From positions 1-50,248 of the IMG/VR virus record IMGVR_UViG_3300035698_012004: DNA of 50,248 bases, one strand, 5' to 3'. The first letter of the stretch is position 1. Each line of letters starts with the position of its first letter. Positions 1-50,248 of the stretch are shown here, in pieces. A program made the position numbers and the translations under genes. The notes under the pieces are model-generated. The model was not told the DNA's origin. It ran no database searches and saw only the letters and a list, made by a program, of their open reading frames with translations. Source of the stretch: a virus.

Positions 1-127
1 ACCGCCTGGGGATTCGCGTGATGTTCCACGCGCCGACTCATTCTGACACGCCCGCCCCCCGCGCCCTCCCATCCCCGGGCGGGCCGGGTGTGGCGGGTTT
101 TTCGTGCAGATAACGGACTCGTACCAA
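1..127. repeat. Contig-end overlap, copy 1
   Basis: Bases 1-127 are identical to 50122-50248. The copy lies in non-coding DNA, and 127 is a standard assembler k-mer, so this most likely marks a closed circular molecule of 50,121 bp rather than a physical direct terminal repeat. Confidence 0.95.
45..102 (+). terminator. Intrinsic terminator between repressor and integrase
   Basis: A GC-rich, self-complementary segment (CCCGCC at 51-56 can pair with GGCGGG at 92-97, with further internal GC pairing) is followed by TTTTT at 98-102. It would stop transcription arriving from the promoter at 50041 before it reaches the integrase. The same sequence is present at 50166-50223. Confidence 0.6.
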
Positions 128-168
128 ATGACGGACCGTCCTCGAAACGTTCTGGCAATCCAATCTAT

Positions 169-193
169 TCCAATCACACTAAGTGTGATTGGA
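169..193. promoter_or_regulatory. Perfect 25-bp dyad upstream of integrase
   Basis: TCCAATCACACT (169-180) is the exact reverse complement of AGTGTGATTGGA (182-193), with a single A at the centre. It sits 56 bp upstream of the integrase ATG. A palindrome this good outside a terminator context suggests a dimeric regulator operator or an excisionase/integrase arm site. The protein that binds it cannot be told from sequence. Confidence 0.6.
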
Positions 194-248
194 CAACACT
201 TCGACCTCGGGCCGCGAGCCCGACGGAGCGGGCGGCCCCCAAGCCGCC

Positions 249-1103
249 ATGATCGCACCGGTCTACACGCTGAGCGAGTTTCTCATCTCGACGTTTACGC
301 CGTCGCGGCTGGGTGTGGCAGACTCCACGCTCTACCAGTACGGGGTGGTGATCCGGGTATTCGAGCGCTGGGCCGGGCGAGAGTTGACCATCTACGACTT
401 GTCCGAAGACCTGCTGCGCCGGTTCCTCTCGGACTACTCCCGCACGGGCGTATCCCCCAGCAGCGTGAACAACAAGCGGCGGCACCTCATCTCCCTCTGG
501 CACTGTGCGGCCGACGAGGGGCTGATCGAGTCGCCGCACACGAGACGTATTCCACGGATGACCGAGCCGGCTCCGATCCCGGAGGCGTGGACGGTCGAGG
601 AAGTGAGCCGGGTGATTGCGGCCTGCCCGGATTGCTGGTGGGAAGCCCTCTGTCTGATTCTCTACGATACTGGAGCGCGCATCTCAGAGGTGCTTGCCCT
701 TACGACCAACGAGTTGCGAGATTCGCACGTCGTTTTCCTCAAGACCAAGCAGAGCAAGCCGAGGCTTTGCGAGCTGCACCAGGACACCTTGACGGCGATC
801 GAGCGAATTCCTTCGGACAGACGACGTGGCCTCGTATTATTCTGGTGGCCATACTCCCGTCGATGGCTCGACGATACGTTCCGTGGGATTTGTCGGAATG
901 CGGATGTTGCGTTTGGTCGTCCTCGCGGTGGCCTGTTCTCGAAAATGCGGAAGACGTCCGGCACGCTTGTAGAAGCCAACGGCGGCAGTGGCGACCATCA
1001 TTTGGGAAATACACGGGCGGTCTTCTTGAAACACTACATGGACCCACGGCAGGGCTTTTCGCAACTGGGCCTATTGCCACGGCCAATACTCGCAAGGGAG
1101 TAG
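249..1103 (+). CDS. int: Tyrosine recombinase / phage integrase
   Basis: A 284-aa tyrosine recombinase that would integrate and excise the prophage. An N-terminal SAM-like core-binding domain (about residues 5-90) precedes the catalytic domain. Visible catalytic elements are the first Arg in DTGARISEVLAL, the Lys in the strand FLKTKQSK, a second Arg in SKMRKTSG and the nucleophilic Tyr in KHYMDP. Two positions are non-standard: box II reads K-x-R rather than H-x-x-R, and the usual LGH reads LGN. I chose ATG 249; an in-frame TTG at 189 would add 20 residues that do not resemble integrase. No clear SD precedes 249. The next gene follows after 6 bases. Confidence 0.85.
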   Translation: MIAPVYTLSEFLISTFTPSRLGVADSTLYQYGVVIRVFERWAGRELTIYDLSEDLLRRFLSDYSRTGVSPSSVNNKRRHLISLWHCAADEGLIESPHTRRIPRMTEPAPIPEAWTVEEVSRVIAACPDCWWEALCLILYDTGARISEVLALTTNELRDSHVVFLKTKQSKPRLCELHQDTLTAIERIPSDRRRGLVLFWWPYSRRWLDDTFRGICRNADVAFGRPRGGLFSKMRKTSGTLVEANGGSGDHHLGNTRAVFLKHYMDPRQGFSQLGLLPRPILARE

Positions 1104-1109
1104 TCAGTG

Positions 1110-1745
1110 ATGACGCCACGAGGGCTACGGAAGACCAACCGCCCGACGTACAGCAGTTGGGCCAGCGTGATTGCCAGGTGCGAGAATCCCGGTCACACAT
1201 CGTATCCAGATTATGGCGGACGCGGCATCCGTATTTGCTCTCGGTGGCGGCAATCGTTTGGGACTTTCCTGGAAGACATGGGCCCCCGGCCATCTCGGCA
1301 TCACAGTATCGGCAGACTCAACAACGATGGGCCATACTCGCCAGAGAATTGTCGCTGGGAGAGTCGTGTCGAGCAACAGGGAAACCGCCGCAACACCGTG
1401 CTGGTGACGTACCAAGACAAGACGCAATGTGTCAGTGCCTGGGCTCGGGAGTTTGGGATCAACGTCTACACCCTATGGGCACGCATCAAGAGCATGGGCA
1501 TCGACAAAGCCATGTCTCAGGAAGGGAAGGCACTCCCTTCCGGCGCTCGTTCGGAGCGGAAACCTCGCGCGCACACTGGGTACAAGGGAGTGTACTGTGT
1601 CAAGGGGCGATTTCGGGCTCAGTTATGCAACGTGAATGCTCGTATTCATTTGGGGTACTTCGCGACACCCGAAGAGGCCGCCAGGGCCTACAACGCAAAA
1701 GCGATCGAACTGTATGGGGAGTTCGCCAAGCTGAATCCGGTATAG
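1110..1745 (+). CDS. HNH endonuclease with C-terminal AP2 domain
   Basis: A 211-aa protein with an N-terminal HNH-type nuclease region (YGGRGI, then HHSIGRLNNDGPYSPENCRW around residues 65-85) and a C-terminal AP2-type DNA-binding domain (YKGVYCVKGRFRAQL, then HLGYFATPEEAARAYN, about residues 155-205). HNH-AP2 proteins are typical free-standing homing endonucleases of phages. ATG 1110 is preferred over GTG 1107 because AAGGGAG lies nine bases upstream of it. It is nearly contiguous with the integrase and probably co-transcribed with it. No intron is evident in either neighbour. Confidence 0.85.
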   Translation: MTPRGLRKTNRPTYSSWASVIARCENPGHTSYPDYGGRGIRICSRWRQSFGTFLEDMGPRPSRHHSIGRLNNDGPYSPENCRWESRVEQQGNRRNTVLVTYQDKTQCVSAWAREFGINVYTLWARIKSMGIDKAMSQEGKALPSGARSERKPRAHTGYKGVYCVKGRFRAQLCNVNARIHLGYFATPEEAARAYNAKAIELYGEFAKLNPV

Positions 1746-1814
1746 ACGAGCTACCGCGACCCGCGGATCACCGGCGAGGGTCAGCTAGCCTTTCTGCCCC
1801 GGCCGACAATCTGA

Positions 1815-1935
1815 GGGAAGGGAGCGGGAAGCGGTCGGTAGACGGTGCTCCGGATGCGTGTCCCCTTGGAGCATGGGGGATGCAAGTCATCCATCTGCCA
1901 ATGTACCCCCCCGCTTCCTTCCCGTTTTTCTTTTT
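1815..1935 (+). ncRNA. RNA module 0: long hairpin ending in a terminator
   Basis: GGGAAGGGAGCGG (1815-1827) pairs with CCGCTTCCTTCCC (1911-1923), 13 bp with one G-U, and is followed by GTTTTTCTTTTT. Inside the closing stem are TGCTCC/GGAGCA and GGATG-CAAGT-CATCC hairpins. The T-tract makes the 3' end a plausible intrinsic terminator for the integrase/HNH operon or for a small RNA. Confidence 0.5.
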
Positions 1936-2037
1936 GCCCCCGGCGGCGTGTTCGCGTCACGCTGGTCTTACTGGAATGACCACAAGGCGTCGGCCAGTAC
2001 ATTGGCTTTGCGGTCGGGATTTATCCGGCTCGGGGGC
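1936..2037 (+). ncRNA. RNA module 1, tRNA-like closing stem and T-arm
   Basis: The 5' GCCCCCG pairs with the 3' CGGGGGC, which is followed by TTT. Internal hairpins include GCGTG-TTCGCGT-CACGC and TGGTC...GACCA. The last hairpin, GTCGG-GATTTAT-CCGGC, abuts the closing strand as a T-arm would. It shares 15 bp at the 5' end and 17 bp at the 3' end with module 2. Confidence 0.4.
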
Positions 2038-2160
2038 TTTCTACTATTCAGCGAAACAGAGACGGCTTGCCGATGCAGCCAACTGTAGATGTGGGACCAG
2101 AATCGGCCGTTACCCCAAGAGGTTCACGCCAGTTACGTCAAGACTGGCACTTTACGAACA

Positions 2161-2307
2161 GCCCCCGGCGGCGTGGACAGTGACACGCCCGAGATGTAGC
2201 ACCCTCGGCACCAGCACAGAGCGGCACGGTGCCGAGGCTTTGGCAATCTTGCGCCCAAAGTGTACCGCTCGATCAATGGGAAGCCGGTGTAATTCCGGCT
2301 CGGGGGC
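2161..2307 (+). ncRNA. RNA module 2, paralogue of module 1
   Basis: It starts with GCCCCCGGCGGCGTG (identical to 1936-1950) and ends with TCCGGCTCGGGGGCTTT (2294-2310, identical to 2024-2040). Internal hairpins include GGCGTG-GACAGTGA-CACGCC and CCGAG...CTCGG. The final arm, GCCGG-TGTAATT-CCGGC, has a 5-bp stem and a 7-nt loop. The middle is longer and unrelated to module 1, so only the ends are conserved. Confidence 0.4.
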
Positions 2308-2327
2308 TTTTCACCTTATCCAGCGGC

Positions 2328-2424
2328 GGGCCTGGTTGGCGAACAGGAGCGTACGATCCTGCTTAGCCATTGGCAAAAGCATCGGGGAACTCCGGTGCAA
2401 CGGGTTCAATTCCCGTCAGGTCCA
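2328..2424 (+). ncRNA. RNA module 3, tRNA-like with consensus T-arm
   Basis: GGGCCTG (2328-2334) pairs over 7 bp with CAGGTCC (2417-2423), followed by an A as discriminator. A textbook T-arm, ACGGG-TTCAATT-CCCGT (2400-2416), precedes the 3' strand. Other arms are CAGGA...TCCTG (2344-2361), TGCTT...AAGCA and a 7-bp GCATCGG/CCGGTGC hairpin with a 6-nt loop. No arm offers a normal 7-nt anticodon loop, so I do not call it a functional tRNA. Confidence 0.4.
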
Positions 2425-2601
2425 CTTACCGAGGTCGCGCGTCACAAGTCTGGCAGCCTCGATTTCTACGGGTACGCCGTCAGAGCCCGCCAAGCGGCTA
2501 GGCCAGCCCGCGCTTTCTCCTACAAAACCCGCTGGCTTATTTCGTTGCACGCTCCCTGCAAGGCCGATCGGCGGCGGGGGTATTTCTATGGAGGAAATTC
2601 A

Positions 2602-2913
2602 ATGACCAGCGTAACCATGTATGAGATCGAGTACCCCTGGGAGTTGGACGGCGACGTCCGGTTGACGGGGACCGCCCGCGTGACCTTCGAGTTTCACGCG
2701 AACGAGGACGTCGACATTATCCGGGTGCTCGCCCCCGATCTTCAATTGTACGGAAGCGACTTCGATGGGCCGTTATCCCGTACGCCGATCGCGCTTGCCC
2801 CGATGGCGGCGGTCGGCCTGGGACGTGTAATCGAGGTGCTCCGGAACGAAGAGATCCTGGCGTTGTGCCTCGAACGGGGGCGAGAGGCTACGGCAATCAC
2901 GGCAATGGACTAG
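2602..2913 (+). CDS. Hypothetical protein, 103 aa
   Basis: A small acidic protein that I do not recognise. The first half is beta-strand-like (SVTMYEIEYPWELD, then TGTARVTFEFHANE) and the C-terminal third is helical (RVIEVLRNEEILALCLER). The start is set by GGAGG at 2590-2594, 7 bases before the ATG. It is the first gene after the RNA array and opens the rightward replication operon; the next gene starts 12 bases downstream. Confidence 0.75.
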   Translation: MTSVTMYEIEYPWELDGDVRLTGTARVTFEFHANEDVDIIRVLAPDLQLYGSDFDGPLSRTPIALAPMAAVGLGRVIEVLRNEEILALCLERGREATAITAMD

Positions 2914-2925
2914 GGAGGGTGTGTG

Positions 2926-3294
2926 ATGATAAGCCACCAGAGAGCCCGACGATTCGTCGAGTGGGTAGATCGCGTTTCTGATGAGCCGGTGCTTCGGATC
3001 GCAGTTACCGAACGGGCCTTGACCGGCGAGATTCTGGGCATCGCGATTGACTGCGAACACAGAGGGTTCGGCATGGGGTGCCAAGTTCGGTCCCCGTTCA
3101 GCGAAGGACTCGTCTCATGGAGCGACATTGACGGGCAACCATACTGGACGGCATGGGATGACCAATCGTCTTCGCAAGGCTCGTTACGCACCCGATGGAT
3201 TTCCCGCGACGAGCTTGTGGACGGTGCGACCGAGCCCGTCGACTTCCCCGCCGAGGTCGACCCGGTGGCGGCGATGGGGAGGGGAGGGGCATGA
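2926..3294 (+). CDS. Hypothetical protein, 122 aa
   Basis: No family recognised. The protein contains WVDRVSDEPVLRIAV and a Trp-rich middle (SWSDIDGQPYWTAWDD). GGGAGGG lies six bases before ATG 2926, so this start is preferred to GTG 2923. Its stop overlaps the SNF2-ATPase start (ATGA), so the two are translationally coupled. Confidence 0.75.
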   Translation: MISHQRARRFVEWVDRVSDEPVLRIAVTERALTGEILGIAIDCEHRGFGMGCQVRSPFSEGLVSWSDIDGQPYWTAWDDQSSSQGSLRTRWISRDELVDGATEPVDFPAEVDPVAAMGRGGA

Positions 3295-5036
3295 CCATCA
3301 CCCTCAGCCGTGCCCGCGTCGCGGGCAGCCGGATCGTATTCCGGGGAGAGCCCACCCCGGACCTCGTCGCGTTCTACCGGTCTCTCCCCCGGGCGGCCGA
3401 GACGCTGTGTTGTCCGGCCTGCCGGTCCGGCAACACCTACACGGTGCCCGGCGTGGCCGCGTTGCTAGGCGTCAAGGGGCTCTGCTGCCGCGACTGCGGT
3501 CGCAAGTTCACGGTCGCCCAAAGCCAGTCTTCCGCCTGGGCCTGTGACGCGACGCCGGGGGCCGCCTGGCGGATTATGGGGCAGTCGGGGATCGACGATC
3601 AGGATGGGATACCGCCACTGGCCGAGAAGCTCCAGGGCGTGCTCGACCCTTGCCGGATCGAGACGGGTCAACCGGCGATCCGGAGGACCGACGCCTGGGA
3701 CCACCAGGTCGAGGCGTATCGGTTCGCGCTGCCGCGCCCGGCAACGCTGCTGGAAATGGGGATGGGGACGGGGAAAACGAAGGTCGCCATCGACCTGGCG
3801 GCGAACTGGGGATGCGAACGGGTGCTCGTGCTTTGTCCTAAGTCGGTTATGGACGTGTGGGAGCACGAGATCGGGGTCCACGCTGCCCATGCACCACGAT
3901 TGCTTGTGCTGCACAAAGGCTCCGTCAAGAAGAAAATGGAAGCGGCAGACCAGTGGTTGGACTGGGCCGGTCCTGCCGTCATCGTCCTCAACTACGAGGC
4001 CGCCCGGGCGAGTGCATTCGCCGAGTGGAGCCTGGCACAGCAGTGGGATCTGGTGATCCTGGATGAGTCGCATCAAGGGAAGGCGCCTGCAAGCGTCACG
4101 GCCCGCTACCTGGAAAAGCTAGGCCGTAGAGCAACCCGGCGGCTCTGTCTTACGGGCACCCCGATGCCAAACGGACCGTTGGATATCTTCTCCCAGCTCC
4201 GCTTTCTCGACCCAGGTTTGTTCGGCACGTCGTTCTGTTGGTTCCGCGATCACTACGCGACGATGGGCGGATACGAGGAGCGGGAGATCGTCGCCTATCG
4301 GAACGTCGACGAGATGCAACGGCTGATGTCGCTGATCACGTTCCGCTGTGGCGACGAGGTGCTTGACCTGCCGCCGGTGCAGGATCACTACCGTCGGTTT
4401 GACCTGTGCGCCAAGGCGCGGAAGCACTACAACGAGCTGGAGACCGAACTGGTGACGGAGATCGACGCGGGCGAGGTGACGTGCGCGAACGCGCTGGTGC
4501 GGTTGTTGCGGTTGCAGCAGATCACGAGCGGGTATCTGGCCGTCGAGGGCAGCCCGCCCGAGTCAATCGACACCGGCAAGGCTACCCTGCTCGCCGAGCT
4601 CCTCGAGGATATTGGCCCCGATGAGCGCGTCGTCGTCGCCTGCAAATTCCTGCACGACCTCGACGTGGTCCGTCAGGTTGCCGATGCACTCGGCCGGGGG
4701 TACGGCGAGATCAGCGGGCGATACAACGATTACCGGGCATGGAAAGCCGGGCACTTTGACGCAAAGCCGTGCAACGTCCTCGGCACCCAGATCCAAGCGG
4801 GATCGCTCGGTATCGACCTGAGTGAGGCCCGCTACGCGATCGCGTACAGCGTGGGCTTTTCCCTGGGCGACTGGCTCCAATGGCGAAAACGGACCGACCG
4901 GCCCGGCCAGACGCGGGGCGTTCACTACTACCATCTGATCGGCCGGGACACGGTCGATGAGGCCGTGTACGGGGCGTTGCGAAAGAAGCAGCAGGTCGTT
5001 GAGGCCGTCTTGAGTGGTCTAACAAAGGGAGATTGA
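3291..5036 (+). CDS. SNF2-family DEAD/H ATPase with N-terminal zinc finger
   Basis: A 581-aa superfamily 2 DNA translocase of the SNF2 type used by many phages in replication or recombination. Visible motifs: CPAC...CRDC zinc-binding cluster (residues 41-69); Walker A GMGTGKT (about 157-163); motif II LDESH near residue 258; motif III LTGTPMPNG; motif V AGSLGIDLSEA; motif VI QWRKRTDRPGQ, ending in the typical DTVDEAVYGALRKKQ helix. The zinc cluster before the ATPase is an unusual addition that may direct DNA or partner binding. ATG 3291 follows a run of GGGGAGGGG. In-frame sequence from 3195 is probably not translated because it overlaps the preceding gene. Confidence 0.9.
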   Translation: MTITLSRARVAGSRIVFRGEPTPDLVAFYRSLPRAAETLCCPACRSGNTYTVPGVAALLGVKGLCCRDCGRKFTVAQSQSSAWACDATPGAAWRIMGQSGIDDQDGIPPLAEKLQGVLDPCRIETGQPAIRRTDAWDHQVEAYRFALPRPATLLEMGMGTGKTKVAIDLAANWGCERVLVLCPKSVMDVWEHEIGVHAAHAPRLLVLHKGSVKKKMEAADQWLDWAGPAVIVLNYEAARASAFAEWSLAQQWDLVILDESHQGKAPASVTARYLEKLGRRATRRLCLTGTPMPNGPLDIFSQLRFLDPGLFGTSFCWFRDHYATMGGYEEREIVAYRNVDEMQRLMSLITFRCGDEVLDLPPVQDHYRRFDLCAKARKHYNELETELVTEIDAGEVTCANALVRLLRLQQITSGYLAVEGSPPESIDTGKATLLAELLEDIGPDERVVVACKFLHDLDVVRQVADALGRGYGEISGRYNDYRAWKAGHFDAKPCNVLGTQIQAGSLGIDLSEARYAIAYSVGFSLGDWLQWRKRTDRPGQTRGVHYYHLIGRDTVDEAVYGALRKKQQVVEAVLSGLTKGD

Positions 5037-5038
5037 GA

Positions 5039-5275
5039 ATGTTGCAAATTGATTTGGATGCCCAGGGACGAGCGGTGAGACTGGTGCTCAGGGCGAAGGA
5101 GAAGCAGGCCCTGCACATCGCCGTCGAGGTGGCGAAGGCAGCGGCGCACAACCTCGGGGACAAGAACGCGGCGCCCCTGATCGAGCCGCTGGAACTGCTG
5201 GCCGAAACCTATGCACCATCACCCACGGTCGCAGAAGAGGAAGAGGAGGGCACCCCCGATGGCGACGGCAACTGA
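5039..5275 (+). CDS. Hypothetical protein, 78 aa, acidic tail
   Basis: A helical protein (EKQALHIAVEVAKAAAHNL) ending in a run of Glu and Asp. AAGGGAGA ends six bases before ATG 5039, 2 bases after the SNF2 stop. It overlaps the next gene by 17 bases. Function unknown; its position suggests a small accessory to the SNF2 ATPase. Confidence 0.75.
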   Translation: MLQIDLDAQGRAVRLVLRAKEKQALHIAVEVAKAAAHNLGDKNAAPLIEPLELLAETYAPSPTVAEEEEEGTPDGDGN

Positions 5276-5675
5276 GCTCGACCTGGTCGGCCAGTACATC
5301 GAGCTGCACGATCGTCAGGCCCAGCTCGAGGCCGACCTGAAAGCGGTCAAGGCGGAGATCGAGACGGCGAACGAGGCCCTCATTGAAGAGTGGGCCGAGG
5401 CCGGTACGTCGCAGATCGTGCGACACGGGCGGACCGTCAAGCTGTGCGCCTCCTGGACGGAGTTTCACTGCTGGAAGGGCAAGGGGGTTAAAACCCCTGC
5501 ACTCTGCGAGGCGCTTATCGAAGCCGGATTGCCCCGCCTCGTCAAGCAAGAGCCGTCCTGCGACACGAGCAAGCTCAAGTCGCAGGTCTGGGAGTGGACC
5601 AAGGAAGGGGAGGTCCCCGAGGGGCTGCTGTCCTTGCTTGACGTGGGGGTCACCCCGAAAGTGAGGGTGAAATGA
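5259..5675 (+). CDS. Hypothetical phage protein with N-terminal coiled coil
   Basis: A 138-aa protein. Residues 10-50 form a likely coiled coil (ELHDRQAQLEADLKAVKAEI); the remainder contains CASWTEFHCWKGKGVKTP and ends basic (KVRVK). ATG 5259 has AGGAGGG eight bases upstream. This layout is common among phage early proteins of unknown role. The stop overlaps the next start (ATGA). Confidence 0.75.
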   Translation: MATATELDLVGQYIELHDRQAQLEADLKAVKAEIETANEALIEEWAEAGTSQIVRHGRTVKLCASWTEFHCWKGKGVKTPALCEALIEAGLPRLVKQEPSCDTSKLKSQVWEWTKEGEVPEGLLSLLDVGVTPKVRVK

Positions 5676-5845
5676 GACTCCGCGTTGCTCGCAAGGTACT
5701 GAAGCGATCCGACTACCATTCGTACCGCGGTTCTACCCTCCACCGGGCATTGCATCGCACGCGGCGGGAAACAGCCGAAGTCAACCGCTGGTGGAGATGG
5801 GTTACCTGGGCCCGCTGGGACGGGCCTGCGTTTCTTTTGACCTAG
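5672..5845 (+). CDS. Small basic Trp-rich protein, 57 aa
   Basis: ATG overlaps the previous stop (ATGA), with GAGGGTGA just upstream. The product is strongly basic with many Arg and a Trp-rich C-terminus (NRWWRWVTWARWDGP). No family recognised; a nucleic-acid-binding peptide is plausible from composition. Confidence 0.6.
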   Translation: MRLRVARKVLKRSDYHSYRGSTLHRALHRTRRETAEVNRWWRWVTWARWDGPAFLLT

Positions 5846-5863
5846 CAATGAGGAAGTTCGGAA

Positions 5864-6367
5864 ATGAACTGTCCATCCTGCGGAAGCGCGGAGGTCCACT
5901 GCGAGCACACCGAATCTGGTAGCGCCTACATCCTGTGCCGTCGGTGCCGGATGCGGGGGCCCGTGCGATCCGAGATCCACGGGGCTACCGCGAGCTTCGC
6001 GGAGTTGACGACGCGAGGCCAAGAGAATGAGATTTGGGATCGCCTCACCAGCTTCATCGACGTGACCGATGAGGCGATCTTCAAGGACCGAAGCGGGCTA
6101 CTCAGCAGGGCGATCTTCGAGGGCCGAAGCGAGTTACTCAACAAAATGGCCAACTGTTATTTGGAATTGCACGCAGCAGTCGGCGAGAAGGCCCTTCAGA
6201 AACTACGTGCCTACGTCGACGCCCACGGTGGGCTCGACGCTGTTTGTTCCAATCACAAGGAGTCCGATCATGGCGAACGACCTGGTACCGTTGACCCAAA
6301 AAGACTGGCCGGCCCTGAACCCGGGGAACCCGACGCTGGCGTTGCTCCGAGAGAACCTGGGGAATGA
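5864..6367 (+). CDS. Zinc-ribbon protein (Lar-like N-terminus)
   Basis: A 167-aa protein opening with CPSCGS...CRRCRMRGP, a zinc ribbon of the kind seen in phage Lar restriction-alleviation proteins, followed by a helical region (DRLTSFIDVTDEAIFKD, then KALQKLRAYVDAHGG). Residues 74-93 hold a short repeated unit (FKDRSGLLSRA / FEGRSELLNKM). The last 32 codons overlap the next gene in another frame, so the C-terminus may be longer than functionally needed. The Lar similarity rests on the ribbon pattern only. Confidence 0.65.
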   Translation: MNCPSCGSAEVHCEHTESGSAYILCRRCRMRGPVRSEIHGATASFAELTTRGQENEIWDRLTSFIDVTDEAIFKDRSGLLSRAIFEGRSELLNKMANCYLELHAAVGEKALQKLRAYVDAHGGLDAVCSNHKESDHGERPGTVDPKRLAGPEPGEPDAGVAPREPGE

Positions 6368-7007
6368 ACCCATCACCGCGTCCGAGCTGCCCCGCGTGCG
6401 GATGCCGACCAGCGGGGCGACGTCTTGGATCGTCACCAATGCCCTCGGCGACCAGAGCGTCCCGAGACTGGAAGGCGTGATCCTCTATACGGCTCGGCGG
6501 CGGGCGTACTGGCCCAGCCCCGATCCGACCGGCGATCCGCCGGACTGCGGGAGCTTCGACTGCGTGACGGGGCACGGGACGCCCGGCGGCGACTGTGCCG
6601 CCTGTCCATGCAACCAGTGGGGCTCGGCCATCAAGTCGGGAGGCGGCCGCGGCCGGGGGAAAGCCTGCAAGGAAGGCCGGTTGATCTTGCTCCTGCCCAA
6701 AGGCGAGTCGCTGCCCCTCGTGCTGGTCGTGTCGCCCGGCTCGCTGGCGCCGATCCGCAACTACCTTGCGCAGCTTGCCGCGGGCGGGTGCCGCTACTAC
6801 GAGGTGGTGACCGAGCTGGGGCTGACCCCGGACAAAAACCGCGACGGAATCGCCTACGCCAAGCTGGCCCCCCGGATGCTTGGACGGCTCGACGCGAAGT
6901 CGACGAAGGCCGTGGCGGGGATCGCCGAATCGTACACGGCTGCACTGGCCGCGTTCCAGGTCCAGAATGCCGACGTGGCCGGCGAGACGACCACGGTGGA
7001 GGTGTAG
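6270..7007 (+). CDS. Conserved phage protein with Cys cluster, SSB-like?
   Basis: A 245-aa protein. The centre carries CAACPCNQWGSAIK, then GRGKACKEGRLILLLP, a pattern I associate with phage proteins near single-strand-binding and recombination genes. The Cys cluster could bind zinc. ATG 6270 is set by AAGGAG seven bases upstream. Placement between the SNF2 ATPase and the primase fits a DNA-metabolism role, but a binding activity is inference. Confidence 0.65.
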   Translation: MANDLVPLTQKDWPALNPGNPTLALLRENLGNEPITASELPRVRMPTSGATSWIVTNALGDQSVPRLEGVILYTARRRAYWPSPDPTGDPPDCGSFDCVTGHGTPGGDCAACPCNQWGSAIKSGGGRGRGKACKEGRLILLLPKGESLPLVLVVSPGSLAPIRNYLAQLAAGGCRYYEVVTELGLTPDKNRDGIAYAKLAPRMLGRLDAKSTKAVAGIAESYTAALAAFQVQNADVAGETTTVEV

Positions 7008-7008
7008 C

Positions 7009-7374
7009 ATGGCCAAATACCGCTGTGAATACCGGTACACGATCCCCTACGGGCAGCCGAGGCACACCTGGATAGTGATCGGCGCCAAAGGCGGCCTGCA
7101 CTTGCACATCACCGACATAGTCGAAGACAAGCCGGTAGAGCGATACTCCGGGGGTATCGAAATGCACTGGCGATACCCGCCTCCCTCCATGGCCGACCAG
7201 GCACCGACGCACGATTTTTGCCAGATACTCCATTGCCCATGTTGGCACGACGGATCGTCAATTGCGGTGACGGAGTACTGGATTCCGTTCTGGCAAACCA
7301 GTCCAAACAACCACGAGAGGATGTTTGAGGCGTTAGCATTCGAGCTGCAAACTCATTGCGAGACCGTCGAATGA
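7009..7374 (+). CDS. Hypothetical protein, 121 aa
   Basis: Beta-rich N-terminus (YRCEYRYTIPYGQPRHTW, then GGLHLHITDI), with a Cys/His-containing middle (CQILHCPCWHDG). No family recognised. GGTGGAGG lies just upstream. The stop overlaps the next start (ATGA). Confidence 0.7.
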   Translation: MAKYRCEYRYTIPYGQPRHTWIVIGAKGGLHLHITDIVEDKPVERYSGGIEMHWRYPPPSMADQAPTHDFCQILHCPCWHDGSSIAVTEYWIPFWQTSPNNHERMFEALAFELQTHCETVE

Positions 7375-7556
7375 AACCCCTTCGCTACACGTGCCGTCGC
7401 TGTGGGGTGGTGATCCCGGCCGACCGCGTCGTGGAACTGGACGGCGGCCGGCGGCTCGCCTGCCCTGTCTGCGGCGGCACGTGTGACGAGGTGGCGGGAC
7501 GAAGGAAACTGCTCAGCCCAACCATACGGGAGGTTACCCATGCAAACGGAAGATAA
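7371..7556 (+). CDS. Small zinc-ribbon protein, 61 aa
   Basis: CRRCGVVIPADRVVEL, then CPVCGGTCDEV, forms a four-Cys zinc ribbon. Coupled to the previous gene by ATGA overlap, and overlaps the next gene by 17 bases. Role unknown. Confidence 0.7.
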   Translation: MKPLRYTCRRCGVVIPADRVVELDGGRRLACPVCGGTCDEVAGRRKLLSPTIREVTHANGR

Positions 7557-7812
7557 AGTCCGCAAGGCGATCGCGGAATACCGGAAGGCCCAGCAGGATT
7601 TGACCGCGGCCCAGCAGGATTTGACCGCGGCACAGGCCGCGGTCCCGACGGCAGAGCAGGCATTTAAGCAGGCGTTTGCCCATCTCGCCACGGCGATGCA
7701 CGCTGCCTATGGCAGCGGGGCCGAGGTGCGAATGAAGGGGGTTCTCTGCACCCTCGGTCGCCACGATGAACTCACCTCAAAGCCCTCCAAACTGCGGGTC
7801 TTAACGGACTAA
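7540..7812 (+). CDS. Coiled-coil protein with 21-bp tandem repeat
   Basis: A 90-aa protein whose N-terminal half is one long helix. The codons for AQQDLTA occur twice through an exact 21-bp tandem duplication (7588-7608, 7609-7629). GGGAGG at 7528-7533 sets ATG 7540. The C-terminus holds a basic segment (TSKPSKLR). Function unknown. Confidence 0.7.
   Translation: MQTEDKVRKAIAEYRKAQQDLTAAQQDLTAAQAAVPTAEQAFKQAFAHLATAMHAAYGSGAEVRMKGVLCTLGRHDELTSKPSKLRVLTD
7588..7629 (+). repeat. 21-bp tandem repeat x2, in-frame
   Basis: Two exact copies of a 21-bp unit inside the coiled-coil gene, adding one heptad-length unit without shifting frame. Confidence 0.9.
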
Positions 7813-7821
7813 AGGAAACGG

Positions 7822-9330
7822 ATGCCCCTTGTAACGGACTGCCTTCAAGCCGCTCTCGAATACGCTGCGTTGGGGATCAGGGTGTTCCCGGTCCACGGCA
7901 AGTCGAGATGCCCAGAAAAGTGGCCGACGGTGGCGACGTGCGACGAGGAGCGGATCGCCGAGCTATGGGCCAACGGGGGGAACGTCGCCGTACTGTGCGG
8001 CCCCACGTCGGGGGTCGTCGACTTCAACGCCAACGGACCGCGCGGCGAAGAGATCATGCGCCGCGTCTTCGGCGGCGAGATCCCGACGACCTGGACTTAC
8101 CAAGCGCGACGGGGTCCGCACTGGTGGTTCAAGTGGCGGGAGGGGTTGCCGGCGAAAGCCCGGGTATTCATCGGCGGGGAGCTGGAGATTATCAGCGGCA
8201 ACAATGCCGCCTACACGGTTGCCCCGCCGTCCGTCGCCGATGGGGTCGAGCGGGTCTGGCTCCCGGGGTGCTCGCCCGGCGAGTGCGAGCTGGCCGAGAT
8301 CCCCGATACCACCCTCGCCTGGCTGGTCAACTTCGCCGGGTGCTCGGCTGAGGAACTGGATGCCCCGCCCGTCGGCAAGTCGTCTGCCGAGTGGGAGGGG
8401 ATATTGCGGGGCGCCCCCGAGGGGGCCCGCAACGACAGTGCCGCTAGCCTGATCGGGCAATGGCTCCGCGGCCTGGCCAATCTGGACGATCGCAAGCTGG
8501 TGCAGGGGCTCTGGGAGCACTTCCGCCTGTGGAACGAGCGGAACGCTCCGCCGTTGCCGGAGCCTGAGCTACGCCGGACGTTCGAGTCCATCTTCAAAAC
8601 CGAGCAACGGCGACGCGTGGCCGAGGAAGCCGGGGTGGAAACGGCCGTCGGGGTGGAGAGCCACACAGAGGGGAGCAAGGAGGTCGACCCCGAGTGGCGG
8701 CTGGTGATCGTCGAGTCAGATCCGCCTCGCTACGAGCTCCACGCCCCCCAGTTTGCCCGGGCTGAGGGTGGATGCCTCGTGCTCACTGCCCAGCAGATGT
8801 GTTCCGGCTCCGCGATCAGGATCGCGGCCCTGGAACAGGCCAGCTACCCACTGACCCGATCATTCGTCGCCCGGTGGGATAAACGGCAGAAGCGGAAGGA
8901 TGGCAGCTACGGCAAGTCGTCCCTCTATGAACGGCTGATCCTGGCGGCCGAGCACCGCGATGCCCCACCCGAGGAGCAACGGTGGCGTGTGGTCGCACAG
9001 CTTCTCCTGAGCGTGCTCGGGCAGGCCCGGGAACTTGAGACCGGAAGCCAGCCGGACCCCCGCGGCCGCCCCTGCCGGCTGGACGACGGGAGCGTGGTGT
9101 TCGGATTCACCCACGTCTGGCGAGACCTTAACTTTGAGGCCGATCGGGTCAAGCGCCCCGAGCTGACCCGGACACTCCGCCGGGTGCAGGGAGAAGACTA
9201 CCCCAAACGATACCGCGAGGGAGGGGTGGACCTACACCGACTCGACGGAGAAGACGTGACGTTGCTGCGGATCGCCGCGACCGGCGACGACCGGCCCGCG
9301 GAAACAATCGCGGCCCCTATAGGGAAATAA
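7822..9330 (+). CDS. Bifunctional primase-polymerase (prim-pol), altered active site
   Basis: A 502-aa protein with an archaeo-eukaryotic-type prim-pol domain (about residues 5-190): GIRVFPVHGKSRCP, NVAVLCGPTSGVVDF, RRGPHWWFKW and ELEIISG...APPS follow the family order. Motif I, normally D-x-D/E, reads D67-F-N69, so the second metal ligand is Asn; motif II His is present (H100). A helical linker follows, then a C-terminal domain of about 240 aa with no helicase motifs that I do not recognise. It would start replication or repair synthesis if active. AAGGAAAC precedes the ATG. Confidence 0.8.
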   Translation: MPLVTDCLQAALEYAALGIRVFPVHGKSRCPEKWPTVATCDEERIAELWANGGNVAVLCGPTSGVVDFNANGPRGEEIMRRVFGGEIPTTWTYQARRGPHWWFKWREGLPAKARVFIGGELEIISGNNAAYTVAPPSVADGVERVWLPGCSPGECELAEIPDTTLAWLVNFAGCSAEELDAPPVGKSSAEWEGILRGAPEGARNDSAASLIGQWLRGLANLDDRKLVQGLWEHFRLWNERNAPPLPEPELRRTFESIFKTEQRRRVAEEAGVETAVGVESHTEGSKEVDPEWRLVIVESDPPRYELHAPQFARAEGGCLVLTAQQMCSGSAIRIAALEQASYPLTRSFVARWDKRQKRKDGSYGKSSLYERLILAAEHRDAPPEEQRWRVVAQLLLSVLGQARELETGSQPDPRGRPCRLDDGSVVFGFTHVWRDLNFEADRVKRPELTRTLRRVQGEDYPKRYREGGVDLHRLDGEDVTLLRIAATGDDRPAETIAAPIGK

Positions 9331-9657
9331 AAAAGTGATTCAAATCGCAAAAGTTCCTCCCACGCCCCGTTTGCGTCACAAGTCGTTACAACCAAAGGGT
9401 TTACACGCGGGGCCAACTGCGGGAAGTAGCATAAAAGTTCGTCCCACTTCCCGCCAATGGTGTAAACACCCGCCACCCCCAGTCCCCCACAATAGGCAAA
9501 AGCTACCAAGGGGTGCCCAGTGTACGGGACGACGGGGGGAATTGGGGGGAACTAAAACCAAGTTCCCCCCGCCGCCCGATTGGGCGGCGGTAGGACTGAG
9601 CCGGACAGAATAGCCTACTGGATCAGCCGTGTCAAGGTCAGTTTTGAGGAGCCCGAG
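9331..9657. other. Gene-free region with stacked hairpins; origin candidate
   Basis: This 327-bp gap after the primase has no convincing gene. It holds a direct repeat AAAAGTTC(C/G)TCCCAC (9349-9363, 9433-9447), an inverted repeat GGGAAGT/ACTTCCC (9421-9427/9446-9452), a perfect 10-bp inverted repeat GGGGGGAACT/AGTTCCCCCC with a 7-nt loop (9544-9570), and a perfect 9-bp stem CCGCCGCCC/GGGCGGCGG with loop GATT (9569-9590). No T-tract follows, so these are not simple terminators. Position beside the primase makes a replication origin or a structured leader possible. Confidence 0.4.
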
Positions 9658-9906
9658 ATGTTCAGCGCGCGCGAGATCAGTGGGTTGACTGCGGTTTCCA
9701 CGTTGTCCGAGCTCCCCAGCGGGGTGATGGCGATGACCCCCGATGTGCTGGCGAACGCCCGGGAGGTCGACCCGGGCTTCCCCCGAAATGTACGGGTGAT
9801 CGTGATCCCTGGCCGGGGGAGACTGATCCTGTCTCCGGCGGATTTCGAGCGGGCGTCGTCTGCCCGGAGTGACGCTGCTCACGAAGGCGACCCGAGGATG
9901 AACTGA
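9658..9906 (+). CDS. Hypothetical protein, 82 aa
   Basis: A small protein with a hydrophobic central strand (NVRVIVIPGRGRLILSP). GAGGAG at 9646-9651 sets ATG 9658. It follows the hairpin-rich gap and precedes the methylase. No family recognised. Confidence 0.65.
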   Translation: MFSAREISGLTAVSTLSELPSGVMAMTPDVLANAREVDPGFPRNVRVIVIPGRGRLILSPADFERASSARSDAAHEGDPRMN

Positions 9907-9937
9907 TGCGCTGAATCCACATACCAAAGGGGGGATT

Positions 9938-10735
9938 ATGACCAGCCAACCTCTCAAGTGGCACGGCGGGAAGCATTACCTGGCCAAGCGAATCATCGGG
10001 CTAATGCCCCCACACCTCCATTTTGTCGAGCCCTACTTCGGCGGTGGGGCGGTGCTGTTCGCCAAGCCGTGCGAGGGCGTGTCCGAGGTGGTGAACGACA
10101 TTGACGGAGAGCTGATGAATTTCTGGGAATGTCTGCGAAACGTGACTGCCTTCAAGGTGATGGTCAGAGAACTTGGCGCATTACCGTTTTCGCGAGGGGT
10201 GTTTGAGTGGTCAAAAAACAAAGGACTAACGCCTGTCGATCGAGCGCTCCACTTCTTTTGTCGCTACCGCCAATCCCGCCAAGGGCTCGGCAAGGACTTC
10301 GCCACACTGTCCCGCAACCGCACACGTCGCGGCATGAATGAGCAAGTTAGCTCCTGGCTCTCGGCCATCGAGGGCTTGCCCGAGGCCCACGAGCGACTGA
10401 AGCGGGTGGTGATTCTGTTCGGTGATGCGCTCGACGTGATCCGGCAACAGGACGGACCGAAGACGCACTTCTATTGCGATCCGCCGTACCTGCACGAGAC
10501 ACGAACGGCAAAGGATTGCTACGAGCACGAGATGACGGTGGAAGACCATGAACACCTACTGGATACGCTCGGCACCAGCGACGGTACGTTTCAATTGTCC
10601 GGCTATCATTCCAAACTGTACGATATGGTGGCAAAACATTATGACTGGCGTTGCGTCGAGATCGACCTGCCGAACAACGCTTCGAGCGCGAAGGTGAAAG
10701 AGCGGAAAGTCGAATGCGTGTGGATGAACTACTGA
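9938..10735 (+). CDS. dam: Dam-type (D12 class) N6-adenine DNA methyltransferase
   Basis: 265 aa, the usual length for the family. Transfers a methyl group from SAM to adenine. Motifs: N-terminal KWHGGKHYLAKRI, SAM-binding FVEPYFGGGAVLF with acidic VVNDIDGE, and the catalytic DPPY tetrad near residue 181 (HFYCDPPYLHE). No cognate restriction enzyme is adjacent, so it is probably an orphan methylase that protects phage DNA or times replication or packaging. GGGGGG lies 6 bases before ATG. Confidence 0.92.
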   Translation: MTSQPLKWHGGKHYLAKRIIGLMPPHLHFVEPYFGGGAVLFAKPCEGVSEVVNDIDGELMNFWECLRNVTAFKVMVRELGALPFSRGVFEWSKNKGLTPVDRALHFFCRYRQSRQGLGKDFATLSRNRTRRGMNEQVSSWLSAIEGLPEAHERLKRVVILFGDALDVIRQQDGPKTHFYCDPPYLHETRTAKDCYEHEMTVEDHEHLLDTLGTSDGTFQLSGYHSKLYDMVAKHYDWRCVEIDLPNNASSAKVKERKVECVWMNY

Positions 10736-10754
10736 CATGAGGAGACCCACCACA

Positions 10755-10961
10755 ATGTTGACCCTACGAAAGCTGGAGCGCGAAATCCTGATGGGGGCCC
10801 AGCAGTTCTTCGCCAACCCCAAGCTGCGGCAAAAGCACATCCTGCTGTGGTCGGCCAACCGGAACGCCGTGGCCAAGGACCTGCTCGTCACCGAGGTCAT
10901 GGCCGAGCTGCCCGGCATCGGAATCTGGGTGGCGATTGCCAAGGAGCATGATGGGCGATGA
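10755..10961 (+). CDS. Hypothetical protein, 68 aa
   Basis: Helical small protein (LTLRKLEREILMGAQQFF). An upstream ATG at 10737 is in frame, but AGGAGA at 10740-10745 lies inside that extension and correctly spaced from ATG 10755, so the shorter form is preferred. Overlaps the next gene by ATGA. Confidence 0.65.
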   Translation: MLTLRKLEREILMGAQQFFANPKLRQKHILLWSANRNAVAKDLLVTEVMAELPGIGIWVAIAKEHDGR

Positions 10962-11734
10962 ACGTAACCGCCAAAACGATCCTTGATCTGCTTCGTGCCC
11001 GTCACGCGGACGACGTATTCGTTGCCGAGTGCAAGGACGGACCATCGCGCTCCGGTGGACATCAGCGGATGGATGCCTGGGCGATGAAACGTTCATGGCG
11101 ACACCCTCTCGTAACCGCTTACGAGATCAAGGTGAGTCGACAAGACTTCCTGCGGGATGAGAAGTGGCGGGGGCATCTCCCGTATTGCAACGAGTTCTAC
11201 TTTGCGTGTGCGCACGGGATCGTGCAACCCGACGAGATCCCCCAGGAAGCCGGGCTACTCGTTGGGAGTCGCAACACGCGACGGCTGCATACCAAGAAGA
11301 AAGCTCCCTACCGCGACGTTTGCATCCCCGAGTCGGTCTACCGATACGTCCTGTTCAGCCGGGTGAAGATCACGCGGGAACGGGCCACCGACGCGGGCGA
11401 TTATTGGCGGGACTACCTGGCCGACCGCCGGGACCTCCGCAACGTCGGGCACGCTGTAAGCCGCAAGCTGCGGGAGACCATCGCGCAGCGGGTCGACCAG
11501 GCGGAGGATACCAACCGGCGGTTGCAGAAAAGGGTCGAAAATCTGGAGGCGATTGCGCGAGTATGTGAGCGACTTGGGATCGACCCGGCGACCTACTGCC
11601 CGGAGTACCGGGTGGAGCGGCAACTGACGGCGTTGCGCGAGGCGATGCCCCCGGGAGCACTCAAGAGTGCGGCCGAGTTGCACAGGGAACTTGGGGTGTT
11701 TTTGGAGGGGGTGAACGCTAAGACGTTCTCATAG
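10958..11734 (+). CDS. MmcB-like PD-(D/E)XK-type protein
   Basis: A 258-aa protein. The N-terminal half carries ECKDGPSRSGGHQRMDAWAM, then TAYEIKVSRQDFLRDEKW (E-x-K catalytic signature), and continues through the family-typical CNEFYFACAHGIVQPDEIP. This matches MmcB-like putative repair nucleases common in phages. The C-terminal half is a coiled coil (RLQKRVENLEAIARVCERL). The last codons and stop lie inside the first copy of the GTTCTCATAGGATTCG repeat core (11725-11752), so the repeat supplies this gene's stop codon. Confidence 0.8.
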   Translation: MNVTAKTILDLLRARHADDVFVAECKDGPSRSGGHQRMDAWAMKRSWRHPLVTAYEIKVSRQDFLRDEKWRGHLPYCNEFYFACAHGIVQPDEIPQEAGLLVGSRNTRRLHTKKKAPYRDVCIPESVYRYVLFSRVKITRERATDAGDYWRDYLADRRDLRNVGHAVSRKLRETIAQRVDQAEDTNRRLQKRVENLEAIARVCERLGIDPATYCPEYRVERQLTALREAMPPGALKSAAELHRELGVFLEGVNAKTFS

Positions 11735-11889
11735 GATTCGTTGAACGTGGCGCGGCATGGCGCGGCGGGGCGAGACGATGTGAGGCCAGGCAGGACAAGG
11801 CAAGGTGTTCTTATACGATCAGGAGTGAACGGGGCCCGGCGTGGCTGCGCTTGTCGTGGCCCGGCGTGGCCCGGCACGGCAAGGTTTTT
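11725..11889 (+). repeat. GGC-pentamer repeat element 1
   Basis: Two copies of the core (G)TTCTTATAGGATTCG-TGAACG (11725-11752 and 11803-11830, the second diverged) alternate with runs of a degenerate 5-bp unit of the form nGGCn, ending in CACGGCAAGGTTTTT. There is no ORF. The element fills the gap between the MmcB-like gene and the gene at 11922. Confidence 0.75.
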
Positions 11890-11921
11890 ACTTTTTCATT
11901 TCCACTTGAAAGGAGCGAGTC

Positions 11922-12524
11922 ATGGCGAAGAAAGGCAAGGCAGAGGGCATGGTCGGGGCGCCGGCCACGATGAGGCCGGAGATCGTGGTGTTCACGGTCA
12001 CGGGACTGTCTCCCCTACTCCAGAACAACCCCGCAAACTTCATCGGGGTTGACCAGGGTAGCGGGATCACGACGGGCAGGAAGAAGTACGACGACAAGGA
12101 GGAGGCACAGCTTCGATTATACATCGACGGTGACACGTTCTACCACCCGGCCAATGCTTTCACGAAGGCTGCCCTAAGAGCCGTCGCCGGCAAGAAGTTC
12201 GGCAAGATGTTCGCCACGACGATGATCAAGGGGGCCGTGTTTATTACAGAGCCGGGTGTCACGATCCTCGATGGGAAGGGCAAGCCGGCTAGGAAGTACG
12301 AGATCGACCGACAGCCGGTTGTTGTGAACAAGGCCAGGGTCCTTCGGTGCCGTCCGAAGTGGATGCCCTGGAAGATGCGATTGGCGCTGGAGGTGGATAT
12401 GGCGCTCCTCTCGGCCGAACAAGTGGTTGAGGCGCTTTCACTGGCCGGGCGGATCATTGGCATTGGCGATTTTCGACCCGAGAAGTCCGGCGCTTTTGGG
12501 CGGTTCTCGGTGGAGTTGGGGTGA
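11922..12524 (+). CDS. Hypothetical protein, Gly-rich C-terminal motif (RAMP-like?)
   Basis: A 200-aa protein starting at ATG 11922 behind GAAAGGAG. It contains FTVTGLSPLLQNNP, FYHPANAFTKAALRAVAG and near the C-terminus IIGIGDFRPEKSGAFGRFSV. The last motif recalls the glycine-rich loop of RAMP/Cas7-type RNA-binding folds, and similar proteins occur in phages. That link is pattern-based and unproven. It is flanked on both sides by GGC-pentamer elements. Confidence 0.6.
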   Translation: MAKKGKAEGMVGAPATMRPEIVVFTVTGLSPLLQNNPANFIGVDQGSGITTGRKKYDDKEEAQLRLYIDGDTFYHPANAFTKAALRAVAGKKFGKMFATTMIKGAVFITEPGVTILDGKGKPARKYEIDRQPVVVNKARVLRCRPKWMPWKMRLALEVDMALLSAEQVVEALSLAGRIIGIGDFRPEKSGAFGRFSVELG

Positions 12525-12532
12525 AGCAATTT

Positions 12533-12685
12533 CTGGCGGGGCAAGGCATGGCCTGGCGGTGCTTGGCCTGGCGAGGCAAGGCAAGGCGAGGCAAGGCAAG
12601 GCAAGGTGCTCTTATAGGATTCGGTAAACGCGACGAGGCGGGGTGTGGCATGGCGAGGCGAGGTATGGCGAGGCTCGGCAAGGAT
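12533..12685 (+). repeat. GGC-pentamer repeat element 2
   Basis: Runs of nGGCn pentamers, including several tandem AGGCA units, surround one core GGTGCTCTTATAGGATTCGG (12606-12625), ending in CGGCAAGGATTTTT. The AAGGA at the right end serves as Shine-Dalgarno for the next gene, 7 bases before its ATG. Confidence 0.75.
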
Positions 12686-12691
12686 TTTTCA

Positions 12692-12880
12692 ATGCACACA
12701 CGCACGACCATTTCTATTCCGCCTGAGTTGAAGACCGTGATGAATGCGTACGCCGAAAAGCACCCAGAGGTGAACTGGTCACGGATTGCATGTGATGCTT
12801 TTCGTCTCGCGATGCAAAACGGCATGCCATCAACATTCGAGGACCGGCTGTCTCGTATTGAACAAGAAGTGTTTCGCTGA
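12692..12880 (+). CDS. Ribbon-helix-helix (CopG/Arc-like) DNA-binding protein
   Basis: A 62-aa protein with the RHH pattern: beta strand TRTTISIPPELKTVMNAYAE, then helix VNWSRIACDAFRLAM. Such dimers regulate plasmid copy number, partition or toxin genes. Its RBS is the AAGGA at the end of repeat element 2. Its stop falls inside GTGTTTCGCTGAACGTGGC, a partial core of element 3, as with the MmcB-like gene. Likely target sites are the flanking repeats, but this is inference. Confidence 0.75.
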   Translation: MHTRTTISIPPELKTVMNAYAEKHPEVNWSRIACDAFRLAMQNGMPSTFEDRLSRIEQEVFR

Positions 12881-13017
12881 ACGTGGCACGGCCAGGCCCG
12901 GCCAGTTTTGGCCCGGCCCGGCGAGGTGTGGCAAGGCAAGGTGTTCTTATAGGATTCGTTGGACGTGGCAGGGCCTGGCACGGCGGAGCGATGCGAGGCG
13001 CGGCTCGGCAAGGATTT
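12869..13017 (+). repeat. GGC-pentamer repeat element 3
   Basis: A partial core overlapping the RHH gene end, a full core GGTGTTCTTATAGGATTCG (12940-12958), then nGGCn pentamers and the right boundary CGGCTCGGCAAGGATTTTTT. The same left and right boundaries occur in element 2. Confidence 0.75.
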
Positions 13018-13048
13018 TTTCTCCCCCTGCTCGAAAGGAGCACAAGCG

Positions 13049-13714
13049 ATGCGAACCATGAAGTGTGCGGAACTGGTGTTGGACTTTGACCTCTACCCCC
13101 GGAACAACCTGGACGGCCACAACATCCGGGCGATTGCCGACGCGAGGAAGGCGGGCGTTGAACTCCCGCCCGTCATCGCCGACAAAAAATCGAAGCGGGT
13201 GGTCGACGGATTCCACCGCGTCAAGGAACGGCTCCAAACGGGCGGGCCGGACGCGGAAATCGAAGTGATCGAGAAGACCTACCGCAACGAGAAGGAAATG
13301 TTCCTCGACGCGATGCGGTACAACGCGGCGCACGGGGCACGCTTGGACCCTTGTGACCGCACCCGCTGCACGATCATCGCCGATCGTCTGCGAATCCCGT
13401 TGGATTCCGTGGCGGGTGCGCTCAACATGCCGGTCGACAAGCTGGCCGGGCTGAAGGCCGACCGGACGGCCAGGGGGAACGGCCAAGGTTTGACGGTTGC
13501 GCTCAAGCACACCATCCGGCACATGGCCGGAAAGAAGTTGACCAAGCGGCAACGGGAGGCCAACGACCGATCGTCGGGAATGAACCAGGCGTTCTACGTC
13601 AACCAGATCATCGACCTGATCGAGGCCGACTTACTGGACAAGGCAGACGAGAAGCTGTTGGAGCGGCTAAGGAAGCTGCACGGGCTGCTGGAGGAGTTGC
13701 TGGCGGCGGTGTGA
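13049..13714 (+). CDS. ParB/Srx-fold nuclease-like protein
   Basis: A 221-aa protein with a ParB-like N-terminus: DFDLYPRNNLDGHNIRAIAD, then PPVIADKKSKRVVDGFHRVK, where GFHR matches the conserved G-x-x-R nucleotide-binding motif. A helical part follows, with an HTH-like segment (CTIIADRLRIPLDSVAGALN) and a C-terminal coiled coil (KADEKLLERLRKLHGLLEEL). The start is set by GAAAGGAG, 8 bases before ATG 13049. It lies between repeat elements 3 and 4, next to an RHH gene, an arrangement that recalls a partition locus. Confidence 0.75.
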   Translation: MRTMKCAELVLDFDLYPRNNLDGHNIRAIADARKAGVELPPVIADKKSKRVVDGFHRVKERLQTGGPDAEIEVIEKTYRNEKEMFLDAMRYNAAHGARLDPCDRTRCTIIADRLRIPLDSVAGALNMPVDKLAGLKADRTARGNGQGLTVALKHTIRHMAGKKLTKRQREANDRSSGMNQAFYVNQIIDLIEADLLDKADEKLLERLRKLHGLLEELLAAV

Positions 13715-13719
13715 ATCAA

Positions 13720-13969
13720 CGGGGCAAGGTCCGGCCTGGCGTGGCGCGGCGAGGCGCGGCGAGGCAAGGCCGAGCGCGGCAAGGCAAGGTGTTCTTATAG
13801 CATTCGATAAACGCGGCGCGGCTCGGCTGGGCATGGCGGGGCCCAGCGAGGTGTGGTGTGGCAAGGCAAGGCAAGGCAAGGTGTTCTCATAGGATTTACT
13901 AAAATATGGCTTGGCAAGGCCGGGCTCGCTCCGGCGCGGCCGGGCCGGGCAAGGCAAGGTGTTTTAACC
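13720..13969 (+). repeat. GGC-pentamer repeat element 4 (longest)
   Basis: Contains two full cores (GGTGTTCTTATAGCATTCG at 13789-13807; GGTGTTCTCATAGGATTTA at 13879-13897) and a partial GGTGTTTT at 13958, separated by nGGCn pentamers with several AGGCA tandem runs. No ORF on the plus strand; minus-strand ORFs here read only Leu-Ala-Pro-Cys repeats and are artefacts. Confidence 0.75.
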
Positions 13970-14003
13970 AGGGCGGAACCGTATGCTCCACGAGGGCAAA
14001 GTG

Positions 14004-15653
14004 ATGGGGGTGAAAACTGTAAAACTAATCGGCGGCCCGGGCACGGGCAAGACCAGGGCGCTCTTGAACTTCATGGATGACATTGTCGCCGAAGTCGGCG
14101 ACCCGCGGCTGGTGGGGTTCTCCTCCTACACCCGGGCCGCACGCCGCGAGGCGAGCACCCGGGCTGGCGACCGTTTTAGCCTGCGGCCGGTCGAACTGGA
14201 GCACTCCGGCTGGATCAAGACGCTGCACGCGGCGTGCTACCGGCTGCTCGGCGTGCGCGACCGCCTGCTTACCGATTGCAAGGCGGACCGCGAGTGGCTG
14301 CAAGAGCAGCTTCAGGAATCCGTTCACCTGCCGACCGAGGGCGGGGAACCCTACGCTGAGTCGTTCGCCGTCGCCGGCGAGGCGCAGGATGCCGACCGGG
14401 CGCTAACGATCTGGGACGCTGCCCGCAATCGGCTTGTGCCGCTGGCAACCGTCTGGCGGGAGCGCGACGAGACGGACGACCGGAGCCCGGCGCTGGACTA
14501 CTGCACTCGGGTGGTGAGTCGCTACGAGATGGCCAAGCGGGTTGATGGGCGGGTCGACTTCACCGACTTGATAGCCCAGTTTGCGGGCTACGGCTTCTCG
14601 GTTGAGGAAGGGGCGTACCAGACCGCCCCGCGCGGCGAGCCCCCCAGCGACGTCGAGGCGTGGTTGCTGGACGAGCAGCAAGACTCGTCGGCACTCCAGG
14701 CAGCCGCCACCCAGCGGCTGGTCTCGGGCGAGGATGTGCGGCAGGTCGTGCTCTGTGGCGACCCATTTCAGTCGATTTATGGCTGGGCCGGGGCGGACGC
14801 GAGCCACTTTCTCACCTGGCCGGTTGACGAGACCGTGGTCATGGACCGATCCTACCGGTGTGCGGCCGACATCCTGGCCCTTGGCGAACAACTGATCTCG
14901 GGGTGCTCTGACTACTTCCCAAGGGGGATATCGCCTACCGACACGCGCGGTGAAATATCCGATTCATGGCTCCCTATTATAGGGGGAGAAATCGACCCCC
15001 GCGACGAGTGGCTGATCCTGGCTCGTACCAACTGGCACGCCCGGCGGATCGGGCGCCTGCTGGATACTGCGGCGATCCCATGGACGCCGACTCGGGGGCA
15101 TAAGCGGGGCGGCGGGGGCGTCCAGGTAGCGGCGATCGAAGCGCTACTGTCGATCCAGCACGGTGGCCCGGTCGACGGCTGGCAGTGGCAGCAGATCCTT
15201 AAACAGCAGATCCCGACCGCCCCCTACTTCGAGCGCGGAACCAAGAGCCACTTCAGCAGCATGGAGGGTGCCGCCGAGGTCTACCCGTTCGAGCTGCCCG
15301 GCGACCTGCACGCTATGGGGGCGACGGCGCTATTCCTCGAGGTGGTCTGCTCGGGGCAGTGGACCCACTGGATACCCGGCTCCGATCACTGGATTGCGGC
15401 ACGAGCCCGCTGGGGCGAGGACCTTGTGCGAGAGCCCCGGGTCCGCGTCGGCACGGTACACAGCGCGAAAGGGGCTCAGGCCGACAACGTGGCGATCTTG
15501 ACCTCGATCAGCCGCCCGTGCGCGCTATCAGCTCGCTCGGACGCGGGGCGAGACGAAGAGCAACGGGTCAAGTACGTCGCTACCACGCGGGCGCGCAACC
15601 GACTGCTGATCGTGAAAGAACAGGGTACTGGTTTTCGATGGAGGATGGAATGA
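14004..15653 (+). CDS. UvrD/PcrA-like SF1 DNA helicase
   Basis: A 549-aa superfamily 1 helicase. Motifs: Walker A LIGGPGTGKTRALLNF at the N-terminus; Ia-like GFSSYTRAARREAS; motif II LLDEQQDSS (DExQD form); CGDPFQSIYGWAGAD (motif III, Q-S-I-Y-G-W); motif IV DRSYR; motif V VGTVHSAKGAQADNV; motif VI YVATTRARNRLLIV. It is compact compared with full UvrD (about 720 aa). ATG 13983 is in frame and would add seven residues; ATG 14004 is preferred because GAGGG precedes it by seven bases. Couples to the next gene by ATGA. Confidence 0.9.
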   Translation: MGVKTVKLIGGPGTGKTRALLNFMDDIVAEVGDPRLVGFSSYTRAARREASTRAGDRFSLRPVELEHSGWIKTLHAACYRLLGVRDRLLTDCKADREWLQEQLQESVHLPTEGGEPYAESFAVAGEAQDADRALTIWDAARNRLVPLATVWRERDETDDRSPALDYCTRVVSRYEMAKRVDGRVDFTDLIAQFAGYGFSVEEGAYQTAPRGEPPSDVEAWLLDEQQDSSALQAAATQRLVSGEDVRQVVLCGDPFQSIYGWAGADASHFLTWPVDETVVMDRSYRCAADILALGEQLISGCSDYFPRGISPTDTRGEISDSWLPIIGGEIDPRDEWLILARTNWHARRIGRLLDTAAIPWTPTRGHKRGGGGVQVAAIEALLSIQHGGPVDGWQWQQILKQQIPTAPYFERGTKSHFSSMEGAAEVYPFELPGDLHAMGATALFLEVVCSGQWTHWIPGSDHWIAARARWGEDLVREPRVRVGTVHSAKGAQADNVAILTSISRPCALSARSDAGRDEEQRVKYVATTRARNRLLIVKEQGTGFRWRME

Positions 15654-15829
15654 CTATGTCAAAACACAGTCACTTATGGGAAGTCTGGCGGGTCGTTGAC
15701 GACTCCCTGATTGGCTATATCTGGGCCGAGGAAAAGAGGGCCCGGGAAGCCGAGCAGGCTAGTATCGTCATGGGACAGCCGGTCGAGTACGTCCGGTTTG
15801 ATAAACCTAGAACAAAGGATGGAGGATAG
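15650..15829 (+). CDS. Hypothetical protein, 59 aa
   Basis: Small protein (HLWEVWRVVDDSLIGYIWAE, then a helix AREAEQ). Coupled to the helicase by ATGA overlap with GGAGGATGGA immediately upstream. No family recognised. Confidence 0.65.
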   Translation: MTMSKHSHLWEVWRVVDDSLIGYIWAEEKRAREAEQASIVMGQPVEYVRFDKPRTKDGG

Positions 15830-15833
15830 GGTG

Positions 15834-16091
15834 ATGCAGGTGAAATATATTGCCCCGTACGTCCGCGAGATCGACCCGTTGTCTGATTTGGACTTCGGCG
15901 ATCGGCTCGACTGTGAGCGAGCGCGGTGCGGGTCCCGCGCCGAGTACATCGTCGGTGGGGGTATCCCGCCGGAAGGCAATCGGCGGGGCTACCGCGGCTG
16001 GGCACTGTGCCGGGATCATGCGCTACGGTTTGCGGAGATGCAGAAGATTCCTGAAGGATCGTTGCCGGAGGAGTTGAGGGACAAGCCATGA
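15834..16091 (+). CDS. Hypothetical protein, 85 aa, possible zinc site
   Basis: Contains CERARCGSRAEYIVGG and ALCRDHALRFAE, giving a C-C...C-H arrangement that could bind one zinc. GGAGG at 15821-15825 favours ATG 15834 over the in-frame ATG 15819. Overlaps the nuclease start by ATGA. Confidence 0.65.
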   Translation: MQVKYIAPYVREIDPLSDLDFGDRLDCERARCGSRAEYIVGGGIPPEGNRRGYRGWALCRDHALRFAEMQKIPEGSLPEELRDKP

Positions 16092-16423
16092 AGGAATCCA
16101 CGATCATTCGCACCGTCCTTGACCGGGTGAAGACCCTCCGTCGACTCGGTCACCCCGTCAAGGCGGTCAAGCTCCATGGGTCCAGGTACGTCGAGGCGGG
16201 CACCCCCGACCTGCATATCACGGCGGCGGGCCGCTCAATATGGCTGGAGGCTAAGCGACCGGGAAAGAAGCCGACGCCGCTCCAGCGTCTGCGGCTGCGG
16301 GAATGGGGGGCAGCGGGCGCGGTTACGGGCGTCGTCGAGTCGGTCGACGAGGCGATGGAGATCATTATGGGGGTGTTACGCGAAGCCGCAGACGCGGCGG
16401 GAGGGATGAAGGATGGACAATGA
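16088..16423 (+). CDS. VRR-NUC / Holliday-junction-resolvase-like nuclease
   Basis: A 111-aa PD-(D/E)XK nuclease. The core reads KLHGSRYVEAGTPDLHITAA, then SIWLEAKRPGKKPTPLQ, with catalytic D, E-x-K and downstream Q as in VRR-NUC proteins encoded by many phages. A stand-alone domain of this length is usual. Likely acts on branched or flap DNA during replication or recombination. Confidence 0.85.
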   Translation: MKESTIIRTVLDRVKTLRRLGHPVKAVKLHGSRYVEAGTPDLHITAAGRSIWLEAKRPGKKPTPLQRLRLREWGAAGAVTGVVESVDEAMEIIMGVLREAADAAGGMKDGQ

Positions 16424-16565
16424 CATTCTGAGGGGCCTGGAACGTGGGTGTCGGGAAGCGGGAGAGGTCTTGATACGGAAAGCCGATGAGTACAAACGAC
16501 GGCGATTAGCCCAAGATGCTGCTAGCTTGATGAGGGCAGCCAAAGCCGCAGAAGACTCACAATGA
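16413..16565 (+). CDS. Small helical protein, 50 aa
   Basis: ATG 16413 with GGAGGG upstream, overlapping the nuclease gene end by 11 bases. The product is one charged helix (REAGEVLIRKADEYKRRRLA). Its stop overlaps the next ATG (ATGA). No family recognised. Confidence 0.55.
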   Translation: MDNDILRGLERGCREAGEVLIRKADEYKRRRLAQDAASLMRAAKAAEDSQ

Positions 16566-16906
16566 AAATCACGCGCACGATAGTCGCGACGGTCAAGCGG
16601 ATGCACCGCGGGGGTTGTACCTATCGTGACATCGCCGAACGTACCCGGATCGGCCTCGGGTCGGTTGGGCGGATCGTCCTGGGAAAGTATCGTCCGAAAA
16701 CGCTCCCGCCCGCTACCCGAGTCGAAATCGAGGCCCGCGATGCGCTGGCCAAGAAGATGGGGGACCGGGGTATGGGGCTACCTGACCCGGTCGACCGGTC
16801 GACGGACCTGGACTTGGGGGCCGCTGAGCAGGCTCGGTACATCCGGGAGCGTGAAAAAATCCTGAAAGAACAGCGGTTGCGCGTGTATAATGCCGACGGA
16901 GGCTGA
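16562..16906 (+). CDS. Helix-turn-helix DNA-binding protein
   Basis: A 114-aa protein. Residues 18-40 form a clear HTH (CTYRDIAERTRIGLGSVGRI), followed by a helical C-terminus. Located directly before TerS, it could be a late-gene regulator or a packaging accessory. Separated from TerS by three bases. Confidence 0.7.
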   Translation: MKITRTIVATVKRMHRGGCTYRDIAERTRIGLGSVGRIVLGKYRPKTLPPATRVEIEARDALAKKMGDRGMGLPDPVDRSTDLDLGAAEQARYIREREKILKEQRLRVYNADGG

Positions 16907-16909
16907 CCA

Positions 16910-17437
16910 GTGCCTGACTTCAATCATATTCAACATCCAAAAAAGCGTGCCTACCTCAAGGCGCTGTCCCTTGCGGGTACCCAGACCCATGCGGCGGAGG
17001 CGGCCGGTATCGACCGGACAACAGCTTGGCACTGGACGAAAGAGGAGGGGGAGGCGGCCGACCAGTACCGCGAGGCGCTTGAGGAGGCCCGGGAGGCGGG
17101 CGCCGACTATCTGGAAGCCGAGGCGATTCGCCGGGCGACCTCGGGGGTCCAGCGGCTCAAGTTCCATCAGGGGACCATGATCACGGTGCCCCTGATCGGG
17201 AAGGATGAGAAGCCGCGACTCGACGATAAGGGCGAGGAGATCATGGTCCCCTACGTCGAACATGAGTACAGCGACGTGCTGTTGATTTTCATGCTCAAGG
17301 GCTATCGTCCCGAGAAGTTCAAGGACCGGGCGGCCATCCAGCACGAAGGCAACCTGATCAAGGGCGTCCAGATCATCATGCCGGAGGCCAATAAGGAGCC
17401 GGGGGGAAACGGAAATGGCGACGGCGACGGATCGTAA
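16910..17437 (+). CDS. terS: Terminase small subunit
   Basis: A 175-aa protein with an N-terminal HTH ([20 protein letters not shown], then [11 protein letters not shown]), an acidic helical region, and [20 protein letters not shown], which recurs in small terminases. It recognises phage DNA and hands it to TerL. GTG start with GGAGG eight bases upstream. The C-terminal tail is Gly/Asn/Asp-rich. Identity rests on the HTH, the conserved segment and the position before TerL. Confidence 0.75.
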
Positions 17438-17564
17438 GGTGCCCTACCAGCCTGCCCACTTCGTCCCGCGGCGGGCGCCGCGGGTCGGTCGAAACGACCC
17501 ATGCCCGTGCGGAAGTGGTCAGAAGTTCAAACGCTGCTGTATGCAGCGGGAAAGGCAAGCCTAA
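17415..17564 (+). CDS. SEC-C motif mini-protein, 49 aa
   Basis: The C-terminal half reads [18 protein letters not shown], a canonical SEC-C zinc-binding motif as at the end of SecA. It starts inside the end of terS in another frame and its stop overlaps the next start (TAATG). Too short for the general ORF cut-off but unmistakable. Confidence 0.8.
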
Positions 17565-17833
17565 TGGCTGGACAACCCAACGCTAGCGGCATCCTCCTGC
17601 CCCAGGGGGCCGTGCCGCCCGATCGGGCGATGGCAGCCCAGATGCAAGGGCTGCGGATCACGATCGCGGTCGGGATCATGACGCGACTGGCGGTCGAAGA
17701 GGAGCACAAGGACCCGGGGGCCTTCGCCGATCGGGCCGTCGAGTGCGCCGACGCCCTGTTGCGCCGGCTCTCGGCCGGACCGTTCGCGCTGCCGATCAAG
17801 TGGGAGGAGAGCGGTCAAGAGGTGGAACGATAG
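17564..17833 (+). CDS. Hypothetical protein, 89 aa
   Basis: Helical protein (RITIAVGIMTRLAVEEEH, then DRAVECADALLRRLS). ATG overlaps the SEC-C gene stop; GGGAAAGG lies just upstream. Located between TerS and TerL; a packaging accessory is possible. The following 113-bp gap holds a CCCCTTATATAGGGG palindrome near 17905 and nothing else I can name. Confidence 0.65.
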   Translation: MAGQPNASGILLPQGAVPPDRAMAAQMQGLRITIAVGIMTRLAVEEEHKDPGAFADRAVECADALLRRLSAGPFALPIKWEESGQEVER

Positions 17834-17946
17834 GGCCAAGACACCAGTTTGTTAAGCTGGGCACCACATACGGGGCCTAGCGCTGAAAAATCGGATTCTG
17901 AAGCCCCTTATATAGGGGTGGACCCCCTAACGGGTGGTGAGTCGCC

Positions 17947-20211
17947 TTGAGCTGGCATACTGTTACGGACGACGACATGGTGTCCTTCCGTCCGCACGTC
18001 GGACAAGCGGCCGTGCTGTGCAGCCGCGCCCGCTTCCTGGCGGCGATCGCCGGGACCGGTGGCGGGAAGACGGCCATGGGCCCCCTGTGGCTGCTCACTG
18101 AGATGCAGCGGTATCCGGCCGACCGTTGGATGGTACTGGCTCCGACGTACGGGGTGCTCCAGCGGGAGACGCTGCGGACGTTCCTGCGGATGTTCGACCG
18201 GTTCGGCGGGAACTGGGCTGCCGCCAGCCGGACCTATTCGATCGAGGGGCACGAGATAGTCTTCCTTTCGGCCGACAACCCGGACACGGTCGAGGGCGGC
18301 CAGTACCGTGGGATCTGGCTCGACGAGGCTGGGCAGATGGTCCAGCACATCTGGACCGTGGTTCAGGCCCGCCTCGGTTACAAGATGGGCCGGGCGCTTA
18401 TTACCACCACGCCATACGCCGTCAACTGGCTCAAGAAGCAATTCCTCGACCGGTTCACGAAAGGCGATCCTGACTACTTCGTGCGGACGTGGCGGTCGAT
18501 CGACAACCCGTCGTACCCGCGTGAGGAGTACGAGCGGGCGCGCAGGACGTTGCCCGCGCTGCTGTTCCAGCGGCGATACGAAGGTCGGTTCACCCAGCTT
18601 GAAGGTTGCATCTTCAGCGAGTTCGAGTTTGACTATAACGTGCGGCCCTGCTTCTACGATTCCGCTCTGCCGATCATCGTCGGTTCCGACTTCAATGTGT
18701 CCCCGATGGCCTGGGTGCTTGGCCACCGGCGGGGTGACCGGCTGGAGGTATTCGATGAGATATGGCTCGAGGGTACGACGACTCGCCGGACGCTGGACGT
18801 GCTGCACGGGCGGTATGCGGATCACCGGGGCGGCTGGGAGTTCTATGGCGATGCGTCGTCGGCCAGTCGCAACACGCGGGCGTCTTTATCAGACTACCGG
18901 CAGATTCTCAATGACGAGCGGTTCCAGCGGGCCGGCCGGTCGGTTCACTACCCCCGGGCCAACCCCGCGATCGCCGATCGGTTTGCCGCGACCAACGCCA
19001 TGCTGTGCAGCGCGTCGGGTGCCCGCCGGCTGTTCGTTGATCCGAAGTGCACGCACCTGATCTCCGACCTGGAGACCCGATACTACCGGGTGGGGACCAG
19101 CACTCCGGCCGACTCGGGGGACATCGGCCACATGTGCTTAGTGGCAGGGACCCTTGTGGCAACAGAAGATGGTCCAGTGCCGATTGAGGAAATCTATGCA
19201 GGCCAGAAGGTTTGGACTCGGAGTGGGTTGCGTCAAGTAGTTTGGTCCGGCCTGACGATGCGGGATGCTGAAATTTGGGAGCTGGAAACCGATGCGGGGA
19301 TCGCCCTGCATGGAACTGAAGATCACCCAGTTTGGGTGAAGGGGACTGGATTTGTCCCGCTGTCCGCGGTAGAATTGCATAGCTCACTATATCCGTTACA
19401 CCCGATTGGGGAGAATGTGCTATGCAGGTCGAGATCATTGTCTACAAAGGCGTTGCGTATCGGCGGTATCCGGATGCGAAATCTTCGACACAACGGAGAT
19501 ATTTCACACGCGGTACCGGGAAGCATGAACGCCGGCTCCATCGGCAGGTTTGGATTGACCACTTTGGCCCAATCCCTGATGGTTGCCACATCCATCATAA
19601 GGACGGGAACACGGCCAACAATTCAATCGGTAACCTTGAGTGCCTCGAAAAGTCCGAGCATCTCTCCAGACAGAAGGCTAGCCCGGAACTCAAAACAAAA
19701 CGAAGAGCAATACTCAGGAGAGCGTCTCCCCTTGCGGCCGAGTGGCATCGGTCAGAAGCTGGCCGCGAATGGCATCGGAATCATGCTAGAAATCTTATCA
19801 GGAAGCTACGACGGCGAGTCCTTTATAAGACCTGTAAATGCTGCGGAAAGCAATATCGGGTCCTGCTCGACAAGAAGGGGGACAGGTATTGTTCACGACG
19901 CTGCAAGGCAGCAGCGCGGAGAGCATCGGGAGTCGACAACGAAGTCCGTACGTGTGAATTGTGTGGTGCGGAATTTAGTGTCAACAAATACGCCAAAAAG
20001 CGGTATTGCTCCCGTGCGTGTAACGCGCGTGCAGGCTGGCAAAAAAAGAAAGCCGACGTATAGCCTCCAGGTTGTCGGCGCGCATGAGTTCTTTGCCAAC
20101 GGCGTGCTTGTGTCGAACACCGACGCGCTCGGCTACATAATTCACAGGCTCTGGCCGATCGGCATCCGGTTGCCGGAAGCTGATCGGAGAAACGTGGTGG
20201 TGATTGGATGA
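17947..20211 (+). CDS. terL: Terminase large subunit with embedded intein
   Basis: 754 codons. The extein (426 aa) is a standard packaging motor/nuclease: Walker A AGTGGGKT (residues 35-42), Walker B GIWLDEAG (D126, E127), nuclease Asp in VGSDFN (D248), GDAS further on, and the final nuclease motif HMTDALGY. An intein occupies residues 397-724, splitting HM from TDALGY, so the third catalytic Asp joins the active site only after splicing. TTG start at 17947; an ATG lies ten codons in. The reading frame stays open across the intein even though most of its middle encodes another protein in a different frame. Confidence 0.92.
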   Translation: MSWHTVTDDDMVSFRPHVGQAAVLCSRARFLAAIAGTGGGKTAMGPLWLLTEMQRYPADRWMVLAPTYGVLQRETLRTFLRMFDRFGGNWAAASRTYSIEGHEIVFLSADNPDTVEGGQYRGIWLDEAGQMVQHIWTVVQARLGYKMGRALITTTPYAVNWLKKQFLDRFTKGDPDYFVRTWRSIDNPSYPREEYERARRTLPALLFQRRYEGRFTQLEGCIFSEFEFDYNVRPCFYDSALPIIVGSDFNVSPMAWVLGHRRGDRLEVFDEIWLEGTTTRRTLDVLHGRYADHRGGWEFYGDASSASRNTRASLSDYRQILNDERFQRAGRSVHYPRANPAIADRFAATNAMLCSASGARRLFVDPKCTHLISDLETRYYRVGTSTPADSGDIGHMCLVAGTLVATEDGPVPIEEIYAGQKVWTRSGLRQVVWSGLTMRDAEIWELETDAGIALHGTEDHPVWVKGTGFVPLSAVELHSSLYPLHPIGENVLCRSRSLSTKALRIGGIRMRNLRHNGDISHAVPGSMNAGSIGRFGLTTLAQSLMVATSIIRTGTRPTIQSVTLSASKSPSISPDRRLARNSKQNEEQYSGERLPLRPSGIGQKLAANGIGIMLEILSGSYDGESFIRPVNAAESNIGSCSTRRGTGIVHDAARQQRGEHRESTTKSVRVNCVVRNLVSTNTPKSGIAPVRVTRVQAGKKRKPTYSLQVVGAHEFFANGVLVSNTDALGYIIHRLWPIGIRLPEADRRNVVVIG
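19135..20118 (+). other. Intein in TerL (328 codons)
   Basis: N-terminal splicing block: Cys1 in CLVAGTLVATEDGPVPIEEI, then block B ALHGTEDHPVWV. C-terminal blocks: YSLQVVGAHEFFANGVLVSN, with terminal Asn and Thr as the +1 extein residue. The penultimate residue is Ser rather than the usual His. The ~200 codons between the splicing blocks do not form an in-frame endonuclease; in this frame they are a shadow of the HNH gene at 19422. Confidence 0.9.
19422..20063 (+). CDS. HNH homing endonuclease nested out-of-frame in the intein
   Basis: A 213-aa protein in a different frame from terL. HNH region: ERRLHRQVWIDHFGPIPDGC, then HIHHKDGNTANNSIGNLECL (residues 36-75), followed by EWHRSEAGREWHRNHARN, a zinc pair CKCCGKQY...RYCSRRC and a second CELCGAEF...RYCSRAC. 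This is the complete architecture of a phage homing endonuclease. GGGGAG at 19408-19413 lies eight bases before ATG 19422, so it has its own translation start. The gene ends just inside the C-terminal splicing domain. Its product would cut intein-less terL alleles. Confidence 0.9.
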   Translation: MQVEIIVYKGVAYRRYPDAKSSTQRRYFTRGTGKHERRLHRQVWIDHFGPIPDGCHIHHKDGNTANNSIGNLECLEKSEHLSRQKASPELKTKRRAILRRASPLAAEWHRSEAGREWHRNHARNLIRKLRRRVLYKTCKCCGKQYRVLLDKKGDRYCSRRCKAAARRASGVDNEVRTCELCGAEFSVNKYAKKRYCSRACNARAGWQKKKADV

Positions 20212-21548
20212 CCGATAAACCCGACCTCGGCGAACAGACCGGTCCCCAGACGGCCGTTGCCTACACCACTTGGCCGACCGGCGGCGCTCCCGGCACGGTC
20301 TACTTGCAGACAACCCGTCCGGCGACGTACGCGGCCTACCGAACGATCCGCCGGGACCCGACAGTGTCCCTGGCCCGCGAGGTCCTGGCGGCGGTGCTCC
20401 TGACCGGCGGGTGGTCCGTCGAGCCGGCCGAGGGGGAAGAGCCGCCTGACGAGTGGCTTGACCTGATCAAGGGCGACGTGCTGCCGTTGCGTGATGCCGT
20501 GATCGAGCGGGCGCTGTACGGGTCGATTGACTTCGGCTGGCAGGGCTGGGAGAAGGTCTACGAGCTCGACGGTAATCGCGTCCACCTGGCGAAGCTGAAG
20601 CCGCTGCTTCACGACTTGACCACGATCCTCGTCGTGAAGGACACCGGGGCGTTCGCCGGTTTCGAGCAGTCGCGGGACTCCCTCGTTCTCGGTTCCGAGA
20701 AGTCCCTGCTCATGTCTCACCATGCCGAGGGCACCAACTGGTACGGCGAGGCCCAACTGGAGACGATTCGGGGCATCTACAATCAGTGGAATGAAGCAAA
20801 CAAGGTGGCGGCCCGCTACGATGCGAAGCAGGCGGGAATCCGCATGGTGGTCAAGTACCCGCCGGGGAGCTCCATGGTTGACGGAGTCGAGACGTCGAAC
20901 GCTGTTCTCGCACAGACGCTCCTAAAGACGCTTCAGACCAGCGGCGGGCTGTGCGTGCCTACGGTGCATGTCGATACCGGCGAGGGTGAGATCCAGGAGT
21001 GGCAATGCTGGTCTTTCAACACGATTGGCGACACGAGCCCAAAGCAGTACAGCTTTATCGCCCGGCTCAAGTACCTTGACAGCCTGAAGCTACGCGGCAT
21101 GTTCTTCCCTGAGCGGGCGTTGACCGAAGGTCAGTTCGGGACGAAGGCCGAGGCGGTCGCCCACGCCAACTGGACGCTGGCGATCATGGAGAAGCTGGAT
21201 CGGCAATACACTCAGTACGTCACCCACTACGTGGTCGACGCGCTGCTGCTGCTCAACTTCGGCGAGGCGGCCCGGGGCAAAGTTCGTCTGGTGGCCTCGC
21301 CGCTGGAAGACGAGGCGCTGGGCTACCTGCGGTTGCTCTACACGGCGATCGTGTCGCAACCGGCCGGCGGGATCGAGGAGTACGGGCGGATCGACGTAGA
21401 CGCGCTCCGCGACCGGGTACAGGTGCCGAGCCGGCCGGAAGACGAGATCGAGGAGCCGGGGGCGGTACGCCTGCCGAAGGCGGAGGAGCCGGCGGAGGGA
21501 TTGGAGCCGGAGCAATTCGAGGGGGCGTTGACGAGGGGGATGGGATGA
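20208..21548 (+). CDS. Portal protein (DUF935-like)
   Basis: A 446-aa protein directly after TerL (ATGA overlap). Contains DPTVSLAREVLAAVLLTGGW, ALYGSIDFGWQGWEKVYEL and FFPERALTEGQFGTKAEAVA, as in Mu gp29-type/DUF935 portals that form the dodecameric DNA entry channel. The C-terminus is acidic and disordered. Confidence 0.85.
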   Translation: MTDKPDLGEQTGPQTAVAYTTWPTGGAPGTVYLQTTRPATYAAYRTIRRDPTVSLAREVLAAVLLTGGWSVEPAEGEEPPDEWLDLIKGDVLPLRDAVIERALYGSIDFGWQGWEKVYELDGNRVHLAKLKPLLHDLTTILVVKDTGAFAGFEQSRDSLVLGSEKSLLMSHHAEGTNWYGEAQLETIRGIYNQWNEANKVAARYDAKQAGIRMVVKYPPGSSMVDGVETSNAVLAQTLLKTLQTSGGLCVPTVHVDTGEGEIQEWQCWSFNTIGDTSPKQYSFIARLKYLDSLKLRGMFFPERALTEGQFGTKAEAVAHANWTLAIMEKLDRQYTQYVTHYVVDALLLLNFGEAARGKVRLVASPLEDEALGYLRLLYTAIVSQPAGGIEEYGRIDVDALRDRVQVPSRPEDEIEEPGAVRLPKAEEPAEGLEPEQFEGALTRGMG

Positions 21549-21799
21549 TGCGCGGAGATTCAGAAACCGGTGGCGTGGCCTTGGGTTTTGTCGTGGCACG
21601 GTATGGAGAGAATCGCGGATTTGGGGGACGAATTGTGCGTTATCCGAAGGACGCTTGGCCGCGGTATTTTCAGGAATTGGGTCTTCCTGATACTCCGCGT
21701 CTACGTAGGGAGTGCAGGGCGAACGGCCTCCGCGTCTGGCGTGTTCGTTCGGAATTATGGATCAAGGTTTCAGGGGGCTGTGATCGATGCCCCTCGTAA
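21545..21799 (+). CDS. Hypothetical protein, 84 aa
   Basis: Small basic protein (RIVRYPKDAWPRYFQELGLP, then VWRVRSELWIKV). ATG overlaps the portal stop; an ATG at 21548 is the alternative. Overlaps the MuF start by 13 bases. No family recognised. Confidence 0.6.
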   Translation: MMRGDSETGGVALGFVVARYGENRGFGGRIVRYPKDAWPRYFQELGLPDTPRLRRECRANGLRVWRVRSELWIKVSGGCDRCPS

Positions 21800-23223
21800 C
21801 CCCTCGTGAACGACGCCTCGCCCGCGCAATGGGCCGGGACAACGGTCGGGCCGTGCGCTGGGGTGTGGCGGCGGCGACGGTGACCGGTGCCCGGCTGATG
21901 CGGGCGGTACTGGCAGCCTACCGGCGGCGTGACCCCCGACTGATCCACCTGCCCCAGCAGCACTTGCTCAAGATCGTTCCCCAGCTTCGTGACGCCATGA
22001 CGATGGCCCAGCTCACCGGGCTTCAGCGGGGCCGGCAGCTTGCTTCGCTGAGCCTGGGCTACGAGCAGGCGATCGGCGTACTGACCCGCCGGATGGCGAT
22101 TCCCCATGAGCAGCTTGTCGAGTTGGGCAACCGTCACGAGATGGCGGCGGTGCAAATGCTCACGAAGGCGTCCGACGCGGTCGAGCACAAGCTACAGGAG
22201 ACGATGCTGGAGATCACCCAGCGAGGGATGCACGTCCGCGAGGGGCGGGCCGCGCTGGGCGAGGCGTTCACCAGCCTGGGGCTCACCCCCCGCAGCAGCT
22301 TCCAGCTCGAGGCGATCTTTCGCACGCAGACGCAGACGGCGTACTCAGCGGGTCTCTACGACTCGATGTGCGACCCGGACATCGACGAGATCCTGTGGGG
22401 GTACAAGTACGTGACCGTCGGTGACGATCGGGTACGGGATTCCCATGTGGGATTGGAGGGCATGACGCTGCCAAAGGACTCGCCCGAGTGGGACACGTTC
22501 TGGCCACCAAACGGGTGGGCTTGCCGGTGCGTCCCGATCCCGATCTACGAGCCACGGGAGGCGGTCCGGCCGGAGGCCGGCCTTCGGCCGGACAAGGGTT
22601 TCGACTACCATCCGGGGAAGGTACTGGGGGGCGACGGGGCGAGTCTGCGGCCAGGGGTGGGGCCCCGCATAGGAGCAAAGCCGAAGCCCGCCAAGCAGCC
22701 CGTCCCGGTTGCCCCGGAGGTCAGTACCCGGTCCGGCCTCGGGCAAGCGATCCATGCGGAGGCCGCAGAGTGGGGCGTCGATCCGGGGCACCTGTCGGAG
22801 GCCGTGGATTATCTGTACATAGAAAGGGCCGCGGTTGTCCGAGAGATTCAGACGGCGAAGGCGGCGGCCCACAAGCTGACCGGGTTGCCCTCGTCAACTG
22901 TCCGCAGGCTGGAGAATGAGGGATTCGACTATTCGTCCGGCCAGGCTATCGGCGGGAAAACAGGGGCGCGGGTCGGGCAGCTCGACGTATGGGCTCCCGA
23001 ACTGGCGAGGCAACACCCGGAGTTAGAGCTGGGTGATCCAGACGGCTTTTCTGGTGATCTAACGGCAAACCTGTGGGACCTATTGAGCAAGCCCCGCGTG
23101 GTGCAGCCGCAAAAGATCGACCTGGTGAGGGACGGCGTCGAGCTGGTCTACACGAGCCAGCAGACGCGCGGCGCTGTCCTTGCACTTGATGCAATCGAGG
23201 ACGTTTCGGCCGTCCCGTTTTGA
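21787..23223 (+). CDS. MuF-like minor head protein with long C-terminal extension
   Basis: A 478-aa protein. Residues 170-260 hold the Mu F/SPP1 gp7 domain: FQLEAIFRTQTQTAYSAGLY, then VTVGDDRVRDSHVGLEGMTL and FWPPNGWACRCVPIPIYE. The protein sits in the head near the portal. After a Pro/Lys linker (about residue 300) there is a separate 170-aa domain that I do not recognise. MuF proteins sometimes carry effector domains at this position. Confidence 0.85.
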   Translation: MPLVTPRERRLARAMGRDNGRAVRWGVAAATVTGARLMRAVLAAYRRRDPRLIHLPQQHLLKIVPQLRDAMTMAQLTGLQRGRQLASLSLGYEQAIGVLTRRMAIPHEQLVELGNRHEMAAVQMLTKASDAVEHKLQETMLEITQRGMHVREGRAALGEAFTSLGLTPRSSFQLEAIFRTQTQTAYSAGLYDSMCDPDIDEILWGYKYVTVGDDRVRDSHVGLEGMTLPKDSPEWDTFWPPNGWACRCVPIPIYEPREAVRPEAGLRPDKGFDYHPGKVLGGDGASLRPGVGPRIGAKPKPAKQPVPVAPEVSTRSGLGQAIHAEAAEWGVDPGHLSEAVDYLYIERAAVVREIQTAKAAAHKLTGLPSSTVRRLENEGFDYSSGQAIGGKTGARVGQLDVWAPELARQHPELELGDPDGFSGDLTANLWDLLSKPRVVQPQKIDLVRDGVELVYTSQQTRGAVLALDAIEDVSAVPF

Positions 23224-23234
23224 CAGGGTGAGCC

Positions 23235-23558
23235 ATGTTCCCGGACCTGGAGATGGTCAAGCAGGTGGATGGGCTGCTGCCCAGGGGGTTGCCCTTGCGG
23301 CTATACCGAAGCCGTCACACGCGCGGGGCCTACCGCTACCACTTCGGTTTCCCTCGGGAGATTGTCGAGCCTGTGGCCTCGTGGCTGGAGCCGGCATGGG
23401 GTACGCACTGGCACGAAGACGGAGACTTCTGGCTCTGGTGGCTGCCAATTACAGGGGGCAAGGTGCCCCGGCGGGCGTTATCCGAACGGCTCCGCCGAAT
23501 GATCCGGCAGTACAATTGGGCGTTGTCGTGTGCCAAGGGGGTTCAGGAATCCAGTTGA
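23235..23558 (+). CDS. Hypothetical protein, 107 aa
   Basis: Trp-rich protein (SWLEPAWGTHWHEDGDFWLW). AGGGTGAG precedes ATG 23235. No family recognised. Lies between MuF and the first structural terminator. Confidence 0.65.
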   Translation: MFPDLEMVKQVDGLLPRGLPLRLYRSRHTRGAYRYHFGFPREIVEPVASWLEPAWGTHWHEDGDFWLWWLPITGGKVPRRALSERLRRMIRQYNWALSCAKGVQESS

Positions 23559-23559
23559 C

Positions 23560-23775
23560 ATGGACGATCAGCAGCCTTACAATTCCGGACGGAACGCTAC
23601 CGTACTGGCCCTGGCCCACCAGCGGCTGGACGAGCTGGCCGCGAGAGCCGCCGACGATCACACATGGGGATGGGTACGGGTTGGCATACGGTATCGAGAC
23701 GGCTTGGCGAAGCAGGTCGAACGGCACAGCGAGGGAACCGATGGCGTAGACGAGAACAGTAATAACGTCGACTAG
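23560..23775 (+). CDS. Hypothetical protein, 71 aa
   Basis: Short helical then beta protein (ALAHQRLDELAARAADDH, then GWVRVGIRYRDGLA) with an acidic, Asn-rich tail. The RBS is weak (AGGA). Followed by a strong terminator. Confidence 0.55.
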   Translation: MDDQQPYNSGRNATVLALAHQRLDELAARAADDHTWGWVRVGIRYRDGLAKQVERHSEGTDGVDENSNNVD

Positions 23776-23796
23776 GGACAACGGCTGACGAGGAAG

Positions 23797-23860
23797 AACC
23801 CGCGCCCGCGTCCCGAGCCTCTTTTGAACAGGGCTCGGGGTGTCGGTGCGGGTTTCCTTT
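23797..23860 (+). terminator. Rho-independent terminator before the head genes
   Basis: AACCCGC (23797-23803) pairs with GCGGGTT (23848-23854) around an inner CCCGAGCC/GGCTCGGG stem; TTTCCTTTTT follows. GGGGAG, the RBS of the next gene, starts right after the T-tract, as in the two other terminator-SD arrangements in this genome. Confidence 0.75.
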
Positions 23861-23876
23861 TTGGGGAGTGAACGAT

Positions 23877-24497
23877 ATGAACGGCGTGCTCGATCTTGCG
23901 GTGACCATCGCGGGGCTGTCGATATCCGGCTCGAAGATCACCCGGGCTTACGACTCCGGCGAGGGCTACGGGCCGTGGACGATCCCGGCTGCCGTCGCCG
24001 GCTCCCTGACCACGCGGGGCGGAGACGACAGCGGCGTGATCACGTTCACCTCTGCCCACGGCCTCCTGGTCGACGACCTGATCGACATCTACTGGGCGGC
24101 GGGCGTCCGCTACTGGTCCCTGGTGACGGTCGTTGACGAGCTGGTCGTCACGTTCACCGACACGCTGGCCAATGATAGCGGCGGCGACGTGATGCCGGCC
24201 CAGGACACGGCCGTGCTGGCGGATGAGCGGATCGAGAAGCCCGTGTCATTCGACGGTGACGATATGGTGGAGCTAGCTCTCTGGATGAAAAAGCGCGGAC
24301 ACTTCGAGTTTCTCGACGTTGCCGACGCCTCGCTCTGGGCCCAGGAGCTACCGGCCAACGAGCTGCTACCGTGGGTCGACACCTGGCCGTACACGCGGCC
24401 GATCACCGGCAACGCGGCGGCGAAGGTTCGGTATTCCAACGGCGTGGCCGAGAACTCCGAGTTCCGGTTTGGCGTGTTGACGGGGAGTGTGCTCTAA
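23877..24497 (+). CDS. Structural protein upstream of the head protease, 206 aa
   Basis: Beta-rich (SGVITFTSAHGLLVDDLIDI, then DELVVTFTDTLANDSGGDV). GGGGAG sits eight bases before ATG 23877; an in-frame GTG at 23868 is too close to it. Abuts the protease gene (TAATG). Position suggests a head or tail structural role; family not recognised. Confidence 0.65.
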   Translation: MNGVLDLAVTIAGLSISGSKITRAYDSGEGYGPWTIPAAVAGSLTTRGGDDSGVITFTSAHGLLVDDLIDIYWAAGVRYWSLVTVVDELVVTFTDTLANDSGGDVMPAQDTAVLADERIEKPVSFDGDDMVELALWMKKRGHFEFLDVADASLWAQELPANELLPWVDTWPYTRPITGNAAAKVRYSNGVAENSEFRFGVLTGSVL

Positions 24498-25783
24498 TGC
24501 CCTGGACCGTGAAAGACGCCCGGCAGAAGAACCCCCGCATTCGCTCGGATGGCGAGGCCCGGATGTGGGTGCGCGTCGCCAACCGCGCGCTGCGGGCCGA
24601 GTTGAAAGGCAATCCCCGAGAGGAGGCCGAAGAGCGGTCGATCGAGGCGGCCAACGGGGCGCTGAAGGAAATGCGCCGGAAGGGCGGGGCAGGGAAGTTT
24701 GCCAGGGATCTGGGGGACGTGCTCTTGCAGTGGATGTTGAAGCCCACAAAGCCCGCTTCGCACACCAAGCCGCTCATCCTGTACGCCCCGGGGACGACGA
24801 GTTTTGTGTCGCTCGACAGCAAGCCCATCAGGTTGGGTGGTACCCCGATTCACCGCTACCGCAAGGAAGTGATTCGCATCGGCGATTACGTCCACCCGGA
24901 CACGGGTCAGAAGTTTTCCGTGACGCCCAAGACTCTGGCCCACTGGGCTGCGACGTTCGCCCGGATGCGTGAGAACGGCGTGGGTGTGACCGTCCCGCTG
25001 AAGCACGAGAACGAGGACAACCCCGAGAAGACGCTGGGGAACGTTGACGAGTTACTCGTCGATGGTGATGCCCTGGTGGGTATCTTCAGTCTTATCGGCG
25101 ACGACGCCCCACGGATCGCCGAGTCGAACGACGTGAGCCTGTTCGTTCCGCCCGAGTTCACCGACGCCCGCGGCAACGTCTACAAGCACCCCATTCGTCA
25201 TATCGCCATCACGCCGGTTCCAGTGATCCCCGGTCTCAAGAAATGGGAATCGTTGGCAGCGGCCTACACGTTGACACAGGAGCCATCCACCATGGCCTTC
25301 GATTGGAAGAAACTGGGGACCGACCTCGAGCTCAAGGCCGAGCTGACCGAGGAGACCGCCCCTGAACTGCTCCTGGCGCACGTCGGCGACTTGAAGAAGC
25401 AGGTGGCCGAGGTGGGCAAGAAGAAGCCCGATCCGGCGCCTGCGACTGCCGACCCCCCGGTGGTCGATCCGACGCTCCTGTCCCTGGCGTCCGAGAACCG
25501 GCGGATGAAGCTGGACGCGCTGGTCGAGGCGGCGAGGATCACCCCGGCCGTCCGCGACAAGCTCGCAGCCCAGTACGTCGATGCGGAGCCGCTCGCCCTG
25601 TCCTTGTCCCGCGGCGGCGACAACTTCGACGCCCTGGTCAACGCGCTGGCCGAGAACGACCCGGTCGAGCTGGGCGAGAAGTCGGGGCCCCAGACCTTGC
25701 GGCTTTCGCGGGGGGACGCCGGCGAAACACAGAAGCTGATCGACAAACAAATCGAGCGCAGTAAGCAGCAACTGGGCTCTTAG
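24497..25783 (+). CDS. Head maturation protease (Mu gpI-like) with scaffold region
   Basis: A 428-aa protein. Residues 120-255 match Mu-I-type capsid proteases: PLKHENEDNPEKTLGNVDEL, ALVGIFSLIGDDAPRIAESN, DVSLFVPPEFTDARGNVY, then HPIRHIAITPVPVIPGLK. The C-terminal 163 aa are helical and charged, typical of scaffolds (LAHVGDLKKQVAEVGKKK). As in Mu, a second start inside the gene probably makes the scaffold alone. The product cleaves scaffold and capsid during procapsid maturation. Confidence 0.85.
   Translation: MPWTVKDARQKNPRIRSDGEARMWVRVANRALRAELKGNPREEAEERSIEAANGALKEMRRKGGAGKFARDLGDVLLQWMLKPTKPASHTKPLILYAPGTTSFVSLDSKPIRLGGTPIHRYRKEVIRIGDYVHPDTGQKFSVTPKTLAHWAATFARMRENGVGVTVPLKHENEDNPEKTLGNVDELLVDGDALVGIFSLIGDDAPRIAESNDVSLFVPPEFTDARGNVYKHPIRHIAITPVPVIPGLKKWESLAAAYTLTQEPSTMAFDWKKLGTDLELKAELTEETAPELLLAHVGDLKKQVAEVGKKKPDPAPATADPPVVDPTLLSLASENRRMKLDALVEAARITPAVRDKLAAQYVDAEPLALSLSRGGDNFDALVNALAENDPVELGEKSGPQTLRLSRGDAGETQKLIDKQIERSKQQLGS
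25292..25783 (+). CDS. Nested scaffold protein (internal in-frame start)
   Basis: ATG 25292 (MAFDWKKLGTDLELK) is in frame with the protease gene and has AGGAG at 25278-25282, nine bases upstream. It opens exactly where the protease domain ends and the helical scaffold begins, giving a 163-aa protein analogous to Mu gpZ or lambda Nu3. Confidence 0.7.
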   Translation: MAFDWKKLGTDLELKAELTEETAPELLLAHVGDLKKQVAEVGKKKPDPAPATADPPVVDPTLLSLASENRRMKLDALVEAARITPAVRDKLAAQYVDAEPLALSLSRGGDNFDALVNALAENDPVELGEKSGPQTLRLSRGDAGETQKLIDKQIERSKQQLGS

Positions 25784-25801
25784 TACTAGGGAGACGTTTC
25801 G

Positions 25802-26833
25802 ATGACAACGGTTTTGTCAGAACTCAAGCGGCTGGGGGACATCCTCAAGTACGAGGTGAACCCGGCCCTTTGCCGATCGGCCAAGCCGATCGCTACCGCG
25901 CAATCGCTTTCGCCGGGTGACGTGTGCGAGTTCAGTGGGACCGAGAAGGTCAAGCTTACGGCGGCCGTGAACGAGGTGCAGTCGATCGTGTTCGGTGGGG
26001 CACCCACCGGTGGCACGTTCGTCCTCTGGGTTCAAAATACCGACGGGGTGATGGTGCCGACGACGGCCCTCGCGCATAGCGCCAGCGCGGCCACGATTTC
26101 GACGGCCCTGGATGTTGCGACTGGGGTTGCTACCGGCATCGTCGCCACGGGTACAACTCTCCCCGACCAGACGATCACGTTCACCTACTCCGGTACCGGC
26201 TTCGCCGGACTAGGCTACCCGATGATCGTTTCGGACATCAGCCTGCTCACCGGTGGTGCTCCCACCGCAGTGGAGTCCCGGACCACGGCAGGGCACTCCT
26301 CCGGCGGACTTGCCGATTCGGTTTGCCTGGAGACGATCACGGCGGTCGACGAAGTTCAAACGGTCGTGATGGCTGGGACACCCACGGGGGGGACGTTTAC
26401 CCTGACGTTCCTTCATTACACGGGCGTCGAGGTTACCACGGGGACCATCGCCTACAACGCGGCGGATTCGGTTGTCCTGGCGGCGATCAACGCCGTGCTT
26501 GGGGTGAGTGCCGTGGCAGTTTCCTTGATCGCCACGCCGCTGCCGGACGACACGATCACGATCACGTTTTCCGGTGCCAACTATGCGGGCGAGCCGCAGC
26601 GGATTGTGTCGGCCGACATTGCGTTACTCACGGGTGGGCCGCCCACCGCAGTGGAAGCCCGCACCACCGTGGGCAAGGGCGCCAATGGGTTGTTCCTGAT
26701 CCGCGGTCCGGCGATCGTCGATTACAACCAGCTCGATTTCAATGCGCGGACGGAGGCGAACGCGCTGGCCGCGCTGGCGGCCTTGGACATCCAGACGATG
26801 ACCGAGCCGACGTACACGAAGCAGACAACGTAG
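25802..26833 (+). CDS. Head decoration-like protein with two inserted repeats
   Basis: A 343-aa protein placed where the decoration protein normally sits. N-terminal (PGDVCEFSGTEKVKLTA) and C-terminal (LFLIRGPAIVDYNQLDFN) parts look like a continuous small beta-fold interrupted by two homologous repeats of about 100 aa. Each begins AVNEVQSIVFGGAPTGGTF / AVDEVQTVVMAGTPTGGTF and ends LLTGGAPTAVESRTT / LLTGGPPTAVEARTT. The repeats are probably surface Ig-like domains. Confidence 0.7.
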   Translation: MTTVLSELKRLGDILKYEVNPALCRSAKPIATAQSLSPGDVCEFSGTEKVKLTAAVNEVQSIVFGGAPTGGTFVLWVQNTDGVMVPTTALAHSASAATISTALDVATGVATGIVATGTTLPDQTITFTYSGTGFAGLGYPMIVSDISLLTGGAPTAVESRTTAGHSSGGLADSVCLETITAVDEVQTVVMAGTPTGGTFTLTFLHYTGVEVTTGTIAYNAADSVVLAAINAVLGVSAVAVSLIATPLPDDTITITFSGANYAGEPQRIVSADIALLTGGPPTAVEARTTVGKGANGLFLIRGPAIVDYNQLDFNARTEANALAALAALDIQTMTEPTYTKQTT

Positions 26834-26844
26834 GACTGAACCCG

Positions 26845-26976
26845 GGGCCGCCGCGCTTACGTGGCGGTCAACTAGGGCGAGAAGCCGGAGTAATTACCGG
26901 CCAGACGCCCCAAACGTCGCTGCCTTTGGGGGGCTGCACGTAGGAACGTGCGGCCCCCTTTTTTGGAGGTAGCGTT
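26845..26976 (+). promoter_or_regulatory. Multi-hairpin leader A with terminator against the capsid SD
   Basis: Hairpins: CCGCC/GGCGG, GCCGG/CCGGC, CCCCAAA/TTTGGGG, then a 13-bp stem GGGGGCTGCACGT/ACGTGCGGCCCCC (26929-26941/26946-26958, loop AGGA) followed by TTTTTT. The SD GGAGG (26965-26969) starts at the last T. Leader B at 39915-40050 repeats this layout and the sequence TTTTTTGGAGGTAGCG. No promoter fits between hairpin and start, so it either attenuates read-through or is a processing and stabilising element. Confidence 0.7.
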
Positions 26977-27981
26977 ATGGGCTCCGTGCTCGACGTGTTC
27001 AACGGCGACGCCTATACGGTAAAATCGTTGACCGACTGGGTCAACAAGCAGCCGTACAAGCCGGCTCGAATCGATCAGATGGGGTTGTTCCAGACCCGGG
27101 GTGTGACTACCACGTCCGTGATGGTCGAGGAGCGAGAAGGTCTACTGGCCCTTCTGCCGACTCGGCGACGCGGGGAGGCGGGGGTGATCGGTGCGAGGCC
27201 GAAGCGGAAGGTGCGGTCCATCGCGATCCCTCATATCCCGTACCCCGACACGATCATGGCCGATGATGTGCAGAATGTTCGCGCATTCGGCTCGACGGAC
27301 CAGACTGAAGCGATCATGTCCGTAGTGAACGATCGTCTCTTGGCCATGCGGGGGGACCACGCGGCCACACTGGAGTATCACCGGATCGGCGCGCTGCAAG
27401 GTGTGATCCTCGATGCCGACGGCGCGGACGTGGTCTGCGATCTCCATGCCGAGTTCGGAACGACCCCGACGTCGATCGACTTCGATCTCGGCAGCTCGAC
27501 GACGAAGGTCCGCAACAAGTGCGTCGAGGTCATCCGCGCGATGGAAACCGCGCTAGGTGCCTCGCCCTACACGTACATCCACGCTTTCTGCGGTGCGACG
27601 TGGTTCGACAAGTTCATCGAACACGACGCGGTCAAGAAGGCGTACGAGTTGTACCAGCAGGGGGAGCTGTTGCGGACGGACGTCCGCACCGGCTTCAAGT
27701 TCGGGAACATCATCTTCGAGGAGTACCGGGGCTCGGTTTCCGGCGTGACTTTCTTCCCGGCGGCCGAAGCGCGATTCTTCCCGGTGGGTGTGCCCGGTCT
27801 GTTCGTCACGTACTTCGCACCGGCGAACTACGTCGAGACGGTCAACACGATCGGGCTGCCGATCTACGCCAAGCAGCGGATGATGGACTTCGACAAGGGA
27901 ATCCAGATGGAGACGCAGTCGAATCCGCTCAATCTCTGCCTGCGGCCGACGTCCTTGATCCGCGGCACAACCTCCAGCTAA
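26977..27981 (+). CDS. Major capsid protein (lambda gpE family)
   Basis: 334 aa, close to lambda E (341 aa). Recognisable segments: IPYPDTIMADDVQNVRAFGS, TLEYHRIGALQGVILDADG, AFCGATWFDKFIEHDAVKKA, TGFKFGNIIFEEYRGSV and FPVGVPGLFVTYFAPANYVE. Forms the HK97-fold icosahedral shell. A strong GGAGG lies 7 bases before ATG, directly after leader A, consistent with high expression. Confidence 0.92.
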   Translation: MGSVLDVFNGDAYTVKSLTDWVNKQPYKPARIDQMGLFQTRGVTTTSVMVEEREGLLALLPTRRRGEAGVIGARPKRKVRSIAIPHIPYPDTIMADDVQNVRAFGSTDQTEAIMSVVNDRLLAMRGDHAATLEYHRIGALQGVILDADGADVVCDLHAEFGTTPTSIDFDLGSSTTKVRNKCVEVIRAMETALGASPYTYIHAFCGATWFDKFIEHDAVKKAYELYQQGELLRTDVRTGFKFGNIIFEEYRGSVSGVTFFPAAEARFFPVGVPGLFVTYFAPANYVETVNTIGLPIYAKQRMMDFDKGIQMETQSNPLNLCLRPTSLIRGTTSS

Positions 27982-27996
27982 CGAGGAGCTAGGAAC

Positions 27997-28299
27997 ATGG
28001 CGGAAATAAAGCTCCCGGCGCCCCTCGTTCCGCTGGGCTATGAGCAGATCACCAGCTTGGTTGCGTCGGTAGGGTTGACCGTGCCCGCCGGTGCGTGGAT
28101 CGCCGACATCCAGGCCGACCCGACGGCAGCCGTCGACGTGCGGTATCGCGCCGACGGTACGGCCCCCGAGGCCGCCATAGGGGCGGCGATCCAATCGGCC
28201 ACGACGCAACGGTTCATCGGCCGGGCCCTGCTCCAGGCGCTGCGGTTCATCGAGGAAGGGGCGAGCGCCAAACTAAACGTCCATTACTACGGCGGCTAG
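27997..28299 (+). CDS. Small virion-region protein, paralogue 1
   Basis: 100 aa. Shares LTVPAGAWIADIQADPTA, then FIEEGASAKLNVHYYGG, with the next gene along its full length. A compact beta protein right after the capsid gene; a minor head or decoration role is likely but unproven. Confidence 0.75.
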   Translation: MAEIKLPAPLVPLGYEQITSLVASVGLTVPAGAWIADIQADPTAAVDVRYRADGTAPEAAIGAAIQSATTQRFIGRALLQALRFIEEGASAKLNVHYYGG

Positions 28300-28314
28300 G
28301 AAGGAATACTCAGC

Positions 28315-28617
28315 ATGGCTGAACTCACAATCGACGGCCCTCTCGTCCCGAAGGGCTACGAGCAGCTTACCGGCCTGAGCGGGGTGAAGACGTTGACCGT
28401 GCCTGCCGGTGCGTGGATCGCGGACGTCCAATCCGATCCGACGGCCAACAAGGACGTTCGTTTCCGCATGGACGGGACCCCCCCTACGGCCACGGTGGGC
28501 GAAGCAATCCAGGCCCTCGCGACCAAGCGGTTCGTCGGCCGGGCCATCCTCGAAGCGCTCGTATTCATCGAGGAAGGGGCGAGCGCCAAGATCAACGTCA
28601 CGTACTACGGTGGGTAA
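28315..28617 (+). CDS. Small virion-region protein, paralogue 2
   Basis: 100 aa, same length as its neighbour and clearly homologous (LTVPAGAWIADVQSDPTA, FIEEGASAKINVTYYGG). The pair arose by tandem duplication and has diverged in the N-terminal strand and in the residues around RFRMDGTPPTATVGEAI. Confidence 0.75.
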   Translation: MAELTIDGPLVPKGYEQLTGLSGVKTLTVPAGAWIADVQSDPTANKDVRFRMDGTPPTATVGEAIQALATKRFVGRAILEALVFIEEGASAKINVTYYGG

Positions 28618-28635
28618 AAAAAGGGGGGGGGCTGC

Positions 28636-29079
28636 ATGGCAGATTCCCAATTTGCAAAGCTGCTCAAGGATCACCCCTTCGGCTTCTTCGCCGATCCCAT
28701 GACGCTCCGGCCGCTAAAGCCGTGGCTGCCCATCGTCCAGGCCGACTGGATGCCGAATGCGCGGGACATGCGGCTTTCAAAGCCGGTGGCGTTCATCGAT
28801 CCGAACGGCCATATCTGGCGCGCCGCCACCGGGCGCGTCGTCGATGGGATGTCCTCCCCCCGGCTCCTCTGGCGTATTCAACCGCCGTTCGTTGGCCGGG
28901 GAAGGGAAGGCAGCGTGATCCACGACGTGGCTTGCGTGGACAAACTGCGGCCGAGCTCGGAGGTGCATTGGGTGTTCTGGTGCGCGATGCGGGCGCGGCG
29001 TATGAGCCCGTGGGAAGCATGGTGGAGGTGGGCTGGGACTCGGGTGCGTGGTCCACGATTCAGGGGGACGGCGAAATGA
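28636..29079 (+). CDS. DUF1353 family protein
   Basis: 147 aa. RVVDGMSSPRLLWRI, then EGSVIHDVACVDKL...VHWVFWCAMRARRMSPWEAW, matches the DUF1353 pattern (conserved G-x-S-x-P then HD). This family is common next to phage lysis and tail genes; biochemical role unknown. GGGGGGGG precedes the ATG. Confidence 0.8.
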   Translation: MADSQFAKLLKDHPFGFFADPMTLRPLKPWLPIVQADWMPNARDMRLSKPVAFIDPNGHIWRAATGRVVDGMSSPRLLWRIQPPFVGRGREGSVIHDVACVDKLRPSSEVHWVFWCAMRARRMSPWEAWWRWAGTRVRGPRFRGTAK

Positions 29080-29192
29080 AGCTCCGAGATTTCGAATACC
29101 TCGATCCCGAATACCTCTGGTGGGCTCTTGACGTGATCGGTGCGACTCTCATTTGGTTGGCGTTGGTGGCCGGAGTTTTGAGGGTGCCGTGA
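29076..29192 (+). CDS. Tiny membrane protein, 38 aa
   Basis: ATGA overlap with DUF1353. One hydrophobic segment (WALDVIGATLIWLALVAGVL) follows a charged N-terminus (MKLRDFEYLDPEY). Candidate holin-like peptide, by composition and position only. Confidence 0.6.
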   Translation: MKLRDFEYLDPEYLWWALDVIGATLIWLALVAGVLRVP

Positions 29193-29287
29193 GCGGAAAT
29201 GATAACGAATCAATCGTCAGAGCGGTTGCGCTGGCGGTCGTGTTTTGCTTGATTTCGCTGTTAGTCTGGATGGTCGTAAAACCATGA
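29189..29287 (+). CDS. Tiny membrane protein, 32 aa
   Basis: GTG start overlaps the previous stop (GTGA). N-terminal polar segment (MSGNDNESIVR), then one transmembrane helix (AVALAVVFCLISLLVWMVV). Together with the 38-aa neighbour it could form a two-component membrane factor. No homologue recognised. Confidence 0.55.
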   Translation: MSGNDNESIVRAVALAVVFCLISLLVWMVVKP

Positions 29288-29499
29288 GCCGTCGGGTGTG
29301 GAGCAAGTTGAAACGGGGATTGCGGGTTGTCCACCGCCTGAGCAATCGTCGAGTGAGCCAGTCCGGCGGCTCTTTTTCAAAAGGCATTCGGTGGCTCGCA
29401 TCATACGGCAAGTGTGGAGCCTGCGGAGACCGGGAGTTTGGTCGTGTCGAAGGATTGTGCTCCGTTTGTCGCGGAGTGCGCAAAGCGATGTACCTGTAA
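29284..29499 (+). CDS. Small basic zinc-finger protein, 71 aa
   Basis: ATGA overlap with the previous gene. A basic N-terminus (RRVWSKLKRGLRVVHRLSNR) precedes a four-Cys finger (CGACGDREFGRVEGLCSVCR). Likely binds nucleic acid; function unknown. Confidence 0.6.
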   Translation: MSRRVWSKLKRGLRVVHRLSNRRVSQSGGSFSKGIRWLASYGKCGACGDREFGRVEGLCSVCRGVRKAMYL

Positions 29500-29515
29500 C
29501 GCGAAGGAAATGACC

Positions 29516-29848
29516 ATGTTGGAGAAGATTGCGATGCGGTGTTCGGATCGAGTCAAGCTGGTCCATGCGATGGTGTTCCCGTGGGAGAGCATCATCGCGA
29601 TCATCATCTCGCTCATTCAGGAGTGCTTCGACCAGGAAGAGGCGATGAAGACGGCGTGCGTGGAACCGTCGAGGTTTCAGATGTTCATGCTGCACCGTTT
29701 TTGTTTGACGGCGGCCGGCAGAACGTTCTCTGGTCGACAGCGTCGATGTGCGGCGAATGCCCTGGCAGATTCGGTGATCGAAACGGCTTCGATGATGTCG
29801 GATGAGGAAATCAGCGAGGTCTTCCGGGAGGCCCAACAGCGTGGCTGA
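29516..29848 (+). CDS. Hypothetical protein, 110 aa
   Basis: Helical protein with a hydrophobic stretch (PWESIIAIIISLIQECF). GAAGG at 29503-29507 favours ATG 29516 over ATG 29510. The C-terminus is SDEEISEVFREAQQRG. No family recognised. Overlaps the next GTG start. Confidence 0.55.
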   Translation: MLEKIAMRCSDRVKLVHAMVFPWESIIAIIISLIQECFDQEEAMKTACVEPSRFQMFMLHRFCLTAAGRTFSGRQRRCAANALADSVIETASMMSDEEISEVFREAQQRG

Positions 29849-30053
29849 AAAATGTTTCGGGGTGGTCTGGGTCTGCACCCAGAAGGGTCTCGACGACCTG
29901 GACCACGACTTGTACCTTCTGAAACTCGACACGTCTCGCGATGGGTTCCGTCGGCTGTCCATTCCGCGGCTGCGGCCGAAGCCGAAGCAGGGTGACCACG
30001 GGGCGGCAATATGGAACGAGACAGCCAAGCAGTGGCGATTCGTGCCAGACTAA
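29841..30053 (+). CDS. Hypothetical protein, 70 aa
   Basis: GTG start with GGGAGG upstream. Sequence FGVVWVCTQKGLDDLDHDLY...WNETAKQWRFVPD; beta-rich, no family recognised. Confidence 0.55.
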   Translation: MAEKCFGVVWVCTQKGLDDLDHDLYLLKLDTSRDGFRRLSIPRLRPKPKQGDHGAAIWNETAKQWRFVPD

Positions 30054-30065
30054 CAAGGTGACGAT

Positions 30066-31340
30066 ATGAAGCGACTGGTAGCAGTCCTGTGCCTGTTGGC
30101 GGCCTCGGTTGCGTGGGCCGGGGCCGGGCCCGGGTCCAAGGTGATCCTGCCGGAGCCTGGCGATATACGGATTGACGGCCCGTCGGAATCGGTCGTCGGC
30201 CAGGAGGTGACGCTGCGGCTGATCGGCCTTCCGCCCGTGGACAGTACCGGCACGATCGAGGACGCGACGGAGTGGTTCGGGACGCTTGAGATCAGCCTCG
30301 ATCTGCCTCCCGAATTGGTCGACGATGTGCCCGTGGTTCTGACGCCTCAGATTGTCGTCTCGCCGACGATTTATGCGAGGTGCGATATCCAATTCACGCC
30401 TCCGGCCAACGGTGACTACGTGCTCGTGGTCGGCTGGAACTACGAGGTGCAGAAGCAGTTGACGCACCGCGTCCGTGCCGACGAAGGCCCGAACCCCCCA
30501 CCGGTTGAGCCGGTACTGGCCGTCGAGCCGTCCGACATTCTGAATGCGACGGGCGAGCAGGGTGGACCGTTTACACCGTCGAGCATCACGTATGCTTTGG
30601 CCAACATCGGGACGGGCGACTTGGCCTGGACGAACGAGTCGAGCCAGACGTGGGTGACGGCCAGTCCGGCTTCTGGAACACTGGCGGCCGGGAAGATGGT
30701 CGAGGTCGTCGTGACGATCGGGCCGGATGCCAACGGCCTTGCTGCTGGTTTACATGCGGGACTCGTGACGTTTCGCAACTCGGTCAATGGGAATGGCGAC
30801 ACGTTCCGGGCCGTCGTGCTTGTGGTGGGCGGGGATGTGCCGCCCCCGCCACCTCCACCGCCCCCGACGGAACTATGGGGCGTGCTGATCTACAAGGGTC
30901 TGCCGGACACGACCGACGACCCCGAGCAGTGGGCCAGGTGGGCACAGGTGATGACCTCGCCGCGAGTCCAAGACCTGTTCGGCAAGGGGCATCTTCGCAA
31001 GGCCGAGAGGGACGATACGGCAACGGATACCCTCCAGACGTGGATTGACGAGGCCAAGGGCAAGCCGCTTCCGTACCTGATGCTTTTCGACCAGAGTGGA
31101 AATGATTGCTGGGCTGGGCAGTTGCCGGAGACGATTGACGAGGCAGTCAAGCTGATCGAGCAGTACAAGCCGGCTGCTGAAAGGCCCACGGCCGGCAAAG
31201 CGGCTCGCGTACTTGTGTTCAAGCCGCGGCAGCCCACCGGATATCGAACCGAGTGTACCGGTGATTCCTGCCGGCTGGTCCCAATCTATGAGCGAGAGAA
31301 ACATGCCGACCTATCAGGAGAAACAAGACTGGCTCCGTGA
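30066..31340 (+). CDS. Secreted protein with BACON-like domain
   Basis: A 424-aa protein with a clear signal peptide (MKRLVAVLCLLAASVAWAGA). Residues 25-140 are a beta-rich domain (GPSESVVGQEVTLRLIGLPP). Residues 150-255 resemble a BACON domain (LANIGTGDLAWTNESSQTWV, then SGTLAAGKMVEVVVTI), a carbohydrate- or surface-adhesive Ig-like fold. A nine-Pro linker leads to a C-terminal domain (LPYLMLFDQSGNDCWAGQLP) resembling a thioredoxin-type strand order, although the expected CxxC is missing. It is rare for a phage to encode an exported protein of this type. Confidence 0.75.
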   Translation: MKRLVAVLCLLAASVAWAGAGPGSKVILPEPGDIRIDGPSESVVGQEVTLRLIGLPPVDSTGTIEDATEWFGTLEISLDLPPELVDDVPVVLTPQIVVSPTIYARCDIQFTPPANGDYVLVVGWNYEVQKQLTHRVRADEGPNPPPVEPVLAVEPSDILNATGEQGGPFTPSSITYALANIGTGDLAWTNESSQTWVTASPASGTLAAGKMVEVVVTIGPDANGLAAGLHAGLVTFRNSVNGNGDTFRAVVLVVGGDVPPPPPPPPPTELWGVLIYKGLPDTTDDPEQWARWAQVMTSPRVQDLFGKGHLRKAERDDTATDTLQTWIDEAKGKPLPYLMLFDQSGNDCWAGQLPETIDEAVKLIEQYKPAAERPTAGKAARVLVFKPRQPTGYRTECTGDSCRLVPIYEREKHADLSGETRLAP

Positions 31341-32241
31341 GCGCTGGCGTACCCTCCTGGGTGAGTACGTTGGCCGAGAGCTCGACGGGAGCTGGAGCAA
31401 GCCGTTCGCAATCCGCGACACGTGCAGTCCGGCGTTGTCGTCTGAACTGGAAATGGTCGAGCGTCAGATGTTGGAGCATCCGCCGCTCGACAACTACACG
31501 GGCAAGCCGAAGAAGAAGGGTTTGTTGCTCCCCCAGGACAGCCCGGTTTCGCTGCCTCGCGGAAAGATCCCCAAGGCAATCGACAGCGATGATTTCGTTA
31601 CGCTAGCAACCAGCAAATGGGCCGACTACATCGAGGGGACCGAGCCGGTCAACCTGCGGCAGTACAACGAAGGGATGATTCTCGACCAGAATGGGTATGG
31701 TTCCTGTGCCGGTTCTTCGTGTGCTGGCGGCGTGATGTGCATCCGACATTTCACGGGGATGGAGCGGATCAAGCTCTCTCCGATCTTCACGTACCACTGG
31801 TCGAGTGACGGGCGTGATGGGGGATCGACCCTGTACGACAATGTGCTGCTTGCTCAAGAGAAAGGTGAGCCGACCGAAGAACTCTGGCCGGCGTCCAAGG
31901 GCTTCCGTGCGAACCCGCCGGACGAGGTGATGGCCGATGCCCTGAAGCATCGTCTCGGCAAGGTGGTGTCGTGCGATGACTGGGAGCAGATGGGGTCGGC
32001 TCTGCTCTTCGGGAGGCCCGTCCACTTCGGCTACGGGGGTCATGCGGTCCTTGCAATCCAGGCCGTGTCGACTTCTCGCGTGCTGTATCTCAACTCGTGG
32101 GGTGACTGGGGTGACGGCGGGTATGGCACGCTGGCGAGTCGATCGATCGTGACCGGTTACGGGATGTACGCCTACCTGAGTGCCGTCCAAGATCCATTTG
32201 GCGGACCGGCCAGGGAAGCCAGCCTGAGTACAGCAGTGTAG
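31303..32241 (+). CDS. Papain-like (C1A) cysteine protease
   Basis: A 312-aa protein with every catalytic position of the papain family: Q129 in LDQNGYGSCAGSS, nucleophile C135, H247 in GGHAVLAIQ and N264 in LYLNSWGDWGDGGYG. The N-terminal 110 residues may be a propeptide or targeting region. No signal peptide from ATG 31303; an in-frame ATG at 31288 adds five residues. It overlaps the secreted-protein gene by 38 bases, so the two are co-translated. Roles in envelope breakdown, entry or virion processing are possible. Confidence 0.85.
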   Translation: MPTYQEKQDWLRERWRTLLGEYVGRELDGSWSKPFAIRDTCSPALSSELEMVERQMLEHPPLDNYTGKPKKKGLLLPQDSPVSLPRGKIPKAIDSDDFVTLATSKWADYIEGTEPVNLRQYNEGMILDQNGYGSCAGSSCAGGVMCIRHFTGMERIKLSPIFTYHWSSDGRDGGSTLYDNVLLAQEKGEPTEELWPASKGFRANPPDEVMADALKHRLGKVVSCDDWEQMGSALLFGRPVHFGYGGHAVLAIQAVSTSRVLYLNSWGDWGDGGYGTLASRSIVTGYGMYAYLSAVQDPFGGPAREASLSTAV

Positions 32242-32281
32242 TTCGGCATTGGCGGCGGCGAACCGACGGTGGAGTGGTGAC

Positions 32282-32590
32282 ATGAACGGAATCTGGCAGG
32301 CGGTCGTCTGGGTAGTGCGAACCGGCTATCTCGTGCTTTCGATGCCCGGTCGCGTCCATCAAGTGGAGCATAACCAACGACTCGGCTATTCCCGGTTGAC
32401 GGTCGGTCTTGTTCATTTAGAAAGAGCGGTCGCCGGTATCCGCGAGAACGACCTGGAGCATTTGCGGGGGGATGTCGGCGGACTGCGCAAGGACATCGAG
32501 GACAAGTGGACTGACTTGATTCAACAGGTAGCCGACACCCGATCGGACTTACATGGATTGGATCGTCGGGTAAGCGAATTGGAACCTTGA
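32282..32590 (+). CDS. Coiled-coil protein with hydrophobic N-terminus
   Basis: 102 aa. An N-terminal hydrophobic segment (IWQAVVWVVRTGYLVLS) is followed by a long coiled coil (LEHLRGDVGGLRKDIEDKW...DLIQQVADTRSDLHGLDRRV). A membrane-anchored coiled coil beside lysis candidates recalls an inner-membrane spanin, but this is inference. The frame continues open past its TGA (see the next entry). Confidence 0.65.
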   Translation: MNGIWQAVVWVVRTGYLVLSMPGRVHQVEHNQRLGYSRLTVGLVHLERAVAGIRENDLEHLRGDVGGLRKDIEDKWTDLIQQVADTRSDLHGLDRRVSELEP

Positions 32591-32803
32591 CATGGTCGGC
32601 TTGACGAAGGCAACCAGCAACAGCCCCCGGCTGCAGAGTACATCGACACGACCACCTCCATCGGCATCGGCGGCGGGTCGCCGTCGTTGAGTCGCAAGTA
32701 AAGAGAGTCGCGGCGCCGGTCAAGCGGGCGAATGCTTCGATCGGCGCTGCGATCGGCGCCGTTGTCATCTCGGTTCTGAATTGGATTTTCAGGGGATGAG
32801 TGA
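32591..32803 (+). pseudogene. Possible decayed coding region after an in-frame stop
   Basis: Directly after TGA 32588-32590 the same frame reads another 36 residues to TAA 32698-32700 (including NQQQPPAAEYIDTTTSIGIG). Overlapping its end, another frame reads PVKRANASIGAAIGAVVISV, a transmembrane-like segment ending at 32801, but without any start codon. Together they look like a gene broken by a stop and a frameshift; an intact small gene is not evident. Confidence 0.35.
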
Positions 32804-33196
32804 GTGGACTACGCAAAACTGAAAACCAAGGACGCCGAACTTCGGGCCGCTCATCCTGAGTGGACGGATCAGCAAATCTGCAACGCGATCAACGCAGAGA
32901 CCGTCGAAGCCGAAGTCGATACGATTGACGCTTGCGACGTTTTCGAGGCGATCGTTCCGACTGAACGTACGGCCCTGACTACCAATCAGAAAGAGAACCT
33001 CCGCCTGATCCTCGGCATGGGCGTCATCAGGGTATCCGGTGCGAATACCCGTGCGGCACTGGCCGGCATGTTTGGAGCCGGGACGACGACACGGGAAAGT
33101 CTGATCGCCTTGCAGACGCGAACAACGACCTGGCCGCAATACCATCTAGGCTTGGCGATTGTCTACCCGGGTCATCTTGAGAATGCGAGGACGTAA
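32804..33196 (+). CDS. Phage protein of tail-adjacent family, 130 aa
   Basis: GTG start; the product (DYAKLKTKDAELRAAHPEWT, then DQQICNAINAETVEAEV) resembles short phage proteins with an N-terminal helical repeat found near tail genes. The remainder is helical (TTNQKENLRLILGMGVIRVS). Joins the next gene by TAATG overlap. Confidence 0.65.
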   Translation: MDYAKLKTKDAELRAAHPEWTDQQICNAINAETVEAEVDTIDACDVFEAIVPTERTALTTNQKENLRLILGMGVIRVSGANTRAALAGMFGAGTTTRESLIALQTRTTTWPQYHLGLAIVYPGHLENART

Positions 33197-33783
33197 TGGC
33201 AACGCAAGAAGTGCTTCAGGTTTACGGAACGCAACTATCGTTTGCAGACCATGGTACGGACTTCCACAACGGGACGCCCGCCCAGCCCGCAACGGCCGCG
33301 AACAGCCTCATTATCGGCACGCCAACCGAAGTGCAAATGAACCTGTCGGTCATTGCAGCCGCGGCGGCCTGGCAATCGGTCAAGGCAGACCTCGGGGGTG
33401 GTACTGCTACGTTCCCCCGGGAATGGATTCTCGGTGCGTGCATGGAGTCGACCGCGACACCGGCAGCCGCCGGCCAGTTCAACTTCTACTGGAACCCGTC
33501 GCCAAGTGCTACGGCCGGGGTCGGCAACAACGGCAACGCCTCCGGGGCGGACGAAGCGTTTCTCATCGCTGGCCTGCCCCAACTGATGCCCCTCGGTTCG
33601 CTCATCGTCATGGCGCAAGTCGTCAACATCAAAACGTGCATTCGACGGTTCGTCGCACCCTACCGCTACGGCTCCCTGATTGTGGTGAACAACACCGACA
33701 AGGCGATGGTGGCCGACGGCGACGCAGATGAGATCCACGTCACCCTGACTCCCGTTATCCCGGACCTTCAGGCAGCCGCATGA
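33196..33783 (+). CDS. Structural protein, 195 aa
   Basis: Beta-rich protein (FPREWILGACMESTATPAAA, then GQFNFYWNPSPSA) with low charge and many Ala, Gly and Asn, as in virion proteins. ATGA overlap with the LamG-like gene. Family not recognised. Confidence 0.65.
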   Translation: MATQEVLQVYGTQLSFADHGTDFHNGTPAQPATAANSLIIGTPTEVQMNLSVIAAAAAWQSVKADLGGGTATFPREWILGACMESTATPAAAGQFNFYWNPSPSATAGVGNNGNASGADEAFLIAGLPQLMPLGSLIVMAQVVNIKTCIRRFVAPYRYGSLIVVNNTDKAMVADGDADEIHVTLTPVIPDLQAAA

Positions 33784-34580
33784 ACTTGTACGGCGAATCC
33801 GTCCCTCCGGGCGAATCGGAGTTTGAGTACGACCCAGGCTGGGGCGGGCCTGATCCCGTGCTCTGGCTTCCCGCCAGTGCGCAGGTGAACCACGACAATC
33901 TGCACGCCCACGACCTCTCGCCCCACGGCCAACCAGCGGGCGTCTGGGCCGGCACGACGCCGCAGCGGAACGTGGTGACGGACCGGGGGCGGGCGTATAG
34001 GTTTAACAGCAGCGACGATCAACTCCTATTCGGAACACCTGTAATTCCGGGCGATCTGACAATTGCCTTCTCGATCCGCCCGGCAAGTACGACGACACCT
34101 GAGTACATAAGTGATTTCGGAGGGGGGAACGAATTTGCGTGTGTCATGGGCTACCAAAATGCCTATTACAATATATACGGAGATGCGTACCCGATCGACA
34201 ACGATGCAACAAAAAGCCAAATCCCAATGTCCGGCGCCGGCGTGTGGGATTACGTTATCTGGACGAAACAGGGGACAACGCTGGCGGGATACGTGAATGG
34301 CGAGTTAGAGGCTTCTGGGACAATCACCCACGGTAGTATGACCCCGAGTGCGGGCTTAAAGATCGGTTCGTCGTGGGCAGATCGTGCCTATGCCGGGATG
34401 GACCTTGGGGATTTCGCCCTATGGAACGGCCAAGCCCTCATTGCCGCCCAAGTCCGCCTCCTCTACGAATCCTCCCTCGACGGCAGTCCCGGTTGCATGG
34501 CCCGGCCGATCGAGCCGCAGGTGTTCCTGGCGGCGGCGGCGGCTGCCAATCGACGACGACGAATAATCTGTGCGGCATAA
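33780..34580 (+). CDS. LamG/concanavalin-like adhesion protein
   Basis: 266 aa with a jelly-roll signature: GRAYRFNSSDDQLLFGTPVI, LTIAFSIRPASTTTPEYISD, VIWTKQGTTLAGYVNGEL, then GLKIGSSWADRAYAGMDLGD. Such domains bind glycans or proteins and occur in phage adsorption apparatus. The C-terminus is Ala/Arg-rich. Probably displayed on the virion. Confidence 0.75.
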   Translation: MNLYGESVPPGESEFEYDPGWGGPDPVLWLPASAQVNHDNLHAHDLSPHGQPAGVWAGTTPQRNVVTDRGRAYRFNSSDDQLLFGTPVIPGDLTIAFSIRPASTTTPEYISDFGGGNEFACVMGYQNAYYNIYGDAYPIDNDATKSQIPMSGAGVWDYVIWTKQGTTLAGYVNGELEASGTITHGSMTPSAGLKIGSSWADRAYAGMDLGDFALWNGQALIAAQVRLLYESSLDGSPGCMARPIEPQVFLAAAAAANRRRRIICAA

Positions 34581-34589
34581 GGAGCGAAC

Positions 34590-34982
34590 GTGAACGTCAG
34601 AAAAGACACTGCCCGGACAATCGTCGTCGGTCCGATCCTCGACGCGGACGGGGCAGCGAAGACGGATGCGTTGGTCGCGACGATCCTCGCATCCAAGAAC
34701 GGCGGCAACCCAACGGCACTTGACGGCTCGGCCACGCTGACGCACAAACAGACGGGTTTCTATCTTCTCCTTCTGACCGCCACCGATATCAACACGCTGG
34801 GCTGTCTGGAGATCAGCCTGAACTCCGGCACGAATACGATGTCGGTCGTGCGAATGAACGTGATGACCGCGACCGCCTGGGATGCGCTCTACGCGGCGAG
34901 TGGCGGGTACATTCCGACCGATGTACAGAAAATCGAAGGGGACGACGCCACGGACACGCTGGAGGAGGCGGCGATCTCGTGA
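34590..34982 (+). CDS. Ig-like structural protein, 130 aa
   Basis: GTG start behind AAGGAG. Starts RKDTARTIVVGPILDADGAA and continues SATLTHKQTGFYLLLLTATD, the layout of small beta-sandwich proteins that recur here (35186, 37108, 37815). Likely baseplate, fiber or head-surface component. Confidence 0.65.
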   Translation: MNVRKDTARTIVVGPILDADGAAKTDALVATILASKNGGNPTALDGSATLTHKQTGFYLLLLTATDINTLGCLEISLNSGTNTMSVVRMNVMTATAWDALYAASGGYIPTDVQKIEGDDATDTLEEAAIS

Positions 34983-35164
34983 TGACCATGCGACGGCGAA
35001 AGCGAAAAGACGAGAACGGGGAAATCATCGTATTGCTGCGAGCTATACTGGTGCGTTTGGACGAGCTTGAAAAAGAGGTGAAAAGGACATGCGGGCGCGA
35101 GGTTCCAGGCGGTTCGCCTACGGAGATCATTGACAAGGCGGACGTCAAAGCAAGCATTACCTGA
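34982..35164 (+). CDS. Short basic coiled-coil protein, 60 aa
   Basis: MTMRRRKRKDENGEII, then LLRAILVRLDELEKEVKRT. GGAGGAGG lies upstream; GTG 34979 is an alternative start that overlaps the previous stop. Function unknown. Confidence 0.6.
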   Translation: MTMRRRKRKDENGEIIVLLRAILVRLDELEKEVKRTCGREVPGGSPTEIIDKADVKASIT

Positions 35165-35185
35165 ACACTCAAAAAGGAACTTCTC

Positions 35186-35563
35186 ATGGCTTCTGGAACC
35201 CACAAGAATGGCGAGCAAATCAATCTGGTCTATCAGGCTGCTGCTTGCCTCGCCGCTGCTGTCCCTGTCGGAACGGTCTACGATGAAGCTGGGACGATCC
35301 ATTCAGCCCAGACCACGGCACTGACATCCCAGATGGCAATCTCCGCCAACATGCTGTCCGGACCGGCCGCTGGCCGCTACCTCGGGGCGTTTACACCCGA
35401 TGCCGAGGGCCGGTGGACTGTTGTCATTCAGGACAAGGACGGCGCCGGCGAAATGTCCAAGGTGTACGAGGTTTGCGGGAACGACGTGGACTCGCTCGGC
35501 ACCGCGATTAGCGCCGTGGATTCGGCGGTTGCCCTGGTCGCTTCACCGGCGGTCATCAGCTAG
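35186..35563 (+). CDS. Ig-like structural protein, 125 aa
   Basis: INLVYQAAACLAAAVPVGTV, RYLGAFTPDAEGRWTVVIQD, then acidic DKDGAGEMSKVYEVCG, a small beta-sandwich. Similar in plan to 34590 and 37815. AAGGAAC precedes the ATG. Confidence 0.65.
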   Translation: MASGTHKNGEQINLVYQAAACLAAAVPVGTVYDEAGTIHSAQTTALTSQMAISANMLSGPAAGRYLGAFTPDAEGRWTVVIQDKDGAGEMSKVYEVCGNDVDSLGTAISAVDSAVALVASPAVIS

Positions 35564-35573
35564 AAAGGTACCC

Positions 35574-37106
35574 GTGAAAATAGCCCACTTTGCTGTATTC
35601 AGTCCGAATCAATCCGGCATGTACGGGACTGTGCGCGACCTGATCCTCGCGGAGAGGATGCAGGGTATCGACGCGCAGTTCGTTGATTACACCGTCACGC
35701 CAGGCGGTGCGCTGTGCAGCAAGGTGGGCTCCTTTGACGACGGCATAGCGACTATTTCTCACGAGTGGGCGCTCAAGGAAGCTGACATCCTTGTCAGGCA
35801 TTCCACGATTCCAGACCCGCTCATTCAGGTGGGAATCCCCACGATCTTGGCCCTACACGGGCGGCCTGAATATGCAGTCATGCAAGAGCACTACGGGGAA
35901 ACTCCCGTAATGCAAATCATCACCAACCATGAGGTAGATCCGAACTACGCGGCCTACGTGACGTTTTGGGAAGAGCACCTGCCGTTTTGGAACCTGGTGA
36001 TACCAAAGCGACGTGTCCAGTACGTGCCCTGCCCCGTGGACTTGGCACGATTCAGCCCCGCGGGACCGAAGTATTCGTCATCCCATTGGACCGGGCGGCC
36101 CAACCTCCTCGTCGCGGACATGTGGCGCGAGGACATCACGCCGTTCTGTCTGATCCTGGCGGCCGAGAGATTTCGGGCCGCGTATTGCGGCGAGGCGAAG
36201 CTCCACCTCTTCGGCTTGCCCCCAGCATCCAAGGGATTCTCAGCGCAACTGGGGACGCGCCTCCGCAACAGCGGGCTGGTCGGCGAAGCGAACACGCTTG
36301 TCCCGTTCATTGATACCGTCTATCGGGCGGCCGACATCCTCGTCACGCCTCACCGGATTGCCACGCGGGTGATCCGCGAGGCCCTGGCGTCCGGCTGCCC
36401 TGTCGTTGCCGGTACGGGCTGCAAGTACACGCCCTACACGGCCGATCCCAGAGATCCCGACGCCTTCGCGGCGGAGGTGAATCGGTGTTGGGAGGATGTG
36501 CAGAATGGAGGGATATTGGCCTCCAGGGCACAGACTCGCCTCATGGCAGAAGCGGCCTTCGGCTACGAGGCGACCGGTAAGGCCATGATGGCGCTGGGAC
36601 AAGCGGTGCTCGAAGCCCCCAAGCCGCTCCGGCCGGCTTACCAGTGGAACGCGGGCACCCTCGATCCGACCGACTGGGTGGTGTTACGCGACTTCCTCAT
36701 TCGAGAGCAGATCGAAAACGTTGTCGAGATTGGCCCCGGTGTATCCACGGAGCTGATGGATGACCTTGGCATTCATGTTCTCACCTACGAGACGGAGCCA
36801 ATCTTCGTCGAGCGGATGCAGCGCCGGGTGACCAGGCGAGTGGACGTACAGCAATGGAGCGGTCTGTGGCTGCCGGAGATCGACGCGAGGTGTCAACTCG
36901 GGCTGATCGACGGTCCGGTCGGTGGCGAGAACAGGGAACCGTCGTACAGGATACTGGCGAACAGCCGCGTGCCGTTCATCGCTTGCCACGACAGCAAGCG
37001 GGCGGCGGACAGGGCGTGGATCGACAAGTACCTTGGCGACTGGACGGAGGTCGCCCGGAATGACAAGTCTGTGCAAGGGTTACTGATCCTCAAGAGGTCC
37101 GAATAA
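35574..37106 (+). CDS. Glycosyltransferase fused to methyltransferase-like domain
   Basis: 510 aa. Residues 1-345 are GT-B (GT4-like): KIAHFAVFSPNQSGMYGTVR, YVPCPVDLARFSP, then VYRAADILVTPHRIATRVIR followed by EALASGCPVVAG, the typical donor-binding C-terminal half. Residues 360-510 form a Rossmann methyltransferase-like domain: NVVEIGPGVSTELMDDLGIH, LTYETEPIFVERMQ, GLIDGPVGGENREPSYRIL. GTG start with AGAAAGG. Lying between virion-protein genes, it probably modifies structural proteins or host glycans. Confidence 0.8.
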   Translation: MKIAHFAVFSPNQSGMYGTVRDLILAERMQGIDAQFVDYTVTPGGALCSKVGSFDDGIATISHEWALKEADILVRHSTIPDPLIQVGIPTILALHGRPEYAVMQEHYGETPVMQIITNHEVDPNYAAYVTFWEEHLPFWNLVIPKRRVQYVPCPVDLARFSPAGPKYSSSHWTGRPNLLVADMWREDITPFCLILAAERFRAAYCGEAKLHLFGLPPASKGFSAQLGTRLRNSGLVGEANTLVPFIDTVYRAADILVTPHRIATRVIREALASGCPVVAGTGCKYTPYTADPRDPDAFAAEVNRCWEDVQNGGILASRAQTRLMAEAAFGYEATGKAMMALGQAVLEAPKPLRPAYQWNAGTLDPTDWVVLRDFLIREQIENVVEIGPGVSTELMDDLGIHVLTYETEPIFVERMQRRVTRRVDVQQWSGLWLPEIDARCQLGLIDGPVGGENREPSYRILANSRVPFIACHDSKRAADRAWIDKYLGDWTEVARNDKSVQGLLILKRSE

Positions 37107-37107
37107 C

Positions 37108-37581
37108 GTGTCTACCCTGAACGGCATCGGTACCCACCGCCTGAGCTACAAGGCCGAGAGCTTTGCAACAGGTCTGACGGTCACGGCCTATCTGTGGAGC
37201 CCGGCGCTGGTCAAGTCCGCTTTGCAGACCTTCACGGAGGTCTCCGATGGCATGTACTACCTCGATTACAATTTCGCGGCCGCGGGCACTTACTTCGGTG
37301 TATTCTATGAGAACGGTGTAGCGAAGACGGTGGGGACGTGGCGGATTGTTGCCATGGCAGAGCTAGTCAACGCCGAAGTTCTCGATGTGCTCAACGTGGA
37401 TGTCCTGGTCGCCGGCGTGAGCTTTGCCGAAGCCCTCCGTCGGATCGGGGCTAAGGCAGCCGGCAATATCAGTGGGGCCGGCACGGGGACGGAGACGATC
37501 GCCGACTGGGCGGATTCCGTACACACGATCGTTTGCACGGTTGACGCGAGCGGCAATATCACGAACACGGTATTCAACTAA
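37108..37581 (+). CDS. Structural protein, 157 aa
   Basis: GTG start two bases after the glycosyltransferase. N-terminal beta-sandwich (SATGLTVTAYLWSP style strands; DGMYYLDYNFAAAGTYFGVF) and a Gly/Thr-rich C-terminus (SGAGTGTETIADW). Probably a virion surface protein. No family recognised. Confidence 0.6.
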   Translation: MSTLNGIGTHRLSYKAESFATGLTVTAYLWSPALVKSALQTFTEVSDGMYYLDYNFAAAGTYFGVFYENGVAKTVGTWRIVAMAELVNAEVLDVLNVDVLVAGVSFAEALRRIGAKAAGNISGAGTGTETIADWADSVHTIVCTVDASGNITNTVFN

Positions 37582-37586
37582 CGACG

Positions 37587-37811
37587 ATGGCCAGCACGAA
37601 AGACATCTACGAAGCGGACGTCTACGCTGCCGGCATCTTCGCCGCTGGTGTCTGGCGGGGGAGCGGCATTGTGTCGCGGACGATCCTCTCGGGCAGGCTG
37701 GGAGTCGTGCCGTCCTACACGGCGACTCCGGTCGTCGAGCCGTCCTACACGGCGACTCCGGTCGTCGAGCCGTCGCACGAGACGGCAGGGGTAAACATAT
37801 ACCCAGCGTGA
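37587..37811 (+). CDS. Small repeat protein, 74 aa
   Basis: The C-terminal half contains the unit PSYTATPVVE twice, then PSHETAG, from an exact 30-bp tandem duplication. Thr/Ser/Pro-rich, extended and exposed. It could be a linker or glycan acceptor given the nearby glycosyltransferase. Confidence 0.6.
   Translation: MASTKDIYEADVYAAGIFAAGVWRGSGIVSRTILSGRLGVVPSYTATPVVEPSYTATPVVEPSHETAGVNIYPA
37711..37770 (+). repeat. 30-bp tandem repeat x2, in-frame
   Basis: CGTCCTACACGGCGACTCCG followed by GTCGTCGAGC, exactly duplicated (37711-37740, 37741-37770). It adds ten residues per copy without shifting frame. Confidence 0.9.
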
Positions 37812-37814
37812 ATC

Positions 37815-38123
37815 ATGGAAGCATACCTACCCGTTGGCAACTCGTTTGACGTAGAGGTCCCGACGCTCACCGACGCGGACACGGGGGATGCGGTTACCGA
37901 TGCCGTGCTCACCTGCACGGTGAAGGACATCGACGGGGTAGTGGTGGCGGGATGCGATGGGGTCGCCTTGACCCACAGAGGCGCCGGCACGTACCGGGGC
38001 CGGCTGACCCCGACGACGGACCTGATTGACGGGGCGAGCTACGAGGTGGTGGTCGAGTCGGCGGCCTATACGCTGGAGTGGAGCGACTGGCCCAAGGCTT
38101 GGACTCGAAATTTCGAGAGGTGA
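37815..38123 (+). CDS. Ig-like structural protein, 102 aa
   Basis: VGNSFDVEVPTLTDADTGDA, VLTCTVKDIDGVVVAGCDGV, then GAGTYRGRLTPTTDLIDGAS: a single beta-sandwich domain like those at 34590 and 35186. Precedes the connector genes. Confidence 0.65.
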   Translation: MEAYLPVGNSFDVEVPTLTDADTGDAVTDAVLTCTVKDIDGVVVAGCDGVALTHRGAGTYRGRLTPTTDLIDGASYEVVVESAAYTLEWSDWPKAWTRNFER

Positions 38124-38125
38124 CA

Positions 38126-38539
38126 ATGAGCTGCACGCGATCGAATATCGAAGACGTTTTTGGGATCGGCAACGTCGAGAAGTGGGCCGACCTGGACAAC
38201 GACAAGAGCCCCGTCAAGGGCGCAGCCCGGGTCGCCCGCGCGATCGTCGTCGCGCGGGCCGAGCTGGAGGACGCGCTGCGGGACGGCATCTACGCGATCC
38301 CCTTTGCCGGCACGTCTACCACGTTGGAAGACCTGTGCGCCCGCATGGCGGGCATCTGGTTGTACGACAACCGGGGGATCTCGGAATACGATCAAGAGGG
38401 GAAGCCGATCGACGTACTAACGGGTCACCGGGCGCGCGTTGAGAGGACGATAAAACGAATCCGAACAGGTGAGATACGCCTGCCCCTGACCCGAAAAGTT
38501 GGCGTCAGTGTAGTCCCCCAGGTAGTGGACACCGACTGA
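38126..38539 (+). CDS. Mu gp36-like (DUF1320) head-tail connector
   Basis: 137 aa. EDVFGIGNVEKWADLDNDKS, then ARAIVVARAELEDALRDGIY and LEDLCARMAGIWLYDNRG, match the DUF1320/gp36 helical connector protein. Followed directly by the gpG-like completion protein, as in Mu-type gene order. Confidence 0.8.
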   Translation: MSCTRSNIEDVFGIGNVEKWADLDNDKSPVKGAARVARAIVVARAELEDALRDGIYAIPFAGTSTTLEDLCARMAGIWLYDNRGISEYDQEGKPIDVLTGHRARVERTIKRIRTGEIRLPLTRKVGVSVVPQVVDTD

Positions 38540-39141
38540 TGAAAGTTCTAGTCAACCTGAAACCGTTAGAGCGTTTTACCCAACGCATCCAGCACTGTCT
38601 TCAGAACGGCCAGGGGCCGGCCCGCAAGATGTACAACCGGTGGGCCGCGCGCTACCGGGGCTGGGCGTCGGAGCGGTTCGATCGACTCAGCAAGAGCGGC
38701 GGGGGCGGCGAGTGGCCGGATCTGAAAGACGCCACCAAGCGAGCGCGTCGGCAGGGATCGGCAAAAAAGATCAAGGGACTGCACGGCGCGGCGAAAGCAG
38801 CACACAAAAAAAAGCTGGCAAAGGGCGGGGGTAAGTATTCGATCCTCCGGGACACAGACGACCTGTACGCCGTGTTGAACGCGGCGACCGGGGCGGTGGC
38901 GGGGCGTACCGAGTCTATTGTCCCCTTCGGCATCATGGTCGGGTACGGCGGGCCGGCGGGGCACAAAGGGGCGACGGGGTTGTCGATCGCCGAACTGGCG
39001 GAGGTCCACCAGGAGGGGCGGGGGAACGTGCCCGCCCGGCCGATCATCGTCGATCCGCCGGAGAGCCTACAGCAGACGATGGCCCGAGACGGCGACGTGA
39101 TGGTCCGCGAGGTCATCCGGGAGACTGACCGTGGCGACTGA
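38539..39141 (+). CDS. Mu gpG-like virion morphogenesis / tail completion protein
   Basis: 200 aa. Basic N-terminal helices (RWAARYRGWASERFDRLSKS, then WPDLKDATKRARR) and conserved SIVPFGIMVGYGG plus AEVHQEGRGNVPARPIIVD, typical of phage virion morphogenesis proteins (the PaRPf motif). Overlaps the next gene by 11 bases. Confidence 0.8.
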   Translation: MKVLVNLKPLERFTQRIQHCLQNGQGPARKMYNRWAARYRGWASERFDRLSKSGGGGEWPDLKDATKRARRQGSAKKIKGLHGAAKAAHKKKLAKGGGKYSILRDTDDLYAVLNAATGAVAGRTESIVPFGIMVGYGGPAGHKGATGLSIAELAEVHQEGRGNVPARPIIVDPPESLQQTMARDGDVMVREVIRETDRGD

Positions 39142-39634
39142 CCCATACAGCCTGGTCTACAAGAAGCTGTGGGAGATGTTTGAATCTCACCGCGGCTTCA
39201 CTGGCCTGGTCCGTGTATCAAACCGTGGCAAGTTCCTGGCCTGGCGGCGGGGCGTCGTCGAGCAACTGGCCGCGCTGACCGAAGACCGGCCGTTTGTGAC
39301 GATCATCCCGTCCGGCGGCGACCCCCACGCGCACGCGACGAGTAGCGGAAGCCACGACGTTGAACGATACCGGATCGTCGTCGTCACCGGGTCGGCCGCC
39401 CTGAACGAGCAACTGTATCCGATCAACTGGGAGATTTACCGAGGGGCGTTACTCTGGACGAGCACCCTCAAGGCGTTGACCTACGGCGGAGCGTCGTTGG
39501 TACATAAGGCTGTGCTGACCGATCGGACGACAACGGTCGTAGGTGGGGAGAACCAGGGGATTCGAGGTTGGGTCGGCTCTCACGGTTACGAGATTCACAT
39601 GCACTGGCAGACCTCGGCCATACGGCCGACTTGA
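39131..39634 (+). CDS. Mu gp37-like tail terminator / connector protein
   Basis: 167 aa, GTG start inside the end of the previous gene. Contains DRPFVTIIPSGGDPHAHATS, RYRIVVVTGSAALNEQLYPI and GGENQGIRGWVGSHGYEIHM, an alpha/beta layout as in tail terminators at this position. Assignment is mainly from synteny. Confidence 0.65.
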   Translation: MATDPYSLVYKKLWEMFESHRGFTGLVRVSNRGKFLAWRRGVVEQLAALTEDRPFVTIIPSGGDPHAHATSSGSHDVERYRIVVVTGSAALNEQLYPINWEIYRGALLWTSTLKALTYGGASLVHKAVLTDRTTTVVGGENQGIRGWVGSHGYEIHMHWQTSAIRPT

Positions 39635-39669
39635 CACGTTCCGAGGAAACCTCGTGTGGAGTATTTGTA

Positions 39670-39906
39670 ATGGATAGTCAACTCAGCCATTCCGTCGGGC
39701 AACTGCTAGCGGTTGCCTACGGCGACGGATTGTCGATTCGGCTAGGTGATATGAATGAGCTAATAGCCAAGGCCGTTACCCGGTTGTCCGAACGAATCGA
39801 AAAACTTGAGGAGGCAGTCGGGCGGATCGAAGGGTTGGGCGATCGCATCCGCAGGCTTGAAGAGGACGAGTTGGATGAGCGAGTCAGGAAGCCTGAAAAA
39901 CACTGA
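39670..39906 (+). CDS. Coiled-coil protein, 78 aa
   Basis: RLSERIEKLEEAVGRIEGLG, then DRIRRLEEDELDERVRK: a C-terminal coiled coil. ATG 39670 has TGGAG eight bases before. Position before the tail tube suggests a tail assembly factor; no homologue recognised. Confidence 0.55.
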   Translation: MDSQLSHSVGQLLAVAYGDGLSIRLGDMNELIAKAVTRLSERIEKLEEAVGRIEGLGDRIRRLEEDELDERVRKPEKH

Positions 39907-39914
39907 ACGGTAAC

Positions 39915-40050
39915 AGGGGGCCGGCGCGGACCATCGCCGGCAACTGCGGGGCTGAAGCCGGTTGATCCCCGGCGAGAAGCCAACTCTTCGCTGCCCAGTT
40001 GGGGGCCTGCGATTGGATTCGCACGGCCCCTCTTTTTTGGAGGTAGCGAG
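39915..40050 (+). promoter_or_regulatory. Multi-hairpin leader B with terminator against the tail-tube SD
   Basis: Hairpins: GCCGGCG/CGCCGGC, CGGGGCTGAAGCC...GATCCCCGG, CAACT/AGTTG, then GGGGCCTGCGA/TCGCACGGCCCC (40002-40012/40019-40030, bulged C) followed by TCTTTTTT. GGAGG (40039-40043) starts directly after the T-run, 7 bases from ATG. The segment GGCGAGAAGCC and the end TTTTTTGGAGGTAGCG are shared with leader A at the capsid gene. Confidence 0.7.
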
Positions 40051-40884
40051 ATGGCTGTCATCACAGGGGAACTGGGTTGCGTCGACGGGATTGGGTCCGT
40101 CCGCAACTGGATGGTTCGCACTGGAGCGGATCACAAAGTCTACCGAGCGTCCAATACGAACCGCGGCCCCGGCCGCCGAAAGGGGAACGTCGATTGGAGC
40201 GGCCGGGCCGAGTGCACCGGCTATCAGCCGGTCAAGATGGTGCGCGACGCATTCGACTTCACTGGTTCCGTCAATGGAGCCAAGGGCGTCAAGGGTGCCT
40301 GCCTGGTCGACTCGGTCGAGATCGCGATCGGCCAGGAGGCCGGCGACCTGATCCAGCACACGATCGAGTTTTCCGGCAACGGCCAACTGGCGAAGGACGA
40401 TGCGTCCGTCGTCGCCGATGTGACTGTCCCCGATCCGCCGACGTCGATCGACTGCATCGTGCAGATCGCCGACTGCGCCGGGGCACCCGCCTACGCGGCG
40501 TTGGACGAAGTACGGTCGGTTCGCCTCCGGTTCAGCGCCGACAATAAAGCGCGGAATACCAGCACGACCGGCCGGTACACCAATCGCACTGTCGGCAACT
40601 GGGACATGGAGCTGTCGATCGAGGTTTTCGGCGACGACCTTAGCGCCCTGCCCGGCGAGGAGGATGAGAAGTTCGTCAAGGTGTTTGTCTCGGACATTCT
40701 GTTTTGGGAGTTCAACGCGATCCTCTTCGGCGAGCAGTCGGACCTCCTGGTCGACCCCGAGAACGACGAGCCGATCGGTTGCACGCTCAACGGGGGATTC
40801 ACGGGGTTCTATGACGTGGGGGGTACCGCCACCGAGGGCAAGCTGGTGCTCCCCGATACCAACAACTGGTGGCCGTTTGCATAA
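40051..40884 (+). CDS. Major tail tube protein
   Basis: 277 aa. GRAECTGYQPVKMVRDAFDF, DLIQHTIEFSGNGQLAKDD and TGRYTNRTVGNWDMELSIEV form the repeated beta pattern of tail-tube proteins. Position before the chaperone pair and tape measure, and the same strong leader as the capsid, support the call. Confidence 0.75.
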   Translation: MAVITGELGCVDGIGSVRNWMVRTGADHKVYRASNTNRGPGRRKGNVDWSGRAECTGYQPVKMVRDAFDFTGSVNGAKGVKGACLVDSVEIAIGQEAGDLIQHTIEFSGNGQLAKDDASVVADVTVPDPPTSIDCIVQIADCAGAPAYAALDEVRSVRLRFSADNKARNTSTTGRYTNRTVGNWDMELSIEVFGDDLSALPGEEDEKFVKVFVSDILFWEFNAILFGEQSDLLVDPENDEPIGCTLNGGFTGFYDVGGTATEGKLVLPDTNNWWPFA

Positions 40885-40897
40885 GGAGGATGACGCC

Positions 40898-41362
40898 GTG
40901 ACTACTGCCGCCCAGGCGACGGCCGCGACGATCGACGTGACGCTGGCCGGCGAGGGCTACCGGCTCTCGCCGTTGTCGGATGAGAGCACGGCCGAGCTGG
41001 ACAACTGGCTGCGCGGGCGCATTGTGCGGATCGCGCGGGAAGCCGCCCGGGATCTGCCGGCCGAGGACCGGCGGGAGATCATGGGCGAGGCGTTCGACCA
41101 CGCGAGCCGCGTATCATGGATGATGGAGCCTGATCTGCTTACGTCCACCCCCGATGGGATTGCTCGATTCGTGATCCAGTTGATACGCCCCAAGCACGCG
41201 GGATTCGGCCTCCCTCAACTGGCCGAGCTAATGGAGCGCGATGGGGAGGTGATCAGCAAGGTAATGGACGCTTTCAAGGTGCTCCAGGGAAAAAATCCAC
41301 GAGCGGGGGCGGAAGCGAGCGAACCGTCCCCGTCGACCGGGACGCCGTCTACCAACACTTGA
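40898..41362 (+). CDS. Tail assembly chaperone, gpG-like
   Basis: 154 aa, GTG start with AAGGAGG eight bases before. Sequence DVTLAGEGYRLSPLSDESTA, then helical LNDW-type segments and LIRPKHAGFGLPQLAELMER, then a low-complexity tail after the slippery site. Works with the frameshifted GT product to chaperone the tape measure. Confidence 0.75.
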   Translation: MTTAAQATAATIDVTLAGEGYRLSPLSDESTAELDNWLRGRIVRIAREAARDLPAEDRREIMGEAFDHASRVSWMMEPDLLTSTPDGIARFVIQLIRPKHAGFGLPQLAELMERDGEVISKVMDAFKVLQGKNPRAGAEASEPSPSTGTPSTNT

Positions 41363-41529
41363 GCTTGACTTACGGCTGGTCCCCCCAGGTGATCGCCGCC
41401 ATGACCCCCGAACAGCAGAATATGTATCTTCGCCGGGGCGGCGGCGTTCACCCTAAGACGGGCCGGCAGTATCAGCGGTTTACTACGGCGGCCGAATACG
41501 AGGCGCACAGGCGATGCCATCGGAAGTAA
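40898..41529 (+). CDS. Tail assembly chaperone GT fusion via -1 frameshift
   Basis: A lambda-like slippery heptamer G GGA AAA (41287-41293) lies in the correct phase of the G gene, near its end. A -1 slip continues into an ORF reading DAVYQHLSLTYGWSPQVIAA, then MTPEQQNMYLRRGGGVHPKT, ending at TAA 41527-41529, for a total of about 210 aa. The extension has the usual GT domain signature (a Trp-Ser-Pro helix, then MTPEQ) and overlaps the tape measure start by 16 bases. Confidence 0.85.
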
Positions 41530-43547
41530 AAATCCGGCTGACAGCCGAGCAGGAGCAGCTTCAAGCCCAGCTTGCCAAGGCCAAGGGTACGGTCCGCGGT
41601 TTCGCCGCAGACATCGGCACGCACCTCAAGGCGGCTGGCGGGCACTTCAAGACGCTTGCCATGCGGGCGACGATGATGGGCGGGGCGATCGCGGGCGCGG
41701 CGGCCTACGCGATCAGGGCCGCCAACGAGCAGCTCGCGGCGGAGGCGAAGCTGGCGGCGGTGATCAAGGCTACTGGCGGCGCCGCCGGCTACACACTCAG
41801 CCAGCTCAAGGCGATGGCCTCGGGGCTCCAGGAAGTCACGACCTACGGCGACGAGACGACGCTGGCAGCGATGGCGATGCTGGGTACGTTCAGGCAAATC
41901 AAAGGGGATGAATTCAAGCGGGCGGTCAAGGCGTCCATGGACCTGGCGACCGTCTTCGGGGGAGAGCTGAATCAAACCATTGTTCAAGTGGGCAAGGCCC
42001 TAGACGACCCGATTCGCGGCCTGACGGCACTGCGAAAAACTGGCGTGTCCTTCACCGAGGAACAGCAGGATCAGATTAAGGCCCTGGTAGAGACCAACAA
42101 GATCATGGAAGCACAGGGAATGATCTTGGGGGCGATTGAGGGACAGGTTGGTGGGGCCTCCCAAGAGGTGGCAAAGGCTACAGGAGCCCTTGAACAAATG
42201 CGGGCCGTCCTGGGCGATGTAGGCGAAGACATCGGCAAGGTGTTTTTGCCCACCGTCAACCGCTGGGCGAAGGCGATCAAGATCATGTCGGCCGACCTGG
42301 ACGCGGAGACAGTCGTCTCCTTCGTCAAGTGGGGCGCGGCGATCGTCGGCATTCTGCTGCTTGGCCCCCCGCTGATCCGCATGATCCGCGAGCTGGTGCT
42401 GGCATACCAGGCCGTCGCTTCCTCGCAGGCGATCCTCATGGCGTTCTCCGGCCCCAAGGGCTGGGCGATGCTGGCGGCGGGGGCGGCCGTGGCGGCAACG
42501 GGTGTCTACGCAGTCAAGAAGGCATTCGACAGCGTGACGGCCGGTGCCCGCGACGCGTGGGACGCGGCGGGGGACAGCAGCACGGCGGTCGCCGCGCAAG
42601 AGCAGTTCCGCAAGGCGATCGGCGAGCCGGTCGAGATCGCCGTCCGTCCGGTCGTGAGTGAAGAGGACAAGAAGAAGTTCCAGGAGTCGCTCCAGGATGA
42701 CATTGGCGGCGAGACGGTTCCGAGCGCCGGGGGCAAGGAGGTGATCACGGGGGCCGCCGGCAAGATGCGATACGATCCGGACCGCGTCGTAAAACTACTA
42801 CTTGGCGAAGCAGGTAGGGTATTCAAGGCGGGCGATAAGGAGCGGGCGCGCGAGTTGCGCGATATGGTCCATGTAATCCGTACGTCGGCGCGGGAGAAGG
42901 TACCGCGTCCTGGTGTAAAGCCACCGGGTCCAATCTCTCTCGGGATCGGGGGTGTTGCTCAAGGCAGTTATAGAGAGGAGGACTTGGTCCCGCGTGGCTA
43001 TGTGCCGGAGGAGAAGTTTGGGGAGATTGCGTCCGTCATCGCCGAGATCCTGAAGGCCCCCATAGCTGAGGCCACGGCGGCAGCGGGCTTCCAGTGGCCA
43101 ACCGACGTGGCGGGAACGTCGGCGGCGAAAGCGAAGATGCTCGAACGCGAGCGGGCGCTTGCGGCCGTCAAGGCACTGCCGAAGATGGATGCCTACAATC
43201 TCGGCGGCGTCAAGGGCGGTACCGGCCAGTTCAACCAAGCAGCCTGGGGGCTCGGGCAGGGTATGGGCGGGACGTTTTCCGGGTCTCTTGGACCGGGCAC
43301 CCGCGACCAGCCGGAGCCGGAGGCGGAACGCGAAGCGCCACGAGTTGCTATCGAGAGTGCTGCGCAGATGTTCTCGCGGATTCAGACTGCGGCGGCATCC
43401 CGAAGCCCCGAGGACCGAACCGCGAAGGCAACGGAAAAGATCGAGACAAACAGCGGCCTCATGGTCAAGGAACAGCAGCAGACCAATACGCACCTGAAGA
43501 ATCAGCAAGGCGGCCTTTCGATGAGTACGCCGATAGGAGGCCCCTAG
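41514..43547 (+). CDS. Tape measure protein
   Basis: 677 aa. Coiled-coil N-terminus, hydrophobic segments (MMGGAIAGAAAYAIRAANEQ; WGAAIVGILLLGPPLIRMI), LTALRKTGVSFTEEQQDQIK (a common tape-measure motif) and a Gln-rich coiled-coil end (MVKEQQQTNTHLKNQ). Length predicts a tail of roughly 100 nm, using about 1.5 Angstrom per residue. The smallest internal domain, GNY-type lysozyme or peptidase, is absent. Confidence 0.9.
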   Translation: MPSEVKIRLTAEQEQLQAQLAKAKGTVRGFAADIGTHLKAAGGHFKTLAMRATMMGGAIAGAAAYAIRAANEQLAAEAKLAAVIKATGGAAGYTLSQLKAMASGLQEVTTYGDETTLAAMAMLGTFRQIKGDEFKRAVKASMDLATVFGGELNQTIVQVGKALDDPIRGLTALRKTGVSFTEEQQDQIKALVETNKIMEAQGMILGAIEGQVGGASQEVAKATGALEQMRAVLGDVGEDIGKVFLPTVNRWAKAIKIMSADLDAETVVSFVKWGAAIVGILLLGPPLIRMIRELVLAYQAVASSQAILMAFSGPKGWAMLAAGAAVAATGVYAVKKAFDSVTAGARDAWDAAGDSSTAVAAQEQFRKAIGEPVEIAVRPVVSEEDKKKFQESLQDDIGGETVPSAGGKEVITGAAGKMRYDPDRVVKLLLGEAGRVFKAGDKERARELRDMVHVIRTSAREKVPRPGVKPPGPISLGIGGVAQGSYREEDLVPRGYVPEEKFGEIASVIAEILKAPIAEATAAAGFQWPTDVAGTSAAKAKMLERERALAAVKALPKMDAYNLGGVKGGTGQFNQAAWGLGQGMGGTFSGSLGPGTRDQPEPEAEREAPRVAIESAAQMFSRIQTAAASRSPEDRTAKATEKIETNSGLMVKEQQQTNTHLKNQQGGLSMSTPIGGP

Positions 43548-44329
43548 TGGCCGTTGACTACTGTGAACTTCCCGGCTCGCCGATCGAAACGTGGAGCCTC
43601 ACCGATGGGCTGTCCGCAACTCGCCGCGTGCTGTGCCTGTGGGGTGAGCGGTACGCCTGCATGGCCCAGTTTCTTACCGGCCTGGGCGTGGTCTACGAGC
43701 ACCACGGGGGCGGGGCGCTGCGGGCGCGCAACGGCTCGATCACCCCGGCGGAAGGGGAGATGATCCCCGGCAGTGGGACGATGGCCGGCTACGAGCACGC
43801 TGTCCTACAGATCAACTACGCCGTGCCCGACATCGCGCAGACGGGGGCCGGCGACCTGTACAGTGAATCGCTCGAGCCGGCGATCGAGTTCCTGACGAAC
43901 GAGTACACGAAGTTCACCTGGGCCGACGGGACCGCCATCAAGCCGGACGAGGCGCCCGGCAAGCCCATGCAGAGCATGGACTACACGTTGACCCGATACG
44001 GCCTGGCAGCCGTCCCGGCGGCGGCGAAGGACCTGATCGGAAAGGTGAATCACGCTACTGTCACCGCCAACCTGCTCGGGATGACGTTTCCGGCGAAGAC
44101 ACTGCTCTACAACCCGCCCGTGCTGAATCGGAAGATCAATACCGACATGGCGTCGGCCGGCTGGAATCTGACCTACCGATTCTCTTACCGTGAGAATGGC
44201 TGGAACAAGTTCTGGCGAGCCGACAAGGCGGACGGTGCGAGCTGGGGTGCCTGGGATAGCATGAAGGTTGTGGGCGGCGGAGCCTACGACAACTTCCCGA
44301 CCGGTGACTTCGGGGATCTCTACTCGTGA
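43547..44329 (+). CDS. Distal tail protein, 260 aa
   Basis: GTG start overlapping the tape-measure stop, AGGAGG seven bases upstream. VDYCELPGSPIETWSLTDGL, AVLQINYAVPDIAQTGAGDL and WNLTYRFSYRENGWNKFWRA; the last segment resembles phage baseplate/distal-tail components. Identity is supported mainly by its place right after the tape measure. Confidence 0.65.
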   Translation: MAVDYCELPGSPIETWSLTDGLSATRRVLCLWGERYACMAQFLTGLGVVYEHHGGGALRARNGSITPAEGEMIPGSGTMAGYEHAVLQINYAVPDIAQTGAGDLYSESLEPAIEFLTNEYTKFTWADGTAIKPDEAPGKPMQSMDYTLTRYGLAAVPAAAKDLIGKVNHATVTANLLGMTFPAKTLLYNPPVLNRKINTDMASAGWNLTYRFSYRENGWNKFWRADKADGASWGAWDSMKVVGGGAYDNFPTGDFGDLYS

Positions 44330-44838
44330 CCCACAAGGATGAGTTAGAGCCGACCGGCCGCGGCCGGACCTTTGGTCACCTGGTAGCCCAGGTGAACCGC
44401 CTGGTCCGCATGGTGAAGGCCGCACAGGCGGGGCAGCTCTCCTGGATCTCGGGCCACGGCGTGGCCAATCGGCGGCCCCCGACGCGCCCCGGCGGGGCAG
44501 GAGCGCGGACCATCCGTTTTCAGATCCTCGCCGCCGGCCCCGTCCTCGGCGCAATGGCGGTTGAGTGTGACAGCGTGCGAGCCGAGGTGCTTGACGTGTC
44601 GTGCGGCAGTGCCGGGGTATCCGTCGGGGACGAGGTCTCCATCTGGGACCCGAGTCGCTGCCACTTCAACATGCCGGTCGAAATGCTTATTGGCGCCGTC
44701 GGGATGGCCGTAGAAATGGTCAGCGACCTGGAGGGCGTGGTCGACTGTCTCTACGCCCTCCAGGAAGAGGGCGAATGTCTCTGGATGGTGCAATCGCTTT
44801 GCTGCACCGAAGACGTTTATGGGGCATACGGTGGCTGA
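44326..44838 (+). CDS. Tail-region protein, 170 aa
   Basis: GTG start, ATGA-like overlap with the previous stop. N-terminal helix (HLVAQVNRLVRMVKAAQAG), then a beta-rich half with scattered Cys (VECDSVRAEVLDVSCGSAG; CTEDVYGAYGG). Encodes the step between distal tail protein and the Cys-rich tip protein. Family not recognised. Confidence 0.6.
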   Translation: MTHKDELEPTGRGRTFGHLVAQVNRLVRMVKAAQAGQLSWISGHGVANRRPPTRPGGAGARTIRFQILAAGPVLGAMAVECDSVRAEVLDVSCGSAGVSVGDEVSIWDPSRCHFNMPVEMLIGAVGMAVEMVSDLEGVVDCLYALQEEGECLWMVQSLCCTEDVYGAYGG

Positions 44839-46840
44839 ACCACGAGAAACTGAAGGGCCGGACCGCCATCGCAGTTCGTTGCTGTGTCAACAGTACCACG
44901 ATCACCCGATTGACCTCGCGGCCCTCACGGGTTCCCTCCACAACTGCTGTTGCTGCAATCCGTGCTACTTCCTGCGTCCAGGGCACGTTGGCGAGGCCGG
45001 TCCAAGAGTAGGCGCCAGCGGCGCCAATGAGCTTGTCAACTTCGATCACTGCTGCCGGTGTGTCCCCAGGGGGATTTACGCCTACTTTGTCCCAGATGAT
45101 CCCGACGAAGCCTGCTGCGTCACGTCGGCCGTGCCCATGTTCCATGCGGGAATCAACCCATCAACGCCTGGTGGGCAAGAGATATATTCGATCTACAGTG
45201 GCAGTCTCTACGGCTATTCCATCCAGGTGCATCTCGGCCGGTTGCTGTTGTCCGATTATGGGTATGGTGGTTATGAGTACAGTAGCTACGATTACGGGTA
45301 CGACGAAACAGTCTGCGGCTGGAGGATTCATGTTACCAAGTCGCCCGGCGTGGACCTGACGGAAGAGGTCGCGATCGACGACGATGTCACCTGCCTCAGC
45401 GTGCCGTCGTTCGAGGTGTCGGGGGTCGAGGGCCCTGCGGGATGCATGGGCAAGATCGTGCTCGCCAACTTCGATAAAGCACGACTGCCCTACCGTGCGA
45501 TAGAACGCGTGTGGGACTTCCCCTCCGGCTACGACTACGAGGGCTACCCCCAGCAGAAGATCGTCGAGCTCGACCCGCCGTGCGGAGAGGCGGGCTACGG
45601 GTACGGCTATCACTACGGCTACGGCCAAGCCTGTACGCAAGTCTGCTCAAGGATCTGCCTACATGGGCACCGCTACATCGGCTGCCCACACGAGCGTGTT
45701 GAGTTCGAGTGGTTTGAGGAAACCGGCGAGGATTACTATGGCTCAACCCTGACCCGCGGCTGGGAACGATACAATCCCATCCTGGAAATCACGGAGCGAA
45801 TCCTCCTGGAGGAAGATGACGACGGCCACTGCATTCTGACGGCGGACATGCCGCAGGAGCTTCCGTCGGTCGTGGTCGACATGGACCGGGGCTGTAGCTG
45901 CCGATTGAACGAGCTGTTCTGGCGTGACTTCGGCGATCACAATGTGGCCTTCACCGTGCGCTGCGGCTTCTGTAGCTGTTGGGAGTTCTTTTGCGGGACG
46001 TGTCGCTGCGTGCCCGCACAGCTTTGTGTGGTGAGTTTCATCGACGGGGTATTCAGTCCACGGTCTATCCTGACGTGGGATGATGAGACGCACTGCTGGG
46101 AAAACGCGGGGTACGGGTACGGGTACGGGTACAGCAGCTACGAGTACGGCTACGGTGCCGGCGGCGTAAGCATTTGCCTTAGCGCCGACGGCGACCATTG
46201 CGTGATGACGCTTTTCATCGACGGGGAGGACGCGGGGGTCGATCCGCAAACGTTGGACTGCGGGGACGAAATGCTCGAACGCGTCTTCGATCCTGCCAAT
46301 GATGCGATCAGCGTCACGTTCGCGAAGGCCGAGGGGGGCAGTTATTTGTGGGTCCTGGCCTCCAGCCTGATCCAGGATTGCATTGTCGGGCCCTGCGTCA
46401 TGGCCTCGCCGTGCCTTGCGGAGTGCGGGGGCCATCCGAGTTCCGTAACCGTGCGCCTTCACGCGTGGAGCGATCCCTACGAAGATGCGCCGTACTACGA
46501 TGAAGAAGATGACATCGAGATCGTGGCGCACTATGTCGAAACCTGGTCGATCACTCCCGAGGGGCCTCAATCATTTTGTTCGTACATTGGATTCGAGATG
46601 CGAATGTGCTCCGGCTCGTACGGGCCACCTTTTTTGGTGGTTACCAGGGTCGAGATCAAGGACGGGGAGATAACAGTCGATCGACCCGGCACCCACGGCG
46701 GCGCCCTTACTGTACCGTTTGAGACTGAAGAGTGCGATCCATACTACGCCGACACCGGCGTAATCATCACGGGACTGAACGACTCCCAGTGGGGGTGCGG
46801 GACAGAGACCCAGCGATACCAAATTACGGTGACAGAATGA
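44819..46840 (+). CDS. Large Cys-rich, Tyr-Gly-rich tail-tip / adhesin protein
   Basis: 673 aa, with about 40 Cys, often clustered (NCCCCNPCYF; RCGFCSCWEFFCGTCRC), and three Tyr-Gly low-complexity loops: LSDYGYGGYEYSSYDYGYDE (about residue 150), AGYGYGYHYGYGQ (about 260) and AGYGYGYGYSSYEYGYGAGG (about 435). DNA under the third is an in-frame hexamer run of GGGTAC. The location at the end of the tail operon suggests a tip or receptor-binding protein stabilised by metals or disulfides. ATG 44819 lacks an SD; GTG 44831 is an alternative. Confidence 0.75.
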   Translation: MGHTVAEPRETEGPDRHRSSLLCQQYHDHPIDLAALTGSLHNCCCCNPCYFLRPGHVGEAGPRVGASGANELVNFDHCCRCVPRGIYAYFVPDDPDEACCVTSAVPMFHAGINPSTPGGQEIYSIYSGSLYGYSIQVHLGRLLLSDYGYGGYEYSSYDYGYDETVCGWRIHVTKSPGVDLTEEVAIDDDVTCLSVPSFEVSGVEGPAGCMGKIVLANFDKARLPYRAIERVWDFPSGYDYEGYPQQKIVELDPPCGEAGYGYGYHYGYGQACTQVCSRICLHGHRYIGCPHERVEFEWFEETGEDYYGSTLTRGWERYNPILEITERILLEEDDDGHCILTADMPQELPSVVVDMDRGCSCRLNELFWRDFGDHNVAFTVRCGFCSCWEFFCGTCRCVPAQLCVVSFIDGVFSPRSILTWDDETHCWENAGYGYGYGYSSYEYGYGAGGVSICLSADGDHCVMTLFIDGEDAGVDPQTLDCGDEMLERVFDPANDAISVTFAKAEGGSYLWVLASSLIQDCIVGPCVMASPCLAECGGHPSSVTVRLHAWSDPYEDAPYYDEEDDIEIVAHYVETWSITPEGPQSFCSYIGFEMRMCSGSYGPPFLVVTRVEIKDGEITVDRPGTHGGALTVPFETEECDPYYADTGVIITGLNDSQWGCGTETQRYQITVTE

Positions 46841-48363
46841 GGCTACACTCCTGCGCCGAACTGCCTGCGGGCAGCCGGATGCGTACGATCTGCGAGGGGA
46901 CGGCCGACTTGTCCCTCGGCAAGATCAACGCGTACCGCGAGCGGTGGGGGCTCTCGCCCCTGAGTGGAATCGACGGCGTGTTGCCGGTACGTGCAAAAAC
47001 AAGGCCACGGCGCAAGCAGCCACCTTCGATTCGTGTGGCCCGCTCTGGCGAGTCGGTCGCCCGGCGAGTGGGCGGCGGTTGCCGTGTTTGCGAGAGCCGG
47101 AAGCGAGGCAAGCAGACCAGCGTGCCGAGAACGGATGGGTTTGGGCCAGGCTCCCAACTGCTGGCGGCCTACGCAACGGCCGGGATGCCGCACTGTGAGG
47201 ATTGCCTGAGGCTGGCCTCCCGTATGGATGAGTGGGGAGTGGACGGTTGCCGTGAGCGAGCACGCGAGATCACGGATGAGATTCTGCCGCGAGCAAGGGG
47301 GTGGCTTGCCGAGCACAAGCCCTGGGCTCGCCGTCTGTTCGGGCTTCTCGGCATCGAGGTGGCCGCCCTGCGACTGATTATCGACCGTGACGTGCGCCGG
47401 GCGATCGCCGCGACGGAATCCCTGGCGGGGCCCGTCGCCGAACAGTTGGAGCTGGCGGCGATCGTGCCGTATTACAATTTTGCCCGGTCCGCGTCGCGCG
47501 CACGCAATCACCGGCTATGCCTTGAGGGTCTCGCCAAGCAGGGCATCCGGGCGTACACCGCAGAGGCAGCACTCGAAGGGGAGCCGTTCGATGTGCCCGA
47601 GGGGCCTCGCGTCCGTCGGTACACCGTGCGCGATCCCCTCTTCCTCAAGGAGGGGCTGTTCAATCTCGCGCTTGGTGCGTTGCCCGCGGAACACTGGGCC
47701 GTCGCCTGGATCGACAGCGACACGATCTTCGACCGACCCGACCTTGCGGCAACAACGCTCGCGGCCCTGCGCGAGTACCCGGTCGTGCAGCTATTCAGCC
47801 ATGTGGTGTTCCTTGGACCAACCATGCGGCCCTCGCCGCTAGGCAAGTCGGTCTACGGGCGAGGGGCCGTGTATCGCAACACGGTGACGAAACGCCAGTC
47901 CGCCAATCCGCGAAACGGGTGGCCGGGTCTGGCCTGGGCCGGCCGGCGCGAGACGCTTGAGGCAATGGATGGGCTATATGATGGATATCCCATGGGCTCC
48001 GGCGATGTGTTCGCGCTCGCCGGATTCTACAGCGATCGCAATCTCACGTACTTCACCGCTTACGCCGAGCAAACCATGTCACACTGGTGGAAGACATGGG
48101 GGCGCCGAGCGCACGAGATCGTTCGCTCGCGGGTTGGCCACGTCCACGGCGTCGCCCGGCACCTCTACCACGGCTCCCTGAAGGATCGCCAATACCAGCG
48201 GCGGCACCGGACGGCCAAACAGATAAGCTTCGATCCCGCACGTCATCAGGAGCGAGATTCCAACGGACTCTATCGGCTCTCGGCTGCCTGCCCCGCAAAA
48301 ATGCGGGACTGGGTCGACAGCTACATGCTCAGGCTACGGCATGAAGACGGGAGGGCGGCGTGA
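46837..48363 (+). CDS. GT-A glycosyltransferase with Cys-motif N-terminal domain
   Basis: 508 aa. The N-terminal 180 residues contain GGCRVCESRKRGK and HCEDCLRLASRMDEWGVDGC, a Cys-rich module of unknown role. From about residue 205 a GT-A fold follows: LAAIVPYYNFARSASRARNH, then AVAWIDSDTIFDRPDLAAT with the D-x-D metal motif, and WAGRRETLEAMDGLYDGYPM further on. ATGA overlap with the tail-tip gene. Probably glycosylates a virion or host surface component together with the next gene. Confidence 0.8.
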   Translation: MRLHSCAELPAGSRMRTICEGTADLSLGKINAYRERWGLSPLSGIDGVLPVRAKTRPRRKQPPSIRVARSGESVARRVGGGCRVCESRKRGKQTSVPRTDGFGPGSQLLAAYATAGMPHCEDCLRLASRMDEWGVDGCRERAREITDEILPRARGWLAEHKPWARRLFGLLGIEVAALRLIIDRDVRRAIAATESLAGPVAEQLELAAIVPYYNFARSASRARNHRLCLEGLAKQGIRAYTAEAALEGEPFDVPEGPRVRRYTVRDPLFLKEGLFNLALGALPAEHWAVAWIDSDTIFDRPDLAATTLAALREYPVVQLFSHVVFLGPTMRPSPLGKSVYGRGAVYRNTVTKRQSANPRNGWPGLAWAGRRETLEAMDGLYDGYPMGSGDVFALAGFYSDRNLTYFTAYAEQTMSHWWKTWGRRAHEIVRSRVGHVHGVARHLYHGSLKDRQYQRRHRTAKQISFDPARHQERDSNGLYRLSAACPAKMRDWVDSYMLRLRHEDGRAA

Positions 48364-48899
48364 ATTACGGCCAACAGCGGCGAGCGCACCGATACTATCA
48401 ACAGGCTCTGGCCTATCTGCGGCGGTACTGTGCAGCCGGGGCCGTGCTCGATGTGGGCGGCGGCGTGTCGATGGGCTGCCGCTACCTGGCGGAGCTGCCC
48501 GGGTATGAGCGGACGTGCATCGAGCTGCCCGGGAAGGGAGGGGCGACGTTGGAGGATGTCCGGCTCATCCTTCAAGATTTCACGAGCTGGGAACCCGATC
48601 GACCATACGACGCGGTGCTCTGCCTCCAGGTGCTTGAACACGTCGACGATCCCACGACCTTTGCCCGCAAGTTGTTTGACTGTGCCCCGGTGGGGATTAT
48701 CTCGGTGCCGTACCTGTGGCCGGCCGGCTCCTGCCAGTACCACCGGCACGATCAGATCGGCCTCGACAAGTTGCGGCAATGGACGGGCCGGGAGCCTCGC
48801 GAGTCCAAAGTCGTGAAAGAGGACGACGGCTCGACGCGTCTCGTTGCCGTGTACCGAGGGAGTCATGGCTTGCCAGAGAATCCTCAACGCGATCGCTGA
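48360..48899 (+). CDS. Class I SAM-dependent methyltransferase
   Basis: 179 aa, GTG start overlapping the glycosyltransferase stop. GAVLDVGGGVSMGCRYLAEL (SAM-binding motif I), PYDAVLCLQVLEHVDDPTTF (motif with Asp and LEHV) and APVGIISVPYLWPAG (motif post III). Small-molecule or sugar methyltransferase of the UbiE/FkbM-like type, likely acting on the same substrate as the coupled glycosyltransferase. Confidence 0.85.
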   Translation: MNYGQQRRAHRYYQQALAYLRRYCAAGAVLDVGGGVSMGCRYLAELPGYERTCIELPGKGGATLEDVRLILQDFTSWEPDRPYDAVLCLQVLEHVDDPTTFARKLFDCAPVGIISVPYLWPAGSCQYHRHDQIGLDKLRQWTGREPRESKVVKEDDGSTRLVAVYRGSHGLPENPQRDR

Positions 48900-49101
48900 G
48901 AACGTATCGAACGACCCGGCCGCCCGGCCGTACGTGATGGTCGGGCTTTGCTTTGGGCTCTGTCAGGGTGGGGGGTGCCCCGAGTGGTCCGGCGACGGGT
49001 GCTTGAGGCTTGGGCTCAGCGGTGGGGCGTTTGCTGATTGGCTGTGTGATCGCCGGAACTGGTGCGCGGTGTGGACGGAGCTGCACGGGCGGGATCACTG
49101 A
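48865..49101 (+). CDS. Small Cys-rich protein, 78 aa
   Basis: MACQRILNAIAENVSNDPAA, then CFGLCQGGGCPEWSGDGC and CDRRNWCAVW. Overlaps the methyltransferase end by 35 bases; GAGGGAG lies upstream. Converges with the minus-strand gene, their ends overlapping by 7 bases at TGATCA. Function unknown. Confidence 0.65.
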   Translation: MACQRILNAIAENVSNDPAARPYVMVGLCFGLCQGGGCPEWSGDGCLRLGLSGGAFADWLCDRRNWCAVWTELHGRDH

Positions 49102-49442
49102 TCAGAGTATTGGCTCGCCATCCAGTCGGCATGGTCAGCCTGGAGATCCCGCTTGAGATCAAGTGCGGTGTCCTGCACCCGATCGAGCAACGCACCAGCC
49201 TCATCCACGTCCCCGGCGGCGATAGCATCCTGACTGACTTGCGCGAGGCACTGGATTAGCTCGATCTGATCCACCCAGTCCACCGGTGTGGTGGCGGGGG
49301 CCTCCGGCTGGGACCACCAGATTGTCGCGATGAAGGCCCCTACGATCAGCAGCAGCGCGACGGCTTGAAGAAATCGACGCAGAATGGCCTTCTCCGCTCT
49401 CGGCTTCTTGTGGCCGATAATTCGCTCGACGGATGGGTCCAT
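49095..49442 (-). CDS. Single-pass membrane protein, only minus-strand gene
   Basis: 115 aa. A basic cytoplasmic N-terminus (ERIIGHKKPRAEKAILRR) precedes one transmembrane helix (FLQAVALLLIVGAFIATIW), then an extracytoplasmic helical domain with many Asp and Gln. GGGGAG lies 6 bases before its ATG on the minus strand. Opposite orientation beside the repressor is typical of lysogenic genes such as superinfection exclusion proteins, but this is inference. Confidence 0.7.
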   Translation of the reverse strand: MDPSVERIIGHKKPRAEKAILRRFLQAVALLLIVGAFIATIWWSQPEAPATTPVDWVDQIELIQCLAQVSQDAIAAGDVDEAGALLDRVQDTALDLKRDLQADHADWMASQYSDQ

Positions 49443-49571
49443 GGCTTTTCTCCCCTGCCTGGTGTCCTGAGCCCGCTTCTAGCTTGCGCCGGCACCCAAG
49501 GTCTGTCAACTCCCGGGGTCGCCAAACACCCACGAATGCGGCTCTGTCGCTACCAGGGGGCCGCCTGGACC

Positions 49572-49595
49572 AAGCCCGGATCGACCGGGCTTTTT
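49572..49595 (+). terminator. Intrinsic terminator upstream of the attP candidate
   Basis: AAGCCCGG (49572-49579), loop ATCGA, CCGGGCTT (49585-49592) and a T-run through 49595 form a classic rho-independent terminator. It sits 24 bp before the tRNA half and would insulate the integration site and repressor from rightward late transcription. Confidence 0.75.
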
Positions 49596-49618
49596 CGTGC
49601 GCGGAAATTCTGTTCTTG

Positions 49619-49671
49619 CGCATCGGTCTACGGAACCGAAGGTTACAGGTTCGAGTCCTGTCGGGCGTACT
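49619..49671 (+). other. attP candidate: 3' half of tRNA-Arg(ACG)
   Basis: Anticodon arm TCGGT-CTACGGA-ACCGA (49623-49639; anticodon ACG), variable loop AGGTT, T-arm ACAGG-TTCGAGT-CCTGT (49645-49661) and acceptor strand CGGGCGT plus A match a normal tRNA, but no D-arm or 5' acceptor strand precedes it. A tRNA gene truncated at the anticodon stem, near an integrase, is the hallmark of an attP that restores the host tRNA on integration. Confidence 0.75.
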
Positions 49672-49740
49672 TGTCGAGCGGGAGTCCGCCCGTTGGGTGA
49701 CCGCGGGCGCCGAGCTGGTGTTGGTCAACAGGGCTCCCGC

Positions 49741-49768
49741 TTGACAATACTTCGCTATTCCGTATATT
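49741..49768 (+). promoter_or_regulatory. Promoter P1 for the repressor (leaderless)
   Basis: TTGACA (49741-49746), 16-bp spacer, TATATT (49763-49768). The predicted start falls at the A of ATG 49775, so the repressor mRNA would be leaderless. The segment TCGCTATTC-GTATATTG recurs almost exactly in P2. Confidence 0.7.
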
Positions 49769-49774
49769 GGGGGC

Positions 49775-50044
49775 ATGCTCGACGTGGACGCAAGACAGAT
49801 CGTAGCAGCGAACGTCAAGCGGGAAATGGCGGCCCGCGGATGGACTCAGGCTGAGCTTGCGCGGCGGGCGAAGCTCTATCAGCCCCGGATTTCTGAACTA
49901 ATTTCCGGGGGAACCGACGCCCGATTGACGACCCTCGAAAAGGTCGCAAGTGCTTTCGGCATTACGGTTTCGGCGCTCTTGATGCCGCCGGTGCCCCCGC
50001 CCGAGCCGGAAATTCTTCCGGTTCCTTCTCCGATCCCCGCTTGA
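49775..50044 (+). CDS. XRE/Cro-CI family repressor, 89 aa
   Basis: Residues 10-70 form a standard five-helix XRE HTH: VKREMAARGWTQAELARRAK, LYQPRISELISGG, then LTTLEKVASAFGITVSALLM. A Pro-rich tail follows and there is no peptidase-like C-terminal domain, so control would not involve RecA-stimulated self-cleavage. Lies between promoters P1 and P2, which probably contain its operators. Likely lysogeny or Cro-type regulator; which of these cannot be told. Confidence 0.85.
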   Translation: MLDVDARQIVAANVKREMAARGWTQAELARRAKLYQPRISELISGGTDARLTTLEKVASAFGITVSALLMPPVPPPEPEILPVPSPIPA

Positions 50045-50068
50045 CACGTTATCGCTTTTCGGTATATT
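50041..50068 (+). promoter_or_regulatory. Promoter P2 towards the integrase
   Basis: TTGACA (50041-50046), 16-bp spacer, TATATT (50063-50068), with the spacer resembling that of P1 (TCGCT-TTC-GTATATTG shared). The TGA of the repressor gene is inside the -35 box. Transcripts would begin near 50075 within a perfect stem CTGGTGT/ACACCAG (50070-50089). Confidence 0.7.
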
Positions 50069-50121
50069 GCTGGTGTTGAGTGACACCAGCCCTCTTGGCT
50101 CCTCTGAGCCGACCGGGCCCA

Positions 50122-50248
50122 ACCGCCTGGGGATTCGCGTGATGTTCCACGCGCCGACTCATTCTGACACGCCCGCCCCCCGCGCCCTCCCATCCCCGGG
50201 CGGGCCGGGTGTGGCGGGTTTTTCGTGCAGATAACGGACTCGTACCAA
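50122..50248. repeat. Contig-end overlap, copy 2
   Basis: Exact duplicate of 1-127 (see that entry). On the circular map this is the same locus and contains the P2-int terminator once. Confidence 0.95.

Follow-up and report, generated by a model that had tools for sequence, protein, structure and literature searches.

The IMG/VR record analysed here is a virus contig of 50,248 bp, the whole of which we refer to as the window, and its gene set (integrase, HNH-AP2 endonuclease, helicase, terminase, portal, capsid and tape measure) is that of a tailed temperate phage. A search for relatives of the phage with its helicase or capsid protein gave nothing beyond pieces of the same phage and a single relative at 38%. 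A tyrosine integrase (189–1103, + strand; phrog_1, 7e-26; PF00589) and, immediately upstream of the RNA block discussed below, an HNH-AP2 homing-type endonuclease (1107–1745, +; phrog_3377, 6e-48) are followed by 856 nt without a credible gene, from the HNH stop at 1745 to the next ATG at 2602. An earlier note on this DNA had described the stretch as gene-free and had regarded coding potential as one of the points on which an RNA reading could fail. An open forward frame does span the block, as part of an 833-aa ORF (104–2605, +; chance probability ~0.002), but the ORF has no Pfam match and overlaps the integrase and HNH genes, which are read in a different frame, and the RNA block displays no codon periodicity; we therefore read the ORF as spurious. 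Since all three forward frames are, furthermore, interrupted in 19 of 31 homologues, a coding role for the block was rejected.

Folding of the whole block is better than that of shuffled sequences (z −2.67), and four hairpin-closed modules had been proposed within it. Three of these are tRNA-like, while the other, at 1815–1923, looks like a terminator-type hairpin rather than a tRNA mimic: its arms (1815–1828 and 1910–1923) are 93% complementary and are followed by TTTTTCTTTTT, the complete terminator-like structure (1815–1935, +) being one that probably ends the integrase–HNH transcript. Positions 1936–2307 then hold two RNA modules with identical closing arms. A 15-nt 5′ arm, GCCCCCGGCGGCGTG, recurs exactly at 1936–1950 and 2161–2175 and a 17-nt 3′ arm, TCCGGCTCGGGGGCTTT, at 2024–2040 and 2294–2310, the shared arms and their mutual pairing being as first reported; an exact direct repeat of 17 nt within 856 nt is longer than any in 1000 Markov simulations (maximum 15). 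The pairing of GCCCCCGG with TCGGGGGC gives an 8-bp helix that closes both modules. Acceptor, D-stem and T-stem are common to the two, whereas D-loop and insert are unlike, in agreement with the different interiors seen before.

Module 1 (1936–2037, +) is a diverged paralogue, in which the GCCCCCGG/TCGGGGGC acceptor encloses a D-arm at 1946–1962 (GCGTG-TTCGCGT-CACGC), an insert at 1963–2012 and a T-arm-like stem at 2013–2029 (GTCGG-GATTTAT-CCGGC); its D-loop TTCGCGT and T-loop GATTTAT depart from the loop consensus of the family described below. No feature was recognised in the spacer that separates it from module 2 (2038–2160, +). Module 2 (2161–2307, +) is a full family member according to descriptor scans and covariation with homologues, with an acceptor (2161–2168/2300–2307), a 2-nt linker, a 5-bp D-stem (D-arm 2171–2188, GCGTG-GACAGTGA-CACGC), an insert (2189–2282) and a stacked T-stem with a 7-nt loop (T-arm 2283–2299, GCCGG-TGTAATT-CCGGC). 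Its loops, GACAGTGA and TGTAATT, match the family consensus, in which a D-loop GACRRYGA or one of GG type goes with a fitting T-loop; in module 2 the contacts are A18/G55 and G19-U56. Module 3 (2328–2424, +) reads as a tRNA-like element of a different sort, with only the acceptor and T-arm in common with the family and no family-type D-arm. Here a 7-bp acceptor (GGGCCTG/CAGGTCC, discriminator A at 2424) closes a 4-bp stem, TGGC/GCCA, around the hairpin CAGGA/TCCTG, a variable-arm-like hairpin at 2379–2398 and a canonical T-arm at 2400–2416 (ACGGG-TTCAATT-CCCGT), which contains the TTCAATT loop that the earlier note had picked out. All three modules thus end, as it had also observed, in a 5-bp stem and 7-nt loop abutting the 3′ closing strand. 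The non-coding stretch ahead of the ATG at 2602 (2425–2601, +) bears a GGAGG resembling a ribosome-binding site upstream of the ATG, and 2485–2491 could form an alternative closing stem with 2325–2331.

A normal anticodon arm is absent from every module, as initially recognised, and ARAGORN made no call on any of them or elsewhere in the block; its tRNA-Ala(CGC) at 37645–37733 (+) lies within a coding region and is apparently false. The Rfam scan that had been suggested as a check found no family at its gathering threshold in the window. The best weak tRNA match in this search, to tRNA-Sec across module 3, scores 18.2 bits against a gathering score of 47, and a selenocysteine tRNA was rejected, as was a likeness of GGGAAGCCGGTGNAATTCC to cobalamin riboswitches, which the Rfam search did not support. 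A long, gene-free, structured block in a phage is a property shared with GOLLD, ROOL and other large phage RNAs, and an ornate RNA of this kind was one of two readings offered at the outset. GOLLD and ROOL are, however, single large folds, whereas this locus is a row of small tRNA-like modules of 95–150 nt, which are separable and whose homologues occur singly in other phages; no homology to GOLLD or ROOL was found. Given this separability and the lack of an Rfam match, we attach next to no probability to the large-RNA reading.

The other reading offered was a new family of tRNA-mimic RNAs, and relatives were sought in IMG/VR. The first search, with the 15-nt arm, was informative in the case of one contig, L119, which carries two homologous modules, among them the nearest homologue of module 2 (L119:3079–3235). 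The D-stem of these modules differs from that in the window by a compensated change (GCGTT/AACGC against GCGTG/CACGC). A second pattern, consisting of the conserved D-arm alone, found the same architecture in many unrelated phages, the homologues having CG as linker, GCGTG-GACAGTGA-CACGC and a 5-bp T-stem with the loop TGCAATT that abuts the 3′ strand of the acceptor. Chance matches inside genes, namely L193 and about 30 of these first D-core matches, were set aside. Further patterns, all narrow, then widened the set to at least 169 modules (at least 139 distinct) on at least 156 contig segments, while the same descriptor returned 0 modules from an equal amount of shuffled DNA (3.8 Mb). As far as sequence comparison can define it, this is a large family present on more than 100 uncultured phage contigs. 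Its architecture comprises a 7-bp acceptor, a 2-nt linker, a 5-bp D-arm (typically GCGUG-GACAGYGA-CACGC), an insert of 39–284 nt where a tRNA has its anticodon arm, and, stacked on the acceptor, a 5-bp/7-nt T-arm. The acceptor sequence differs from phage to phage, yet it is nearly always fully paired. The window copies may be atypical of the family, because the 19–56 contact of module 2 is a G-U wobble and the loops of module 1 are not of the consensus type; L199, L242 and L302 are examples of cleaner members. A tRNA mimic in the strong sense is a description of module 2 as far as its sequence indicates, and modules 1 and 3 would fit it more loosely.

Because part of the 39-sequence shell alignment was picked by a descriptor that demands pairing, we regard the alignment as descriptive and take the unbiased evidence from selections made on one arm alone. 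When matches were selected by the D-arm core only, 19 of 63 had their own 7/7 acceptor and a 5-bp/7-nt stem-loop, as compared with 0.5 for swapped acceptors and 0.15 for shuffled downstream DNA. All 19 complete cases fall among the 31 matches with an intact D-stem, against 0 of the 32 others. The reverse selection, by T-arm alone, gave 20 of 74 against 0.45 with swapped acceptors. In the alignment itself 98.9% of cells are paired and two-sided change occurs at 15 of 17 pairs, so that the covariance proposed as a check in related phages was indeed found; the covariation score is 0.625, against 0.166 ± 0.013 for shuffled alignments and at most 0.09 for slid partners.

In the tRNA elbow the D-loop touches the T-loop through the 18–55 and 19–56 contacts, and both can be followed across the family. 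G55 accompanies A18/G19 (GACAG) in 22 of 24 D-core matches, for whose selection the T-loop was not used; of the other two, L143 has U55 and L135 no T-loop consensus. A scan for G18 (GACGGYGA), which again ignored the T-loop, gave 36 matches, 30 of them with acceptor and T-stem, and U55 is found in 29 of these 30 modules. At the second contact A19 is always accompanied by U56 (3 of 3, two of the phages being related), while the partner of G19 is C56 or, in three cases that include the window, U56. Furthermore, in 17 of 19 cases a GG-type D-loop (GTGGGAA) is combined with TTCGAAT or TTCAAAT. The Fisher p of 2e-21 for the elbow pools sets that were partly selected by T-loop, the clean counts being 22/24 and 29/30. 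The two tertiary contacts thus covary, as expected for a tRNA elbow. Comparative sequence analysis establishes both these contacts and the three helices of the shell, and together with the placement of modules in tRNA arrays in some phages this bears out the proposal of a new tRNA-mimic family.

These data also weigh on a simpler origin, in which the modules would be phage tRNA genes decaying through insertion and drift. Some phages do have modules in the midst of tRNA genes, and the TGCAATT T-loop is also found in true phage tRNAs, such as ordinary-looking tRNAs of L264, L252, L220, L209, L245 and L225, several of them Met-like with a CAU anticodon; such tRNAs are a possible evolutionary source of the module T-arm. 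Decay, however, gives no two-sided compensation at 15 of 17 pairs, nor does it account for a GCGUG/CACGC D-arm conserved in unrelated phages, for the covarying 18–55 contact or for the conserved A that ends 132 of the 139 distinct inserts listed. We consider degeneration very improbable.

Apart from this terminal A, the inserts have little in common. Their lengths run from 39 to 284 nt with a median of 65, the longest perhaps spanning two modules, and no k-mer or motif is shared among them above the level in shuffles. They fold modestly better than shuffled sequences (mean z −0.9 over 45 inserts), some being strongly structured, and they form subfamilies such as L296/L365/L368/L373 and L279/L289/L338/L339; some can be drawn by eye with pseudoknots. 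The L141 insert seems, also by eye, to hold a smaller acceptor and T-arm, i.e., a nested tRNA-like element. For the inserts in the window no convincing complementary target was found in the phage's own genome: the inserts of modules 2 and 3 match the remainder of the genome over no greater lengths than expected by chance, and a guide or antisense role in the window was rejected. The module 1 insert has a 14-nt match elsewhere in the genome (reached in 1 of 100 shuffles), which is on the same strand and therefore not complementary.

A long insert closed by a tRNA-like acceptor, T-arm and D-region is also the plan of tmRNA (ssrA), which raises the question of whether the modules are tmRNA-like RNAs whose charged tRNA-like domain works on ribosomes. 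The pseudoknots drawn by eye in a few inserts and the CCA encoded by some members would suit such a role. tmRNA has no D-stem, however, while the modules have one of 5 bp; they are far shorter, have no tag reading frame and gave no tmRNA call by either Rfam or ARAGORN. The G3-U70 pair is the alanine identity pair of tmRNA, and in the modules pair 3-70 is A-U, U-A, C-G or G-C with one G-U among 39, so that this identity element is absent. The shortest inserts, at 39–42 nt, are moreover too small for a tag frame and pseudoknots. A tmRNA-like function is very improbable.

In the genomes that carry them, the modules follow the orientation of their surroundings. Long ORFs flanking the modules are on the same strand in 162 cases and on the opposite strand in 27, and tRNA genes within 600 nt, present at 16 loci, number 28 on the same strand and 0 on the opposite one. 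L199 has two successive modules between a preceding tRNA-Lys and a following tRNA-Tyr. Many members have no recognised tRNA gene close by, those of the window are outside any tRNA array, and no conserved partner gene occurs in more than 3 of 41 loci. CCA is encoded after the acceptor in 8 of 114 modules, most members having none, and TTT follows 30 of the 114 against an expectation of 5%. Comparison of the contigs establishes that the modules are oriented with the coding strand, that in certain phages they stand beside or among tRNA genes and that they are missing from the reference families searched. These features bear on whether the element acts instead at the DNA level, as a recombination or integration hairpin whose folded strand merely resembles a tRNA; the fold could in principle be read as single-stranded DNA. 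Inverted repeats form the module ends, with a sequence that changes from phage to phage but is often the same within one phage, and the window modules lie near an integrase. Against this stand the strong strand bias shared with genes and tRNAs, the tRNA-specific T-loop and 18–55/19–56 contacts, and the encoded 3′ CCA or T-run end of some members, and we judge a DNA element to be most improbable, if marginally less so than tRNA decay.

Several further observations concern individual loci. Copies within one phage tend to share an acceptor while D-loop and insert differ (L130, L207, L242, L119, L251 and the window). Four modules stand in a row in L242, their acceptors almost identical, and the L251 copies, 11.6 kb apart, have TGATCGG and TGATTGG; L199 is an exception. 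On the reverse strand of L141, at ~2480–2770, a class-A module is followed by two tRNA-like elements that ARAGORN does not call, one with a canonical D-loop (TTGGTAA), the T-arm ACTGG-TTCGAAT-CCAGT and an 8-bp ‘anticodon’ stem with a 14-nt loop, the other with the ends TGGAAAAG/CTTTTCCA. Directly upstream of a module, L156:4762–4847 is a Leu-like tRNA (TGTCCTG...CGGGACA, D-arm GGCGGAATTGGTAGACGC) with no recognisable anticodon stem-loop, again uncalled by ARAGORN, and L203:2110–2181 (−), adjoining a module, is an ARAGORN tRNA with a 4-nt anticodon (cccg). After its two modules, L119 has hairpin-closed blocks at 3585–3815, with ends GGCGACCGT/ACGGTCGCC and GCGGCGGG/CCCGCCGC, the latter followed by TTTTT; a similar ATCCAGCGGCG sequence precedes both blocks and module 3 of the window. 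One of the 169 modules listed overlaps an ARAGORN call: at L406:6555–6797, with a 191-nt insert, a tRNA-Arg (6717–6797) uses the 3′ half of the module, and the module called here may combine a D-arm with a genuine tRNA.

Ordinary neighbouring tRNAs apart, neither the window nor any of 14 homologue loci reaches an Rfam family, and in the loci tested the modules stay below the RF00005 gathering threshold, which only true neighbouring tRNAs pass. BLAST with D-arms or whole modules, using particular D-arm variants, found no member in 50,697 phage records or in plasmids. An exact-pattern scan of 84,980 prokaryote genomes for a specific D-arm variant found one real member, L194 (JACQYR010000072.1). 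It is a contig of 56.7 kb from a Desulfarculus MAG, and its ParA- and ParB-like genes suggest that it may be a plasmid or phage-plasmid; the inserts of L194 and L125 have GGCGCGAACGA-AGGCTGGAAAACGCCATAGGCGTG in common. We found no description of such a family in a limited body of open-access literature. Canonical tRNAs (RF00005, including class II with its long variable arm) share the 7-bp acceptor, the 5-bp/7-nt T-arm and the 18–55 and 19–56 contacts, but the family differs in its 5-bp D-stem, its 39–284-nt insert and the lack of a 5-bp/7-nt anticodon arm.

The closest known RNA, in a comparison made by eye only, is RNAC of phage T4. RNAC is species 1 RNA, 139 nt long, and sits in the T4 tRNA cluster beside RNAD (species 2) and tRNA-Arg. 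As in the family, its T-arm (CCGGG-TTCGAAT-CCCGG) abuts the 3′ closing strand and there is no anticodon arm; as in some members, though not the window modules, it lies in a tRNA array. RNAC does not, however, have the GCGUG/CACGC D-arm, and by the same by-eye comparison its acceptor is mismatched. Stable RNAs of the T4 tRNA cluster have been shown to be expressed (PMC9697503), RNAC itself being a late transcript by Northern blot, with its function unknown (PMC9697503; PMC3014915).

We propose the following model of how the modules might work. Module 2 and, in a looser sense, the other two modules would specify a non-coding RNA in which an acceptor with a stacked T-arm and a D-loop docked on the T-loop form a tRNA-like shell, and a hypervariable, structured insert stands where the anticodon arm would be. 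The module may be co-transcribed with phage genes or tRNAs. RNase P reads the stack of acceptor and T-stem together with the elbow, and cleavage by the host enzyme at the 5′ end of the acceptor would therefore be expected; the 3′ end would arise by trimming or termination, with CCA added in some cases. The shell could then confer stability and abundance, and the insert might be the acting part, a host-tuned decoy or regulatory payload. Tuning to the individual host is suggested by a constant shell with an insert that is different in every phage. We put the probability that a tRNA-like shell carries a phage-specific insert acting on host factors at roughly one half.

The roles of shell and insert could also be reversed, the shell being an active decoy that titrates a host reader of elbow or acceptor, such as a tRNA-targeting defence nuclease or a tRNA-end or modification enzyme, and the insert serving merely to remove the anticodon. 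A conserved shell around inserts without shared sequence, an elbow maintained through covariation and several copies per phage in some genomes would all follow from this. The acceptor sequence, on the other hand, varies freely, which implies no sequence-specific acceptor reader, and anticodon nucleases read the anticodon loop, the very target that is missing here. A plain tRNA fragment would also suffice as a decoy, yet inserts reach 254–284 nt and several are significantly folded. A decoy shell is, in our view, unlikely, with about half the probability of the model in which the insert acts.

That model may extend beyond this phage. The usual annotation tools for RNAs and tRNAs that we applied (Rfam, ARAGORN) overlooked the family, which suggests that many ‘empty’ stretches of phage genomes hold tRNA-mimic RNAs. 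We tentatively suggest, at somewhat less than even odds, that a large unrecognised class of phage RNAs uses a universal tRNA chassis, maintained by covariation as far as the elbow, with an interchangeable, phage-specific payload replacing the anticodon to attack or evade the host RNA machinery, T4 RNAC being a distant example. The laboratory ‘tRNA scaffold’ is the engineered counterpart of this design; if the suggestion is correct, the class would be a natural ‘tRNA scaffold’ and the long-unexplained RNAC would gain a family. The family also provides a testable handle on the role of the extra stable RNAs in phage tRNA clusters, such as T4 RNAC and RNAD, and on how phages exploit the tRNA machinery of their hosts.
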